From Thioalkalivibrio sp. ALE31 (GTDB taxonomy: Bacteria > Pseudomonadota > Gammaproteobacteria > Ectothiorhodospirales > Ectothiorhodospiraceae): DNA of 64,000 nucleotides. A model generated the notes under the pieces. It saw only the letters and a program-made list of their open reading frames with translations. It did no database searches and was not told where the DNA came from. Positions 1-64,000 of the stretch are shown one piece after another. The translations under genes and the position numbers were made by a program. The stretch lies in NCBI RefSeq assembly GCF_000377405.1, contig NZ_KB905023.1:186001-250000 (forward strand), given 5' to 3'. How positions within the stretch are numbered: the stretch's first letter is position 1; each line of letters opens with the position of its first letter.

Positions 1-1152
1 CTGGCGCAGAAGCCGGAGGTTACCGGGGCCGTGATCGCGCAGGCCCCGGAGGACGGTGCCATCACAGCCCTGGCCGGCGGGTTCGATTTCTTCGAGAACC
101 GCTACGACCGGACGACCCAGGCCCAGCGCCAGCCCGGCTCGGCCTTCAAGCCACTGGTGTACGCCCTCGCCCTGCGCGAGGGCTACCGCCCCGAAGGGAC
201 CGTCATCGACGCCCCGATGGTCTTCAACGACCCGGCGCTCGGGGCGGAATGGCGGCCCCAGAACTACACCCGGCGTTTCCATGGCGAGACTACCCTGCGC
301 GAGGCACTGGCCAACTCCCGCAACCTCGCGTCCATCCGGCTGCTGGACCGCCTGGGTACCGGGAACGTCCACCTGGAACTGACCCGCTTCGGCCTGGACC
401 TGGAAACCCAGCCAAACAACCTGTCCATGGTCCTGGGCACGGGGACCCTGACCCCGCTGCAGCTCAACAACGCCTATGGGGTATTCGCCAGCGGCGGCCG
501 CCTGAACAGCCCCTGGATCATCACCCGCATCGAGACCGTGGATGGCGAAGTGCTCTACGAGGCCCCCACCGAACGCGCCTGCCCGGCCCCCTGCTCCAGC
601 CCCAAGGGGCAGGACCTGCCGCTGGTCGCGAGCAGCGGGCCCCTGCAGTACACCGACCCCACTCCGGTCCTGCAGCCCGGGGTCGCCTGGCAGATGGGCG
701 AGATGCTGCGCGGCGTCATCACCTCGGGCACGGGCCGGCGCGCCCTGGAGCTCGGGCGCTCCGACCTGGCCGGCAAGACCGGCACCACCAACGATTACCG
801 CGACGCATGGTTCGCCGGGTTCAACGCGGACCTGGTCGCGACCGCCTGGATCGGGTTTGACGACAATCGCGAACTGGGCCGGCGCGAGAGCGGCGGACGT
901 GCGGCACTGCCGATCTGGACGCGCTTCATGGGGAGCGTTCTGGCGGATGAGCCGGAACGCCCGCTGGAGCGCCCCGACGACCTCGTGCGCGTCGCCATCC
1001 TGCCGAATGGCCAGCGCGCGCCCAGTGACGACACGCCGGGCGCGCGCAACCAGTGGCTACTGCCCCATCAGATCCCGGAGCGCGGCCACGTGATCCCGGG
1101 GAGCAACGGAGACGGCGACAGCGGCAGTCAGCAACCCGAACTGGTGTTTTGA
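1..1152 (+). CDS. mrcA: Penicillin-binding protein 1A, C-terminal part (partial, 5' end outside window)
   Basis: This is the transpeptidase half of a class A penicillin-binding protein, which cross-links peptidoglycan in the periplasm. The frame is open from base 1, so the signal anchor and glycosyltransferase domain lie upstream of the window; 383 residues are visible of a family usually about 750-850. The active-site SxxK (S-A-F-K) is encoded at 139-150 after the phrase RQPG, the SxN motif (S-R-N) at 316-324 and the K-T-G-T motif at 775-786. The sequence GGFDFFENRYDR before SxxK is typical of PBP1A rather than PBP1B. The stop overlaps the start of the next gene (TGATG), suggesting translational coupling. 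Confidence 0.93.
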   Translation: MAQKPEVTGAVIAQAPEDGAITALAGGFDFFENRYDRTTQAQRQPGSAFKPLVYALALREGYRPEGTVIDAPMVFNDPALGAEWRPQNYTRRFHGETTLREALANSRNLASIRLLDRLGTGNVHLELTRFGLDLETQPNNLSMVLGTGTLTPLQLNNAYGVFASGGRLNSPWIITRIETVDGEVLYEAPTERACPAPCSSPKGQDLPLVASSGPLQYTDPTPVLQPGVAWQMGEMLRGVITSGTGRRALELGRSDLAGKTGTTNDYRDAWFAGFNADLVATAWIGFDDNRELGRRESGGRAALPIWTRFMGSVLADEPERPLERPDDLVRVAILPNGQRAPSDDTPGARNQWLLPHQIPERGHVIPGSNGDGDSGSQQPELVF

Positions 1153-1757
1153 TGGGCGCCCCTTCGCGTATCCGCCAGGAACTGGCGCAGGAGGCCGCGC
1201 GCATCATGCTTGACGACGGCATCCGCGACTTTGCGCTCGCCAAGCGCAAGGCCGCCGAGCACCTGGGAGTGGACAACCGTCACGAGATGCCCGGCAATCT
1301 GGAGATCCAGGATGCCGCCATCGAGCGCAGTCGGCTGTTCGCCAGCCCGGCCAGCCGCGCCGCCTATCGTGAACGACTGGCGGCGGCCCTGATCGTGATG
1401 GAGCGCCTGCGCCATCTCGAGCCGCGCCTGGTCGGCCCCCTGCTCCAGGGCCTGGTCGAATCCCAGCCCCTGCTCAATCTGCATGGTTTTGCCGAGACCG
1501 TGGAGGAGGTAATCCTGGAACTGGGTGAACGGGGTATCCAGTGCGAGACCGGGGAACGCCGCTATCGCAGCCGTCAGGGCCGCGAGCAGCGTATTCCCTT
1601 CCTCGCCTTTCGCGGCCCCGACGACACCGACGTGGAACTCACGGTCTTCCCGCTGGACGGGTTGCGCCAGTCGCCCCCCTCCCCGGTGGACGGGCGACCG
1701 ATGCCCCGGGCCACGCGCGCGGAGGTAGAAAGGCTGCTGGCAGAGGCCGACGCCTAA
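1152..1757 (+). CDS. Conserved-looking hypothetical protein, coupled to PBP1A gene
   Basis: 201 residues. The ATG at 1152 shares its A with the TGA stop of the PBP1A gene, so I chose that start over a longer in-frame one inside the upstream gene. The protein is soluble, with no signal peptide or membrane segment; the N-terminal part is helical and basic (EAARIMLDDGIRDFALAKRKAAEHLG) and the middle is rich in charged and leucine residues. I do not recognise a named domain with certainty. Similar N-termini occur in proteobacterial proteins loosely annotated as nucleotidyltransferase-like, but I cannot verify that here. Coupling to PBP1A hints at a cell-envelope link, which is inference only. Confidence 0.75.
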   Translation: MGAPSRIRQELAQEAARIMLDDGIRDFALAKRKAAEHLGVDNRHEMPGNLEIQDAAIERSRLFASPASRAAYRERLAAALIVMERLRHLEPRLVGPLLQGLVESQPLLNLHGFAETVEEVILELGERGIQCETGERRYRSRQGREQRIPFLAFRGPDDTDVELTVFPLDGLRQSPPSPVDGRPMPRATRAEVERLLAEADA

Positions 1758-1825
1758 GAAGCGCCGGCAGCAGCGGACTAACCAGGGGATCGAGATCAAG
1801 CGCCGCCGGCGCGCTGCGATCGCCC

Positions 1826-1989
1826 AGGAGCCTATCGGGCTTGGGTGGTCGTCGCGAGCGTGATGGGAGAGTGAGACCCTTTTTTCGGTCTCTCGAGGCG
1901 CATAGTGGGGACTATGTAACGAGAGAGAGCGGAACAGGGGCCGCTCTCCCATACGCGCAGCAGATCACTCCCAAATCCGACAGGCTCCT
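1826..1989. repeat. 164-bp long imperfect palindrome (MITE-like element)
   Basis: The outer arms begin AGGAGCCTATCGG at 1826 and end with the near-complement CCGACAGGCTCCT at 1989. The similarity continues inward for about 50 bases on each side (GGGAGAG at 1865-1871 faces CTCTCCC at 1944-1950). The centre is its own hairpin: TCTCTCG at 1889-1895 against CGAGAGA at 1920-1926, and CATAGT-GGGG-ACTATG at 1901-1916. No protein-coding frame of interest is inside. A diverged partial copy of one arm lies at 49255-49303, so this is a dispersed element. It sits between convergent genes and could also end transcription of both. Confidence 0.75.
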
Positions 1990-2035
1990 AGTAACACCCC
2001 GGCGGCCAGCCCGGGCGGCGGCGAACCGCATGCCG

Positions 2036-3091
2036 CTATCGGCGGTAGTTCGTGACCGTATCCACCATCGCCGCGACGCGCTCGGGATCGATGCCCGGGT
2101 GAACGCCATGGCCCAGGTTGAAGACATGGCCGGTATCGCGATCGAAGCCGTCCAGCACCCGCCGCGTCTCCTCGCGCACCACGGCCTCCGGCGCGTAGAG
2201 CACCGACGGGTCCAGATTGCCCTGCAACGCGACGCGGTCGCCGACCCGCCGGCTGGCCTCGCCGATCTCGATGGTCCAGTCCAGGCCCAGGGCATCCGCC
2301 CCGGTATCGGCCATCGTCTCCAGCCAGGCACCGCCGCCCTTGGTGAACAGCGTCACCGGCACGCGGCGACCGTCGTTCTCGCGGATCAGGCCATCGACGA
2401 TGCGCTGCATGTAGGCCAGCGAAAACTCGCGATAGGCGCGCGGGGTCAGGGAACCGCCCCAGGTGTCGAAGATCATCACCGACTGGGCGCCGGCGCGGAT
2501 CTGGGCGTTGAGGTAGTCGGTGACCGCAGTGGCCACCTTCTGCAGCAGGGCATGCATCGCCTGCGGCTCGCCGTACATCAGGCGCTTGGTCTCGGCGAAG
2601 TCGCGCGAGCCCTGGCCCTCAACCATATAGGTCGCCAGGGTCCACGGGCTGCCGGCGAAGCCGATCAGCGGCACCTGACCGTCCAGTTCGCGGCGGATCA
2701 GGCGCACCGCATCCATCACGTAGCGCAGTTCCTGCTCCGGGTCGGGCACCGGGAGGTTCTCGATCGCCTCCAGCGTGCGGACCGGCTCGCGGAACCTCGG
2801 GCCCTCGCCGGTCTCGAAGTACAGCCCCAGCCCCATCGCATCCGGGATAGTCAGGATGTCGGAGAACAGGATCGCGGCGTCCAGCGGGAACCGGCGCAGC
2901 GGCTGCATGGTGACTTCGCAGGCCAGCTCCGGGTTCTGGCAAAGGCTCATGAAGCTGCCGGCCTGCGCGCGGGTCTCGCGGTATTCCGGCAGATAGCGAC
3001 CGGCCTGGCGCATGATCCAGATCGGCGGACGGTCCACCGGCTCGCGCAACTGGGCCCGCAGGAGACGATCGTTTTTCAGGCTATTGGACAT
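2036..3091 (-). CDS. hemE: Uroporphyrinogen decarboxylase
   Basis: 351 residues, the usual family length. It decarboxylates the four acetate side chains of uroporphyrinogen III to give coproporphyrinogen III in cytoplasmic haem synthesis. Both family signatures are present: [16 protein letters not shown] near residues 21-36 and [13 protein letters not shown] near residues 144-156. It begins only 8 bases after the gltD stop, so gltD and hemE form one minus-strand transcription unit, an adjacency also found in Pseudomonas. A ferrochelatase gene is in the same window at 26.9 kb but is not linked. Confidence 0.97.
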
Positions 3092-3099
3092 CGAAAGGC

Positions 3100-4509
<1,410 letters not shown>

Positions 4510-4604
4510 TCACTCGCTCCGACGGGAACCGGCGGCATGACGCCACGGGGTTCAACCGTTCATGCGTTCAGGAATGGTCCGTTTCGCTCAAACGAGCGTA
4601 ACGG

Positions 4605-5054
4605 TCAAGAATGCCCCAGTGCGGACCGGACCTTCTGGCTCACCTGACCCATGTCGGCACGACCGAAGACCCGGGGCTTGAGTACGCCCATCACCTTGCC
4701 CATGTCGCCGGGGGCCGCGGCGCCGGTCTCGGCGATCGCCTCCTGCACCAGCTGATCGAGGGCCGCCGCATCCAGCGGCTCCGGCATGTATTCCTCGATG
4801 ATGGCGATCTCGGCGGCCTCGCGCTCGGCGAGATCCTCGCGACCACCCTTCTGGTACTGATCGATGGAGTCGCGCCGCTGCTTGAGCATGCGATTGAGGA
4901 TTGCCAGAACGGTGTCGTCGTCGGCCTCGCGCCGCTCGTCGACCTCGAACTGCGACACCTCGGCCTGAATCATGCGCAATGCCGCCAGGCGGTCCTTCTC
5001 CCGGGCCCGCATGGCCTGCTTCACGTCATCCTGCAACCGGGCCTTGAGCGACAT
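4605..5054 (-). CDS. yqeY: GatB/YqeY domain protein
   Basis: 149 residues, full length for the YqeY family, a helical domain resembling the tail of the GatB amidotransferase subunit. The conserved N-terminal stretch LKARLQDDVKQAMRAREKDR and the IIEEYMPEPL block in the middle support the assignment. Its biochemical role is not established in the family. The gene follows rpsU by 40 bases on the same strand. In many gammaproteobacteria yqeY lies between rpsU and dnaG; here dnaG is 10 kb away. Confidence 0.93.
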   Translation of the reverse strand: MSLKARLQDDVKQAMRAREKDRLAALRMIQAEVSQFEVDERREADDDTVLAILNRMLKQRRDSIDQYQKGGREDLAEREAAEIAIIEEYMPEPLDAAALDQLVQEAIAETGAAAPGDMGKVMGVLKPRVFGRADMGQVSQKVRSALGHS

Positions 5055-5094
5055 GGTCGGGTCCTCGGGTCCGGGCAGCTACCCGGACAGGGGT

Positions 5095-5310
5095 TCAGTA
5101 CAGGCGCACCCGGCGGGTCATGTCGCGGGAGTTCTTCTTCAACTGGCGCTTCACCGCGGCCGCGGCCTTCCGCTTGCGTTCGGTGGTCGGCTTTTCGTAG
5201 TACTCGCGGCGGCGGACTTCCGCGACCACACCGGCCTTCTCGCAGGTGCGCTTGAAACGGCGCAGGGCGACCTCGAAGGGCTCATTCTCACGAACTCGTA
5301 CGTGCGGCAT
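5095..5310 (-). CDS. rpsU: 30S ribosomal protein S21
   Basis: 71 residues, the standard length. It is a small basic protein of the 30S subunit needed for start-site recognition in gammaproteobacteria. The sequence [21 protein letters not shown] and the basic tail are diagnostic. It is normally the first gene of the macromolecular synthesis operon (rpsU-dnaG-rpoD). Here rpsU-yqeY points away from aroB and is separated from dnaG-rpoD (15526-19433). Confidence 0.97.
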
Positions 5311-5501
5311 ACAATCTCCGAAACGGATGCTGGATCTTTTCGATCAAAAACAACAAAACCGGCCGCCAACACTCCGGGCGACCATGCAGAACTCCCTATG
5401 GTAATCCAACCCGCACCAATTGCAAAAGTCCGTGAAGCGATCCGCAGCACGGCGCATGCCCGGCTTACGCCACCATCGGCCCGCACGCTATGATGGCGCA
5501 C

Positions 5502-6599
5502 ATGGAAAGCCTCAATGTCGAACTGGGCGAGCGCGCCTACCCGATCCACATCGGACCGGGCATGCTGGCCGTCCCGGAACACCTGCGCCCGGCCCTGGCG
5601 GGCCGGCGCGTCGCGGTGGTGACCAACACCACCGTGGCCCCCCTGTACGGCGACGCCCTGCGACGCAGCCTCGCGGCCTGCGACCTTGACGGCGAGCCGT
5701 TGTGGATCGAACTGCCCGACGGCGAACAGCACAAGACGCTGGCCACGGTGGAAAGCATCCTGACCCGGCTGCTGGAGGCTCGCCTGGACCGGGGCAGCCG
5801 GATTGTCGCCCTCGGCGGCGGCGTGGTCGGCGACATCGCCGGGTTTGCCGCCGCCATCTATCAGCGCGGCATCGACTTTGTGCAGGTGCCGACCACCCTG
5901 CTCGCCCAGGTCGATTCCTCCGTGGGCGGCAAGACCGGGGTCAACCACCCGCTGGGCAAGAACATGATCGGCGCCTTCCACCAGCCGCGCGCGGTCGTGA
6001 TCGACACCGACACCCTGAAGACCCTGCCCCGGCGCGAGCTGCAGGCCGGCCTGGCCGAGGTCATCAAGTACGGCCTGATCCGCGACGCCGACTTCTTCGC
6101 CTGGCTGGAGGAGCACATCGACGCCCTCGGCGCGCTGGATCCGGAGGCGCTGGCCCACGCCATTCGCCGTTCCTGCGCCTGCAAGGCCGAGATCGTCGCC
6201 GCCGACGAGCGCGAGGGCGGCATCCGCGCCCTGCTGAACCTGGGCCATACCTTCGGCCACGCGATCGAGGCCGGCATGGGCTATGGCGCCTGGCTGCACG
6301 GGGAGGCCGTCGGCACCGGCATGGCCATGGCCGCACGCATGTCGGAGCGCATGGGCTGGCTGGACCGCGCCGGCCGCGAACGCGCGGAGGCCCTGATCCG
6401 ACGCGCCGGCCTGGCCCTGGAGCCCCCGGCCGAGGTCACCCCGGAGCGCTTCCGCGAATTGATGGCCATCGACAAGAAGGTCGCCAGTGGCCGCCTGCGG
6501 CTGGTCCTGCTGCGCGGCATTGGCGAGGCCGTGCTGACCGACGCATTCGATCCGGCGGCCCTGGACCATACCCTGCGCGAGCATGCCCGTGTCGCCTGA
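5502..6599 (+). CDS. aroB: 3-dehydroquinate synthase
   Basis: Second step of the shikimate pathway: converts DAHP to 3-dehydroquinate using NAD+ and a divalent metal. The start at 5502 ([15 protein letters not shown]) aligns exactly with the family N-terminus; ATG codons at 5490 and 5493 would add only four residues, and none of the three has a clear ribosome binding site. Visible motifs are the nucleotide-binding [11 protein letters not shown], the phosphate/substrate loop [10 protein letters not shown], and the metal ligands E in LAEVIKYG, H in NLGHTFGHA and H in WLHGEAV. About 365 residues, normal. It leads a plus-strand unit with dgt and the DamX-like gene; the usual aroK upstream is missing. 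Confidence 0.96.
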
Positions 6600-6603
6600 G
6601 GCC

Positions 6604-7773
6604 ATGACCACGCCCGGCAGCCTCACACTGGGACTGGCACCCTGGGCCTGCGATCCCGCGCACTCGCGCGGGCGCGCCCAGGCGGAGCCCGCCCCCCGCC
6701 ACCGCAGCGACTTCCAGCGCGATCGCGATCGCATCGTGCACTCCAGCGCCTTTCGCCGCCTGGAGTACAAGACCCAGGTCTTCATCAGCCACGAGGGCGA
6801 CCTGTTCCGCAACCGTCTGACCCACTCGCTGGAGGTCGCGCAGATCGGGCGCTCGATCGCGCGCGCCCTGCAACTCAACGAGGACCTGGTCGAAGCCATC
6901 GCCCTGGCGCATGACCTCGGCCACACGCCGTTCGGGCACGCCGGGCAGCACGCCCTGAATGCCTGCATGCGCGAGCACGGCGGCTTCGAGCACAACCTGC
7001 AGTCCCTGCGCATCGTCGATCTGCTGGAGCGCCACTACGCCGAGTTCGACGGCCTCAACCTGACCTTCGAGACGCGCGAGGGCATCCTCAAGCACTGCTC
7101 GCCCGAAAAGGCCCGCCAGCTGGGCGAGGTCGGGGTGCGCTTCCTGCAGAAGGAACAGCCGAGCCTGGAGGCCCAGCTCGCCAACGTGGCCGACGAGATC
7201 GCCTACAACAATCACGACGTCGACGACGGCCTTCGCTCGGGTCTGCTCACCATGGACCGCCTCGCCGAGGTCACCCTGTTCCGCGACTGCCGCGAGAAGG
7301 TCCAGGCCCGCTATCCGGATCTGGATCCACGGCGAACCCAGCACGAGACCGTGCGCCGCATGATCGACACCCTGGTCAGCGACCTGATCGGGAGCAGCCA
7401 GGCGGCCATCGACCGCCACCGCCCGCAGTCCGCCGATGACGTCCGCCGCGCCGGGGAGGCCCTGATCCGCTTCAGCCCGGAGGTGGCCGAGCAGGCGCGT
7501 GAACTCAAGGGCTTCCTGCGCGAGAACCTCTACCATCACCATCAGGTCCACGGGGTCATGCACAAGGCACGTCAACTGATCCACGATCTGTTCGCCGCGT
7601 TCGAGTCCGAGCCCCGCCTGATGCCCGAGAACTACCAGCGCCACGCGGACGCAATCGCCGCGCATGATCCGCACGCCCTGCAACGCGCCATCGCCGACTA
7701 CATCGCCGGCATGACCGACCGCCACGCCATCCGCGAACACCACCGCCTGTTCGACCTGGGCACGCTGACCTGA
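6604..7773 (+). CDS. dgt: Deoxyguanosinetriphosphate triphosphohydrolase-like protein
   Basis: 389 residues, an HD-superfamily dNTP triphosphohydrolase that removes tripolyphosphate from dGTP or other dNTPs. The family block [13 protein letters not shown] is followed by the HD-domain metal ligands: H in [13 protein letters not shown] and H-D in [14 protein letters not shown] chose the ATG at 6604, which has GAGG 5 bases upstream and lies 4 bases after the aroB stop; an in-frame ATG at 6583 overlaps aroB. In Pseudomonas aroB is followed directly by the AAA/SPOR gene, so dgt looks inserted between two members of an old cluster. Confidence 0.93.
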
Positions 7774-7784
7774 GACCGAATCCG

Positions 7785-9647
7785 ATGGCGCTTTCCGAAC
7801 AATGCCTGGAACAACTCGGCCTGCACGCGCCGCCGTTTGACGACGCCCCCGACGAGACCTTCATCTACAGCGATCCGCTGCTGGACGGCCAGCTGGAATC
7901 GGCACGGGCTGCCCTGAACGGCCCCGGGGCGGTCGTCCTGATGACCGGGGAGAACGGCTCCGGACGCAGCCTGCAGCTGATGCGGCTGCTGGCCATGCTG
8001 CCCGACCCGTTCGAGCTGATTGCCTTCCGCGCGCGGATCAATACCCAGTTCGAATCGGTGGACAACACCATTCGCAACTACCTGCGCTCGCAGAACGCGG
8101 ACGACCCCGACCGCCCCCTGACCGAACTGCTGGCCGACCGCGTCGCCGACGGCGTCGACCCTGTCATTGCTATGGACGACGCCCACCTGGTGGGGACCGA
8201 CATCGTCAACAATCTGATGCGGATGCGCAGCGAGGTCCTCGCCAAACACGGCCGCGCCCCGCGCATCATCCTGGTGGGGTCCGGCGGCCTGCTGCGCCGC
8301 CGCCTGTACCTGCCCGACCCCTCCGACGAGGATCAGGTCACCCGGGTCAGCCTGCGCGCCTTCAACCTGGAACAGACCGCGGCCTACCTGCGCCATCGCC
8401 TGCAGGCGGCGGGCCTGACCGACCCCGACCGCCTGCTGGACGCGGACGCCATTGCCCACCTGCAGACCACCAGCCAGGGCCTGCCGGGCAACCTCAACCG
8501 CGAGGCCAACAGCTTTCTCGAACGCCAGTGCCGCAGCGAGCGCCGGGCCGGCGCCGCGGCGACCACCGGCAGTGCCGCGCCCGGCGTGGCCGCAGGGGAC
8601 GCCGCCGAGGTCGATACCCCCGACCCGGAACCGGACACAGAAGAACCGGCCTTTCACGCCGCTCGCAGGGAGCCCGAGCCGACCCCCGAGCCCGCCCCGG
8701 AACCGGAACCGAGCCTCCGGGCGAGCCGCGACGACGAGGACTTCACGCCCGCGGCCGAAGCCCTGTCCGCCTCCACCGCCGAGCCTCCCGCCCCGGAGAG
8801 CTCCGCGAGCGAGCCGGGCAGCATTGCGGCCGACGACCGTATCCCCGAGCCCCCGGCACCGGAAAACGCCGCGTTCTGGAACCAGCGCTGGTTCGTACCC
8901 GCCGTCGCCATCACCGTGGCACTGGGGATCGCCGCACCGGTCGCCTGGCAACTGCTGGAGGGCGAGCCCGCGCCCGCCGACAGCGAGATCATCGAGCTAC
9001 CCCTGCCCGAACCGCGCGTCACCGAGGCCGAGCCCGAACCCAGGCCCGAGCCGGCGCCCGCGCACGATGACGAGATCGCCGTGGCCGACCCGCTGGATCT
9101 GCCCCCGCCGGCCGCGGCCGAACCGTCCGCGCCCGGGACCGACTCCCCGGAACCGGCCGCAGAAGCACCCGAACCCGAACCTGAAGCCACCGCAGAAGCC
9201 GGTGACGCAGAACCCGCTCCGGAGCCGGAGCCAGCACCCGAGCCGGAGCCAACCCCCGAGCCCGCACCGGAACCGGCGCCAGAGCCAGAACCGGAACCCG
9301 AGCCGGAACCCGCCGCCGAAGCACCGGCCGTGGACGACGCCGACGCCGCGCGTCTGGCCAGTGACCGCGACTGGCTGAACAACCAGGACGGCAGCGCCAC
9401 GACCATCCAGCTGCTGGCCGCGCCGAACATGGAGGCCGCACGCGCATACGCGGACCAGCACGATCTGGGTGCCATCCGCTACATCCCGACCCGGGTCAAC
9501 AACCGCGACTTCGTGGTCATCCTGGCCGGAGTCTTCTCCGACCGGGCGGCCGCCCAGCGCGCCGCCGAGGACCTGCCGGCCGCAGTGCGCAACGACGAGC
9601 CCTGGATCCGCTCCATCGGCTCCGTCCAGAACGCCGTCCGCGACTAG
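7785..9647 (+). CDS. damX: DamX-like AAA/SPOR-domain cell-division protein
   Basis: 620 residues. An ExeA-type AAA ATPase domain occupies the N-terminus (Walker A GENGSGRS at residues 55-62, Walker B VIAMDDAH near residue 130). A long Pro/Glu/Ala-rich linker follows, then one membrane helix at about residues 370-390 (FVPAVAITVALGIAAPVAW), a second Pro/Glu-rich linker of roughly 120 residues, and a C-terminal SPOR domain from about residue 538. SPOR domains bind denuded septal peptidoglycan. The topology, with cytoplasmic ATPase and periplasmic SPOR, and the position near aroB match DamX. The linkers are low-complexity PEPEPxPE repeats, so their length is likely to vary between strains. Confidence 0.88.
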   Translation: MALSEQCLEQLGLHAPPFDDAPDETFIYSDPLLDGQLESARAALNGPGAVVLMTGENGSGRSLQLMRLLAMLPDPFELIAFRARINTQFESVDNTIRNYLRSQNADDPDRPLTELLADRVADGVDPVIAMDDAHLVGTDIVNNLMRMRSEVLAKHGRAPRIILVGSGGLLRRRLYLPDPSDEDQVTRVSLRAFNLEQTAAYLRHRLQAAGLTDPDRLLDADAIAHLQTTSQGLPGNLNREANSFLERQCRSERRAGAAATTGSAAPGVAAGDAAEVDTPDPEPDTEEPAFHAARREPEPTPEPAPEPEPSLRASRDDEDFTPAAEALSASTAEPPAPESSASEPGSIAADDRIPEPPAPENAAFWNQRWFVPAVAITVALGIAAPVAWQLLEGEPAPADSEIIELPLPEPRVTEAEPEPRPEPAPAHDDEIAVADPLDLPPPAAAEPSAPGTDSPEPAAEAPEPEPEATAEAGDAEPAPEPEPAPEPEPTPEPAPEPAPEPEPEPEPEPAAEAPAVDDADAARLASDRDWLNNQDGSATTIQLLAAPNMEAARAYADQHDLGAIRYIPTRVNNRDFVVILAGVFSDRAAAQRAAEDLPAAVRNDEPWIRSIGSVQNAVRD

Positions 9648-9664
9648 CTCCCGCTCTGTTTGTG

Positions 9665-9892
9665 CACCACGAAGCACACGAAGGCACGAAGAAGGTCAAG
9701 AGCTTTTCACCACAGAGGGCAGAGGGCACAGGGCACACAGAGAAATGCAAAGTCTTTTCATGGTCGGTGGGCCAAAGCGGGGGCGATGTGTTTTGCCCTT
9801 CCACCTTGAATTGCTCCGAGCACTCCGTGTCCTCTGTGGTGCAAAACGCTTTTGAAGTTGACCTACTTCGTGCCTTCGTGTGCTTCGTGGTG
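9665..9892. repeat. CACCACGAAG inverted-repeat element, copy A
   Basis: About 228 bp starting 17 bases after the damX stop. The left arm reads CACCACGAAGCACACGAAGG followed by CACGAAGAAGGTCAAG and then CACCACAGAGGGCA; the right arm (ending at 9892) is the reverse complement of the same succession. A second copy with the same arms but a different interior lies at 47751-48036. It encodes no convincing protein. It is a dispersed non-coding element, possibly a remnant of a mobile palindromic unit. Confidence 0.8.
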
Positions 9893-9949
9893 AATAGCCT
9901 CGCCGGGCTTTACCTGCGCGGGTGTCGTGTCTTTTTGACCGGGCCCGGT

Positions 9950-9978
9950 TTGCCGGGAGAATGACGGTTCGCTATATT
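9950..9978 (+). promoter_or_regulatory. Candidate sigma-70 promoter of gltB
   Basis: TTGCCG at 9950-9955 and TATATT at 9973-9978 are separated by 17 bases, the ideal sigma-70 spacing. The -10 box is about 95 bases upstream of the gltB start and just downstream of repeat copy A. The rest of the gap between damX and gltB (9893-10073) shows nothing else I can name. Confidence 0.6.
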
Positions 9979-10073
9979 CCTGCGCCTTTTTTCGTGTTCT
10001 TGTTCCCAGGGACGGCCCTGACCCACGTACCGCGCCCGCGCAAGGCCCTGCGCGCTGCGACCGGAGTTCACCG

Positions 10074-14537
<4,464 letters not shown>

Positions 14538-14562
14538 CCCGCCACCCGGCGGCACGACGACG

Positions 14563-14591
14563 CGGGCCCCTCACGGGGCCCGTTTTGTTTT
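14563..14591 (+). terminator. Rho-independent terminator of gltB
   Basis: An 8-bp perfect stem CGGGCCCC / GGGGCCCG (14563-14570 and 14575-14582) with a four-base loop is followed by the T-rich tract TTTTGTTTT. It lies 26 bases after the gltB stop. Confidence 0.88.
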
Positions 14592-14665
14592 GGCCCGTCT
14601 CAGTGCGGAACCGAGGCGTTTGGAGAACCGTCGGGCAAGCCGATACTCCTGCTAGACTCGAGGCC

Positions 14666-15064
14666 ATGGAAACGAGAGCCGAAATTGCGGATATCCGGCG
14701 CACGCTGGAACAACATCCGGAACTGGAGCTGGCCATCCTGTTCGGATCGCTGGCTCGCAGCGGCGCACGGTTCGACAGCGACCTCGACCTCGCCGTCAGC
14801 GCCGGATCGCCTCTGGATACCCAGGCACGCATCGAGCTGATCGATGCCCTGGCCGCGGCCACCGGGCGTCCGGTGGACCTCGTGGACCTGACTCAGGCGG
14901 GCGAACCCCTGCTGGGCGAGATCATGACTCGGGGCATCCGCGTGCTTGGCAGCGACGAGACCCACGCGCGCTACCTGACCCGTCACCTGATCGAGCAGGC
15001 CGATTTCCTGCCCTACCGTAATCGCATCCTGGCCGAGCGGAGAGACGCGTGGAACCGCGCGTAG
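14666..15064 (+). CDS. mntA: MntA-type nucleotidyltransferase antitoxin
   Basis: 132 residues, a minimal nucleotidyltransferase. The family motif GSx10DxD is complete: G-S in LFGSLARSG followed ten residues later by D-L-D. Members of this family act as antitoxins that add AMP groups to the HEPN toxin HepT, blocking its RNase activity (type VII toxin-antitoxin). The coding region overlaps the next gene by 16 bases. It lies between the gltB terminator and dnaG, interrupting a region that otherwise holds only housekeeping genes. Assignment rests on motifs and partner. Confidence 0.88.
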   Translation: METRAEIADIRRTLEQHPELELAILFGSLARSGARFDSDLDLAVSAGSPLDTQARIELIDALAAATGRPVDLVDLTQAGEPLLGEIMTRGIRVLGSDETHARYLTRHLIEQADFLPYRNRILAERRDAWNRA

Positions 15065-15459
15065 TCGAGCAGAAACTCGAGACCCTACGGTACTGCGTTA
15101 ACCGGGTCAGCCAGCGTTGCCCCGCCACGGCCGAGGAACTGGCCCGGGACCCGGACACTCAGGACATCATTGCCCTGAACTTGTCGCGCGCCGTGCAGCA
15201 ATGCGTAGACATCGGGGCACACCTGGTCACCTCGCTCGACCTCCCGCCGCCCAACACCATGGGCGAGACGTTCGACCGCCTCGTCGAAGGCGGCGTGATC
15301 GAGCAGACCCTGGCCGAGCGACTCAAGAAGGCGGTCGGCTTCCGCAACATCGCCGTGCACAACTACGAACGCATCAACTGGGACATCACCCACTCGGTCT
15401 GCTCCCGGCATCTGGATGATTTTCGGGCCTTCGCACGCGTGGTTTCCGACCGCATCTGA
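15049..15459 (+). CDS. hepT: HepT-type HEPN RNase toxin
   Basis: 136 residues, HEPN superfamily (DUF86). The catalytic RX4HXY motif is present as R-N-I-A-V-H-N-Y near residues 103-110; the arginine and histidine form the RNase site, and the tyrosine is the AMP-acceptor in characterised MntA-HepT pairs. Translation starts at a GTG (15049) with GGAGAG just upstream, inside the 3' end of mntA, so the pair is coupled. The antitoxin gene comes first, as in known pairs. All motif residues are intact, so the toxin is probably active when unmodified. Confidence 0.9.
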   Translation: MEPRVVEQKLETLRYCVNRVSQRCPATAEELARDPDTQDIIALNLSRAVQQCVDIGAHLVTSLDLPPPNTMGETFDRLVEGGVIEQTLAERLKKAVGFRNIAVHNYERINWDITHSVCSRHLDDFRAFARVVSDRI

Positions 15460-15525
15460 CCCACAAGCCGCGGCAGCCGGTATCATCCGGATACCCCCAC
15501 GGCTCAGGCACCCCAGCAGACCCCC

Positions 15526-17307
15526 ATGGCAGGCCTCATTCCACAGGCATTTATCGACGAGCTGCTCGAGCGCAGCGACATCGTCGAGGTGATCCAGCGC
15601 CGCGTGAGCCTGAAGAAGGCCGGGCGCGAGTTCGCCGCCTGCTGTCCGTTCCACGGCGAGAAGACGCCGTCGTTCTATGTCTCGCCGCAAAAACAGTTCT
15701 ATCACTGCTTCGGCTGCGGGGCGCACGGCACGGCCATCAGCTTCCTGATGGAGTACGAGAACCTGAGCTTCCCCGAGGCGGTGGAGCAGCTGGCCGAACA
15801 GGCCGGACTGGAGGTCCCGCGCGAGGCCGGAGGGGACGACAAACGCGAGGCCCACGCCCCGCTGTACGAGGCCCTCAACGCGGCCGCCGACTACTACGTG
15901 CAGCAGCTGCGCCAGACGCCGAAGGCAGTCGAATACCTGAAAAACCGTGGCATCGACGGCACCACGGCCCGCGACTACCAGATCGGCTGGGCCCCGCCCT
16001 CGGGCCTGCTTGAGGCCCTCAAGCCCCGCTTCACCCCGCAGCAACTGGTGGATGCCGGGCTGGCCGCGCGCCGCGACGACGGCGGCATCCGCGAGCGCTT
16101 CCGCGGGCGCATCATGTTCCCGATCCGCGACCGGCGCGGGCGCATTACCGGCTTCGGCGGGCGCCTGATTGAAGACGGCGAGCCGAAGTACCTGAACAGC
16201 CCGGAGAGCGAGGTCTTCCACAAGGGACAGACCATCTACGGCCTGTTCGAGGCCCGCAAGGCCGGCACCCGGCTGGATGACATCGTGGTGGTTGAGGGCT
16301 ACATGGACGTGGTCGGGCTGGCCCGCGCCGGTTTTCGCCGAGCGGTGGCCTGCATGGGCACCGCCCTGACCCGCGCCCACCTGGACAGCCTGTTCCGCCA
16401 GGTCTCGCGCATCACCCTGTGCTTCGACGGCGACGCCGCCGGGCGCCGCGCGGCCTGGCGCTCGCTGGCCGAGGCCCTGCCCGCGATCCAGGGCCTGCGC
16501 GAGGTGCGCGTGTTGTTTCTGCCCGAGGGGGACGACCCCGACAGCCTGGTGCGGCGTGACGGCCTCGCCGGCTGGGAGGAACGGCTGGCCGGTGCCCTGC
16601 CCCTGTCCGAGACGCTGGTCCGGCTGCTGCGCGAGGAGCACCCGACCGACACCGCCGAAGGCCGCACCCGCTTCGCGCATGCCGCGATGAAGCTGGTCGC
16701 CACCACGCGCGATCCCCTGTTCCGCGACCAGTTGGTCGAACGCATCGCCGAGGAGACCCATCTGAGCCACGAGCGCCTGGAACAGGTCTTGTCCGAGCAG
16801 CCCCCCGAACCCGCCCGCGCGACGGCCTCGGGTTCGGGGGGCGATCTTCCGGCCAACCCCACCGCCAGCCGGGCACCCGGCGGCGAAAGCCCGCCGGCCC
16901 TGTGGGGCGCCCTCCTGGCGCGCGTCCTGCAACACCCGGAACTCGACTGGTCGCAACCGGAAATCCGCCAGCTCGTCGAACTGCCCGGCGTGGCCGCGGC
17001 CACCCTGCGCGAGCTCCTCGCCGCCCTGGACGAAAACCCCGAACGGCATACCGCCGGGCTGCTGGAACGCTTCCGCGAGGAACGCCACTTCCAGCGCCTG
17101 ATGGCCCTGGCCCACCAGGCCCTGGACGACGGCGAGGTGGCCGTCACCCGGCAGACGGCGCTGGACTGCGCCCGCCAGCTCCTGCGCCAGCACTACCGCT
17201 CGCGAATTCGTGAACTGACTCGCCCCGGCACCGAACTGGGGACGGAACAACGCGCCGAGCTCGCCCGTCTTACCGAGCAGTTGCAGCGATTCGACCGGCC
17301 GCAATAG
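15526..17307 (+). CDS. dnaG: DNA primase
   Basis: 593 residues. It synthesises RNA primers for replication. The N-terminal zinc finger (C-C-P-F-H ... C-F-G-C-G, about residues 39-66) recognises template DNA. The TOPRIM core follows with the glutamate in VVVEGYMDVVGLARAG and the aspartates in CFDGDAAGRRA. The C-terminal helicase-interacting region is preserved. A short inverted repeat GGTATC/GATACC (15479-15495) precedes it and includes a possible -10 (TATCAT at 15481). dnaG is followed by rpoD, but rpsU, normally first in this operon, is 10 kb away. Confidence 0.97.
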   Translation: MAGLIPQAFIDELLERSDIVEVIQRRVSLKKAGREFAACCPFHGEKTPSFYVSPQKQFYHCFGCGAHGTAISFLMEYENLSFPEAVEQLAEQAGLEVPREAGGDDKREAHAPLYEALNAAADYYVQQLRQTPKAVEYLKNRGIDGTTARDYQIGWAPPSGLLEALKPRFTPQQLVDAGLAARRDDGGIRERFRGRIMFPIRDRRGRITGFGGRLIEDGEPKYLNSPESEVFHKGQTIYGLFEARKAGTRLDDIVVVEGYMDVVGLARAGFRRAVACMGTALTRAHLDSLFRQVSRITLCFDGDAAGRRAAWRSLAEALPAIQGLREVRVLFLPEGDDPDSLVRRDGLAGWEERLAGALPLSETLVRLLREEHPTDTAEGRTRFAHAAMKLVATTRDPLFRDQLVERIAEETHLSHERLEQVLSEQPPEPARATASGSGGDLPANPTASRAPGGESPPALWGALLARVLQHPELDWSQPEIRQLVELPGVAAATLRELLAALDENPERHTAGLLERFREERHFQRLMALAHQALDDGEVAVTRQTALDCARQLLRQHYRSRIRELTRPGTELGTEQRAELARLTEQLQRFDRPQ

Positions 17308-17433
17308 CCAGCCCGGGCCTTGAAGCGGACGCGATTGCCCGCATTGTTCAGACAGCTGGAGGGCGCCACGCGACGCGCCGCGCAGGGCCTTGACCGCAAT
17401 CAGCGTCCGGCAACCGGCAATATAAGAATCTTC

Positions 17434-17442
17434 TGCTACAAT
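17434..17442 (+). promoter_or_regulatory. Candidate extended -10 promoter upstream of rpoD
   Basis: TG-C-TACAAT at 17434-17442 is an extended -10 element, 81 bases before the rpoD start. No good -35 is seen at 17-base spacing; a TTGACC at 17390 is too far away. An internal promoter before rpoD is usual in gammaproteobacteria. Confidence 0.45.
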
Positions 17443-17522
17443 ACAGGATTGATTTTTCTGCGCCCCAATTTCCTAGAGCCGTCCTGTAGCGGCTCGACCA
17501 AGCACCTCGGAGTACGACCGCA

Positions 17523-19433
<1,911 letters not shown>

Positions 19434-19471
19434 CCGGCGTCCCGGCCGGACGGCCGGAACCTGCCCTGCCG

Positions 19472-19514
19472 CTGCGGCGCCATCCCTGCCTTTCCGGGTA
19501 GAATGGCGCCGCAG
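19472..19514. repeat. Perfect 12-bp inverted repeat between rpoD and tRNA-Ile
   Basis: CTGCGGCGCCAT at 19472-19483 and its exact complement ATGGCGCCGCAG at 19503-19514 enclose a 19-base spacer. The spacer contains the start of TAGAAT (19499-19504), a good -10 box for the tRNA gene 34 bases downstream. It could be the rpoD terminator, a protein-binding site over the tRNA promoter, or both. No strong T-tract follows. Confidence 0.6.
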
Positions 19515-19537
19515 TCGTTTGTACCCTCCCCGAATAC

Positions 19538-19614
<77 letters not shown>

Positions 19615-19793
19615 TATTTTCAACACCTTATACGCTCGCGTTGATTCACGCTTAGTATTTGTAGGCACCTTGTAGGCGGCTTATTCGCCCTCCCTCCTAG
19701 GCGCAGCCACCTAACCTGATACCCTCAGGACAGAAATACAGCTAACAGATGCCCGAGCACTTCCTGTTAGATCTCCCGAGGGGGCAACAGCAA

Positions 19794-20660
19794 ATGCCTG
19801 ATATTGTTCAGATTAGGTTTGATGGCGACCTTGTCGTAGACAACCGAGTCTCCATGCGGACACTTGGCAATACACTGTTCTATACGCAGAACGCGCTAGA
19901 GCGGGCGTATTTGGACATCCAGCGGCCAGGGGGCGTCTGGAAGCACGCCCGCCTAAAAACTACCGAACGAGAAGCAGTTCAGTTCCTTATTGAGCTGCCC
20001 GAACCCGGCAGCTACCTCCAACGCTTTATCTCCGCTAGCGAACTTGGGCGCGTCATTATTGACCGCGCATCGGCCGCCCTACAGACCGCACTAGATCAAG
20101 CCACCCGTCAGGCCGAACAGGAGCACCGCTCCTGGCGTGACGAAGTCCTCTCGCGCAGGCAACAGATCACCCAGGGCACCGTGACACCCCGAGACTACAC
20201 CGATCTACGTGACAATCCCGACCCAAGAACGGTACGCGCTTACGGCGACAAATCGATCGCAAAAGAGTTTGATAACGCTCTGCGCCCTATCAGATCGCCC
20301 TCTTCAGGTGAGAGCCAGCTAGACCTGACGCTATCCGGGACTCAGACGAGGACCATCCCCTTCGATCGAAACACTAGCGAGCTGCTCCACCAGGCAATCA
20401 GCACGCGGCAAGTTGGAGATCCAGTTATCTACGAGGGCCAGCTCCATCAGCTCGACCATAGAAATAAGAAAGGGAAGTTCGACAATACCGCAAACAACAA
20501 AACCACAAGCCTACTATTCTCTAGCGATGACGATGTAGATAAGGTGAGAAACCTGCTTGGCCAAAACCCATTCGCCTTCATTGGCTGTCCGGTAATCGAG
20601 TTTGGCTCTTTTGACCCCAACGCTGGGGATGTTCTTTTTATAGACTTAGTTGGGCAGTAA
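19794..20660 (+). CDS. Hypothetical protein of an AT-rich island behind the tRNA gene
   Basis: About 288 residues from ATG 19794, which has GGGGG 9 bases upstream; an in-frame ATG at 19749 would add 15 residues. I do not recognise the family. It is soluble, with no signal peptide. The start reads IVQIRFDGDLVVDNRVSMRT and is followed by a helix-rich segment; the middle is charged and the C-terminus (GCPVIEFGSFDPNAGDVLF) looks like beta structure. Codon use is markedly more AT-rich than neighbouring genes, which points to transfer. The stop is 3 bases before the next gene, so the two products probably work together. Confidence 0.72.
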   Translation: MPDIVQIRFDGDLVVDNRVSMRTLGNTLFYTQNALERAYLDIQRPGGVWKHARLKTTEREAVQFLIELPEPGSYLQRFISASELGRVIIDRASAALQTALDQATRQAEQEHRSWRDEVLSRRQQITQGTVTPRDYTDLRDNPDPRTVRAYGDKSIAKEFDNALRPIRSPSSGESQLDLTLSGTQTRTIPFDRNTSELLHQAISTRQVGDPVIYEGQLHQLDHRNKKGKFDNTANNKTTSLLFSSDDDVDKVRNLLGQNPFAFIGCPVIEFGSFDPNAGDVLFIDLVGQ

Positions 20661-20663
20661 CCC

Positions 20664-21347
20664 TTGGTAGACGTGATACGCGAACAATACCTGGCTGAGG
20701 TCGCCGCCATCTACCCTCTGCCTCGGGCAGTCGCGGTTCTCTATCTCGCCCTTGCCTCTCACGCCATAATAAAGTCGGAGGGCGAGCCCGCGTTGTTGTT
20801 TTTATGGCTTGAACCGCTGTCTGAAATCTTTTCCGCAACCGAAGGAATAGCTACCACACTCAGCCCACTGCTTTTGATTATTATATTGGTAGCAACCGGA
20901 GTCGCTTCTACGCTTTTTCACAGGCTAAACGCATTCCTTTACGACCTTCTTGACAAAAAAGCGCTTCCAAAAGTCGTCGAAATCCGCTCCTACATCAAGG
21001 AAGAATATGAAAGTGCGCGAGAGTTTTGGGCGACAATCCCCGGCGACAGGAGCACATACTTAGTCTCACTGGAAGAGCAGCTAAAAGCGAAGCTTAAGCG
21101 CTTTAGAGCGATTAATGGATGGGCAGAGTTCTTCTTCATCGTCACCCTATTTCACACTACTATTATCTTTGTCGAGGGCGCCCCTGTATTGAATACTATC
21201 ACCGCATTTGGGGCGCTCATCCTGGCAAGCACGCTTTTCGCGCGAGGCCTTTATTTTTATATTTCCAGTGTCACGCCGCCGCTAGTGGCCGTTAGGGCTG
21301 GGAAGGGGCAAAAAATCAAGCTCGGTGACGAAGATATCTTCCCATAA
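20664..21347 (+). CDS. Four-helix membrane protein of the AT-rich island
   Basis: 227 residues from a TTG start (20664); a GTG at 20673 is possible. Predicted membrane segments are near residues 17-36, 64-85, 150-171 and 176-198. Between helices two and three is a charged loop of about 60 residues (EEYESAREFWATIPGDR), and a short basic tail ends the protein. I do not recognise a family. The gene is 3 bases after the preceding stop and shares its AT-rich codon use, so they form a two-gene operon. A soluble protein coupled to a small multi-helix membrane protein resembles sensor/effector layouts in phage defence, but that is speculation. Confidence 0.72.
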   Translation: MVDVIREQYLAEVAAIYPLPRAVAVLYLALASHAIIKSEGEPALLFLWLEPLSEIFSATEGIATTLSPLLLIIILVATGVASTLFHRLNAFLYDLLDKKALPKVVEIRSYIKEEYESAREFWATIPGDRSTYLVSLEEQLKAKLKRFRAINGWAEFFFIVTLFHTTIIFVEGAPVLNTITAFGALILASTLFARGLYFYISSVTPPLVAVRAGKGQKIKLGDEDIFP

Positions 21348-21680
21348 CACCACCCCCAATAAATCCTCATTCATTGTTTCAAACGTACAGTTATTGACAG
21401 AACTCCAAGGCGGGACGCCCTACGGGCGCCCCGCTGTGCTCCGAAGCTCCCAGGTGTGGGTTCGCGTTTCGACGAAGACATCTGAACCCGGCGCTTCGAC
21501 GCCCAGCACCTGATTACCCTTTTCTTCTCCATACGCGCCGAGCTCGTCACTCCAGGCCTTCATTAAGGTGAGTGGACAACGGCGCAGTTCCTCTACGAAA
21601 CGCAGCCCGGAGGGTCAGACCTTGCTTTTTGCCTCTCTGGTGAAGGCGGGTCGAAAGGCAAGGCCTGTCCCGACTCACGA
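21348..21680. other. Non-coding boundary of the AT-rich island
   Basis: Base composition shifts from AT-rich to the genomic high-GC level at about 21400. An imperfect hairpin GCGGGACGCCC-TAC-GGGCGCCCCGC lies around 21412-21437 and may end the island operon. I found no repeat of the tRNA 3' end here that would mark an attachment site, and no supportable gene on either strand. Confidence 0.5.
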
Positions 21681-22109
21681 TCAGGCAGTCTCGGTGGTGA
21701 TGAGACCGCGCTGGAGGTCGACGGTGATTCGCTGGCCTTCGATGACCGTGGCGCAGGCCAGCAGGAAGATCTCGACGAACTCGTTGCGCTCCTCCTCCGG
21801 CATCTCCGAGGAGGTATTGGAACCATTGAAAGTGCCGAACATGGTGTCATGGGCACCCGCCGAGTAGAGGATCAGTCGCTGCATGGCGGTCTGGTCGTCC
21901 GGCGAGGGCGCAGCGGTATCCAGGACCGGCTCGTCCAGCTTCTGCTTGATGGTGGAATAGAGATGAAACAGATATTCCGCCGCGCTCTGGCGCCCCCGCC
22001 GATCCTGCAAGGTGAAATTGGCCGAAACCGCCTGGCCACTGCGGGCGCGCAGCACGATGTGCTTCGGCTCGGGCTGATCGTCGGCGTACGGGTTCAGGAT
22101 GTGGGCCAC
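21681..22109 (-). CDS. Hypothetical protein downstream of nrdJb
   Basis: 142 residues from a GTG at 22109, which has GGAG five bases upstream (TTTGGAGACATC); longer in-frame starts lack such a site. The protein is soluble and acidic (EMPEEERNEFVEIFLLACATVIEG near the C-terminus). I recognise no family. Codon use is high-GC like the chromosome, unlike the adjacent island. It lies 211 bases after the nrdJb stop on the same strand. Function unknown. Confidence 0.6.
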   Translation of the reverse strand: MAHILNPYADDQPEPKHIVLRARSGQAVSANFTLQDRRGRQSAAEYLFHLYSTIKQKLDEPVLDTAAPSPDDQTAMQRLILYSAGAHDTMFGTFNGSNTSSEMPEEERNEFVEIFLLACATVIEGQRITVDLQRGLITTETA

Positions 22110-22320
22110 GATGTCTCCAAAGCGGAATGGACGGGCCGAGGAGACTACGAGACCCCCTTCGAGATTTCTACGGCGGCCCCGCAAGCCAAGGGGTTATCCA
22201 TGCGGCTTCAGGGCCGGGTGAGACTTTGGTCGATCGCGTGTCGGCGCCTGGTACCCGGTTCGTTTTCTTCGTTTCAGAGTCGCCAGCCGTTCGGGTCCCG
22301 CCCGCCTTCGCCCGAAGGCA

Positions 22321-23022
22321 CTAGCACTTCGAATAGCCGCAGTCACGGCAGGTCGGGCAGCCGTCGATGATTTCGAGGTGGCCATCGCACTGCGGGCAGG
22401 AGGCGGCGGGGGTGGCCACCCGATGCGGGGCTTCCAGGTTGGCGGAGACTTCCGGGGTCCGGTCCCGGTCGCGGTAGTTGGCGACCAGTTCGCGTAGCGG
22501 GCGGGGGTGGCCGTCGGGGTCGAGGAAGCCGCGGCGCTGGAGGATGCGTTGCAGGGCGTGGGCGATCGCGGCGACCTCGGAGGGGTGGTACAGCGGTTTG
22601 CCGTATTCGTTCTCGCCGCAGCGGACCGGGCCGCGGTCCCAGGTGACCTTGCGCAGGTCGCGCAGGGCGCGGGCGGCGTAGCCCCCGCGGGCCGCCAGCG
22701 ACAGGCTGCGCATGGTCGCGGAGATCCACTGGTAGGACTCGGAGTGCTGCCCGGTGGGCAGGAAGAACTCGATCGGGCGCTCGATGGTCACGCGCTCGCC
22801 GCTGACCGTGCCGGAGACGGCCACGAAGCTGACCACCAGGTAGACGGTCTGCGGCCCGTCCTGGGTCCAGTAGCGCACCTTCTCAGTGACCGACTCGAGT
22901 TCGCCCTCGGGGCGCGACGGAATGCGCTTGCCCAGCGGGTGATCGTCGCTGCCGGACGCGCCCTCGCCCTGCGGGGCATCCGAGCGGCGAAAGGCGATGA
23001 TGGGCTGGTCGATCCGGTGCAT
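22321..23022 (-). CDS. nrdJb: Class II ribonucleotide reductase, NrdJb subunit
   Basis: 233 residues. In split class II enzymes such as that of Pseudomonas aeruginosa, NrdJb is the separate C-terminal part that carries the shuttle cysteines re-reducing the active site. The end reads CPQCDGHLEIIDGCPTC then RDCGYSKC, giving two CxxC pairs plus the C-terminal cysteine motif. The N-terminal region (GVTVERPIEF-type, TGQHSESYQWISATMRSLS) matches this family's organisation. It follows nrdJa after 19 bases on the same strand, so both are made from one transcript. Confidence 0.87.
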   Translation of the reverse strand: MHRIDQPIIAFRRSDAPQGEGASGSDDHPLGKRIPSRPEGELESVTEKVRYWTQDGPQTVYLVVSFVAVSGTVSGERVTIERPIEFFLPTGQHSESYQWISATMRSLSLAARGGYAARALRDLRKVTWDRGPVRCGENEYGKPLYHPSEVAAIAHALQRILQRRGFLDPDGHPRPLRELVANYRDRDRTPEVSANLEAPHRVATPAASCPQCDGHLEIIDGCPTCRDCGYSKC

Positions 23023-23041
23023 CGTGTCCTCCCCGACGGCG

Positions 23042-25183
23042 TCAGACGTCGTCGTAATAGCCCTCGTCCAGCGCGGCGAAGAGATTGGCAGCGGTGTGGA
23101 TCTGGCCTTCGTATTCGACCTCTTCGTCGCCGCGCAGGGTCAGCTCCCTGCCGTCCGCCAGGGTGAAGGTGTACCAGGTACTGCGCAGGCGTTCCGGGTC
23201 CACCAGCACGCCCATCTGGGCCTGCGGGTTGGGCCGGTAGGTGGTGCAGCCCTTGAGCCCGGCGCGCCAGGCCTGCAGATAGACCTGCTGGAAGTCCTCG
23301 AACGGGATATCGATCGGGACGTTGAGCGTCTTGGAGATGGCCGCGTCCACCCACGGCTGCGCGGCGGCCTGCATGCGGATGTGGGCGTCCACACTGACCT
23401 GGTCCGCAGTGATCGCGTGGGCGGGCAGATCCCCCGGTCCCGCCTCGGCATCGACCCAGGCGCGGTAGGCCAGCAGCTCAAACGAGTAGCAGTCCACGGC
23501 CTCGCGGGTGCGCCGCCCGGGGCGACGGATGTTGCGCGTGGTGTGGTGCAGAAAGGTCGGCTCGATGCCGTTGCTCGCGTTGTTGGCGACCGAGAAGCTG
23601 ATGGTGCCGGTGGGCGCGATGGAGGTCGCGTGGGTAAAGCGCGCGCCCTCATCGGCCAGCGCCGCGACCAGCGCCGGGTCCTCCTCGGCGATGCGCTGCA
23701 TGTAGGGACTGAAGCGCGCATGCAGCTCCCGACCCTTCAGCACGTCATCGACCTGATAGCCGGCCTCGGCCAGCGCCGGCTGACGCCGGAGCATGTCCGC
23801 GGTCAGCGTGAAGTCCTCGTCCATGATCGGCGCCGGGCCCTTCTCGCGCGCGAGCTCCAGCCCGGCGCGCCAGCTCTCCAGCGCCATGCGACGACAGACC
23901 TCCGCGGTGAAGTCGGCGGCCGAATCCGAGCCGTAGGTCTCCCCCAGCATTGCCAGCGCCGACCCGAGCCCGAGGATGCCCATGCCGTGGCGGCGCTTGC
24001 GCAGCATCTCGGCGCGCTGCTCCGGAAGCGGCAGCCCGGAGATGTCCGCGACATTGTCCAGCATGCGCGTGAACACGCGCACCACCCGCTCGAAGCGCAC
24101 CCAGTCGAAGGCGGCGTCGGCGCTGAACGGCGCGGACACGAACCGGGTCAGGTTCACCGACCCCAGCAGACAGGCCCCGTCCGGCGGCAGCGGCTCCTCG
24201 CCGCAGGGGTTGGTGGCGCGGATCACCTCGTCGAACCAGGCGTTGTTCTGGCGGTTGACCTGATCGATCAGGATGACGCCGGGTTCGCCGACGTCATAGG
24301 TGCTGCGCATCAGCGTGTCCCACAGCTCGCGGGCGCGCACGCGGCGGTAGACACGGCAGGCGACCCGGCCCTGGTCGTCGACGCGGTAACCGTCCTCGAC
24401 TACCGGCCAGTCGCGATAGACAAGCTCGGATGCGGACACCGCGTCCTGTTCGACGGGCAGCAGCGGGAAGGCGAGCGCCCATTCGTCGTCGCGCTCCACG
24501 GCCTCCAGAAAGGCATCGCGCACCAGCACCGAGAGATTGAACTGGGTCAGCCGCCCTTTGCGGCGCTTGGCGAGGATGAAGCGCTCGATATCCGGGTGGC
24601 CGATATCCAGCGTCGCCATCTGCGCCCCGCGGCGGCCACCGGCCGCGCCGATGGTGCGGCAGGTCTGGTCGAAGATCTGCATGAACGCGACCGGGCCGTT
24701 GGTCGGCGCGCCGGCACCCGCGACCAGCGCACCCTTCGGGCGCAGGGTGCTGAAGTCGTAGCCGATCCCGGCCCCGGCCTTGAGCGTCAGTCCGGCGGCG
24801 GTATTGGCATCGAGGATGGCCTGCAGCGAATCGCGGATCGTGCGCGAGACAGTGCAGTTGATCAGGGTCGTCTGCGGCTTGTGGGCCTCGGCCCCGGCAT
24901 TGGCCAGGATCCGCCCGGCCGGGATGGCGCCGTTATCCAGCGCCCAGCGGAACTCGCGCTCGATCGGCGCGCGCTTCTCCGGCGCCTCGACCGCGGCCAG
25001 GGCCAGGGCCAGGGCGACACGGTCGAACATCGCCTCGACCGAGGCATCCACCGGCTCGCCCCGGGCGTCACGCAACTGATAGCGCTCGGCCCAGATCGAA
25101 GCCGAAGAGGGCTGCAGGGGCACGTCGGGCGACGTGTCTCGGGGGAGGCGATTGTTGCCCTGCCTTTGCCGGCTCTTGCCCAT
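23042..25183 (-). CDS. nrdJa: Adenosylcobalamin-dependent ribonucleotide reductase, NrdJa subunit
   Basis: 713 residues. It reduces ribonucleotides to deoxyribonucleotides with a radical generated from coenzyme B12, without needing oxygen. Recognisable blocks include GRILANAGA, the first active-site cysteine in TLINCTVS, GGRRGAQMA, the catalytic NPCGEEPLPPDGACLLGS loop and GITKTLN-like SKTLNVPIDIPF. The protein stops short of the C-terminal shuttle cysteines, which are encoded by the adjacent nrdJb. I saw no cobalamin riboswitch in the 98 bases upstream. The oxygen-independent enzyme fits life at varying oxygen. Confidence 0.93.
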   Translation of the reverse strand: MGKSRQRQGNNRLPRDTSPDVPLQPSSASIWAERYQLRDARGEPVDASVEAMFDRVALALALAAVEAPEKRAPIEREFRWALDNGAIPAGRILANAGAEAHKPQTTLINCTVSRTIRDSLQAILDANTAAGLTLKAGAGIGYDFSTLRPKGALVAGAGAPTNGPVAFMQIFDQTCRTIGAAGGRRGAQMATLDIGHPDIERFILAKRRKGRLTQFNLSVLVRDAFLEAVERDDEWALAFPLLPVEQDAVSASELVYRDWPVVEDGYRVDDQGRVACRVYRRVRARELWDTLMRSTYDVGEPGVILIDQVNRQNNAWFDEVIRATNPCGEEPLPPDGACLLGSVNLTRFVSAPFSADAAFDWVRFERVVRVFTRMLDNVADISGLPLPEQRAEMLRKRRHGMGILGLGSALAMLGETYGSDSAADFTAEVCRRMALESWRAGLELAREKGPAPIMDEDFTLTADMLRRQPALAEAGYQVDDVLKGRELHARFSPYMQRIAEEDPALVAALADEGARFTHATSIAPTGTISFSVANNASNGIEPTFLHHTTRNIRRPGRRTREAVDCYSFELLAYRAWVDAEAGPGDLPAHAITADQVSVDAHIRMQAAAQPWVDAAISKTLNVPIDIPFEDFQQVYLQAWRAGLKGCTTYRPNPQAQMGVLVDPERLRSTWYTFTLADGRELTLRGDEEVEYEGQIHTAANLFAALDEGYYDDV

Positions 25184-25281
25184 ATTGGCCCGCCGCGTTG
25201 CGCTCGACCGAAGGGCGCTGAGGCCCTTCTCCGATCATGGGCGCCGGCGCCGCAGGCTGCAAGAACGAGCAGGGGCCGGTG

Positions 25282-26055
25282 TCAGAAGCGGTCGAGACCC
25301 GCGAGCGGGTTGGCAAGCTCGCGCACGCGCATCCAGGAGGCGATGCTGGCGCGCCAGCGCCGCGTGGGCAGGACCGCGTGCGGCACGGTCTGGCTCAGGA
25401 ACATCACCAGCGTGCCAGCCGTCGGCTGGATGCGCTGGCATTCGCGGCCCGCATCGTCATAGATGGCGAGCTGGCCGCCGTCCTGCTCGTGCCAGTCGCG
25501 GTTCAGATAGAACACCAGCGACAGCCGGCGGCAGTTGCCGGCCTGAAAAGCATCCACATGGCGCTCGTAGTGGGTCCCGGGCGGGTACAGGGCAAAGTGC
25601 GATTCGGTCTCGAACAGGCCCGGGATCAGCGACCGGCCCACCTCCAGCCGTATCGCATCCAGGCGCTCCATGAACGCCTGCTGGGCCGGGCTGGCACCAT
25701 CCAGCCAGTGGATCCAGTCACCGCGGGTGGCCCGATCGCGATGGCACTCGCCACCCCGACCGATCCGCGCCTGCGCCAGCTGCGCGGCATCACGCAGGGC
25801 GTAGATCTCGTCATGCAGCGCATCGACCGTGTCCTCGGGCAGGAAGTCGGGCCAGACACACCGCTGATCGCGCATCAGCGCATCCAGCCAGCCTGCCGGC
25901 TCACGGCCCTCGGGAACCGGGGATTCGATGACCGCTGGCGCGCGGGACGGGAGCGTGTCGGCAAGGTCCGACCACTCGGGGCCGGGAACGGGCAGATTCA
26001 CGGGCGGGGTCTTCCATTCGGGCCGCCAAAGCGGCACACAGGCGGGTGCCTGCAA
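25282..26055 (-). CDS. 2-oxoglutarate/Fe(II)-dependent oxygenase (prolyl 4-hydroxylase type)
   Basis: Up to 257 residues. The C-terminal half is a double-stranded beta-helix dioxygenase: the iron ligands H-x-D are in YERHVDAF and the distal H in QTVPHAVLPTRRWRASI, where the following arginine binds 2-oxoglutarate. The GTHYERHVD and RRLSLVFYLN blocks resemble SM-20/PHD2-like bacterial enzymes. The substrate is unknown. The start is uncertain: TTG 26055, GTG 26037 or GTG 26001, the last preceded by GGAAG. It is transcribed towards nrdJa. Confidence 0.85.
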   Translation of the reverse strand: MQAPACVPLWRPEWKTPPVNLPVPGPEWSDLADTLPSRAPAVIESPVPEGREPAGWLDALMRDQRCVWPDFLPEDTVDALHDEIYALRDAAQLAQARIGRGGECHRDRATRGDWIHWLDGASPAQQAFMERLDAIRLEVGRSLIPGLFETESHFALYPPGTHYERHVDAFQAGNCRRLSLVFYLNRDWHEQDGGQLAIYDDAGRECQRIQPTAGTLVMFLSQTVPHAVLPTRRWRASIASWMRVRELANPLAGLDRF

Positions 26056-26119
26056 GGCAGCAATATACCGCGCCCGGCCCGGCGCGCAAGCACTTTCGAC
26101 GGAGTCTGCTCGAACGGCG

Positions 26120-26878
26120 TCAGTGGCTCAGGAAACCGCCGGCGATCAGGTGCTGCCGCAGTGCGGCCTGACCCTCGGTCACACGGGTGCGCGGGCCGCG
26201 CAGGCCCAGTTCGACCTGCGGGGCATTGCGGTCCATACGCGGCAGGCAGGAGATGCGCAGATCGGGGAAGGCCGCCTCCATCGCTTCGAGGATCGGGACC
26301 AGTCGGCTCTCGGTCACGTTCTCCAGCCGCAGCACCTCCTCTACCGCGCCCGCCTCGGCGTTACGGTCGGGGAAACGCTGATCCAGCACCCAGCGCACCA
26401 TCGGCTCGGCCATCACCGGGAAGCCGGGCACACAGTGGTGGCGTTCGCAGCTGAACCCGGGGATGCCGTTGACCGGGTTCGGGATCAGGCTAGCGCCCTC
26501 CGGTAGCTCGGCCATGCGCACGCGGTGCGGCCAGGCCTCGACGCCGAAGCGCTCCTCGAGGATCGCCATGAACTCGGGGTGTGGCACCAGCGGGCGACCC
26601 AGCGCCTCGGCCAGGCAGGCGCGGGTGCGATCATCCGGGGTCGCTCCGATACCGCCGAAGCTGAACACCTCGGCTCCGCTTGCCAGGGTTTCGCGGAACG
26701 TCTGCACCAACAGGCGAGCGTTGTCACCCACGATCCGAATCCATGATAGCTCCAGGCCCTTCTCGGCGAGCGCCTCGGTCAGGTGCGCCTGGTGCCGGTC
26801 CCGGCGCTTGCCGCTGAGGAGTTCGTCGCCAATGATCACGGCGCCGATCTCGATCTCGCCCGGCTCCCGTTCAGCCAT
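26120..26878 (-). CDS. Molybdopterin-binding (CinA N-terminal type) protein
   Basis: 252 residues from ATG 26878; an ATG at 26893 is also possible. It holds the MoCF-biosynthesis/CinA fold: IGAVIIGDELLSGKRRD at the start, the GGIGATPDDRTR loop and the FPVMAEPMV segment. The C-terminal amidase domain of full CinA (nicotinamide-nucleotide deamidase) is absent, so this is the short stand-alone form sometimes called YfaY-like. Its exact activity is not established; ADP-ribose or nucleotide hydrolysis has been described for relatives. It starts 35 bases after hemH and is probably co-transcribed. Confidence 0.85.
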   Translation of the reverse strand: MAEREPGEIEIGAVIIGDELLSGKRRDRHQAHLTEALAEKGLELSWIRIVGDNARLLVQTFRETLASGAEVFSFGGIGATPDDRTRACLAEALGRPLVPHPEFMAILEERFGVEAWPHRVRMAELPEGASLIPNPVNGIPGFSCERHHCVPGFPVMAEPMVRWVLDQRFPDRNAEAGAVEEVLRLENVTESRLVPILEAMEAAFPDLRISCLPRMDRNAPQVELGLRGPRTRVTEGQAALRQHLIAGGFLSH

Positions 26879-26912
26879 CACGGGTCCGTCCATCGCCCCG
26901 GCCTTCGCCACG

Positions 26913-28007
26913 TTACTGTTTGGCGCCCAGCGCGAGCGCGCGCTCGCGGGCCGCGGCACGCGCCTCGGGGGCGTTGTCCGGATCGTTGAGCCACGGCGCC
27001 AGATGCTGGTGCAGCAGCCCGGCCAGGAAGTCGAGGTGGTCGGCGCGGTCGTTGAGGGCCGGGATGTAGTGGAAGCGTTCGCCACCGGCCTCCTGGAAGA
27101 TCTCGCGATTCTCGTCGCCGATCTCCTCGATCGTCTCCAGGCAGTCGGCGGAGAAGCCGGGGCAGATTACGTCCACCGAGCGCACGCCCTGCCCCGGCAG
27201 GGCCTCCATGGTCTTGTCGGTGTAGGGCTGCAGCCACTCCTCGCGCCCGAAACGCGACTGGAAGGTCACCTGCCACTGGTCGTCGTTCAGCCCCAGCGCC
27301 TGCGCCAGCTTGTGCCCGGTGGCATGGCACAGGCAGTGGTAGGGGTCGCCCTGCAGCAGGTAGCGCTTGGGGATGCCGTGGAAGGACATCACCAGGCGGT
27401 CGGCCTGGCCGTGCTCCTGCCAGTGCTCGCGCACACTGCTGGCCAGGGCCTCGATGTAGCCGGGCTGGGCGTCGTAGGCGGCGATGAACTGCAGGTCCGG
27501 CACCCAGCGCCAGCCCTTGAGCACATCGGCGACGGCATCGAAGGTGGAGCCGCTGGTGCTGGCCGAGTACTGCGGGTACAGCGGCAGCACGACCACGCGG
27601 CGCACACCTTGGCGGCGCAGCTCGTCCAGCCCCGCGGCGATCGACGGGTTGCCATAGCGCATGCCCAGCGCAACCGGGATCTCCTCCCCTGCCTGCTCGG
27701 CCAGGCGGCGGCGCACACCCTCGGCCTGGCGCTTCGAGATCGCCAGCAGCGGCGAACCTTCGTCGGTCCACACGGTGGCGTACTTGGCGGCCGAGCGCTT
27801 CGGACGGATGTTGAGGATGACGCCGTTAAGGATCAGCCACCAGATCGGGCGCGGAACCTCGACCACGCGCGGATCCCAGAGAAACTCCTTCAGGTAGCGG
27901 CGCAGGGCGGGCGCGGTGGGTTCGTCCGGCGTGCCGAGGTTGGTCAGCAATACGCCGACGTCGCGCGCCTGGCCGTGACGATAATCCGCTTCTCCGAAAT
28001 ACTTCAT
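26913..28007 (-). CDS. hemH: Ferrochelatase
   Basis: 364 residues from the ATG at 28007, which has a strong AAGGAG site four bases upstream; a longer start at 28025 lacks one. It inserts Fe2+ into protoporphyrin IX, the last step of haem b synthesis, needed here for cytochromes such as FccA. Family blocks include VLLTNLGTPDEP at the N-terminus, GSPLLAISKRQ, the catalytic histidine in VMSFHGIPKRY, and the VICPGFSADCLETIEEI segment with the conserved glutamates. It lies between the HNH gene and the CinA-domain gene on the same strand. Confidence 0.96.
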   Translation of the reverse strand: MKYFGEADYRHGQARDVGVLLTNLGTPDEPTAPALRRYLKEFLWDPRVVEVPRPIWWLILNGVILNIRPKRSAAKYATVWTDEGSPLLAISKRQAEGVRRRLAEQAGEEIPVALGMRYGNPSIAAGLDELRRQGVRRVVVLPLYPQYSASTSGSTFDAVADVLKGWRWVPDLQFIAAYDAQPGYIEALASSVREHWQEHGQADRLVMSFHGIPKRYLLQGDPYHCLCHATGHKLAQALGLNDDQWQVTFQSRFGREEWLQPYTDKTMEALPGQGVRSVDVICPGFSADCLETIEEIGDENREIFQEAGGERFHYIPALNDRADHLDFLAGLLHQHLAPWLNDPDNAPEARAAARERALALGAKQ

Positions 28008-28120
28008 GGTGCTCCTTGCCGACATGAGGGGACGCTGACTCCCTGTCGGAGTGGCGCAGCGCCATTTGGTTCAGCGGTGAAGGATAGCGCGCCGGCGACC
28101 CGGGGGCAGCCAGCGCCGGT

Positions 28121-28702
28121 TCAGCCCAGACGGCCGCGCAGGGGGCTGGTGCGCGGGAAGTGCGCCTGCAGGAATTCCATCTGGTCGGCCAGCACGCGCT
28201 TGCCCTTGAGGAAGATGTATTCCGCATGGGTCGGCGTGAACGGGATGGCCAGCAGTTGCATCCCGGCCTCTTCCGGCGTGAACCCGGCCTTGTGGTTGTT
28301 GCAGCGCTTGCAGGCGGTGACCACGTTGGTCCACGTGTCCTCGCCGTTCTGGCTGATGGGGGTCACATGGTCGCGCGACAGGTCGCGTTCGTAGAAATGC
28401 TGGCCGCAGTACAGACAAAGATGGGCATCGCGGCGGAACAGGGTGGTGTTGTTGAGCGGAGGGATGTAGTTGTTGAAACGGGACTGGCGGGTGCCATGGG
28501 TCGCGATGATCGAGTTGACCTCGACCCGCGACTGCAGCCCGGTGCGGGCGTTGATGCCGCCGCGCATGCGATAAAGCGGGCTGCCACAGGTGTAGGCCAC
28601 CTGCTCGGTGTAGTAGAGGCGCACGGCCTGCTCCAGGCCGATCCACTCCAGCGGCATGCCCGCGGCGTCCGTGCGCAGGACCTGATGCTCGTTCGGCAAC
28701 AT
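28121..28702 (-). CDS. HNH endonuclease family protein
   Basis: 193 residues. An HNH/zinc-binding domain sits in the middle: CLYCGQHF supplies the first cysteine pair, SRDHVTPISQNGED the catalytic histidine, and TACKRCNNHKAG the second cysteine pair and the HNH asparagine region. Chromosomal HNH proteins of this form are common in cyanobacteria and proteobacteria and have no settled role; there is no methyltransferase or phage gene nearby to suggest restriction or packaging. A near-perfect inverted repeat lies 26 bases upstream of its start. Confidence 0.88.
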   Translation of the reverse strand: MLPNEHQVLRTDAAGMPLEWIGLEQAVRLYYTEQVAYTCGSPLYRMRGGINARTGLQSRVEVNSIIATHGTRQSRFNNYIPPLNNTTLFRRDAHLCLYCGQHFYERDLSRDHVTPISQNGEDTWTNVVTACKRCNNHKAGFTPEEAGMQLLAIPFTPTHAEYIFLKGKRVLADQMEFLQAHFPRTSPLRGRLG

Positions 28703-28727
28703 GACCCGTCCCGTCTCAAGGAAACAC

Positions 28728-28761
28728 GGATTTGCTCACGCGGGGTAGAGTGAACAAATCC
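28728..28761. promoter_or_regulatory. 12-bp inverted repeat upstream of the HNH gene
   Basis: GGATTTGCTCAC (28728-28739) faces GTGAACAAATCC (28750-28761) across a 10-base loop, with 11 of 12 positions complementary. Its inner edge is 26 bases from the HNH start codon on the minus strand. It could be an operator or a 5' leader hairpin. Confidence 0.5.
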
Positions 28762-28931
28762 ATGCCCCCTTTGGGAGACGCTGATTGAATCGCACGCCCG
28801 CGTCTCCCTCAGGGCAACACTGACCGGAAAAACAATAAACAGCCTTCGGGAACAAAGCAATTACAACGCCATGACCCGAGGTATCGTACGCTCCGCGGCC
28901 CGGAACAAGACCCTGCAAGCGCAGGACACGG
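28762..28931. other. Intergenic region between divergent HNH gene and pnt operon
   Basis: The gap between the two start codons spans 28703-29079. Apart from the inverted repeat at 28728-28761 and the pnt promoter at 28932-28960, I see no gene or clear structure in it; the central part is mildly AT-richer than the surroundings. Confidence 0.4.
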
Positions 28932-28960
28932 TTTAAGCACGGGGGCGATTCCGCTACACT
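28932..28960 (+). promoter_or_regulatory. Candidate sigma-70 promoter of the pnt operon
   Basis: TTTAAG at 28932-28937 and TACACT at 28955-28960 are 17 bases apart, about 120 bases upstream of the pntAA start. Confidence 0.55.
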
Positions 28961-29079
28961 CGCGGGTCGTTTTTTGTGCGGCATGCCCGCTTCAGGCGTG
29001 CCGCATCCGATTTCACCACCCGCGAGCGCGGCTGATCGTCCCAGGGGAGTACGGGACGTTTGGCCCGGGGAGAGAGCGC

Positions 29080-30213
29080 ATGGCAATCAAATTATCCGTT
29101 CCCAAGGAGTCCGCCAGCGGCGAGCGCCGCGTGGCCCTGGATCCGTCGGTAGCGGCCAAGTTCAGCGATCTGGGCGTCACCGTGCAGCTGGAGAAGGGGG
29201 CCGGCTCCAATGCCCATTTCCCGGACACGGCCTACGAGAAGGCCACCGTGGTCGATACCGAGACGGCCTACGGCCAGTCGGACCTGATGGTCCGCGTGGC
29301 CCCACCGACGGTGGAAGAGGTCAACCAGCTGCCGGAGGGCTCCACCGTCGTCAGCCTGTTCCATGCCCACCGCAATCCGGACGTGGTCAAGGCGATGCAG
29401 GAGCGCAAGATCCTGAGCTTCGCGATGGAGCTGATCCCGCGCATCTCGCGCGCCCAGAGCATGGACGTGCTGTCCTCGCAGGCGGCCGTGGTCGGCTACA
29501 AGGGCGCGATCATGGGCTCGGATCTGTCCTGCCGCTTCTTCCCGATGCTGACCACCGCGGCCGGCACCATCCGCCCGGCCAAAGTCATCGTGATCGGCGC
29601 CGGCGTGGCCGGGCTGCAGGCGATCGCCACGGCCAAGCGCCTGGGCGCGATGGTCGAGGCCTATGACGTGCGCTCCGCCACCAAGGAGCAGGTCGAGTCG
29701 CTGGGTGCGAAGTTCCTCGATCTGGGCGTCTCCGCCGAGGGCGAAGGCGGCTACGCCCGCGAACTGACCGCGGAAGAGAAGCAACAGCAGCAGGATGCCC
29801 TGGGCGAGTTCATCTCCAAGGCCGACGTGCTGATCACCACCGCCGCGATCCCGGGTCGCGACGCGCCGAAACTGGTCCCGAAGGACATGGTCGAGGGCAT
29901 GAAGCCGGGCGCGGTCATCATCGACCTGGCGGCCGAGGGCGGTGGCAACTGCGAGCTGTCCAAGCCGGGCAAGACCAGCAAGCACAAGGGCGTGACCATT
30001 CATGCCCCGCTGAACGTGCCCTCGCAGGTGCCGCTGCATGCCTCCGAGATGTACGCCAAGAACCTGCTCAATTTCCTCACGCCGATGATCGCCGAGGGCG
30101 GCGAGTTCCAGCCGGACTGGGATGACGAGGTCATCGCCAAGAGCGTGCTGACCCGCGACGGCGAGATCGTGCACGAGGCCACCCGCGAGGCCCTGAAGGG
30201 AGCGAACTCATGA
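29080..30213 (+). CDS. pntAA: NAD(P) transhydrogenase subunit alpha part 1 (soluble NAD(H)-binding)
   Basis: 377 residues. It is the NAD(H)-binding domain I of the proton-pumping transhydrogenase, which uses the proton gradient to reduce NADP+ with NADH. The N-terminus KLSVPKESASGERRVALDPS is typical, the Rossmann motif is VIGAGVAGLQAIATAKRLGA (about residues 171-190), and the flexible loop RELTAEEK is present. Because alpha is split here, the membrane part is a separate gene. The stop overlaps the next start by 4 bases (ATGA). Confidence 0.96.
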   Translation: MAIKLSVPKESASGERRVALDPSVAAKFSDLGVTVQLEKGAGSNAHFPDTAYEKATVVDTETAYGQSDLMVRVAPPTVEEVNQLPEGSTVVSLFHAHRNPDVVKAMQERKILSFAMELIPRISRAQSMDVLSSQAAVVGYKGAIMGSDLSCRFFPMLTTAAGTIRPAKVIVIGAGVAGLQAIATAKRLGAMVEAYDVRSATKEQVESLGAKFLDLGVSAEGEGGYARELTAEEKQQQQDALGEFISKADVLITTAAIPGRDAPKLVPKDMVEGMKPGAVIIDLAAEGGGNCELSKPGKTSKHKGVTIHAPLNVPSQVPLHASEMYAKNLLNFLTPMIAEGGEFQPDWDDEVIAKSVLTRDGEIVHEATREALKGANS

Positions 30214-30521
30214 TCATCGAAGGCTTTATCGCGCTGTACATCTTCATGCTCGCGGCCTTCACCGGCTACGAGATCATCTCCAAGGTGCCGGTCATCCTGC
30301 ACACCCCACTGATGTCCGGTTCCAACTTCGTCCACGGCATCGTGCTGGTCGGGACCATGGTCGCGCTGGGCCACGCCACGACCCCGCTGGAACAGGCCAT
30401 CGGCTTTGTCGCCGTGATCCTGGCCGCGGGCAACGCCGTGGGTGGCTACGTCGTCACCGAACGCATGCTGGAGATGTTCAAGACCAGCAAGAAGGACGAC
30501 AAGAAGGGAGATAACGCATGA
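30210..30521 (+). CDS. pntAB: NAD(P) transhydrogenase subunit alpha part 2 (membrane)
   Basis: 103 residues, all of the short membrane subunit. Three to four hydrophobic helices are visible: the N-terminal FIALYIFMLAAFTGYEI, the central SNFVHGIVLVGTMVALGH, and AIGFVAVILAAGNAVGGYVV. The tail is lysine-rich and cytoplasmic. It belongs to the proton-translocating domain II together with the N-terminal half of PntB. ATGA overlaps join it to both neighbours. Confidence 0.95.
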   Translation: MIIEGFIALYIFMLAAFTGYEIISKVPVILHTPLMSGSNFVHGIVLVGTMVALGHATTPLEQAIGFVAVILAAGNAVGGYVVTERMLEMFKTSKKDDKKGDNA

Positions 30522-31906
30522 GCATGATCATCAACCTCGCCTATTTTGCGGCGGCGGTACTGTTCATCGTCGGCCTCAAGCAGATGTCCTCGCCGACCAC
30601 CGCGCGGCCGGGCATCATCTGGGCCGGCGTGGGCATGGTGATCGCCACGCTCGTGACCTTCGTGCATCCGGAGATCTCCGGCGGCGTGAACTACACCCTG
30701 ATCATCCTGGGTATCGCCATCGGCGGCGCGCTGGCCTGGTGGAGCGGCAAGAAGGTCGCGATGACCGACATGCCGCAGATGATCGCGCTGTACAACGGCA
30801 TGGGCGGCGGCGCCGCGGCCGGCATCGGCGCGATCTACCTGCTGCAGGCGACCCCGGAAACCGTCAGCAACACCGGCCTGGCGATCGCCGTGACCGGCTC
30901 GCTGATCGGCTCGGTGGCCTTCTCCGGCTCGCTGGTGGCCTACGCCAAGCTGCAGGGCCTGATGAAGAAGACCTTCACCTTCGCTGGCCAGCAGGTCGTG
31001 AACATCGCGATCTTTGCCATCACCGTGATCCTCGGCTTCCTGATGGCCACCGGCGGCGGCGAGATCGGTTCGGCGACGCTGCTGCTGTTCTTCGTTCTGG
31101 CGCTGGCCTTCGGCATCCTGATGACGCTGCCGATCGGCGGCGCCGACATGCCGGTGGTCATCTCGCTGTACAACGCCCTGACCGGCCTGGCGGTCGGCCT
31201 GAAGGGGATCGTGCTCGACAATCCGGCGCTGATGATCGCCGGTATCGTGGTCGGCGCGGCCGGTACGCTGCTCACGCAGCTGATGGCCAAGGCGATGAAC
31301 CGCCCAATCAAGAACATCCTCTTCAGCCAGTTCGGCGGCTCCGCCGGCGGCGCCGAGGAAGAGATCGAAGGCACGATGAAGGAGATCCAGGCCAACGATG
31401 CCGGGATCATGATGGCCTACGCCGAGAAGGTCATCATCGTGCCGGGCTACGGCATGGCCGTCGCGCAGGCGCAGCACAAGATCTGGGAATTCACCCAGCT
31501 GCTGCAGAAGCGCGGCGTGGACGTGAAGTTCGCGATCCACCCGGTCGCGGGCCGCATGCCCGGGCACATGAACGTACTGCTGGCCGAGGCCGGCGTGCCC
31601 TACGACATCATCTTCGATCTCGACGAGATCAACGAGGAGTTCAAGACCGCGGATGTCGCGATGGTGATCGGCGCGAATGACGTCGTGAACCCGGTGGCCC
31701 GGACCAATCCGGAATCGCCGATCTACGGCATGCCGATCCTGAACGCCGACCAGGCCCACAACGTCATCTGCGTGAAGCGCGGCAAGGGCTCCGGTTTCTC
31801 GGGCATCGAGAACCACCTGTTCTATGCCGACAACAACCAGATGCTCTACGGCGACGGCCAGAAGGTGGCCGCCGAACTCGTGGCATCGGTCAAGGCCCTC
31901 GGCTAA
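30518..31906 (+). CDS. pntB: NAD(P) transhydrogenase subunit beta
   Basis: 462 residues. The N-terminal two thirds form eight to nine membrane helices of domain II (for example GIIWAGVGMVIATLVTFVHP and ATLLLFFVLALAFGILM). The C-terminal domain III binds NADP(H), with VIIVPGYGMAVAQAQHK near residue 305 as its dinucleotide motif and GANDVVNPVAR as the signature near the end. Together the three genes make NADPH for biosynthesis, useful for CO2 fixation in a chemolithotroph (inference). The operon ends with a clear terminator. Confidence 0.96.
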   Translation: MSMIINLAYFAAAVLFIVGLKQMSSPTTARPGIIWAGVGMVIATLVTFVHPEISGGVNYTLIILGIAIGGALAWWSGKKVAMTDMPQMIALYNGMGGGAAAGIGAIYLLQATPETVSNTGLAIAVTGSLIGSVAFSGSLVAYAKLQGLMKKTFTFAGQQVVNIAIFAITVILGFLMATGGGEIGSATLLLFFVLALAFGILMTLPIGGADMPVVISLYNALTGLAVGLKGIVLDNPALMIAGIVVGAAGTLLTQLMAKAMNRPIKNILFSQFGGSAGGAEEEIEGTMKEIQANDAGIMMAYAEKVIIVPGYGMAVAQAQHKIWEFTQLLQKRGVDVKFAIHPVAGRMPGHMNVLLAEAGVPYDIIFDLDEINEEFKTADVAMVIGANDVVNPVARTNPESPIYGMPILNADQAHNVICVKRGKGSGFSGIENHLFYADNNQMLYGDGQKVAAELVASVKALG

Positions 31907-31951
31907 TAGCCCGCCCCAAATGCGGGACCCGGATACGGGTCCCGCCACCGA

Positions 31952-31987
31952 AACCCGGCCAACCGCCTCGCGGTGCCGGGTTTTTTG
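31952..31987 (+). terminator. Rho-independent terminator of the pnt operon
   Basis: The stem AACCCGGC / GCCGGGTT (31952-31959 and 31975-31982) is followed by a run of six T (31981-31986). A second hairpin, GCGGGACCC / GGGTCCCGC (31922-31944), precedes it directly. Confidence 0.88.
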
Positions 31988-32298
31988 TTGGCCAGGAAAA
32001 CACTGCTCAATGTACACACTCGCGCTCGAGTTGCTTTTGCGGGCGAATGAATCAGTGCTTCCCCAAGGCTCGATGAACACCCGGAACGGCGTCACAATTG
32101 TACACACCCTGTACAGACTACCCACAAGCGGTGAAACCAACGGCCGCTTAGCACACAGAGCGCGCACTCCGTTTCACATAAAGCTCATAACGAACTGTTT
32201 ATTCGGTTCTTTTGGCTTCTGGTCGATTTTTGGCCAATCCAAGACGCCCCCAGCAGTAACAAGCATTTAGGGCCCTTCCCCCCGTTTCACCCACGGAG
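31988..32298. other. AT-richer non-coding stretch before the DnaA boxes
   Basis: The gap between pntB and priA (31907-32386) is 480 bases. After the terminator, 32040-32275 is clearly less GC-rich than the genome average and has no supportable gene. It contains TGTACACACTCG and TTGTACACACC motifs (about 32010 and 32098) and a weak DnaA-box-like CTACCCACA at 32118-32126. Confidence 0.45.
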
Positions 32299-32321
32299 TT
32301 ATCCACAGCTTTTGTGGATAA
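32299..32321. promoter_or_regulatory. Two perfect DnaA boxes in inverted orientation upstream of priA
   Basis: TTATCCACA at 32299-32307 and TGTGGATAA at 32313-32321 are both exact matches to the E. coli high-affinity DnaA box, facing each other across a 5-base spacer. They lie 66 bases before the priA start. They could allow DnaA control of priA or titrate DnaA. The two copies also form a hairpin, so RNA function is possible too. Confidence 0.75.
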
Positions 32322-32386
32322 CAACCCGACCCGCCCTGAGGCAACCGACTCCCCCTTCCCGGGCCCCGACGCAGTAAACTGGGCCC

Positions 32387-34591
32387 ATGCCCGTCGCGCC
32401 CCGAATCGCCCGCATCGCGCTGGATCGCCCCCTGGATCGGCTGTTTGACTACCGCATCCCCGAAGGCCTGTCGCTCACGCCCGGACAGCGGGTTCGCGTG
32501 CCCTTCGGCCGAGGCTCCACGGTCGGCCTGGTGGTCGAGCTGGCGACCACCAGTGACGTGCCGCCCGCACGCCTGCGGGCGGTGAACGAGGCCCCGGAGA
32601 GCGAACCGCTCCTCTCGCCCCGCCTGCTGGAGCTCCTGCGATTCGGGGCCCGCTACTACCATCACCCGCTGGGCGAGGCCCTGCTGGGGGCACTTCCACC
32701 GGCCCTGCGCCACGGCGACCCGTTGCCGGCCCTCACCCCCGAAACCCTGTGGCGGATCACCCCCGAGGGCACCCGCGCCCTGGCCGACGGCCTCGCGCGC
32801 GGTCGGCGCCAGCAGGCGGTCCTCCGCGCCCTGGAGCCGGGACACGCGGCCACGGCCCTGGATCGCGCCACCCTGGCCGCCGCGACCGGCCTGCAGCTGG
32901 CCCCGCGAGAACTGCGCGACTATGAGGCGCGTGGCTGGCTGGAGACGATCACGCCCGACCCGACACAGCCGCCACCGCCGACCACCAGCGACCACGATCT
33001 GACCCCCGACCAGCGCACCGCCGTTGAGGCCCTGACACCCGGGACCGGCGCACCGCTGCTGCTGGAGGGCGTGACCGGGAGCGGCAAGACCGAGGTCTAC
33101 CTGCAGATGGCCGAACGCGTGCTGGCAGGCGGGCACGCCGCGCTGTTCCTCATCCCCGAGATCGCCCTGACCCCGCAATTGAGCGCGCGCATCCAGCAGC
33201 GGTTTCCCGGGCAGATCGCCCTGCTCCACTCCGGCCTGGCCGAGGGCGAACGCCTGCGCGCCTGGGAGGCCGCCCGCCAGGGTCAGCGCCGCATCGTCGT
33301 CGGCACCCGCTCGGCCCTCTTCACCCCGCTGCCCGACCTCGGCCTGATCATCGTCGACGAGGAACACGACAGCGCCTTCAAACAGCAGGACGGGTTCCGC
33401 TACAACGCGCGCGACCTGGCGATCAAGCGCGGCCAGCTGGAGCAGGCCGCGGTGGTTCTGGGCTCCGCCACCCCGACCCTGGAAAGCCTGCACGCGGCCA
33501 CCACGGGCCGTTACGCCCACGCCCGGCTGACCACACGCCCGGACGGGACCCGCCCACCCACCGTCGAGACCGTGGACACGCGCGTACATCTCCCGGACGA
33601 GGGTCTGACCGCCCCGCTGCTCGAGGCCATGCAGCAGACCCTGGCGGCCGGCCACCAGTGTTTTCTCCTGCTCAACCGCCGCGGCTTCGCCCGCGTACTG
33701 GCCTGCGACGCCTGCGGCTGGGTGGCCGAGTGCCCGGATTGCGATGCGCGACTGACCATTCACGCGCACAACCCGCGCGCTGTCTGTCACCTCTGCGGCC
33801 ACCAGGAACCCCGCCCCCAGCGCTGCCCGGAATGCGGCGAGCCGCTGGCGCAGCGCGGCCTCGGCACCCAGCGGCTGGAACAGGCCCTGGCGCGGCACTT
33901 CCCGACCACCCCCCTGATCCGCCTGGACCGCGACAGCATCCGTCACAAGGGCGCGCTGGAGGCGGCACTGGACCGTATCCGCCAGCTGGATGCCGCGATC
34001 GTGGTCGGCACCCAGATGCTGGCGAAGGGCCACGACTTCCCCCAGGTCGGACTGGTCGGTGTGATCGACGTGGACCAGGGCCTGTTCAGCGTCGACCTGC
34101 GCGCCACGGAAAACACCCTCCAGCTCATCGTGCAGGCCGCCGGCCGCGCCGGGCGTGGTTCCGGCGGCGGTCGCGTGCTGCTCCAGACCGGGCATCCCGA
34201 CCACCCCCTGATTCGCGGACTGGATGCCGCCGACTACCCGGCAATGGTCGCGCCCCTGCTGGAGGAACGCGCCGCCGCCGAGCTGCCGCCCCACGGCCAC
34301 CTGGCCCTGGTCCGGGTCGAGGCCGGCGATGCCGAGACCACCCGCCGCCATGCCGAGCGCGTCGCCACCCACCTGCGCAGCGCCGCGACCGAGGGCCTGC
34401 GGGTACTGGGCCCGGCCCCCGCGCCGCGTCATCGCGTCAACCGCCGCTTCCGCGAACAGATCCTGCTGCAGTCCACGCGCCGCAACCCCCTGCACGAGGG
34501 CCTCGCACGGGCGCGCCACGCCTGGCAGGCCGACGACCTGCCGCGCGGCACCCGCATCGCCATCGACATCGACCCCGTCTCGCTCGCCTGA
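32387..34591 (+). CDS. priA: Primosomal protein N' (replication restart helicase)
   Basis: 734 residues. PriA reloads the replisome at stalled forks. The N-terminal 3' DNA-binding domain (RIARIALDRPLDRLFDYRIP) is followed by a DEAH-type helicase: Walker A GVTGSGKTEVY near residues 226-236 and DEEH near residue 325. The zinc-binding insertion has four CxxC pairs (CDACGW, CPDCDA, CHLCGH, CPECGE). Helicase motif VI is at QAAGRAGRG. The start at 32387 is the first ATG of the frame and lies just after the DnaA-box pair. Confidence 0.96.
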   Translation: MPVAPRIARIALDRPLDRLFDYRIPEGLSLTPGQRVRVPFGRGSTVGLVVELATTSDVPPARLRAVNEAPESEPLLSPRLLELLRFGARYYHHPLGEALLGALPPALRHGDPLPALTPETLWRITPEGTRALADGLARGRRQQAVLRALEPGHAATALDRATLAAATGLQLAPRELRDYEARGWLETITPDPTQPPPPTTSDHDLTPDQRTAVEALTPGTGAPLLLEGVTGSGKTEVYLQMAERVLAGGHAALFLIPEIALTPQLSARIQQRFPGQIALLHSGLAEGERLRAWEAARQGQRRIVVGTRSALFTPLPDLGLIIVDEEHDSAFKQQDGFRYNARDLAIKRGQLEQAAVVLGSATPTLESLHAATTGRYAHARLTTRPDGTRPPTVETVDTRVHLPDEGLTAPLLEAMQQTLAAGHQCFLLLNRRGFARVLACDACGWVAECPDCDARLTIHAHNPRAVCHLCGHQEPRPQRCPECGEPLAQRGLGTQRLEQALARHFPTTPLIRLDRDSIRHKGALEAALDRIRQLDAAIVVGTQMLAKGHDFPQVGLVGVIDVDQGLFSVDLRATENTLQLIVQAAGRAGRGSGGGRVLLQTGHPDHPLIRGLDAADYPAMVAPLLEERAAAELPPHGHLALVRVEAGDAETTRRHAERVATHLRSAATEGLRVLGPAPAPRHRVNRRFREQILLQSTRRNPLHEGLARARHAWQADDLPRGTRIAIDIDPVSLA

Positions 34592-34678
34592 CCCGTTCCC
34601 GCGGCAGGCGCCGGGGCGGCACGTGCGCCGCTTCCGGGTTAGAATGCGGCCCTTTTTACACGACGGATCGAGCCCCTC

Positions 34679-36442
34679 TTGAAAGACACCCTAACCGAGG
34701 CCCTCGCGGCCGCCCTGGAGACCCTGGTGGCCGATGGCCGTGTACCCGCCGATCACGGTGTCGAGGTGCAGGTCACGCGCGCCCGCGACCGCGAACACGG
34801 CGACTTTGCCAGCAACCTCGCGATGCAGCTCGCGCGCCCGGCCAAGAGCAAACCGCGTGACCTCGCCGAGGCCCTCAGCGCCGCAATGCCCGAGGTACCC
34901 GGTCTCGCCGCCACCGAGATCGCCGGCCCCGGCTTCATCAACTTCCGCCTGGCCGCGGATGCCCGCACGCTGGTGCTCGGCCGCATCGCCACCCAGGGCG
35001 CCGACTTTGGCCGCTCCAGCGTGGGCGGCGGTCGCCCGGTGCAGGTGGAGTTCGTCTCCGCCAACCCCACCGGCCCGCTGCATGTCGGCCACGGCCGCGG
35101 CGCGGCGTTCGGCGCCACCGTCGCCGACCTGCTGGATTTCTGCGGCTTCGATGTCACCCGCGAGTACTACGTAAACGACGCCGGGCGGCAGATGAACATC
35201 CTCGCCGCCAGCGTCTGGCTGCGCTATCTGGAACAGCACGGGGTGCAGGTCCCGTTCCCGGCCAACGGCTATCAGGGTGACTACATCTATCCGGTCGCCG
35301 AGGCCCTGACCGCACAGATCGGCGAACAGGCCGTGCACGCGACCGAGGCCGTCACCCGCGACCTCCCGCCGGACGAGCCGGCCGGTGGCGACAAGGAGAT
35401 CTACATCGACGCGGTGATCGCCCGCGCCCGCGAGCTGCTGGGCCCGGAGCTGTACCGCACGGTGTTCGACTGCGGCCTGAACGCCATCCTCGAAGACATC
35501 CGCGACGACCTGCGCGAGTTCGGGGTCGAGTATCAGTGCTGGTTCTCCGAGCGCAGCCTGGCCGACTCCGGCGCGATCGATGCCGCGGTGCAGGATCTCG
35601 AGGCGCACGGCGCGCTGTACGAGAAGGACGGGGCCCTGTGGTTCCGCTCCACCGACTACGGCGACGACAAGGACCGCGTGGTGCGCCGCGAAAACGGCGA
35701 CTACACCTACTTCGCCTCCGACATCGCCTACCACCGCGAGAAGTTCCAGCGCGGCTTCGAGCGCGTGATCAACATCTGGGGCGCCGACCACCATGGCTAC
35801 GTCCCGCGCGTGCGTGCCGCCCTGCAGGCCCTGGGCCTGGAGGCCGATCGCCTGGACGTGCTACTGGTACAGTTCGCGATCCTCTACCGCGGGGGCGAAC
35901 GCCTGCCGATGTCCACCCGCGCCGGGCAGTTCGTCACCCTGCGCGAACTGCGCGACGAGGTCGGGTCGGATGCCGCGCGCTTCTTCTATGTGCAGCGCCG
36001 CTGCGACCAGCACCTGGACTTCGACCTGGACCTGGCCAAGTCGCAGTCCAACGACAACCCAATGTACTACATCCAGTACGCCCACGCGCGCATCGCCAGC
36101 GTGCTGCGCACTGCGGCCGAGCGCGGCCATGCCGCCAGCGCGCTGGACGACACCGGGCTGTCCGAGCGCCTGACCGAGCCGCAGGAAGACGACCTGCTGG
36201 ATCGCCTGGACCGCTTCCCCGAGGTGATCGCGGCGGCCGCCGAGGCCTGCGAACCGCACCAGATCGCCCAGTACCTGCGCGAGCTGGCAGCCGGCTTTCA
36301 CGCCTACTACAACGCGGTGCCATTCCTGAACGCGGAGGATGCCGCCGTGATCGGCGCACGCCTGGCCCTGCTGACCGGGGCCAAGCAGGTGCTGCACAAT
36401 GGCCTGCGCCTGCTGGGCGTGACCGCCCCGGAACGGATGTAG
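34679..36442 (+). CDS. argS: Arginyl-tRNA synthetase
   Basis: 587 residues, class I synthetase. Translation appears to start at a TTG (34679; TTG-AAA-GAC) and no ATG is nearby. The HIGH motif appears as HVGHGRGA after NPTGPL (about residues 129-141), and the KMSKS-equivalent is degenerate, PMSTRAG, as usual for ArgRS. The C-terminal anticodon-binding helical domain is intact. A TAGAAT -10 box is at 34640-34645. The next gene, a SPOR protein, starts 3 bases downstream, an argS neighbour seen in other gammaproteobacteria. Confidence 0.96.
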
Positions 36443-36445
36443 ACC

Positions 36446-37036
36446 ATGGCCCAGGCCCGCAAGACCCGTCGCAAGTCCACCCCGCGCAAGGCCGCGCGCC
36501 CGATCCCCGGCTGGGTGTGGATGCTGATCGGCCTGCTGATCGGGCTGGGCATTGCCGCCGTGCTGTACCTGCAGGGGGCCGACCGCTCACCGGATCTGGG
36601 CGCGCTGTTCGGCGACCCGGGGACCGAGACCGCCGCTCCGGCCCCGACCCCGGCGCCCGTGGAGCGCGACACCGTACCGTCGGACGACGAACCGCGGTTT
36701 CGCTACTACGAGCTGCTGCCCGAGGACGAGATCCGCGTACCCGAGTCCGAGCGCGACACCCCGGCCCCGACCCTGCCGCCCGCCGCATCCCCCAGCGAGG
36801 GGGAGCCGGTGGTCCTGCAGACCGGGTCGTTCCGCCGCTTCGCCCAGGCCGACGAGATGAAGGCCCGCCTGACCCTGCTGGGCCTCGACCCGCAGGTGCA
36901 CGAGGTCGAGATCCAGGGTGATACCTGGTACCGCGTGTACCTCGGCCCGTTCAGTGACGAGGACCGCGTGCGCCAGGCGCTGGAGCGCCTGCGCACCGAG
37001 AACATCGAGGCCCTGCGTCTGCGCTACCAGGGCTGA
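36446..37036 (+). CDS. SPOR-domain protein (FtsN-like)
   Basis: 196 residues. A basic cytoplasmic start (QARKTRRKSTPRKAARP) is followed by one membrane helix at about residues 22-42 (WVWMLIGLLIGLGIAAVLYL), a Pro-rich periplasmic linker, and a C-terminal SPOR domain from about residue 118 (PVVLQTGSFRRFAQADEMKARL). SPOR domains bind septal peptidoglycan lacking stem peptides; the size and position after argS match FtsN-type divisome proteins. It is the second SPOR protein of the window. It is tightly spaced with argS and hrpA. Confidence 0.87.
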   Translation: MAQARKTRRKSTPRKAARPIPGWVWMLIGLLIGLGIAAVLYLQGADRSPDLGALFGDPGTETAAPAPTPAPVERDTVPSDDEPRFRYYELLPEDEIRVPESERDTPAPTLPPAASPSEGEPVVLQTGSFRRFAQADEMKARLTLLGLDPQVHEVEIQGDTWYRVYLGPFSDEDRVRQALERLRTENIEALRLRYQG

Positions 37037-37038
37037 CC

Positions 37039-40000
37039 GTGGAACCGGCCCCCGCACCGGAACTCGACGCCCTCGCCGCCCGTATCGAGGCGCTGCCCGC
37101 CGGCCCCGAACGCAAGCACCTCGCGGACCTGCTGCGCCGGGCCCGCCAGCGCCAGAAGCGCGGGCAGGCCTGCGACCGCTTGGCTCGCACCCTGGCCGAC
37201 CGCCTGGACCACGCCGAAGGAAGCACTGAAGAGCGCGCCCGTCTGCGCCCGCAGCCCGTCTACACCGGCGACCTGCCGATCCACGCCGAGCGCGAGCGCA
37301 TTGTCGCCGCGATCCGCGAACACCCGGTACTGGTGCTGTGCGGCGAGACCGGCTCCGGCAAGACCACCCAGCTGCCCAAGCTGTGCCTGGAGGCCGGGCG
37401 CGGCGAGACCGGGCTGATCGGCCACACCCAGCCGCGCCGCATCGCCGCGCGCTCGGTCGCCAGCCGCATCGCCGAGGAACTGGGCACCACGCTGGGGGGT
37501 GAGAAGACCTCCACCGTCGGCTTCAAGGTGCGCTTTTCCGACCAGACCGGGCCGAACAACTGGGTCAAGCTGATGACCGACGGCATGCTGCTTGCCGAGC
37601 TGGCGCATGACCCGGAGCTGCGCGCCTACGACACCCTGATTGTCGACGAGGCGCACGAGCGCAGCCTGAACATCGACTTCCTGATGGGCGTGCTCAAGCG
37701 CCTGTCGAAGAAGCGCCCGGAGCTGCGCATCATCATCACCTCCGCGACGCTGGACCCGGAGCGCCTGTCCGCGTTCTTCGACGACGCCCCGATCCTGACC
37801 GTGGCCGGACGCACCTACCCGGTGGAGCTGCGCTACCGCCCGATCGAGCCGGAAGACGCGGCCGACGAGGACGAAGACGCCGGTCGCGGCGAGCGCGACC
37901 TGTTCGACGGCATCCGCGAGGCGGTGGCCGAATGCGAGCGCGCCGGCCCCGGCGACATCCTGGTATTCCTGCCCGGCGAGCGCGAGATCCGCGACGCCCA
38001 CAAGGCCCTGCGCGGCCAGGTGCGCGCCGACACCGAGGTCCTGGCACTGTACGCGCGCCTGTCCGCGCGCGAGCAGTCGCGGGTATTCCAGTCGCACGCC
38101 GGCCGGCGCATCGTGCTGGCCACCAACGTCGCCGAGACCGCGCTGACCGTCCCCGGCATCCGCTTCGTGATCGACTCGGGTCTGGCCCGCGTCTCGCGCT
38201 ACTCCTGGCGCTCGCGGGTCCAACGCCTGAGCCTGGAGCCGATCTCGCAGGCTGCCTGCGACCAGCGCGCCGGGCGCTGCGGACGACTGGGCCCCGGCAT
38301 CTGCATCCGGCTGTTCGCGGAGGACGACTACCACCTGCGCCCGCCCTTCACCGACCCGGAGATCCAGCGCTCCAACCTCGCCTCGGTGATCCTGCAGATG
38401 GCCGCGCTGAAGCTCGGTCAGCCGCGCCAGTTCCCGTTCGTGGATCCACCCGATCCACGCTTGGTCAAGGACGGCTACCGCCTGCTGGAGGAGCTGGGTG
38501 CGGTGGACGCGCGCGGGCGCATCACCCCGCGCGGCCGCCAGCTGGCACGCATGCCCATCGACCCGCGCCACGGTGCAATGCTGCTGGCCGGGGCCGACCA
38601 CGGCTGCGTGACCGAGACCGCGACTATCGCCGCGTTCCTGTCGCTGCAGGACCCGCGCGAACGCCCGGCCGAGGCCACCCAGGCGGCGGACCAGGCCCAT
38701 CGGGAGTTTCAGGTCGAGGGCTCCGACTTCATGGGCATGCTGCGGCTGTGGGAGGCCTGGCACACCGCGCGCGAGGATCTCGGCTCGAATGCGCTCAAAC
38801 GCTGGTGCCGCGAGCACTTCCTGAATTTCCTGCGCATGCGCGAGTGGCAGGAACTGCGCGTGCAGCTGCTGCGCCAAGCCCGCGAGATGGGCCTGAAGCC
38901 GAACCACCAACCGGCCGACGCCGAGCCCGTGCACCGCGCACTGCTGACCGGGCTGGTCAGCCAGATCGGGCAGAAGACCGAGCGCGGCGACTACCTCGGC
39001 GCGCGCAACCGCCGCTTCCAGATCCACCCCGGCTCGGTCCTGGCAAAGAAGAAACCCGCCTGGGTGATGAGTGCGGAGATCGCCGAGACCACCCGTGTCT
39101 ACGCCCGCGACAATGCCCGTATCGAGCCCGACTGGATCCTGGCCGCGGCGGCGCATCTGCTCAAGCACCATATCTTCGAGCCGCACTTCCAGCGTCGCAG
39201 CGGACGCGTCGGGGCCTTCGACCGCATCACCCTGTACGGCCTGGTCGTCGCCCCGAAAAAGCCGGTGGACTTCGCAAGACACGACCCGGCCGAGGCGCGG
39301 CGTATCATGATCCGCGAGGGCCTGGTCGGCGGCGAGCTGCGCACCCGCTCGAAGGGGGTACAGGCCAACCGCGAGGCCGTGGCCGAGATCGCCGAGCAGG
39401 AGGCGCGCGGGCGCCGGCGCGACCTGCTGGTGGAGGAGGATCGCCTGTTCGACTTCTATGACGCCCGCCTGCCGGAAGACATCACCGACGGCACAAGCTT
39501 CGAGACCTGGGCGCGCAAGGCCGAGAAGCGGGACCCCGACGCCCTGCGGATCGACCGTGCGGAACTGCTGAACGAGCCGGACACCGCGCTCCCGCAAGGG
39601 GCCTACCCCGACCATCTGGAGGTCGAGGGCCTGCGCCTGCCGCTGGCCTACCGCTTCGAGCCCGGTCAGCCAGACGACGGCGTGACCGTGACCATCCCGA
39701 TCGCCGCGCTGAACGCGGTACCCGACTGGCTGGGCGACTGGCTGGTGCCGGGGCTTTTGGAGGAGCGCGTGACCGCCCTGTTGAAGAGCCTGCCCAAGGG
39801 CCTGCGCCGCCAGTTCGTGCCCGCGCCGGACTTCGCGCAGGCCGCGCTCGCGCGCATCGAGCACCGCCAGGGCCCGCTGATCCCGGCGCTGGCCGAGGCC
39901 CTGCGCGCGATGACCGGCACCGAGATCCCGCTGGATGCCTGGCGCCCGGAGAACCTCGAGCCACACCTGGTGATGCGCTTTCGCATCCTCGACCCGGAAG

Positions 40001-40968
40001 GCCACGAGCAGGCCAGCGGCCGCGACCTGGCCGCGCTGAAGCGCCGGCTGGGCGACAGCGCCGAGGCCCACTTCGACGCCAGCCGCCCGGACGAGATCAC
40101 CCGCGGGGGGATCACCGAGTGGGACTTCGGCGCATTGCCGGAGAGCGTCGAATTCGACCACCAGGGGGCGCAGCTGCGCGCCTTCCCGATCCTGGTCGAC
40201 CGCGGCGATGCGGTCTCGCTGGAGCTGGAACCGGACCCGGCGCGGGCCGCACGCGCCCACCGAGCGGGGCTGCGCCGGCTGTTCCTGCTGGGCGTGCGCA
40301 AGACCGCCCGCGACCTGCGCCGCCAGCTCCCGGAGATCGAGCGCGCCTGCCTGAACTACTCGACGCTCGGCAGCTGCGAGGCCCTGCGCGACCAAATCCT
40401 GGAGGCCGCGGCCGACCGGGTGTTCCTGGCCGAGCCGTGGCCGCGCGATGCCGAGAACTTTCAAGAGCGCCTGGAGGCCAGCCTGCCCGAGTTCTCGCCC
40501 ACGGTGATGGAGCTCTCGCGCCTGGCCGCCGAGATCCTGCGCCACTGGCACGACCTGCGCACCCGGCTGCAGGGGGATCTGCCGCTGTCCTGGATCGAGG
40601 CCGCGCGCGACATCCGCGGGCAGCTCGAGGCGCTGGTCCCGGCCGACTTCCTGCTGCGCACCCCGCACACCGTGCTGCCCGAGCTGCCGCGCTACCTGCA
40701 GGCAATCGACAAGCGCCTGGAACGCCTGACCCAGGCCCCGGACAAGGACCGCGCCCGACGCGTGGCGGTCGAGCCGCTGTGGCAGCAGGCACAGGAGCTG
40801 ATCGCACGGGCATCGGACCACCCGGACGTTCTCGCCTTTCGCTACCGCATCGAGGAGTTTCGCGTCTCGCAGTTCGCCCAGGAACTGGGCACGCGCGAGA
40901 AGGTGTCGCCGAAACGGCTGGAACGCGAATACACCGACGTGATCCAACGACTGGCAAGCGGCCAATAA
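37039..40968 (+). CDS. hrpA: ATP-dependent RNA helicase HrpA
   Basis: 1309 residues from a GTG start two bases after the preceding stop. It is a DEAH-box helicase: motif I GETGSGKTTQLP near residues 103-114, motif II DEAH in LIVDEAHERSLN, motif III ITSATLDPE, and motif VI QRAGRCGRLGPG. HA2, OB-fold and the long DUF3418 C-terminal region characteristic of HrpA follow. In E. coli HrpA resolves ribosome collisions and processes mRNA. The protein has the full family length, with no frameshift seen. Confidence 0.95.
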   Translation: MEPAPAPELDALAARIEALPAGPERKHLADLLRRARQRQKRGQACDRLARTLADRLDHAEGSTEERARLRPQPVYTGDLPIHAERERIVAAIREHPVLVLCGETGSGKTTQLPKLCLEAGRGETGLIGHTQPRRIAARSVASRIAEELGTTLGGEKTSTVGFKVRFSDQTGPNNWVKLMTDGMLLAELAHDPELRAYDTLIVDEAHERSLNIDFLMGVLKRLSKKRPELRIIITSATLDPERLSAFFDDAPILTVAGRTYPVELRYRPIEPEDAADEDEDAGRGERDLFDGIREAVAECERAGPGDILVFLPGEREIRDAHKALRGQVRADTEVLALYARLSAREQSRVFQSHAGRRIVLATNVAETALTVPGIRFVIDSGLARVSRYSWRSRVQRLSLEPISQAACDQRAGRCGRLGPGICIRLFAEDDYHLRPPFTDPEIQRSNLASVILQMAALKLGQPRQFPFVDPPDPRLVKDGYRLLEELGAVDARGRITPRGRQLARMPIDPRHGAMLLAGADHGCVTETATIAAFLSLQDPRERPAEATQAADQAHREFQVEGSDFMGMLRLWEAWHTAREDLGSNALKRWCREHFLNFLRMREWQELRVQLLRQAREMGLKPNHQPADAEPVHRALLTGLVSQIGQKTERGDYLGARNRRFQIHPGSVLAKKKPAWVMSAEIAETTRVYARDNARIEPDWILAAAAHLLKHHIFEPHFQRRSGRVGAFDRITLYGLVVAPKKPVDFARHDPAEARRIMIREGLVGGELRTRSKGVQANREAVAEIAEQEARGRRRDLLVEEDRLFDFYDARLPEDITDGTSFETWARKAEKRDPDALRIDRAELLNEPDTALPQGAYPDHLEVEGLRLPLAYRFEPGQPDDGVTVTIPIAALNAVPDWLGDWLVPGLLEERVTALLKSLPKGLRRQFVPAPDFAQAALARIEHRQGPLIPALAEALRAMTGTEIPLDAWRPENLEPHLVMRFRILDPEGHEQASGRDLAALKRRLGDSAEAHFDASRPDEITRGGITEWDFGALPESVEFDHQGAQLRAFPILVDRGDAVSLELEPDPARAARAHRAGLRRLFLLGVRKTARDLRRQLPEIERACLNYSTLGSCEALRDQILEAAADRVFLAEPWPRDAENFQERLEASLPEFSPTVMELSRLAAEILRHWHDLRTRLQGDLPLSWIEAARDIRGQLEALVPADFLLRTPHTVLPELPRYLQAIDKRLERLTQAPDKDRARRVAVEPLWQQAQELIARASDHPDVLAFRYRIEEFRVSQFAQELGTREKVSPKRLEREYTDVIQRLASGQ

Positions 40969-40993
40969 GCAATCTGGACAGAGGAAGCAACGG

Positions 40994-42250
40994 ATGCGCG
41001 TAGTCGTGATCGGGGCCGGCGTGATCGGCGTGACCACCGCCTGGTACCTGCGGGAGGCCGGGGCCGAGGTCGTGCTGGTGGATGCCGGCCCCGCCCCCGC
41101 CACCGGCTGCAGCCAGGCCAATGGCGGCATGCTGCATGCGAGCCATGCCGAGCCCTGGAACACCCCCGGCGTCGGGCTGGACCTGCTGCGCTTTCTCGGG
41201 CGCACGGAGTCGCCGCTGCTGCTTCGTCCGCGCGCCCTGCCGGGGCTGGCCGGCTGGGGCCTGCGCTTCCTGTGGCACAGCCGGCGCTCACTGTTCGAGC
41301 AGCACACCCGCCTGAATGCCCGCCTGGCGGCGTTCTCGCTCCGGGAGATCGACCGCCTGCAGCGGGAACTGGCGACCGAGGGGCTGGATTTCGACTTTCG
41401 CCGCTGCGGCATCCTGAAGCTGTTCCAGGACCCGGCCAGCCAGGCCCACAATCGCGCCGCCAGCGAGGCGATGATGGATGAGGACGTGCGCTTCGAAGAC
41501 TGGGACGTGGAGCGGATCATCGCGGAGGAACCGGCACTGGCCCCGGTCCGCGACCGCCTGTGCGGCGGGCTGTTCTTCCCCGGGGATGCGATCGGCGACG
41601 CGGCACGGTTCACCGAGCAGTTGCTCGCGATCGGCCAGCGCCGGGGCATCCGCTACTACCCGAACGTCACCGTACGGCGCCTGCGCACCCACCGTGGCCG
41701 CATCGACGCGGTGGAGACCTCCGAAGGGCCGATCGCGGCGGATGCCTGCGTGGTCGCCAATGGCTACCACGCCCCGGACCTCCTGCGCCCGCTGGGGCTT
41801 CATCTGCCCGTCGCCCCGGTAAAGGGCTATTCGCTGACCCTGCCGATGGACGCCGACTGCCGGCTGAACCTGCCGCTGATCGATGACGCCAACAAGGTGG
41901 TGATGACCCCGCTGGGGGCGCGCCTGCGCCTGGCCGGTACCGCCGAATTTGCCGGCCGCGACCGCCACCTGAACATCGAGCGCGCGGCCAATGTTCTCGA
42001 TCAGTGCCGGCGCACCCTGACCGGCCTCCCCGCAACCTTCGACCCGCAGACGATGGCCCCCTGGACCGGCCTGCGCCCGATGAGCGCCCGCGGCACACCG
42101 ATCCTCGGCCCCACCGCCATCACGGGCCTGCACCTGAACACCGGATCCGGACACCTGGGCTGGACCTTTGCCTGCGGGGCGGCGGCACTGGTGCGGGCCG
42201 GAGTGCTGGGCGAAACACCGAGCCTGCCGATGGAAGGCCTGGGGCTCTGA
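40994..42250 (+). CDS. dadA: D-amino acid dehydrogenase small subunit-like FAD oxidoreductase
   Basis: 418 residues. The N-terminal FAD-binding motif is VVVIGAGVIGVTTAWYLREAG. The SQANGGMLHASHAEPWNTP block is characteristic of DadA, which oxidatively deaminates D-amino acids to keto acids at the membrane, passing electrons to quinone. The C-terminus holds the second conserved block, GLRPMSARGTPILGPT and the NTGSGHLGWTFACG flavin loop. No alanine racemase is adjacent, so the substrate cannot be narrowed. A GAGGAAG site is about 8 bases upstream. Confidence 0.93.
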   Translation: MRVVVIGAGVIGVTTAWYLREAGAEVVLVDAGPAPATGCSQANGGMLHASHAEPWNTPGVGLDLLRFLGRTESPLLLRPRALPGLAGWGLRFLWHSRRSLFEQHTRLNARLAAFSLREIDRLQRELATEGLDFDFRRCGILKLFQDPASQAHNRAASEAMMDEDVRFEDWDVERIIAEEPALAPVRDRLCGGLFFPGDAIGDAARFTEQLLAIGQRRGIRYYPNVTVRRLRTHRGRIDAVETSEGPIAADACVVANGYHAPDLLRPLGLHLPVAPVKGYSLTLPMDADCRLNLPLIDDANKVVMTPLGARLRLAGTAEFAGRDRHLNIERAANVLDQCRRTLTGLPATFDPQTMAPWTGLRPMSARGTPILGPTAITGLHLNTGSGHLGWTFACGAAALVRAGVLGETPSLPMEGLGL

Positions 42251-42295
42251 TCCGCGCGAACCGGCTGTTGCGGGATAGCACCCCGGTAAGTCGAT

Positions 42296-43630
42296 TCAGC
42301 CCCCCGGGAACACCATGCGGATGCGGGCCCCGTGCAGATCCGGGGCCTGTTCGATGAACAGCGTCCCGCGGTGGTCGGTGACCAGGGTATGGATGATGCT
42401 GAGCCCGAGCCCCTGACCGGTATCCCGGTCGGCATCCTGCCCGCCGCGTGTGTCCGCGCGCTGGCCGCGCTCCAGCACCCGGGCCCGGTCGGCCGGCGGG
42501 ATACCCGGACCGTCATCGTCGATGATCAGCATCACCTCGCCGGGCTGGCAGCGCGTCGTGACCCGCACCCGGCTGGTGGCATGGCGAATGGCGTTGTCCA
42601 GGGTATTGCCCAACAACTCGAAGATGGCGCCACCGTCCATGCGCAGGGCACAGCCCGGGGCCAGGTCGGTCTCCAGCGTCACCCCCTCCTGCGCGGCGAG
42701 CCGCCCCAGCGCCTGGCCGGTTCGCTCGATGATCGGCGCCAGCGGCTCGGCAGCCTGGAACGGGGCCGGCCCCAGCCGCTGCGCCTGATTCAGCTGGTGC
42801 TGGACGATCCCCTGCAACCGGTCGACCTGGTGCTGCATGTCGTCCGGGTCCGGTCGCGCGCTCTCGAGGTTCAGGCGCAATGCGGAGATCGGGGTCTTCA
42901 GGCTGTGGGCCAGGTCCGCCAGGGCATTCTGCTGGCGCGCCAGGCGGGCCCGCTCGAACTCGACCAGGTCGTTGATGCTGCCGGTCAGGGCGCGGACCTC
43001 GGTGGGATAGTACCCGCCCAGACGGGCGTGGTCGCCATGGCGCAGGGCGTCCAGGTCGCGCCGCACCTGGCGCAGCGGGCGCAGCCCCCAGAACCACAGC
43101 GCCAGCGACAGCACCAGGATCATGGACAGGGTCATCGCGCCCAGCCCCTGCCACAGGCTTACGCGGTACTGTTCGACCTGTTCATTGAAGGCCTCGCGGT
43201 CCTCCAGCATCTGGAAGGTCAGTCCCACCTGGTCGCCCTCCAGCTCCCACTGCACGGGCAGGCTGAAGCTGAAGTACTCGTCCTCCGACCAGCCACGCAG
43301 CGAGACGCCCACCGTCGAGGGCGACCGCCAGAGAGTCTGGCCCTCCTCGCCGAGGATGCGCGCATAAAGACCACTGACCGGCAGTTGCAGCCGGCTTTCG
43401 GGGAGCATCTCGGGGACCCGTACATCCGCGGGCCCGATCACCTCGGCCAGCCCCATCAGCAGCAGCACCTGCGCCTCCAGCCGGGTCTCCACCGCGTCCG
43501 CCGCATTGTCGCGAAAGGCCGCCTCCAGCACCCAGGCCGTCAGCAGCGAGAAGATCAGCACGGTGACGGCCGTGACCCCCGCCAGGCGCAGCACCAGGCT
43601 GCCGCGCAGCTTGCGCAGGGCCGCCTTCAT
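42296..43630 (-). CDS. Sensor histidine kinase (PhoQ-like)
   Basis: 444 residues from the ATG at 43630. Two membrane helices (near residues 9-31 and about 165-187) flank a periplasmic sensor domain of about 130 residues. A HAMP linker follows, then the H-box LADLAHSLKTPISAL with the phosphorylated histidine, the N-box GNTLDNAIRHA, and G-boxes DDGPGIP and GLGLSII. The SLKTP form of the H-box resembles PhoQ. The gene is 25 bases after the response regulator stop. The signal is unknown; acidic or cationic ligands would fit PhoQ relatives. Confidence 0.9.
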   Translation of the reverse strand: MKAALRKLRGSLVLRLAGVTAVTVLIFSLLTAWVLEAAFRDNAADAVETRLEAQVLLLMGLAEVIGPADVRVPEMLPESRLQLPVSGLYARILGEEGQTLWRSPSTVGVSLRGWSEDEYFSFSLPVQWELEGDQVGLTFQMLEDREAFNEQVEQYRVSLWQGLGAMTLSMILVLSLALWFWGLRPLRQVRRDLDALRHGDHARLGGYYPTEVRALTGSINDLVEFERARLARQQNALADLAHSLKTPISALRLNLESARPDPDDMQHQVDRLQGIVQHQLNQAQRLGPAPFQAAEPLAPIIERTGQALGRLAAQEGVTLETDLAPGCALRMDGGAIFELLGNTLDNAIRHATSRVRVTTRCQPGEVMLIIDDDGPGIPPADRARVLERGQRADTRGGQDADRDTGQGLGLSIIHTLVTDHRGTLFIEQAPDLHGARIRMVFPGG

Positions 43631-43655
43631 GCGGACCGGGCGGCCTCGGGGTGGA

Positions 43656-44372
43656 TCATCGGGCGCTGTCCGACTCGTTTTCCGGGGCGGGGTCGGGTTC
43701 GCGGGCAAAGCGGTAGCCGCGCCCGCGCAGGGTCTCGATCAGCCCCAGGCTGCCATCGGCATCCAGCTTGCGCCGCAGGCGACCGATCAGGACCTCGATC
43801 ACGTTGCTCTCGCGGTCCTCGTCGTGGTCGTACAGGTAGTCCGCCAGCGCGTCCTTGCTCAGCACCCGGCCGGGCTGGCGCACCAGGGTCATCAGCAGGC
43901 GGTACTCGAATGTGGTCAGGGTCACCGATTCGCCATTCAACCAGACCTCGTCGCCGGCGGTATCGATCACCAGCGGGCCGAAGTGCAGCCGCTCCTGGCC
44001 TGACTGCAGGCTGCGGCGCGCCAGGGCGCGCAGGCGCGCCAGCAGTTCCTGGATATGGAAGGGCTTGGCCAGGTAGTCGTCGGCGCCGGCCTCCAGACCC
44101 TCGACCTTGTCCTGCCAGCGGTCGCGCGCGGTCAGGATCAGGATCGGCAGGCGCGGCTTCGACTCGCGCGCCTTGCGGATCACGTCGAGGCCATCCATGC
44201 CGGGCAGGCCAAGATCGACCACGGCGATATCGCAGTGGTACTCGGTCAGCAGGTACAATCCGGTCTCGCCATCCGAGGCGGTATCCACGCGGCAGCCGCT
44301 GCGGTCCAGTTCCTCGCCGATCTGGTTGCGCAGGGCAACGTCATCCTCGATCAGTACCACGCGCAGATTCAT
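43656..44372 (-). CDS. OmpR/PhoP-family response regulator
   Basis: 238 residues. The receiver domain has the phospho-acceptor D51 (VVDLGLPGMDG), the acidic pair E-D-D near the start and K in LAKPFHIQELLARL. The C-terminal winged helix (VTLTTFEYRLLMTL ... IEVLIGRLRRKLD ... TLRGRGYRF) is OmpR type. The start ATG at 44372 overlaps the upstream PepSY gene stop by 4 bases. It forms a three-gene unit with the PepSY protein and the kinase. Confidence 0.93.
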   Translation of the reverse strand: MNLRVVLIEDDVALRNQIGEELDRSGCRVDTASDGETGLYLLTEYHCDIAVVDLGLPGMDGLDVIRKARESKPRLPILILTARDRWQDKVEGLEAGADDYLAKPFHIQELLARLRALARRSLQSGQERLHFGPLVIDTAGDEVWLNGESVTLTTFEYRLLMTLVRQPGRVLSKDALADYLYDHDEDRESNVIEVLIGRLRRKLDADGSLGLIETLRGRGYRFAREPDPAPENESDSAR

Positions 44373-44650
44373 TCCGGGAGCTCCACTTCCGTACCTTCCT
44401 CGATGCGCAGGGTACGCACTTGCTGGTCGTTGGTCAGGATCCGGATCACGAACAGGCGCGCCCCGTAGCGGCTGACATCCTCGCGGGCATGCAGGACCCG
44501 CCCCGGGTAATGTGCCTCGATCTGGGCGACGGCCTCGTCCAGGTCCCAGACCGCGGCCTCGGGGTCGTCGGTATTGAACTGCGCCTGTGCCGGAAGCGCG
44601 ACCAGGAACAGCATGGCCAGCGCCCGCACCGGGCCCGAGCGACGCCGCAT
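44369..44650 (-). CDS. Small secreted PepSY-like protein
   Basis: 93 residues from ATG 44650; ATGs further upstream (44698, 44746) are possible but would put about 16-32 extra residues before the signal peptide. The N-terminus is a signal peptide (ALAMLFLVALPAQAQ). The mature domain (AVAQIEAHYPGRVLHARED ... FVIRILTNDQQVRTLRIE) resembles a PepSY domain, found in peptidase inhibitors and in small periplasmic proteins next to PhoPQ-like systems. Its stop overlaps the response regulator start (ATGA). It may modulate the sensor from the periplasm (inference). Confidence 0.78.
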   Translation of the reverse strand: MRRRSGPVRALAMLFLVALPAQAQFNTDDPEAAVWDLDEAVAQIEAHYPGRVLHAREDVSRYGARLFVIRILTNDQQVRTLRIEEGTEVELPE

Positions 44651-44793
44651 CGGGTGCCGCTCGCGGTGTCCGGGCTGGAGATCCGGCGTGGGTCGCATGG
44701 TGGCGCATCCTCCGGGGATTTGCGTGGAAAGGTCTTGAAGATGCAAGGGTATCGGCCTAGCCTGAACCCTATCTGAAACCGACCGGAACCGTC

Positions 44794-45105
44794 ATGCAAG
44801 ACGCCCCTGCCGAACAACCCGAGACCCCCCTGGAAGAAGAGGCCGGTCCGCTGCCGTGGAAGGAGCTCATGCCGCATTTCGCCCGCGGCGTGGTGATCCG
44901 CGTGGCACCGGAACTGGACCTGATCGAGGTGGCCCGCGCCTTCCGCGATGACGCCACGCATCAGGTCAGCGAATGGCTAGCCAATGACCAGGTCGCCCGC
45001 GCCTCGGATGACGATGCCCGGCGCTGGGCCGCGAACGATCCGATCTTCACCGCCATCGTGGCTGCGCCCTGGGTCCTCGCCCAGGAGCGGACCCCGTCCC
45101 ACTAG
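44794..45105 (+). CDS. DUF2288 protein
   Basis: 103 residues. The block LMPHFARGVVIRVAPELDLIEVARAFRDD followed by QVSEWLANDQVARASDDDARRW is characteristic of the DUF2288 family, small soluble proteins of unknown function in gammaproteobacteria and cyanobacteria. The acidic N-terminal tail is not part of the domain. The next gene starts 3 bases after its stop. It is transcribed divergently from the PepSY operon. Confidence 0.85.
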   Translation: MQDAPAEQPETPLEEEAGPLPWKELMPHFARGVVIRVAPELDLIEVARAFRDDATHQVSEWLANDQVARASDDDARRWAANDPIFTAIVAAPWVLAQERTPSH

Positions 45106-45108
45106 ACG

Positions 45109-45501
45109 ATGGCCGTCTCCCTTGGCATCCCCGGCGAGACCCTGGAACGGCTGATCCAGGCCGCCCGCGAGTTCCACGCCAAGGAGGACGTGGTCTTCCC
45201 GGATACCGGCGCCGAGGGCAGTGACGACGACTGGGCCCTGCAGGTGCTGGCCGACCACGCCAGCGACCTGACCCTGCAGGAGCTGGAGGGCACGCTGCGC
45301 GACCTGGGCCCGGAACAACAGGCGGAACTGCAGGCGCTCAGCGGCGTCGGGCGCGGGGATTACGCGGTCACGGACTGGGATACCGCACTGCAGGAGGCCC
45401 GCGACGACTGGAGCGCGGACACCGTGCACTGGCTGCTGACGAACCCGATGATCGCCGACGAGTGGGCCGCGGGCCTGGAACAGATCGAGCGCGAGGACTA
45501 G
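45109..45501 (+). CDS. DUF3775 protein
   Basis: 130 residues, acidic and soluble. The segments LTLQELEGTLRDLGPEQQAELQAL and YAVTDWDTALQEARDDW ... WLLTNPMIADEWAAGL match the DUF3775 family as I recall it, whose role is unknown. It is tightly linked to the DUF2288 gene (3-base gap), so the two are one operon. Confidence 0.82.
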   Translation: MAVSLGIPGETLERLIQAAREFHAKEDVVFPDTGAEGSDDDWALQVLADHASDLTLQELEGTLRDLGPEQQAELQALSGVGRGDYAVTDWDTALQEARDDWSADTVHWLLTNPMIADEWAAGLEQIERED

Positions 45502-45530
45502 CGCGGCCGCCTCGGGTATCGGGGCAACCC

Positions 45531-45839
45531 CTATTCGAGCTCCTCGGGATCGAAGCGCACGGCGATGCCGCCGTCCATCACCCGCACCACCTGGGCCTTC
45601 ACCCGCGGCGCCTCGCCGCCATCCCCGAGCATGCCGAAGACCTGGAGCATCAACTCGTCATCCGATGCGAGCTTCATCAGGTGCCCCACACAGGCGTTTT
45701 CCGGATCGTCCCACTGCAGGAAGGCTCCGCCGCCGGAGATGTCGTTGGTGGTCAGGGTCACCGTGTCCCCGCTTTCGCACTCGGCCACGACCTCGACCGT
45801 CATCGGGATCCGTGGATGACGACGCCGCTCCCCTGTCAT
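45531..45839 (-). CDS. PilZ-domain protein, putative c-di-GMP receptor
   Basis: 102 residues, a single PilZ domain. The two c-di-GMP-binding motifs are present: the basic RRRHPR at residues 5-10 (RxxxR type) and NDISGGGAFL (D/NxSxxG) near residue 32. The protein probably links c-di-GMP level to surface behaviour; a type IV pilus minor pilin operon is 12 kb downstream but not linked. It faces the DUF3775 gene convergently. Confidence 0.85.
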   Translation of the reverse strand: MTGERRRHPRIPMTVEVVAECESGDTVTLTTNDISGGGAFLQWDDPENACVGHLMKLASDDELMLQVFGMLGDGGEAPRVKAQVVRVMDGGIAVRFDPEELE

Positions 45840-45895
45840 GGCACTCCTCCTGGTGGCAGATGCCTTTGCAATGTATCGAAAAGGCGCTTTCTGTG

Positions 45896-45904
45896 TGCTA
45901 TACG
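45896..45904 (+). promoter_or_regulatory. Candidate extended -10 promoter of fccAB
   Basis: TGCTATACG at 45896-45904 fits an extended -10 element, 160 bases upstream of fccA. No clear -35 is visible at standard spacing. Confidence 0.35.
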
Positions 45905-46064
45905 ATTTCCATGATCGTTGGTTTTCGCGATCAGGCGCAACTACCGGGCTCGAACCCGGTGGCGCAAATCACAACCCGGATCACCACACCGGGCCCGAGG
46001 ATGAAGGCAGTACTCCACAGCTGTCGCTCGCAAAAAGCCACTTCTAACGGAGGAGTCCGTTCCA

Positions 46065-46376
46065 ATGAAGAAATCGCATTTGTACCTGGTGGGGCTTGCC
46101 GCCTCGCTAGCGATGGCGGGCACTGCTACCCAGGCCCTTGCCGACGACGAAATCACCCGGGGCCAGCTGATGGCCGCCTCCTGCAAGGCCTGCCACAACG
46201 CGGCCGGCGCTCAGGAGGGTGTACCGGATCTGGGCCGGATTCCCGCTGATGTCATCGAGAGCCAGATGAGGGCATTCCGCGACGGTGACCGTGACGCGAC
46301 GATCATGGATCGTCACGCCAAGGGCTACACCGACGAGGAAATCGAAGCGATGGCCGGCTACTTCAGCCGCTTCTGA
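46065..46376 (+). CDS. fccA: Monohaem cytochrome c subunit of flavocytochrome c sulfide dehydrogenase
   Basis: 103 residues with a cleavable Sec signal (LVGLAASLAMAGTATQALA, ending near residue 26). One haem attachment site, C-K-A-C-H, is near residue 40, and a methionine in TIMDRHAKGY is the likely distal ligand. It accepts electrons from FccB during periplasmic sulfide oxidation. The mature protein is about 8 kDa with a single haem, whereas the Allochromatium FccA is a dihaem protein of about 21 kDa. GGAGGAG precedes the start. fccB follows after 17 bases. Confidence 0.9.
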   Translation: MKKSHLYLVGLAASLAMAGTATQALADDEITRGQLMAASCKACHNAAGAQEGVPDLGRIPADVIESQMRAFRDGDRDATIMDRHAKGYTDEEIEAMAGYFSRF

Positions 46377-46393
46377 TCAGGGGGAATCACATC

Positions 46394-47689
46394 ATGCATG
46401 ACTTTACTCGACGCAATTTCCTGAAGGTCGCCGGCATCAGCAGTGCCGCGGCCTTCGCTGGCATTGGCTGTGCAGCCAACGGCATGCGCGGGGCCGACAA
46501 GGCTCACGTCGTGGTCGTGGGCGGCGGCTCCGGCGGCGCGACCGCCGCGAAATACATCAAGCAGTTCTCGCCCGACATGCGCGTGACGCTGATCGAGCCG
46601 AACGCCACCTACCACACCTGCTATGGCAGCAACTGGGTGATCGGCGGCTTCGCGGACATGGACTTCATCGCCCACGGCTACGACACCCTGCGGGATGACT
46701 ACGGCATCGAGATCGTCCAGGACCGGGTGACCGCGGTGGACGCCTCCGCGCGCAGCGTGCGCCTGGCCGGCGGCGACAGCATGAGCTACGACAAGCTGGT
46801 GATGTCCCCGGGGATCGATTTCCGCTACGACGACATGCCCGGCATCTCCGAGGCCGACGCCGACCGTGTCCCGCACGCCTGGAAGGCCGGTTCGCAGACC
46901 GAGCTGCTGCGTTCCCAGCTGCAAAACATGCCGAACGGCGGCGTGTTCGTCATGGTCGCCCCGCCGAACCCGTTCCGCTGCCCGCCGGGGCCGTACGAGC
47001 GGGTGTCACTGGTCGCGAACTACTTCAAGCAGGAGAAGCCGCGCTCCAAGATCATCATCCTGGATCCGAAGGATGGCTTCTCCAAGCAGGGCCTGTTCGA
47101 GGAAGGCTGGGCCGAGCACTACGGCGACATGATTGAATGGCGCGCCGGCTCGGAGGGCGGTCGCGCCGAGGAAATCGATGTCGACAACATGACCGTGCTG
47201 GCCGACAGCGGCTTCGAACGCGTCCGTGCCGACGTGCTGAACTTCATCCCCGCCCAGCGCGCCGGCCAGATCGCCCACGACGTGGGCCTGACCAATGACG
47301 AGGGCTGGGTCCCGGTGGATCAGCTCACCTTCAAGTCGGAGATGGACGACAACATCTACGTCCTGGGGGATGCCAGCGTGGCGGGCGCCATGCCGAAGTC
47401 CGGCCACTCGGCCAACAACCAGGGCAAGATCGTCGCGGCCGCGGTCGTGCGCGAACTGTCCGGCCAGGAGCCGATCAACCCCTCCTCCGCCAACACCTGC
47501 TACAGCCTGGTCACCCCGGACTACGCGATCAGCGTGGCCGCGGTCTACCAGTACCAGGACGGCGCGATGGCCGGGGTCTCCGGCGCCGGAGGCGTCAGCC
47601 CGTCGGGCGCCAGCTCCAGCTTCCGAAGCCGCGAGGCGCAGTACACCCGGGCCTGGTACGCCGGGATCACCCGCGACATCTGGGGCTGA
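46394..47689 (+). CDS. fccB: Flavocytochrome c sulfide dehydrogenase, flavoprotein subunit
   Basis: 431 residues. A twin-arginine signal (TRRNFLKVAGISSAAAFAG) sends the folded FAD protein to the periplasm, where it oxidises sulfide to sulfur. The FAD motif is VVVVGGGSGGATAAKYI. All three functional cysteines are present: the FAD-attachment cysteine in TYHTCYGSN, and the redox disulfide cysteines in NPFRCPPGPYE and SSANTCYSLV. This is the strongest indication that the organism is a sulfur oxidiser. A perfect terminator follows 31 bases after the stop. Confidence 0.95.
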   Translation: MHDFTRRNFLKVAGISSAAAFAGIGCAANGMRGADKAHVVVVGGGSGGATAAKYIKQFSPDMRVTLIEPNATYHTCYGSNWVIGGFADMDFIAHGYDTLRDDYGIEIVQDRVTAVDASARSVRLAGGDSMSYDKLVMSPGIDFRYDDMPGISEADADRVPHAWKAGSQTELLRSQLQNMPNGGVFVMVAPPNPFRCPPGPYERVSLVANYFKQEKPRSKIIILDPKDGFSKQGLFEEGWAEHYGDMIEWRAGSEGGRAEEIDVDNMTVLADSGFERVRADVLNFIPAQRAGQIAHDVGLTNDEGWVPVDQLTFKSEMDDNIYVLGDASVAGAMPKSGHSANNQGKIVAAAVVRELSGQEPINPSSANTCYSLVTPDYAISVAAVYQYQDGAMAGVSGAGGVSPSGASSSFRSREAQYTRAWYAGITRDIWG

Positions 47690-47720
47690 CCCCAGCCGTT
47701 CCGTCACGGAACGCACTCGA

Positions 47721-47748
47721 ACGGCGCCTCCGGGCGCCGTTTTTTTTG
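47721..47748 (+). terminator. Rho-independent terminator of fccAB
   Basis: ACGGCGCC (47721-47728) pairs with GGCGCCGT (47733-47740) and is followed by eight further bases, mostly T. Confidence 0.9.
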
Positions 47749-47750
47749 CT

Positions 47751-48036
47751 CACCACGAAGCACACGAAGGCACGAAGAAGGTCAAGGGCGTGTGCACCAC
47801 AGAGGGCACGGAGAAAACCGGTGATGATGTTAAAAGCGAAGGGTGGGTTCGGCGGAGCGCTGTAAATTGCAGCCGTAACTTGAAACAGCTCAGCCGAGTC
47901 CGTTTCCCCTGAATCAACACATTCCACTCGCCTGATAGAGCTTGAAAATCCTGCCCTTCTTTGTGCGCTCTGTGTCCCCTGTGGTTTAACCGATCTTGAC
48001 CTTGCCGTTCTTCGTGCCTTCGTGTGCTTCGTGGTG
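47751..48036. repeat. CACCACGAAG inverted-repeat element, copy B
   Basis: About 286 bp filling the gap between fccB and ydcH. The left arm starts CACCACGAAGCACACGAAGG then CACGAAGAAGGTCAAG, with CACCACAGAGGGCAC further in; the right arm, ending at 48036, is the reverse complement with small changes. The arms match copy A at 9665-9892 while the interiors differ. No convincing gene is inside. Confidence 0.8.
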
Positions 48037-48047
48037 AATAAGGCGGG

Positions 48048-48248
48048 TCAGGCGTTGAGGTCGGGGATCAGCCGGCTGCGCAGGCGCTGGATCGCGTCCT
48101 TCAGTTGCAGCTTGCGCTTCTTCAGGCGCTGGATGGCGAAGATGTCGGGTGCGGCCTGCTCGTGCATCACGCCGATAGCGGAATCCAGAGCCCGGTGCTC
48201 GGCCTCCAGCTCGGCCAGGCGTGCGCGAATCTGACTCTCGGTTTCCAA
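48048..48248 (-). CDS. YdcH/DUF465 family small protein
   Basis: 66 residues, helical and charged. The pattern LAELEAEHRALDSAIGVM then LKKRKLQLKDAIQRLRSRL is that of the DUF465 (YdcH) family, short coiled-coil proteins of unknown function; the LKKxKLxLKDxI core is its hallmark. It ends 12 bases from repeat copy B and is divergent from the hydrolase gene. Confidence 0.85.
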   Translation of the reverse strand: METESQIRARLAELEAEHRALDSAIGVMHEQAAPDIFAIQRLKKRKLQLKDAIQRLRSRLIPDLNA

Positions 48249-48381
48249 GCCGGCCCCCAGTGGTCCCGTGAAGTGGTGGCCGCGTGGCAGGAGAATCCCG
48301 CGTGGCCATTCGGATCATCAAACCCGTATGATCGCAGACCGTCCCCGGCGGGACCATAGCCGCCCTTCAGGAGCCTGCTCG

Positions 48382-49152
48382 ATGGCGATCCACAACACCC
48401 CGCTCACCATCCAGACCCCGCGCGGCCCCCGTCTGGGCGGCGTACTGGTCGCACCCGAGGCCGATGCCATTCGCGGTCAGGCCTGCATCGCGCACTGCTT
48501 CGCCTGTTCCAAGGACTTCCCGGCGACGGTACGGCTGGCGCGCGCCCTCGCCGAGGAAGGCATCGCCACCCTGCGTTTCGATTTCATGGGCCTGGGTGAC
48601 TCGGAGGGCGAGTTCCGCGACAGCACGCTGGAGACCTACTGCGAGGACCTCCACTCGGCGCTCGAGGCGCTGGAGACCTTCACCGGGCGGCACACCAACC
48701 TGCTGGTCGGTCACAGCTTCGGCGGGGCCATGGCGATCCATGTCGGCGCGCAGCGCGAGACGCTGGACGGCGTCGTCACCATTGCCGCCCCCAGCCGGCC
48801 CGGCCACGTCGCCCACCTGTTCGGGGACACGGCCGACGAGATCCGGCGCGAGGGCTCCGCCCGGATCAGCATCGGCGGACGCCCGGTGGAGATCGGGCAC
48901 GCCTTCATCGAGTCGATCGAGGAGCCGACCCTGGACCACGCACTCGACACGCTGCAGCGGCCGCTGTTGCTGCTGCACTCACCGGGCGACACGGTGGTCA
49001 GCGTGGATCACGCCCGCAAGATCTTCCAGCAGGCGCAGCACCCCAAGAGCTTCGTCGCCCTGCACCAGGCCGACCACCTGCTCTCGCGCCCGGAACACAC
49101 CCGCTACGTGGCGGGCCTGATCCGCGCCTGGTCGGCGAACCTGCTGGACTAG
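48382..49152 (+). CDS. Alpha/beta hydrolase
   Basis: 256 residues from ATG 48382, which has GGAG 9-10 bases upstream. The fold is intact: nucleophile elbow GHSFGGAMA (serine about residue 114), the catalytic aspartate in HSPGDTVVS and histidine in QADHLLSR. The RFDFMGLGDSEGEF block is typical of the group found fused to or beside OsmC-like proteins; no OsmC domain is present here. The substrate is unknown. There is no signal peptide, so it is cytoplasmic. Confidence 0.88.
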   Translation: MAIHNTPLTIQTPRGPRLGGVLVAPEADAIRGQACIAHCFACSKDFPATVRLARALAEEGIATLRFDFMGLGDSEGEFRDSTLETYCEDLHSALEALETFTGRHTNLLVGHSFGGAMAIHVGAQRETLDGVVTIAAPSRPGHVAHLFGDTADEIRREGSARISIGGRPVEIGHAFIESIEEPTLDHALDTLQRPLLLLHSPGDTVVSVDHARKIFQQAQHPKSFVALHQADHLLSRPEHTRYVAGLIRAWSANLLD

Positions 49153-49173
49153 CCCCAGCGCAAGCCACAGCCC

Positions 49174-49242
49174 GTAGGAGGCCAGCCCCCTGGCCGATCA
49201 GGCGCCGGCAAAACCCCATCGGCCAGAGGGCTGGCCTCCTAC
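49174..49242. repeat. 69-bp REP-type palindrome (GTAGGAGGCCAG), copy 1
   Basis: GTAGGAGGCCAGCC begins at 49174 and its complement GGCTGGCCTCCTAC ends at 49242; TGGCCGAT and ATCGGCCA form the inner stem. It lies between two convergent genes. A second 69-bp copy is at 57068-57136, and shorter relatives are near 50828 and 53283. Confidence 0.8.
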
Positions 49243-49254
49243 AACATGGCCCCG

Positions 49255-49303
49255 GGAGCCTGTCGAGTTTGGGCGATCTTCGCGAGCGAAGGGCGAGAGG
49301 GCC
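49255..49303. repeat. Half copy of the 164-bp palindromic element
   Basis: GGAGCCTGTCGAGTTTGGG followed by CGATCTTCGCGAGCG matches the left arm of the 1826-1989 element with a few changes. Only one arm is present; the sequence then diverges before the fpr stop. Confidence 0.6.
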
Positions 49304-49328
49304 GGCCCGAATCCAAAAAGCCCCGGGC

Positions 49329-50069
49329 CTACCAATAGTTCTCGGTGGTGATATGCCCCGGCTTGCGCCGGCGATTCTTCGCCAGGCCGCGCTCCTTCAG
49401 GATCGCGGTCGTGTCCTGCACCATGGCCGGGTTGCCGCACAGCATCACCTGCGAATGCTCCGGGGTAATCTTCAGGCCCGCGTGGTGTTCCAGCCGGCCC
49501 TCGGCGATCGCGGCCGGCACCCGCCCTTCGAGCCCCCCGGGGAACGGCTCGCGACTGACGAACGGGATGTACTGAAACCGCTTCGCGTCGCGCTCCTGAA
49601 ACTCCCGAATGGCTTCCTGGTAGGTAAGTTCCTCCGCCTGGCGCACCGCGTGGACCAGACGGATATTCTCGAAGCGCTCCCACGGGGTGTCCGTCTTCAG
49701 GATGGACAGGAACGGACCCAGCGCGGTACCGGTGGACAACAACCACAGGTCGCGGCTGTCGGGGAGCTCGTCCAAGGTAAAGAAGCCGGTCGCGCGCGGC
49801 ATCAGCTCCACCTGATCACCCGGCTCCAGCTGCACCAGGCGGTTGGACAATGGGCCGTCCGGCACGGTGATCAGGTAAAAATCCAGCGGGGTCTCGCCCG
49901 GGGCGTTCACGTACGAATACGGCCGTCCCACCATCTCCCCGTCGATCTCCAGGCGCAGGCGGTTGAACTGCCCCGCCTTGAACGGCTCGACCTCGGCATC
50001 CACGCGCAGCGAGAACAGGCGGTCCGTCCACTGCTTGCGCTCCCGTACGACACCGGTCACCCAGCCCAT
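49329..50069 (-). CDS. fpr: Ferredoxin--NADP+ reductase
   Basis: 246 residues. It transfers electrons between NADPH and ferredoxin or flavodoxin. The FAD-binding motif GRPYSYVNAP (RxYS) is near residues 48-57, the NADP-binding GTALGPFLSIL near residue 113, and the C-terminal CGNPAMVQDT and VERYW-like TENYW ending are of the bacterial class II Fpr subfamily. The start ATG at 50069 is the first of the frame. Confidence 0.94.
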   Translation of the reverse strand: MGWVTGVVRERKQWTDRLFSLRVDAEVEPFKAGQFNRLRLEIDGEMVGRPYSYVNAPGETPLDFYLITVPDGPLSNRLVQLEPGDQVELMPRATGFFTLDELPDSRDLWLLSTGTALGPFLSILKTDTPWERFENIRLVHAVRQAEELTYQEAIREFQERDAKRFQYIPFVSREPFPGGLEGRVPAAIAEGRLEHHAGLKITPEHSQVMLCGNPAMVQDTTAILKERGLAKNRRRKPGHITTENYW

Positions 50070-50183
50070 ATTCCCTACTCCATTACTCAGGTATTGTTCA
50101 AAGATTGCGGGCGAGGCGGGAAGGTTTCAAGCATCCCCGGCCAACGCCGTATAATTGTCGCAAATCCGACCACTGGAGCAGTC

Positions 50184-50765
50184 ATGGCCCGCACCCCCTC
50201 GCAGATGATCGAACTCGGTACCGAGGCACCCAACTTCTCCCTGCCGGACGTCGTCTCCGGCGAAAACGTCAGCCTCGACAGCTTCCCCGACGCGAAAGGC
50301 TACATGATCGCCTTCATCTGCAATCACTGCCCGTTCGTGCAGCTGATCCGCCACGAATTCGCGCGCTATGGCCGCGAATACTCGAACAAGGGCATCGCGG
50401 TAATCGCGATCAACTCGAACGACATCCAGGCGGTGCCGGACGACGCCCCGGACAAGATGAAGGACGACGCCCGCCGCTTCGGCTACAACTTCCCGTACTG
50501 CCTCGACGAGGACCAGTCCGTCGCCAAGGCCTACCACGCGGCCTGCACCCCGGACCTGTACCTGTTCGATGCCGATCGCAAGCTGTACTACCGGGGCCAG
50601 TTCGACGAGACCCGCCCCGGTTCCGACACCCCGGTCACCGGCCGCGACCTGCGCGCCGCCAGCGATGCCCTGCTCGCCGGCCAGCCGGCACCGGAGCCGC
50701 AGCATCCCAGCCTCGGTTGCAATATCAAGTGGCGCCCCGGTAACGAACCGGACTACTTCGGCTGA
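50184..50765 (+). CDS. Thioredoxin-family (redoxin/AhpC-TSA) protein
   Basis: 193 residues from ATG 50184, which has GGAG 7 bases upstream. A thioredoxin fold with the redox motif C-N-H-C in FICNHCPFVQLI (about residues 46-49) and a conserved CTPDLYLFDADRKLYYRGQ block. The PRX-like LGTEAPNFSLPDVVSGENVSL start is typical. No signal peptide, so it is cytoplasmic. It is probably a thiol reductase or peroxidase-like protein; physiological partner unknown. Confidence 0.88.
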   Translation: MARTPSQMIELGTEAPNFSLPDVVSGENVSLDSFPDAKGYMIAFICNHCPFVQLIRHEFARYGREYSNKGIAVIAINSNDIQAVPDDAPDKMKDDARRFGYNFPYCLDEDQSVAKAYHAACTPDLYLFDADRKLYYRGQFDETRPGSDTPVTGRDLRAASDALLAGQPAPEPQHPSLGCNIKWRPGNEPDYFG

Positions 50766-50932
50766 ACAGGAGGCTCGCTTGAAACGAGGACGACCCAGGG
50801 GGCAGGACCGGTGGGCCCGCCCCTGTGGTAGCGAGCCTGCCCGCGAATGGCCCCGCCCTCATCAGCCAGCAACCCAGGCGTTCGCTACCGCGCGCCGCAT
50901 GCCGCCCCGAACCCCCGGATGAGGGTCGCCAG

Positions 50933-51463
50933 ATGCCTCCCAGCAACGTAATCGACGGCCCCCGCATCGCCACCTGGCGATGCCCGTCCTGTCAGGAGGC
51001 GGTACCGCGCCTGCTGCCGAATGGCGAATCGAACCGCATCCCGATTCCACCGGAGCGCATGGCCCTGCCCGACACTACCGTGCAACAGGCCTGCGCCCGG
51101 GTGCAGGGGCTGCGCGCGCCCGAGATCTGCTACGCCTGTGATCAGGCCTACCAGGAACTGCTGGGGACGCTGGTGCGCCCCCCAGCCGAGCTCGGCGACG
51201 CCCGCGGCGAGCCCGGATTGAACGACACCGGCATCATCGGCGCCCTGTTGCCCATCGCCGACCAGGGCACGCAGATCCTGATCTTCAACGTGATCAACGA
51301 CGAACTGCGCTGCACCGAGATCGAACGCCTGATCAGCTTCAACCCCGACCGCCTCACCTACCCCGGTACACGCGGCGCCATCGCGCCGCGCATCTGGACC
51401 CTCTACGAAGACCACCTGGCCCAGCTGCACGCTCGCGCACCGACGCCCTACACCCCCGACTAG
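50933..51463 (+). CDS. Hypothetical protein with zinc-ribbon-like cysteines
   Basis: 176 residues from ATG 50933, preceded by GAGGG. Four cysteines (WRCPSCQEA near residue 17 and ICYACDQAY near residue 66) could bind zinc. The C-terminal half predicts an alpha/beta domain (TQILIFNVINDELRCTEIERLISF). I recognise no family. The 167-base gap before it carries a REP-like GTAGCGAGCCTGCCCGCG (50828-50845). Confidence 0.65.
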   Translation: MPPSNVIDGPRIATWRCPSCQEAVPRLLPNGESNRIPIPPERMALPDTTVQQACARVQGLRAPEICYACDQAYQELLGTLVRPPAELGDARGEPGLNDTGIIGALLPIADQGTQILIFNVINDELRCTEIERLISFNPDRLTYPGTRGAIAPRIWTLYEDHLAQLHARAPTPYTPD

Positions 51464-51884
51464 GAGGCCACAGGGAAAACTGACCCGTCATCGCGTGACG
51501 TGCAGCAGCGAGCCGCGTGGACAGCCCCGACGCCGAGCCAGGCAACCCTCAGCGGTTGCGTCCGCAGATGGCCACGGCCCCTGACGGGGCCTCGCCATGA
51601 CGCGAACTGCGAGAAGCATCGTCATCGCGAGACGCGCAGCGCCGTGGCGATCGGTCGGAACCAACCCGGGCGCGCCCCTCGCGATCACGCCCGGGTATCC
51701 CCGATCACCCCTCTCGACGTCATCCCGGAAACCGCGCAGCGGTTATCCGGGATCTGACACGCCCGGTCAAAGTAACCACCGCAGATCCCGGCTCTCCGCT
51801 TTGCTGCGGCCGGGATGACTCGGGATTCGCAAGGCAATGCCTCGCGTCTTGAAGAACACTGGACGGGACGCGCCGACATGCCCC
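51464..51884. repeat. Block of dispersed palindromic repeats
   Basis: No gene is supported. GTCATCCCGG (51719-51728) faces CCGGGATGAC (51810-51819), and CCGGGATCTG (51747-51756) faces CAGATCCCGG (51782-51791), making a nested 101-bp palindrome. Upstream, GTCATCGCGAGACGCGCAGC (about 51621) is a relative of the GTCATTGCGAGCGAAGCGAA repeat at 58145. These are common intergenic repeat families of proteobacteria. Confidence 0.7.
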
Positions 51885-52271
51885 TCAGGCGTCTTCGGCA
51901 TCCACCCGCGCCAGCATACGCATCCCGCCAACCATGCAACGCAAGGCCTCCAGGGCCTGTAGATCCAGCTCCGCGCCGGTCTCGGCGGGCAAGCGCCAGT
52001 ATTTCGGGCGGCAGGTCGCGGGCCGATGTTCGGGCATGGCGCGGGCGGCGGCGGTGTCGACCGCCACCAGCAAATCGGCCCAGGCCAGGTGATCATCCGT
52101 CAGCGCGCCCATCGCGCGCGCCGGACGCACCTCGATCCAGTCCTCGAACTCGGCCGCCGCGGCCAGCTCCGCCACGCGCGCGGCACGCCCGTCCGGGCGT
52201 TCCGACGCCACCAGCAGACGTGCACGGCGCTTAAACATCTCCGCACCCGCGCAAGTGCTTTTGAATGGCAC
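51885..52271 (-). CDS. Low-molecular-weight-phosphatase-like hypothetical protein
   Basis: 128 residues from a GTG at 52271, which has GAGGG about 9 bases upstream; an ATG at 52238 would remove 11 residues. The alpha/beta layout (RLLVASERPDGRAARVAEL ... LAWADLLVAVDTAAARAM ... CRPKYWRLP) recalls LMW tyrosine phosphatase or arsenate reductase folds, but the CX5R catalytic loop is not present at the N-terminus, so activity is doubtful. Family not certain. Confidence 0.6.
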   Translation of the reverse strand: MPFKSTCAGAEMFKRRARLLVASERPDGRAARVAELAAAAEFEDWIEVRPARAMGALTDDHLAWADLLVAVDTAAARAMPEHRPATCRPKYWRLPAETGAELDLQALEALRCMVGGMRMLARVDAEDA

Positions 52272-52324
52272 CGCAGGCCACCCTCAGGCTATAACCCAAA
52301 TGATCGAAACGGAGAACGGACGCC

Positions 52325-52531
52325 ATGGCCCACCTCGACTGGTCGCAGTACCCGGTAAATGAACTCAAGCTCGTCTACAGCACGCTGCATGCGCAGCTCA
52401 CCCTGGAGCCCGATCTGATGGATTCCGAACTGATGGCCGACCTGCAGACCCACCTGCAACAGGCGGCGAAGGCCGACGGCGTGGACGTCTCCACCCACTC
52501 CCAGTGGGCCGCCTGGCTGAACGACCGCTAA
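52325..52531 (+). CDS. Small acidic hypothetical protein
   Basis: 68 residues, helical and acidic (LDWSQYPVNELKLVYSTLHAQ at the start, a run of tryptophans near the end). A GGAG site lies 12 bases upstream, and the gene sits in a clear gap between the phosphatase-like gene and a toxin-antitoxin pair. I do not recognise a family. Confidence 0.6.
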   Translation: MAHLDWSQYPVNELKLVYSTLHAQLTLEPDLMDSELMADLQTHLQQAAKADGVDVSTHSQWAAWLNDR

Positions 52532-52589
52532 CTTCAACTCCACCTGAGTAGACGTGGTGTCAGGACTCGCTCAGCGAGGGGCCGCTCGC

Positions 52590-52922
52590 TCAGTCGACTT
52601 CAATCAGCGATTCGCCGTTCTCCAGCGCCCGGAGCACGCGAGGTAGAAGCGGCTTGAACCATTCGAGCAAGGCCGCTTTCCGGGTATTTCCGATTCGAAG
52701 CCAGACGACGGCTGGATAGGCCCCCGAGTCCGCGGAGCGCCACACGGCGAAATCCTCATCCTTGGTCACGATGACGGCCCCCGTTCGGAGAGCTTCCGCC
52801 CAGATTTCTTTATCGGAAGCCTCAAGAAGTCCAACATCCGCAACATGCTCGGCCGCAACACCCTGGTCAACGAGCCAACGCGCAAGGGCCGGCGGCAGCT
52901 GAGCGTCGACCAGGAAGCGCAT
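52590..52922 (-). CDS. DUF5615 PIN-like toxin
   Basis: 110 residues. The PIN-like fold shows an N-terminal acidic residue in LVDAQLPPALARWL and the catalytic acidic cluster in VIVTKDEDFAVW near residue 53. This is the DUF5615 family, usually the toxin partner of DUF433 proteins, and probably an RNase. The start touches the upstream gene's stop without a gap. Confidence 0.85.
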   Translation of the reverse strand: MRFLVDAQLPPALARWLVDQGVAAEHVADVGLLEASDKEIWAEALRTGAVIVTKDEDFAVWRSADSGAYPAVVWLRIGNTRKAALLEWFKPLLPRVLRALENGESLIEVD

Positions 52923-53147
52923 TCAGGCGAGGTGAAGAACAGGGTGATCCGTTTGACGCGCGGCAAACCGCAACGCCTCGGTAATGTCTTCGCCCGTCAG
53001 GTAGGGGTAGTCCTCCAGAATTTCCTCCCGCGAGGCCCCTGCCGCCAGAAGGTCAAGGACATCCCGCACTCGCATCCGGGTGCCGCGGATGCAAGGGCGT
53101 CCACCGCAGATTTCCGGATCAAAGGTGATGCGTTGCAACTCGCTCAT
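52923..53147 (-). CDS. DUF433 antitoxin
   Basis: About 74 residues from ATG 53147. The family signature DPEICGGRPCIRGTRMRV then VLDLLAAGASREEILEDYPYL is complete: a small helix-turn-helix-like protein that represses its operon and neutralises a DUF5615 toxin. Upstream, TGTATCG occurs twice as a direct repeat (53177-53183 and 53190-53196), a candidate operator. A longer start would run through this repeat. Confidence 0.87.
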   Translation of the reverse strand: MSELQRITFDPEICGGRPCIRGTRMRVRDVLDLLAAGASREEILEDYPYLTGEDITEALRFAARQTDHPVLHLA

Positions 53148-53258
53148 GATGGCCTCCTGCGCAGACGACCAGAGAATGTATCGACGAAGTGTATCGTTAT
53201 CGGACCAATGCTGGAGCAAACGGGTCCGCGCATATCATGTTCGCCAGAGTCGGGCGCG

Positions 53259-53295
53259 GGCAGGGGCTTCGCCTGCAAGCAGGCTCCTACAAGAC
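53259..53295. repeat. REP-like GTAGGAGC repeat after nadA
   Basis: GGGGCTTCGCCTGCAAGCAG followed by GCTCCTAC, the inverse of the common GTAGGAGCCTGCTTGC palindrome, lies within 30 bases of the nadA stop on the minus strand. It may help end nadA transcription. Confidence 0.55.
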
Positions 53296-53301
53296 ACCTC
53301 G

Positions 53302-54384
53302 TCAGGCGTCGCCTTCGGTAGCCTTGCGGTGTTCGGCGGCGAAGTCGAGCATGCGCTGCGTGGCCACCAGGGCCTTCTGGCGCGCGGTCTCGTCGACGAA
53401 GATCTCATTCTTCGCGGGTTCGGCGGTGTCTTCCAGCGTCTCGGCCAGCGAGACCAGGTCGTTCATGGCCATCCACGGGCAGTGGGCGCAACTGGTGCAG
53501 GTGGCGCTATGGCCGCCGGTGGGGGCCTCGATCAGGGTCTTGCCCGGGGCCGCCTGCTGCATCTTGTAGAAGATGCCCTTGTCGGTGGCGACGATGAACT
53601 CCTGTTCCGGGCGGTTCTTCACCGCCGCGATCAGCTGGCTGGTGGAGCCGACCACATCGGCCTGATGGATCACCTCGCGCGGGGATTCCGGATGCACCAG
53701 CACCGCGGCACCGGGGTGGCGGCCGCGCAGGTCCTCCAAGGCCCAGGAGCGGAACTCGTCGTGGACCACGCAGGAGCCGTCCCACAGCACCATGTCGGCA
53801 CCGGTGGTGCGGCGGATGTAGTCGCCCAGGTGCTTGTCCGGGGCCCACAGCACCTTCTTGCCCTGATCGCGCAGGTGCTCGACCAGCGGCACGGCAATGC
53901 TGGAGGTGACGACGTAGTCGGCCTGCGCCTTCACGTCCACCGAGGTGTTGGAGTACACCACCACCGTGTGGTCCGGATACTGGGCGCGGAACTTCGCGAA
54001 CTCGTCCGCCGGACAGCCGAGATCCAGCGAGCACTCGGCCTCCAGTGTCGGCATCAGCACGCGCTTCTCCGGGCTCAGGATCTTGGCCGTCTCGCCCATG
54101 AAGCGCACCCCGGCCACCACCAGCGTCTCGGCCGGGTGCTCCTTGCCGAAGCGTGCCATCTCCAGGGAGTCGGCCACGCAGCCGCCGGTCTCGTCCGCCA
54201 GGCGCTGCAGCGACTCGTCCACGTAGTAATGGGCCACCAGCACCGCGTTGCGTTCGATCAGCAGGCGCTTGATGCGGCGCACCAGCTCGTCGCGCTGGGC
54301 ATCGGTCAACGCGTGCAGCGAAGCCGTCACGTGGGCCGTGCTCGGCACGTGGTAAAGCGGCTTGTCGGCTACGGGTGCGTTCAT
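53302..54384 (-). CDS. nadA: Quinolinate synthase
   Basis: 360 residues from ATG 54384 (GAGGG just upstream). It condenses iminoaspartate with dihydroxyacetone phosphate in NAD synthesis and carries an oxygen-sensitive 4Fe-4S cluster. The N-terminal block [30 protein letters not shown] and the cysteines in [13 protein letters not shown] and [11 protein letters not shown] supply cluster ligands. The length matches the long, gammaproteobacterial form. nadB and nadC are not in the window. Confidence 0.96.
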
Positions 54385-54520
54385 GATCCCTCGCTCTCCG
54401 AAGCAGTCGGAGAAGATTATCGTCTGCTTATGGTACGACAGGCCCCGGCGTGCTGTCGTTCCTGCAAATTGTGGGGGCGTGCCCGCGTAACCCAAGCAGC
54501 GCGCCTATAATGCCCTCCCG

Positions 54521-54952
54521 ATGGACGAGCTCACCCGCCAATACAAGGCGCTGTCATTCGAAGAGCGCATGGACCTGGCCCTCTCCGGAGCGCTTGACGA
54601 GCGCTGGCGACCGTTGCTGGTCCGCGACCAGCACGCCCAGGTGAAGGCGTACTTCTCCCGGCGTATGGACCTGACGCCGGAGGAAGTCGCGCTGCTCCTG
54701 GCCGACCCCAACCAGACCGTACGCCTGAACTGCGCCAAACGCCCGGACCTGACCCCGGACCAGGTCGAGGCCTGCGTGAACGATCGCGACCCCAACCTGC
54801 GCTACTTCGTCGCGCGCAACCCGCTGCTCACCGAGGCCCAGCGGGAACGACTGATGGACGACGAGGACGAACTGGTACGCATCGCGGTGCGCAAGGGCCC
54901 GAAAAAACGCGGCACCCGCGCTCGCCCCGGACAAGCCGAGATGATCCGTTGA
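54521..54952 (+). CDS. Helical-repeat (LRV-like) hypothetical protein
   Basis: 143 residues. The sequence shows repeated units of about 24 residues: DLTPEEVALLLADPNQTVRLNCAKRP, DLTPDQVEACVNDRDPNLRYFVARNP and LLTEAQRERLMDDEDELVRIAVRKGP. These resemble leucine-rich repeat variant or HEAT-like helical repeats, usually protein-binding. The C-terminus is basic. Its stop overlaps the start of the next gene (TTGA), so it is co-translated with a thioredoxin-like protein. Confidence 0.75.
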   Translation: MDELTRQYKALSFEERMDLALSGALDERWRPLLVRDQHAQVKAYFSRRMDLTPEEVALLLADPNQTVRLNCAKRPDLTPDQVEACVNDRDPNLRYFVARNPLLTEAQRERLMDDEDELVRIAVRKGPKKRGTRARPGQAEMIR

Positions 54953-55488
54953 CCGAGACCACGCCCGAGAAACCGAAACGCCCGAAGCCCTCCGGCCGCC
55001 GCCGCGCGCTGTCCTGGGGCATCCAGATCGGCCTGGCGCTGGTGATCTTTCTGGTCGTGCGCGCCTGGATGGCGCGCGACATGGTCGAGGGCCCGGCCCC
55101 CGAGTTCCAGGCCCAGCTACTGGATGGCACGCCGGTAACGCTCGCGGATTACGCGGACGAGCCCATGCTGCTCCACTTCTGGGCCACCTGGTGCCCGATC
55201 TGCCGCCTGGAAGAAGGCGAGATCGTGCGCCTGTCCCAAAGCCACCCGGTGCTGACGGTCGCTATGCAATCGGGCGTGGAAGAAGAGGTGCTGGACCACC
55301 TGAACGAACGCGAGCGGGAACTGGCCGTGATCAACGATCCGCAGGGCACCCTGGCCGCGCAGTACAACGTCCGCGGCGTGCCGGCCACGTTCATCATCAA
55401 CCCCGACGGCGACATCGTCTTCCGCAAGCAGGGCTACGCCCCCCCGTTCGAACTCCGCCTGCGCCTCTGGCTCGCCCGCTGGCTGTAA
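54949..55488 (+). CDS. TlpA-like membrane-anchored thiol:disulfide oxidoreductase
   Basis: 179 residues from a TTG start overlapping the preceding stop. A Pro/Lys-rich cytoplasmic start is followed by one membrane helix (SWGIQIGLALVIFLVVRAW) and a periplasmic thioredoxin domain with the C-P-I-C motif in LLHFWATWCPICRLEEGE. This resembles TlpA/ResA/ScsD proteins that reduce haem-binding cysteines or repair disulfides. The neighbour with helical repeats may be its partner. Confidence 0.85.
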   Translation: MTETTPEKPKRPKPSGRRRALSWGIQIGLALVIFLVVRAWMARDMVEGPAPEFQAQLLDGTPVTLADYADEPMLLHFWATWCPICRLEEGEIVRLSQSHPVLTVAMQSGVEEEVLDHLNERERELAVINDPQGTLAAQYNVRGVPATFIINPDGDIVFRKQGYAPPFELRLRLWLARWL

Positions 55489-55500
55489 CAGCCTCCAGTA

Positions 55501-55584
55501 AACGGTGCAGTTCGCTGCGCTCAGTGCACCCTACGCGCCGCAATCCAACCGTAGGATGCGGTTGAACGGAGCGACACGCATTAC
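55501..55584. repeat. GGTGCAGTTCGCT palindromic repeat, copy 1
   Basis: AACGGTGCAGTTCGCTGCGC then TCAGTGCACCCTACGC, followed by GTAGGATGCGGTTGAACGGA and GCGACACGC. A near-identical copy is at 56263-56344. The two copies flank the yefM-yoeB genes. Confidence 0.75.
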
Positions 55585-55653
55585 CCCCCAACGTGCGCCC
55601 CCGGCTGGTACCGAGCAGCTCCCATAAGCGTCCATCAACGATGGTCCGTTCGC

Positions 55654-55698
55654 TTGCTATGGCTCACGCCGAATCGTACATTATCCCGTACATGTACA
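55654..55698 (+). promoter_or_regulatory. Promoter and TGTACA-type operator of yefM-yoeB
   Basis: TTGCTA (55654-55659) and TACATT (55677-55682) are 17 bases apart. The perfect 10-bp palindrome GTACATGTAC (55688-55697) overlaps the start of transcription, and a further GTACAT is at 55676. E. coli YefM binds operators built on TGTACA cores, so autoregulation is likely. Confidence 0.65.
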
Positions 55699-55721
55699 GA
55701 TCCGGACCCAAGGGGTACTCC

Positions 55722-55973
55722 ATGGACGCCATTAGCTACACCGCAGCGCGGAGCAATCTGGCCAAGACGATGGAACAGGTCTGCGAAGACCATTCCACGA
55801 TTATCATCACCCGCAACAAAGCCCCCTCCGTGGTCATGATGTCACTGGAAGACTTTGAGGCGCTACAGGAAACGGCCTACCTGCTTCGGGCACCAGAGAA
55901 TGCTCGGCGCCTGCTTGCCTCGGTCGCCGAACTGGAGCAAGGGGGAGGCAAGGAACGGAGCCTGGAGGAGTGA
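55722..55973 (+). CDS. yefM: YefM antitoxin
   Basis: 83 residues from ATG 55722; an ATG at 55692 is inside the operator and less likely. The N-terminal Phd/YefM fold begins with the start ISYTAARSNLAKTMEQVCED and includes the TIIITRNKAPSVVMMSLEDF block that binds DNA and dimerises. The C-terminal tail binds YoeB. The stop overlaps the toxin start by 3 bases (GTGA). Confidence 0.92.
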   Translation: MDAISYTAARSNLAKTMEQVCEDHSTIIITRNKAPSVVMMSLEDFEALQETAYLLRAPENARRLLASVAELEQGGGKERSLEE

Positions 55974-56224
55974 GGCTACTCTTTGCTGAACTTGCCTGGG
56001 AGGACTATCTCTACTGGCAACGACACGACAAGAAAACCCTTCGCCGCGTGAACGAGCTCATCAAGGCCATCCAGCGCGACCCGTTTACGGGCATCGGGAA
56101 GCCCGACCCCCTCAAGCACAACCTTGCCGGCTACTGGTCCCGCCGGATCGATAGCGAACACCGCATCGTATACAAGGTGGACGACGGAACCCTGCTGATC
56201 GCGCAGCTCCGCTACCACTACTGA
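55970..56224 (+). CDS. yoeB: YoeB toxin, mRNA interferase
   Basis: 84 residues, exactly the E. coli length, from a GTG start overlapping the yefM stop. It cleaves mRNA in the ribosomal A site. The catalytic R65, H83 and Y84 of E. coli YoeB are conserved (SEHRIVYKV and LRYHY). The catalytic glutamate E46 is an aspartate here (KPDPLKHN), a conservative change that may alter activity. No frameshift. It is flanked by two copies of the GGTGCAGTTCGCT repeat. Confidence 0.93.
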   Translation: MRLLFAELAWEDYLYWQRHDKKTLRRVNELIKAIQRDPFTGIGKPDPLKHNLAGYWSRRIDSEHRIVYKVDDGTLLIAQLRYHY

Positions 56225-56262
56225 CCGGAAGCATCGGATGCGCCAACGTTCGCGACCAAGCG

Positions 56263-56344
56263 AACGGTGCAGTTCGCTCCGCTCAGTGCACCCTACGCTC
56301 AAGAAACCCCTCGTAGGATGCGGCTGAGCGCAGCGAAACACATC
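56263..56344. repeat. GGTGCAGTTCGCT palindromic repeat, copy 2
   Basis: AACGGTGCAGTTCGCTCCGC then TCAGTGCACCCTACGC ... CGTAGGATGCGGCTGAGCGC then AGCGAAACACATC. Same orientation as copy 1 at 55501-55584. Confidence 0.75.
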
Positions 56345-56373
56345 AAAATGATCGTGGCCGGCAACCCAGCTTC

Positions 56374-56413
56374 TTGACCACCAACGCACTTTAGTTACAC
56401 TTCAAAGTGTAAC
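56374..56413 (+). promoter_or_regulatory. Promoter and palindromic operator of vapBC
   Basis: TTGACC (56374-56379) and TACACT (56396-56401) are 16 bases apart. The -10 box lies inside a 20-bp perfect palindrome, GTTACACTT-CA-AAGTGTAAC (56394-56413). A repressor bound there would block the polymerase, as expected for VapBC autoregulation. Confidence 0.75.
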
Positions 56414-56427
56414 CAACGGAGGCCGTC

Positions 56428-56673
56428 ATGGAAGCTACCACCAAGGACATGCGCCTGCACAGCCGCGAGTTGCTTGCCGCCGTGGACCGAGGGGAGGAGA
56501 TCGAGATCACCTACCGGGGCCAGCTGCGCGCCCGACTTGTCCCCTACCGGGCTCGCAGTGAAGCGACCCAGGCGCGCCCCGCACATAACCCGCTGTTCGG
56601 GCTCTGGCGCGACCAAACCGACCCGGTCGACGAACACATCCGCCGGATCCGGCAACCCAGGAACTTCAAGTAA
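56428..56673 (+). CDS. vapB: VapB/Phd-type antitoxin
   Basis: 81 residues. The N-terminal LHSRELLAAVDRGEEIEITYRG ... RLVPY is a Phd/AbrB-like DNA-binding antitoxin head; the tail (PLFGLWRDQTDPVDEHIRRI) would bind the toxin. The stop overlaps the start of the PIN toxin by one base. A strong operator lies upstream. Confidence 0.88.
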   Translation: MEATTKDMRLHSRELLAAVDRGEEIEITYRGQLRARLVPYRARSEATQARPAHNPLFGLWRDQTDPVDEHIRRIRQPRNFK

Positions 56674-57071
56674 TGCTAGTGGACACGGATGTCCTGATCT
56701 GGAATCTGCGCGGGAATCAGCGAGCCAGCGAATGGCTCGACAGCTCGCCGGGATTCACAGTGTCCGCAGTCACCTACATGGAACTCGTCCAGGGGCTGCG
56801 CGACCAGTCCGAATTCCGCGCGCTGCGCCAAGCCGTCCAGTACTGGGATGCCCGCATCCAACCGGTAAGCGAAGCCATCTCGAACCGCGCAACCTTCCTT
56901 GTCGAGACCTACGCCCTCAGCCACAACATGCAGATGGCCGATGCGCTGATTGCGGCGACCGCCACACAGCTGGGCTTGCCACTCGTCACGGCCAACGATC
57001 GGCACTATCGGCACATCGAGGGCCTGGAGATCCACCTGTTCCGACCGGAACAGGGCAGCGCCCCACTGTAG
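56673..57071 (+). CDS. vapC: VapC PIN-domain toxin
   Basis: 132 residues. PIN RNase with the acidic active-site residues in place: D4/D6 in LVDTDVLIWNL, E in SAVTYMELVQGL, D in MQMADALIAATA, and the D in VTANDRHYRHI. It probably cleaves tRNA or rRNA. The start overlaps the vapB stop. The stop is only a few bases from the 69-bp REP palindrome copy 2. Confidence 0.93.
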   Translation: MLVDTDVLIWNLRGNQRASEWLDSSPGFTVSAVTYMELVQGLRDQSEFRALRQAVQYWDARIQPVSEAISNRATFLVETYALSHNMQMADALIAATATQLGLPLVTANDRHYRHIEGLEIHLFRPEQGSAPL

Positions 57072-57136
57072 GAGGCCAGCCCTCTGGCCGATCGGGCCCG
57101 GCCTACGCCCCATCGCCCAGAGGGCTGGGCTCCTAC
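57068..57136. repeat. 69-bp REP-type palindrome (GTAGGAGGCCAG), copy 2
   Basis: GTAGGAGGCCAGCCCTCTGG begins at 57068, and CCAGAGGGCTGGGCTCCTAC ends at 57136. It has the same length and the same arms as copy 1 at 49174-49242, with changes in the loop. It overlaps the last bases of vapC and may end its transcript. Confidence 0.8.
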
Positions 57137-57225
57137 ACAAGACCCAAGCCTCGCCGCAGCGCCGAACCGTTCCCCGCAGGGGGCGCGCCTTACGCGCGAA
57201 GCCCCTGCCACCGCCAGCCCGGGGC

Positions 57226-58092
57226 CTACGCCTCCAGCTCGCGCAGGACGCGGAAGCCCAGGTTGGTATCCATCTCGTCGATGTTGCGGCGGCGCCGGGC
57301 GGCGCTGCGGGTATTCACGGCGGCATCGAACCAGGAACCGCCCTTGGTGACCACCCACTCGTTGTCCGGGTCGGCGCGATAGACACCGTCGCGGGGACAG
57401 TTCGCGTGGCTGTCGTGCCATGGCGTAGAAGTAAACTCCTGCACATTGCCGTGCATGTCGTACAACCCCCAGAGGTTGGGCTGAAAGCTGCCCACATCCA
57501 GCGGCCGCGACAGCGGGAAACACGCCGGGATGTACCACTTGCGCCGCTGGCGTCGCTCCTCGTACGGAAACAGCGAATTGAAGTGCACGTCGCGACACCC
57601 CACCACTTCGCCAAAGGCAAACGGCGTGCGAGTACCGGCCCGGCAGGCGTATTCCCACTCCGCCTCGGTCGGCAGACGATAGCGCTTGCCCGTCTCCTCG
57701 CTCAGCCAGTCCAGGTACTGCTGGATACTATCCGGCTTGATATTGAAGATTGGCATGCGCGGCGTACTCGGCCACACCAGCCACTCCCAGGGCTCCCAGC
57801 CCGTCGCCGCCTGGAACGCCTCCCACTCCTCGCGCGTAATCGCGTAGCGCCCCAGGGCGAAGGGCCGCTCCAGCGCCACGTAGCGGCGCGGCCCCTCGTG
57901 CGGCTGATGGCCGTACTCCGAGGCATCCGAACCCATCTCGAACTCGCCGGGCGGGATCACCTGCAGCTCCGGCGTCGGCGCCCCAGAGCGGGCCTCGTCG
58001 CGAAACGTGACGTCCAGCCTTGCCGCACGCGCCGCCTGCTGCTGCAGATCCAGCAGATCCGCCTGATCCATCCGCTGCACGTCCTTCACCAT
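57226..58092 (-). CDS. Formylglycine-generating-enzyme (SUMF1) family protein
   Basis: 288 residues from ATG 58092. The SUMF1/EgtB-like C-type lectin fold is recognised from IPPGEFEMGSDASE, YAITREEWEAFQAATGW, RLPTEAEWEYACRAG, NLWGLYDMHGNVQEF, VTKGGSWFD and LGFRVLREL. Family members modify sulfatases or synthesise ergothioneine, or act with kinases and proteases in other systems. No sulfatase gene is adjacent, and I do not see the two catalytic cysteines of true FGE, so the role is open. It is encoded alone, flanked by repeats on both sides. Confidence 0.85.
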   Translation of the reverse strand: MVKDVQRMDQADLLDLQQQAARAARLDVTFRDEARSGAPTPELQVIPPGEFEMGSDASEYGHQPHEGPRRYVALERPFALGRYAITREEWEAFQAATGWEPWEWLVWPSTPRMPIFNIKPDSIQQYLDWLSEETGKRYRLPTEAEWEYACRAGTRTPFAFGEVVGCRDVHFNSLFPYEERRQRRKWYIPACFPLSRPLDVGSFQPNLWGLYDMHGNVQEFTSTPWHDSHANCPRDGVYRADPDNEWVVTKGGSWFDAAVNTRSAARRRRNIDEMDTNLGFRVLRELEA

Positions 58093-58144
58093 GAGCCTGC
58101 TGACCTCCTGATCTTTCTGCGCCCGGCAGACACCCACAAAACTC

Positions 58145-58173
58145 GTCATTGCGAGCGAAGCGAAGTAATCTCC
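58145..58173. repeat. GTCATTGCGAGCGAAGCGAA dispersed repeat
   Basis: GTCATTGCGAGCGAAGCGAA followed by GTAATCTCC is a common proteobacterial intergenic repeat. It lies just upstream of the formylglycine-enzyme-family gene. A relative is near 51621. Confidence 0.6.
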
Positions 58174-58353
58174 CGCCCGTACCCGGGCACTACGCCCCCT
58201 CATCAGCCGGCAGCCTGAACCACTCAACACCGGCGCCGCCATCCTGTAGGCAAGCGCCAACGCCCGAGGTTCGCCCTCGCGCAGTGCCGCTTGCACCGGT
58301 TAAACAGGCATTTTACGCTCCACCCCTTGTTTGGACTCAGGGAGGAGTCGAAC

Positions 58354-58878
58354 ATGCCCTGCTCGCGTGGCTTCACGCTGGTGGAGCTGATGGTCACCCT
58401 GCTGGTGGCCTCGATCCTGCTCGGTCTCGGGGCACCCGCCTTCGGCAACCTCGTCGAACAGACCCGGCTCACCACCACAACCAACCAGTTCCTGACCACC
58501 CTGCACATGACCCGCAGCGAGGCCATCCGCCGCGGCGGCCTGGTCACGCTGTGCACCTCCACGGATGGCGCCACCTGCACAGGCACCCCCTGGGACGCCG
58601 GCTGGATCCTCTTCGCCAATCCAGGCCGAACCGACCAGCCAACCGCGCCGGACCATATCCAGCGCGTGGGCAATGCCTGGACCGGAGCGGATGTCACCGT
58701 GTCCGGCAATCAGCCCGTCAGCCAGCACATCTCCTACAACGCCCTCGGCCAGTCCGAACGCCTGTCGGGTGCCCTTCTGATGGGCACCGTCTCGATATGC
58801 TCCAGCGGAGACGAAGGCCGAGCCATCGTCATCAGTAGCGCCGGCCGCCCCCGAGTCGCCACTACCGACTGCACCTGA
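58354..58878 (+). CDS. fimT: Type IV pilus minor pilin FimT/GspH type, first copy
   Basis: 174 residues from ATG 58354, which has GGAGGAG 6 bases upstream. The prepilin peptidase site SRG^FTLVELM is at residues 5-12, with glutamate at +5. The hydrophobic assembly helix (VTLLVASILLGLGAPAF) follows. The GspH-like domain includes TRSEAIRRGGLVTLC. It opens the minor pilin operon. A second FimT-like gene is 164 bases downstream. Confidence 0.88.
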   Translation: MPCSRGFTLVELMVTLLVASILLGLGAPAFGNLVEQTRLTTTTNQFLTTLHMTRSEAIRRGGLVTLCTSTDGATCTGTPWDAGWILFANPGRTDQPTAPDHIQRVGNAWTGADVTVSGNQPVSQHISYNALGQSERLSGALLMGTVSICSSGDEGRAIVISSAGRPRVATTDCT

Positions 58879-59042
58879 GGCCGGGCTCCACCCGGCGGAC
58901 TTCCGGTTGAGTATGGCGGCGACGCCACGGCGGAGGACACCGCTCGTGGCCGCGATTCGACCACTAAACTGATCGGGCCTTGCAGTACCACCGCCCCGTG
59001 CTTATCACTAGAGTCACGGAAACCCCGAACGGCTGACGCCCA

Positions 59043-59573
59043 ATGACCCGACCCCACGGATTCACGCTCGTCGAACTGATGATCACCATCGCCGTGGCCG
59101 CCATCCTGATGGCAATCGCGGTGCCCAACTTCATGAATCTTCGTATCAGTAATGGCCTGACTACGCAGGCAAACGAACTGGTCACCGGTGTCAGCGTCGC
59201 GCGTTCCGAGGCCATCAAACGCAACCGCAGCGTTCGCTTCTGCCGCACCAGCAGCGAAACTGCCACCCAGTGTGCCGGGAGCTCCGGAGAATGGACCAAC
59301 TGGGCGGTGTTCACCGACACCTCCGGCGGGACCGAAGTCATCCGTCGCGGGACGGTCGAGGATTTCGGGGACCGTTTCACAACCACCTCGAACCTGGCTT
59401 CCGACGAAGTGCTGATCCGCGGTGACGGCCTGACCTACTCCGGTGACAACCTGATTCAGGATCGCTTCATCCAGGTTCAGTCCAGCACCGGTCCATCGGA
59501 GAACACTCGATGCATCAATCTTGGCGCCGGCAGCCGCATCTCCATCGCCCGCCAGTCGGGGGACTGTTCATGA
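59043..59573 (+). CDS. fimT: Type IV pilus minor pilin FimT/GspH type, second copy
   Basis: 176 residues. The prepilin site is PHG^FTLVELMI near residue 6, followed by a long assembly helix and the GspH domain (VARSEAIKRNRSVRFC). It differs from the first copy over most of its length, so it is not a recent duplication. Its stop overlaps the pilV start (ATGA). Confidence 0.88.
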   Translation: MTRPHGFTLVELMITIAVAAILMAIAVPNFMNLRISNGLTTQANELVTGVSVARSEAIKRNRSVRFCRTSSETATQCAGSSGEWTNWAVFTDTSGGTEVIRRGTVEDFGDRFTTTSNLASDEVLIRGDGLTYSGDNLIQDRFIQVQSSTGPSENTRCINLGAGSRISIARQSGDCS

Positions 59574-60037
59574 GTTCGACCGCTAACCGCAGCCATCGGC
59601 TGAATCCCGCACACATTCGGGGGGTCGGCCTCATTGAAATACTGATCGCGGTGCTTGTGCTCTCCATCGGTCTGCTGGGTCTGGCCGCGCTGCAAACCCG
59701 CGCCCTTGCCAACAACGAGACGGCCTTCCAGCGCAGCGTCGCGGTGATGGAAAGCTACTCGATTGCCGATGCGCTTCGAGCTAACCCGGCGGGCCAGCCC
59801 CTCTCGTCGTTCGAGATCGGCATCGACGATGACGCCCCCACAGGTACCAGCTTTGCGGCGACGGCGGTCAGCTCCTGGCGCCAAAACCTCCAGACCCTGC
59901 TGGGCGAAGAAGCGACCGGGTCGATCAACTGCCAGGACGAACGCTGCACCATCTCCACCCGCTGGAACCAGGCACGCGCCACACAGACCGCGGATGACGA
60001 CGAACTGCAGACGCTGACGATCGAGGTCCGCATATGA
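59570..60037 (+). CDS. pilV: Type IV pilus minor pilin PilV
   Basis: 155 residues. The cleavage site is IRG^VGLIEILIAVLVLSIGL, so residue +1 is valine and +5 glutamate. The LLGLAALQTRALANNETAFQRS segment after the helix is typical of PilV. It starts inside the previous stop and its own stop overlaps pilW (ATGA-type). Confidence 0.9.
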   Translation: MSSTANRSHRLNPAHIRGVGLIEILIAVLVLSIGLLGLAALQTRALANNETAFQRSVAVMESYSIADALRANPAGQPLSSFEIGIDDDAPTGTSFAATAVSSWRQNLQTLLGEEATGSINCQDERCTISTRWNQARATQTADDDELQTLTIEVRI

Positions 60038-61068
60038 ACAAGCACCCCAGTCCAAGACGGATACCGTTCCGGGCACCCCAAGGCTTCACCTTGGTAGAAC
60101 TCATGATCGCGATGGTACTGGGCCTGCTCGTGGTCGGCGCGACCATCGGCGTATTCCTGTCCAACCAGCAGACCTACCGGATCAATGAGGGCCTTTCGCA
60201 GATACAGGAAAGTGCCCGCACATCATTCGAAATTCTTGGTCGGGAGATCCGCCAGGCCGCTGGCAACGCCTGTGGAGATTCCACGCGAGTCGCCAACGTC
60301 CTTAACAATGCAGGCACCGACGAATGGGCCACCTGGGCGGGCATCCGGGCCTATGAAGGTGGCGAAGCCACCGGCATGGCGCCGTTCGGCACCGCCCCCG
60401 GCGATCGCGTTCAGGGTACCCACGCGGTTCATATCCAGGGTACGGACGGTCTTGGCGTAGGCCTCGCCGAGCGACAGTCAGCGGCGCAGTCCGCCAACCT
60501 GTTCCTGAATCTCCCGACCGACGAGTTCGAAGCCGGGGACATCCTGATGGTATGCGACCCCAACCAGGCCACAATCTTCCAGGTAACCAACTACCAGTCG
60601 CAAAACACCACGGTCGTCGCCAATTCGGGGGCCGGCAACCCGGGCAACTGCTCGACTGGCCAGGGCTATCCCACGGTTTGTCAGAACCCCGGTACACCCT
60701 ACATCTATGACACCAACGCCACCGTCGCCTATTTCAAATCCGTCACCTGGTACATCGGCCATAACGGTCGCGATGCAGAAGGTGGATTCTCCCTTTATCG
60801 CGCGCGCGTGAACCAGGGAAATGTCGTCCGCGAGGAAGTTGTCGCAGGTGTCAGCGACATGACGATCCGCGCGCACCGGTCCGGCATGAGCGGCTGGGAT
60901 GCCCCCAGCGCCCTCAATGCCACGGCCTGGGAACAGGTCGACGCCCTTGAGCTCACCCTGAGCTTCCTGAGCGCCTCCGATCGGATCACCACCAATCTCA
61001 ACCAGGACGATGGCCGCCTGTCGCGCGACCTGACCCACGTAATTGCCCTCAGGAACCGCCTGCCATGA
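60034..61068 (+). CDS. pilW: Type IV pilus minor pilin PilW
   Basis: 344 residues, long for a pilin as is usual for PilW. The cleavage site PQG^FTLVELMIAMVLGLLVV is near residue 17, followed by NQQTYRINEGLSQIQESARTSFEILGREIRQAAGNACG, a PilW hallmark, given here as separate blocks of the domain start. The stop overlaps the pilX start by 4 bases. Confidence 0.9.
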   Translation: MNKHPSPRRIPFRAPQGFTLVELMIAMVLGLLVVGATIGVFLSNQQTYRINEGLSQIQESARTSFEILGREIRQAAGNACGDSTRVANVLNNAGTDEWATWAGIRAYEGGEATGMAPFGTAPGDRVQGTHAVHIQGTDGLGVGLAERQSAAQSANLFLNLPTDEFEAGDILMVCDPNQATIFQVTNYQSQNTTVVANSGAGNPGNCSTGQGYPTVCQNPGTPYIYDTNATVAYFKSVTWYIGHNGRDAEGGFSLYRARVNQGNVVREEVVAGVSDMTIRAHRSGMSGWDAPSALNATAWEQVDALELTLSFLSASDRITTNLNQDDGRLSRDLTHVIALRNRLP

Positions 61069-61643
61069 ACGACCACACAAGTCTGCACCCCCTCAGGAGG
61101 CTGCATGCTCGGCACCAGCAACGCGGCGTGGCATTGGTGGTCACCCTGGTTTTGCTGGTGATCATCACACTGGTGGGTGTCGCCGGCATGCAAGGCGTCA
61201 CCCTCCAGGAGCGAATGAGCGGCAACCAGTACGATCGCAGCCTGGCCTTCCAGGCGGCCGAGGCCGCCCTCCGTGCAGGTGAGGACGCCATCCGGAACGA
61301 CCCGAACCTGCAGTTCCTGACACACGAAGACTGTCGCCCCGGAGAACTCTGCGACGTTGTGCCCACGGGCACCGGCGGAGTCTGGCAAACCGTCGATGGA
61401 GATTTCACCGTCAACACCGCCCTGACGGAGACCACCGCTCAATATTACATCCAGTTTCTCGGGGTCGGTTCGGGCGAGAGCGACCTCGGACAGGACCGCA
61501 GCGCTGGCGCCCAACAGTATGGCGCGACCGATGGCACCGCCATCGCCAACTTCTTCCGCGTAACGGCGCGCAACCGCGCACCGAACGTGGACGAAGATCG
61601 CTCCTATGTGGTCCTGCAGAGCACCATCAAGGTCGCGAACTAG
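61065..61643 (+). CDS. pilX: Type IV pilus minor pilin PilX
   Basis: 192 residues. The prepilin site is QRG^VALVVTLVLLVIITLV near residue 21; the usual glutamate at +5 is absent (valine), which is normal for PilX. The conserved post-helix segment LQERMSGNQYDRSLAFQAAEAALRAGE is clear. It primes pilus assembly with FimT, PilV and PilW. Confidence 0.9.
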   Translation: MNDHTSLHPLRRLHARHQQRGVALVVTLVLLVIITLVGVAGMQGVTLQERMSGNQYDRSLAFQAAEAALRAGEDAIRNDPNLQFLTHEDCRPGELCDVVPTGTGGVWQTVDGDFTVNTALTETTAQYYIQFLGVGSGESDLGQDRSAGAQQYGATDGTAIANFFRVTARNRAPNVDEDRSYVVLQSTIKVAN

Positions 61644-61674
61644 ATCTCGGGCCAACCGCCCCGGAGCCAACATC

Positions 61675-64000
61675 ATGAAACCTATCCATCGCTCGACCAT
61701 CAAGACAAAAGCCCTCTTGGCCTTGGCCCTGGCCATTGCGACCTTCGCCTGGGGCACTACCGCTCAGGCGAATGTCGACGTCGCACAACAACCATTGATC
61801 GTCGCTCCGGCGATTCCCCCGAACATCCTGTTTATCCTGGATGATTCTGGGTCCATGCAATGGTCTTTCATTCCGGATGGGATATTCGGTGCCCGTACCA
61901 CGGACCGCGCCAAGTCTTCCACATTCAATGCCCAGTATTACGACCCTGAGTACACGTATCAGCCGCCGGTTGATGCCGACGGAGAATCCCTGGGTGATGC
62001 CGACTTCACCGCCGCATGGACGAATGGGTATGCCGAAAACCGTGATAACAGTACGGTGGATTTAAGTGCCGACTTCCGGCCTACCTGGTACTACTCTTGG
62101 ACTGCCCAAGCCTATGCAGGCCCCGAGGAGCCCGCCTACTACTTCGAATACGCTCCCAGCTGCGGCAACGTGAATGATGATGCCTGCTACAGCAAAGTTC
62201 AGGTAAGCGCCACATCCGGACCCGGCGGCGCGGACGAACGGACGAATTTCGCCAACTGGTACAGCTATTACCGGACACGACTCATGTCCTCCAAGGCCAG
62301 CATGACGATCGCCTTTTCGGAATTTGGCCTAGCGTCAGATGGCACGACAGAGATCGGGCAGGATATCCAGCTCGGATGGGGGAGAATCAACCAGAGCCCA
62401 TCCGTGGAGGAAGACTTGACCCAGTTCGGCGGCACGCACCGCCAGGATTTCTATCAGTGGATCTTTGATACAACTGCTTCGGGCTTCACCCCCTTACGCC
62501 GCGCACTTTATGAAGCGGGCGAATACTACGAAGAGAATGCCTGGGACGATGGCGTATCCTGCCGGCAGTCGTACACCATCCTAAACACGGATGGGTTCTG
62601 GAATGGAAATTTCTCTGGGCTTGGAAACGTAGATAGTGAGGGGGGAGACGAGATCACCGGCCCATCCGGGCGTTCGTTCCAGTACGAACCCGGGCCTCCC
62701 TTCGCAGCTGATGACGCCGACACGCTGGCCGACATTGCGATGCACTTCTGGAAGCGCGACCTTAGGCCTGACCTGACCAACAACGTTCCGACCAACCGAG
62801 AAAACCCGGCTTTCTGGCAACACATGGTCACCATCGGCCTCGGCCTGGGGGTAGAGCCGACAGGGTTGCCTGCCGGCTGGGACGTCGACCGGATTTTCGC
62901 GTCCATACTCGATGAAAATGACGAATTCCCCGAGGATGGCTGGCCCACCCCGGTCTCGGGTACAGCAACCACGATCACCGATCTGGCCCATGCCGCCGTC
63001 AACAGCCGCGGGCAATTCTATGCCACGCAAAGCCCAGAAGAGTTTGTGGAGGGCATCCGAGAATCCGTTCGCCGCGCAACCGAGCGCGTGGGCGCGAGCT
63101 CGTCGGTGGCCGCGAACTCCTCCGAACTGGAAACGGATTCCCGCATCTATCAGGCGCAGTACATCAGCGGCACCTGGGCCGGCGACCTGCGCGCCTTTGA
63201 CCTGAACCCGGATACCGGAATTGCATCCGAGAACCCCGTATGGTCGGCCTCAGACATGCTGCCTGAGGCGCAAAACCGGAACATTCTGTCTACGGTGATT
63301 CAGACACAAGGCGTGAATACCAGCTTCAGCCTGGCGGCCTTCGAGGGTGGGGACTTCGCCAGTGACGTGGGGTCGGAGGAAATCCTGAATTATCTCCGAG
63401 GCGACCAGTCTAATGAACAACAAAACGGTGGTGACTTCCGCGATCGCGAGGCGGTCCTTGGGTCACTGATCAACTCGCAACCAGTATTTGTCGGCGCACC
63501 ACCACTAACGCGTTTTCTCGGTGCAGGCTTCTCCGGCGCGGATGACTATCAGGAGTTCGCGGAAGACAATATCGACCGCACCCCGGTGGTCTACATCGGT
63601 GGCAACGACGGCATGCTCCACGGCTTCCACGCAGACACCGGGGAAGAACTCTTCGCGTTCATCCCGCGGATGCTCGTAAATGAGGACCTCGCTTCCCTCT
63701 CCGACCCGGCGTACGAACACCAGTACTTCGTAGATGGCGAACTAACTGTCGCAGACGTTCACTACGGTACCGGTCAGGGCGACTGGCGCACGGTGCTCGT
63801 GGGCACCCTGGGACGTGGCGGCCCGGGGATGTTCGCGCTCGATGTAACGGATCCCAACGATGTCGAGATCCTGTGGGAACTTGATGGAGAAGCCTTCGAT
63901 GGAGAGCTGGGACAAAACCTCGGCAAGCCGATCATCGCGCAGGTAGCCGATGGTGATTGGCGCGTCCTGATGGGCAACGGGGCAAACGCTTCCGACGGAG
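61675..64000 (+). CDS. pilY1: Type IV pilus tip-associated protein PilY1 (partial, runs off window)
   Basis: 775 codons are visible with no stop and the frame is open at 64000. The start ATG 61675 has GGAG nine bases upstream. A signal peptide (LLALALAIATFAWGTTAQA) ends near residue 32. The N-terminal region has a von Willebrand A-like MIDAS (D-D-S-G-S in FILDDSGSMQ). The C-terminal part starts a beta-propeller (VVYIGGNDGMLHGFHADTG, GTLGRGGPGMFALDV), where PilY1 binds calcium. The protein caps the pilus tip and supports adhesion and surface sensing. Family length is about 1100-1200 residues, so roughly a third is missing. Confidence 0.93.
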   Translation, partial: MKPIHRSTIKTKALLALALAIATFAWGTTAQANVDVAQQPLIVAPAIPPNILFILDDSGSMQWSFIPDGIFGARTTDRAKSSTFNAQYYDPEYTYQPPVDADGESLGDADFTAAWTNGYAENRDNSTVDLSADFRPTWYYSWTAQAYAGPEEPAYYFEYAPSCGNVNDDACYSKVQVSATSGPGGADERTNFANWYSYYRTRLMSSKASMTIAFSEFGLASDGTTEIGQDIQLGWGRINQSPSVEEDLTQFGGTHRQDFYQWIFDTTASGFTPLRRALYEAGEYYEENAWDDGVSCRQSYTILNTDGFWNGNFSGLGNVDSEGGDEITGPSGRSFQYEPGPPFAADDADTLADIAMHFWKRDLRPDLTNNVPTNRENPAFWQHMVTIGLGLGVEPTGLPAGWDVDRIFASILDENDEFPEDGWPTPVSGTATTITDLAHAAVNSRGQFYATQSPEEFVEGIRESVRRATERVGASSSVAANSSELETDSRIYQAQYISGTWAGDLRAFDLNPDTGIASENPVWSASDMLPEAQNRNILSTVIQTQGVNTSFSLAAFEGGDFASDVGSEEILNYLRGDQSNEQQNGGDFRDREAVLGSLINSQPVFVGAPPLTRFLGAGFSGADDYQEFAEDNIDRTPVVYIGGNDGMLHGFHADTGEELFAFIPRMLVNEDLASLSDPAYEHQYFVDGELTVADVHYGTGQGDWRTVLVGTLGRGGPGMFALDVTDPNDVEILWELDGEAFDGELGQNLGKPIIAQVADGDWRVLMGNGANASDG

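Follow-up and report, generated by a model that had tools for sequence, protein, structure and literature searches.

A facing pair of DnaA boxes upstream of priA

What is the role of two perfect DnaA boxes which face each other in front of the gene for the replication restart helicase? The stretch of DNA we have analyzed (the window, 64 kb of the Thioalkalivibrio sp. ALE31 genome) contains the perfect box TTATCCACA at 32299–32307 on the forward strand (box II) and again at 32313–32321 on the reverse strand (box I). They are placed head-to-head with a gap of 5 bp, 65 bases before the ATG of priA, which occupies 32387–34591 on the forward strand (NF004067, 837 bits versus a cut-off of 763). The PriA proteins of two named Thioalkalivibrio genomes are 91% identical to the one in the window. 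The upstream neighbor, also on the forward strand (30518–31906), codes for a pntB-like transhydrogenase subunit beta (NF006974, 394 bits, under the cut-off of 689). Other features of the window are a decrease in GC content at 20001–22000 (down to 0.547, compared with about 0.6–0.7 elsewhere) and a reading frame of 193 amino acids on the reverse strand (28121–28702), HNH endonuclease-like by eye, which adjoins a ferrochelatase-like frame.

A preliminary description of this DNA had pointed out the position, perfection and rarity of the pair, and all three are confirmed. No other perfect DnaA boxes are found in the window, where 0.07 are expected, and none of 100 shuffles contained two. Across the 16 contigs of the assembly (2,770,361 bases) there are 9 perfect boxes, and the pair before priA is the only case in these 2.77 Mb where perfect boxes face each other with a gap of 0–20 bp.

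A degenerate box which had escaped the earlier description, TCACCCACG, is found at 32287–32295 on the forward strand (box III, three mismatches). Its distance to box II, 12 bp, is that of E. coli DARS1 and DARS2. Read forward, the core is TCACCCACG gag TTATCCACA gcttt TGTGGATAA: box III, 12 bp, box II, 14 bp, and box I in the opposite orientation to the other two. Both E. coli sites have this same grammar. According to the excerpts of PMC5742627, the published DARS core is formed by boxes I–III, with equal spacing at both sites and box I reversed; the head-to-head pair of boxes I and II is termed characteristic and essential in the excerpts of PMC10380432. In most of the other cores we have found, box III is of the CCACA or CACA type. 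Judging from its sequence, the region 32118–32321 is very probably a DnaA-reactivating sequence of the DARS type.

DnaA boxes within an AT-richer intergenic stretch are also what a replication origin would present. Nevertheless, GC skew is negative throughout the 338-kb contig (all 34 bins of 10 kb) and does not switch at the site, and dnaA is found on another contig. The skew check proposed in the preliminary description indicates no origin here: The absence of a switch led us to reject oriC, whose probability is negligible.

Within the priA leader, the pair might also act as an RNA hairpin, or be an unrelated palindrome; its 10-bp arms do form an RNA fold (z −2.24, with 7 of 200 shuffles folding equally well). 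On the other hand, boxes II and I of 85 cores contain 51 deviations from the consensus, none of them compensated in the other arm, while box III and the far box described below are outside the hairpin. We have rejected the RNA hairpin since compensatory changes are absent, and an explanation of this kind is most unlikely.

Sites flanking the core

The weak box which had been described at 32118 does exist. It is CTACCCACA, at 32118–32126 on the forward strand, 181 bp before box II, with two mismatches to TTATNCACA. Two candidate sites, absent from the preliminary description, are found amid the boxes. An IHF-like site, TAACGAACTGTTT, at 32188–32200 (position −111 from box II), is a weak copy of the consensus YAANNNNTTGATW, with two mismatches; a Fis-like site, GGTCGATTTTTGGCC, at 32221–32235 (position −78), has a single mismatch to the consensus GNNYANNNNNTRNNC. 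All three elements are on the box III side of the core. Each of them is imperfect, yet they are aligned across the loci of the genus: In the alignment of 10 priA loci, the far box column reads CTACCCACA in six cases, ATACCCACA in two, CTGCCCACA in one and TTATTCACA in one. Directly before the far box, at 32098–32117, the window presents TTGTACACA followed by CTGTACAG; repeats of the TGTACA type are conserved there in most of the ten loci of the alignment.

These positions are fixed in other genomes. We have collected 87 cores, reduced to 85 after removing palindromic doubles and to 74 after removing those over 70% alike. Same-direction TTATNCACA is present between −205 and −170 from box II in 40 of the 85 cores (0.095 are expected by shuffling), its fifth base being G in 24, T in 10, A in 6 and C in none, while the reverse-direction sequence is not found there in any of the 85. 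Among the 74 non-redundant cores, 38 have the far box, 38 have an IHF consensus (one mismatch at most) starting at −112 to −109, and 26 have a strict Fis consensus starting exactly at −78. Elsewhere in the 74 cores, no single position has more than two matches for either IHF or Fis (for Fis, outside −79 to −77). The distance between the starts of the far box and the IHF site is 78–80 bp in 14 cores and 68–71 bp, about one helical turn shorter, in 5. The IHF-like and Fis-like sites of the window are imperfect copies at positions which are fixed in other cores, and may correspond to the IHF and Fis sites on the box III side of DARS2.

Other sites in the genome and sites without box I

The genome contains a second complete site at C1:628100–628129, between mrp and metG. 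Its flank has the far box TTATGCACA at −191, the IHF-like site CAACTTGCTGTTT at −111 and the Fis-like site GGTCGATTTTTAACC at −78. A different arrangement is found at C2:216427 (L002:1312–1509), with the far box TTATGCACA, the IHF-like site GATCAAGGTGTTG and boxes III and II; both box I and a Fis-like site are absent. It is possibly a third DnaA-control site, of another kind.

The preliminary description had proposed titration of DnaA, as in datA. DnaA-reactivating sequences act in reverse of datA, and a site which binds or inactivates DnaA would have some resemblance to the window, where DnaA boxes are found at either side of the IHF-like site, as in E. coli datA. We consider datA a less fitting analogue than DARS because a head-to-head pair with a third box in DARS spacing is the mark of DnaA-reactivating sequences, and a Fis-like site is also present. 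A comparison with sites without box I points in the same direction. Among 44 sites with a far box and box I (two mismatches at most), 38 have a Fis site (up to one mismatch) and 33 an IHF site (up to two). Nine sites have a far box and a recognizable box III without box I: IHF is found in 7 of the 9 and Fis in only 1 of the 9, unlike the window site, although this sample is small and its members are related. One of the nine is the site at C2:216427 of this genome. The other 13 of the 22 sites which lack box I were excluded, as their box III has more than three mismatches (most are the same loci read out of register); a further site, which has three mismatches in box I, was counted in neither class. 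We do not call the sites without box I datA since they share its parts in another order. All in all, a datA-like or plain titration site before priA is quite improbable.

Distribution in related genomes

The perfect facing pair was sought in 47 genomes of the family, allowing any gap from 0 to 20 bp. It was found in 21 of them, with a gap of exactly 5 in every match. The 3-kb loci of these 21 contain PriA in 10 cases, always with the pair upstream, and PriA is absent from the other 11.

The three-box pattern (box III cut to CACA, no more than two mismatches overall) is present in 295 of 369 genomes of the class, and the reversed pattern, used as a control, has no match in any of the 369. Within the family, the matches listed do not include those of G042–G045. 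In a sample of the phylum 206 of 398 genomes match; counted by hand, this class contributes 119 of 137 and the other classes 87 of 261, for the most part from family f207. Families f206, f216, f219 and f223 have no match in this sample. The counted genomes are related, so they are not independent. Family f107, from the same class, lacks the core at up to two mismatches in 10 of 11 genomes: It has either lost it or has a strongly diverged form.

Conservation in relatives, suggested as a check in the preliminary description, holds for the genus. In a sample of 30 genomes, the core is before priA in all 25 with a detected PriA, 56–253 bp before the PriA N-terminal domain; most of the other five are incomplete assemblies. 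It does not extend to the sister genus g2, where the core is at priA in none of 10 genomes among the matches listed; all ten have cores elsewhere, at up to three mismatches. For the class we have taken 80 of the 295 matching genomes (G394 left out), of which three have no PriA. In 38 of the remaining 77 the core is no more than 325 bp upstream of the PriA N-terminal domain, with the same orientation in all 38, and in the other 39 no core is near the detected PriA, among the matches listed.

A set of 80 PriA loci, mostly from named genomes, gives a similar picture. Boxes II and I (two mismatches at most between them) are found within 600 bp upstream in 38 of the 80, that is, 38 of 79 loci which can be judged, as L016 has no upstream sequence, and the pair before priA in this set has a third box 12 bp upstream. 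The 38 include Dyella, Luteibacter, Lysobacter, Luteimonas, Rhodanobacter, Sideroxydans and Leeia, but no Marinobacter locus and not Vibrio variabilis. Five loci have two tandem groups of boxes before priA: L033, with two full cores 272 bp apart, L034, and three (L025, L032 and L063) with a full core farther out and a group with a weak box I, or none, nearer to priA.

We searched for eight proteins in the neighborhood of 30 class cores (L114–L143): PriA was found in 9, while MetG, Mrp, MutH, RppH, UvrB, BioD and PntB were found in none. Beyond these eight, there may be other recurrent neighbors. In 12 one-contig genomes (sizes rounded), the listed cores are placed at 0.04–0.92 of the half-circle from dnaA, without any rule that we could see.

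The preliminary description also suggested that DnaA could regulate priA. A conserved DnaA site does precede this gene, and its recurrent place and single orientation (38 of 38) would suit an operator for DnaA control of priA transcription, without a role in nucleotide exchange. It is doubtful that priA control is the main role, because the same module is present between mrp and metG and the listed cores of 39 of the 77 class genomes are away from PriA; full copies away from priA are found in this genome and in many others. Moreover, a simple operator does not need fixed IHF, Fis and far box sites. A promoter scan of 31800–32450 found no sigma-70-like promoter, which says little for or against this possibility. 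We regard such an operator as improbable.

Partner proteins and proposed mechanism

The genome codes for the putative partners of the site. DnaA is present (TIGR00362, 597 bits), and its end can be aligned with the complete structure of E. coli domain IV (1J1V, 94 residues). It contains the motif SRFGWGL, which we take to include the arginine finger and the AID-2 leucine of E. coli. Hda (237.6 bits) and both IHF alpha and IHF beta are above their cut-offs, and a Fis-family protein with 97 bits is just under the E. coli Fis cut-off of 99. The anatomy of the site, its conservation and the genes for DnaA, IHF, Hda and a Fis-family protein are all found in the sequences themselves.

By analogy with E. 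coli, we can propose how binding, nucleotide exchange and timing might take place at the window site. ADP-DnaA would bind boxes II and I head-to-head, assisted by box III; IHF would bend the DNA between the far box and the core, and Fis would bind next to the core. The complex would drive the release of ADP from DnaA, and apo-DnaA could then take up ATP and be able to start replication at oriC. Any influence on the transcription of priA would be secondary.

Some observations are against a DARS. In the window, box III has three mismatches, the far box and the IHF-like site two each, and the Fis-like site one; the order, core-Fis-IHF, is not that of E. coli DARS2, and the Fis-family score is under the cut-off. 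Among the matches listed, the core is at PriA in 0 of 10 genomes of g2 and absent from PriA in 39 of 77 genomes of the class.

Comparison with known systems

E. coli is the organism in which DnaA recycling has been elucidated. DARS were reportedly first described by Fujimitsu in 2009, in a paper which is cited for similar sequences in many proteobacteria. In the excerpts consulted, a review has one sentence on such sequences in many proteobacteria (PMC10380432), and a printed comparison includes seven near relatives (PMC8682772). The excerpts of PMC4245941, PMC4585315, PMC5742627, PMC12371093, PMC8682772, PMC10380432, PMC5010248, PMC13220808 and PMC10218098 contain no text we could find on a DARS at priA or on the order core-Fis-IHF-far box.

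E. coli DARS2, between rppH and mutH, has the core TTCTTCACA act CTATCCACA gaaaa GGTGAATAA when read in the same direction. Boxes I–III are equal in spacing and orientation to those of the window, and on the box III side DARS2 has matches to the IHF and Fis consensus and one more DnaA box, to which the imperfect sites of the window may correspond. Measured in the same way, the IHF matches of DARS2 are at −99 and −83, its Fis match is at −137 and its additional box, reversed and perfect, at −197, whereas the window and most cores examined have Fis at −78, IHF near −111 and a forward far box near −190, with different neighbor genes. The published order of DARS2 is core-IBS-FBS in the excerpts of PMC4245941, and its box V adjoins the Fis sites in those of PMC8682772. 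The order in the window is core-Fis-IHF and its location is before priA, so we do not classify it as a DARS2 orthologue.

The DARS1 core, between bioD and uvrB, is TAATACACA tgg TTATCCACA ggaat AGTGGATAA in the same direction. Its box II is identical to that of the window, and boxes I–III have the same spacing and orientation. It is described as independent of IHF and Fis in the excerpts of PMC4585315. We have detected a single weak IHF match in DARS1 (L113), TAACCAGTTAAAA, with two mismatches, at −111, the IHF position of the wider family; it could be a remnant of a decayed full module, or it may be due to chance.

E. coli datA, found near queG beside the tRNA-Gly genes, contains TTGTAAACA gag TTATCCACA, an IHF match at +65 and TTATTCACA at +162. 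As in the window, DnaA boxes flank the IHF site on both sides and two boxes are grouped at 12-bp spacing. The differences are that this group is found at the opposite side of the IHF site, that a reversed box I at 14 bp is missing, and that the activity of datA is the opposite of that of a DARS; no strict Fis consensus is found between the datA boxes. These differences also argue against titration, and the arrangement of boxes about the IHF site led us to reject datA membership for the window site.

In summary, 295 of the 369 genomes of the class share one grammar, with fixed IHF, Fis and far box positions. These loci can serve to find out how general DnaA reactivation is, and if a single order of Fis and IHF is required. 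Tentatively, far box-IHF-Fis-III-II-I might be a widespread, perhaps ancestral, plan for DARS in Gammaproteobacteria, with the stretch before priA as a recurrent location, from which DARS1 and DARS2 of E. coli might have descended by rearrangement of this plan, and box I and Fis might separate a reactivating site from a datA-like inactivating one.
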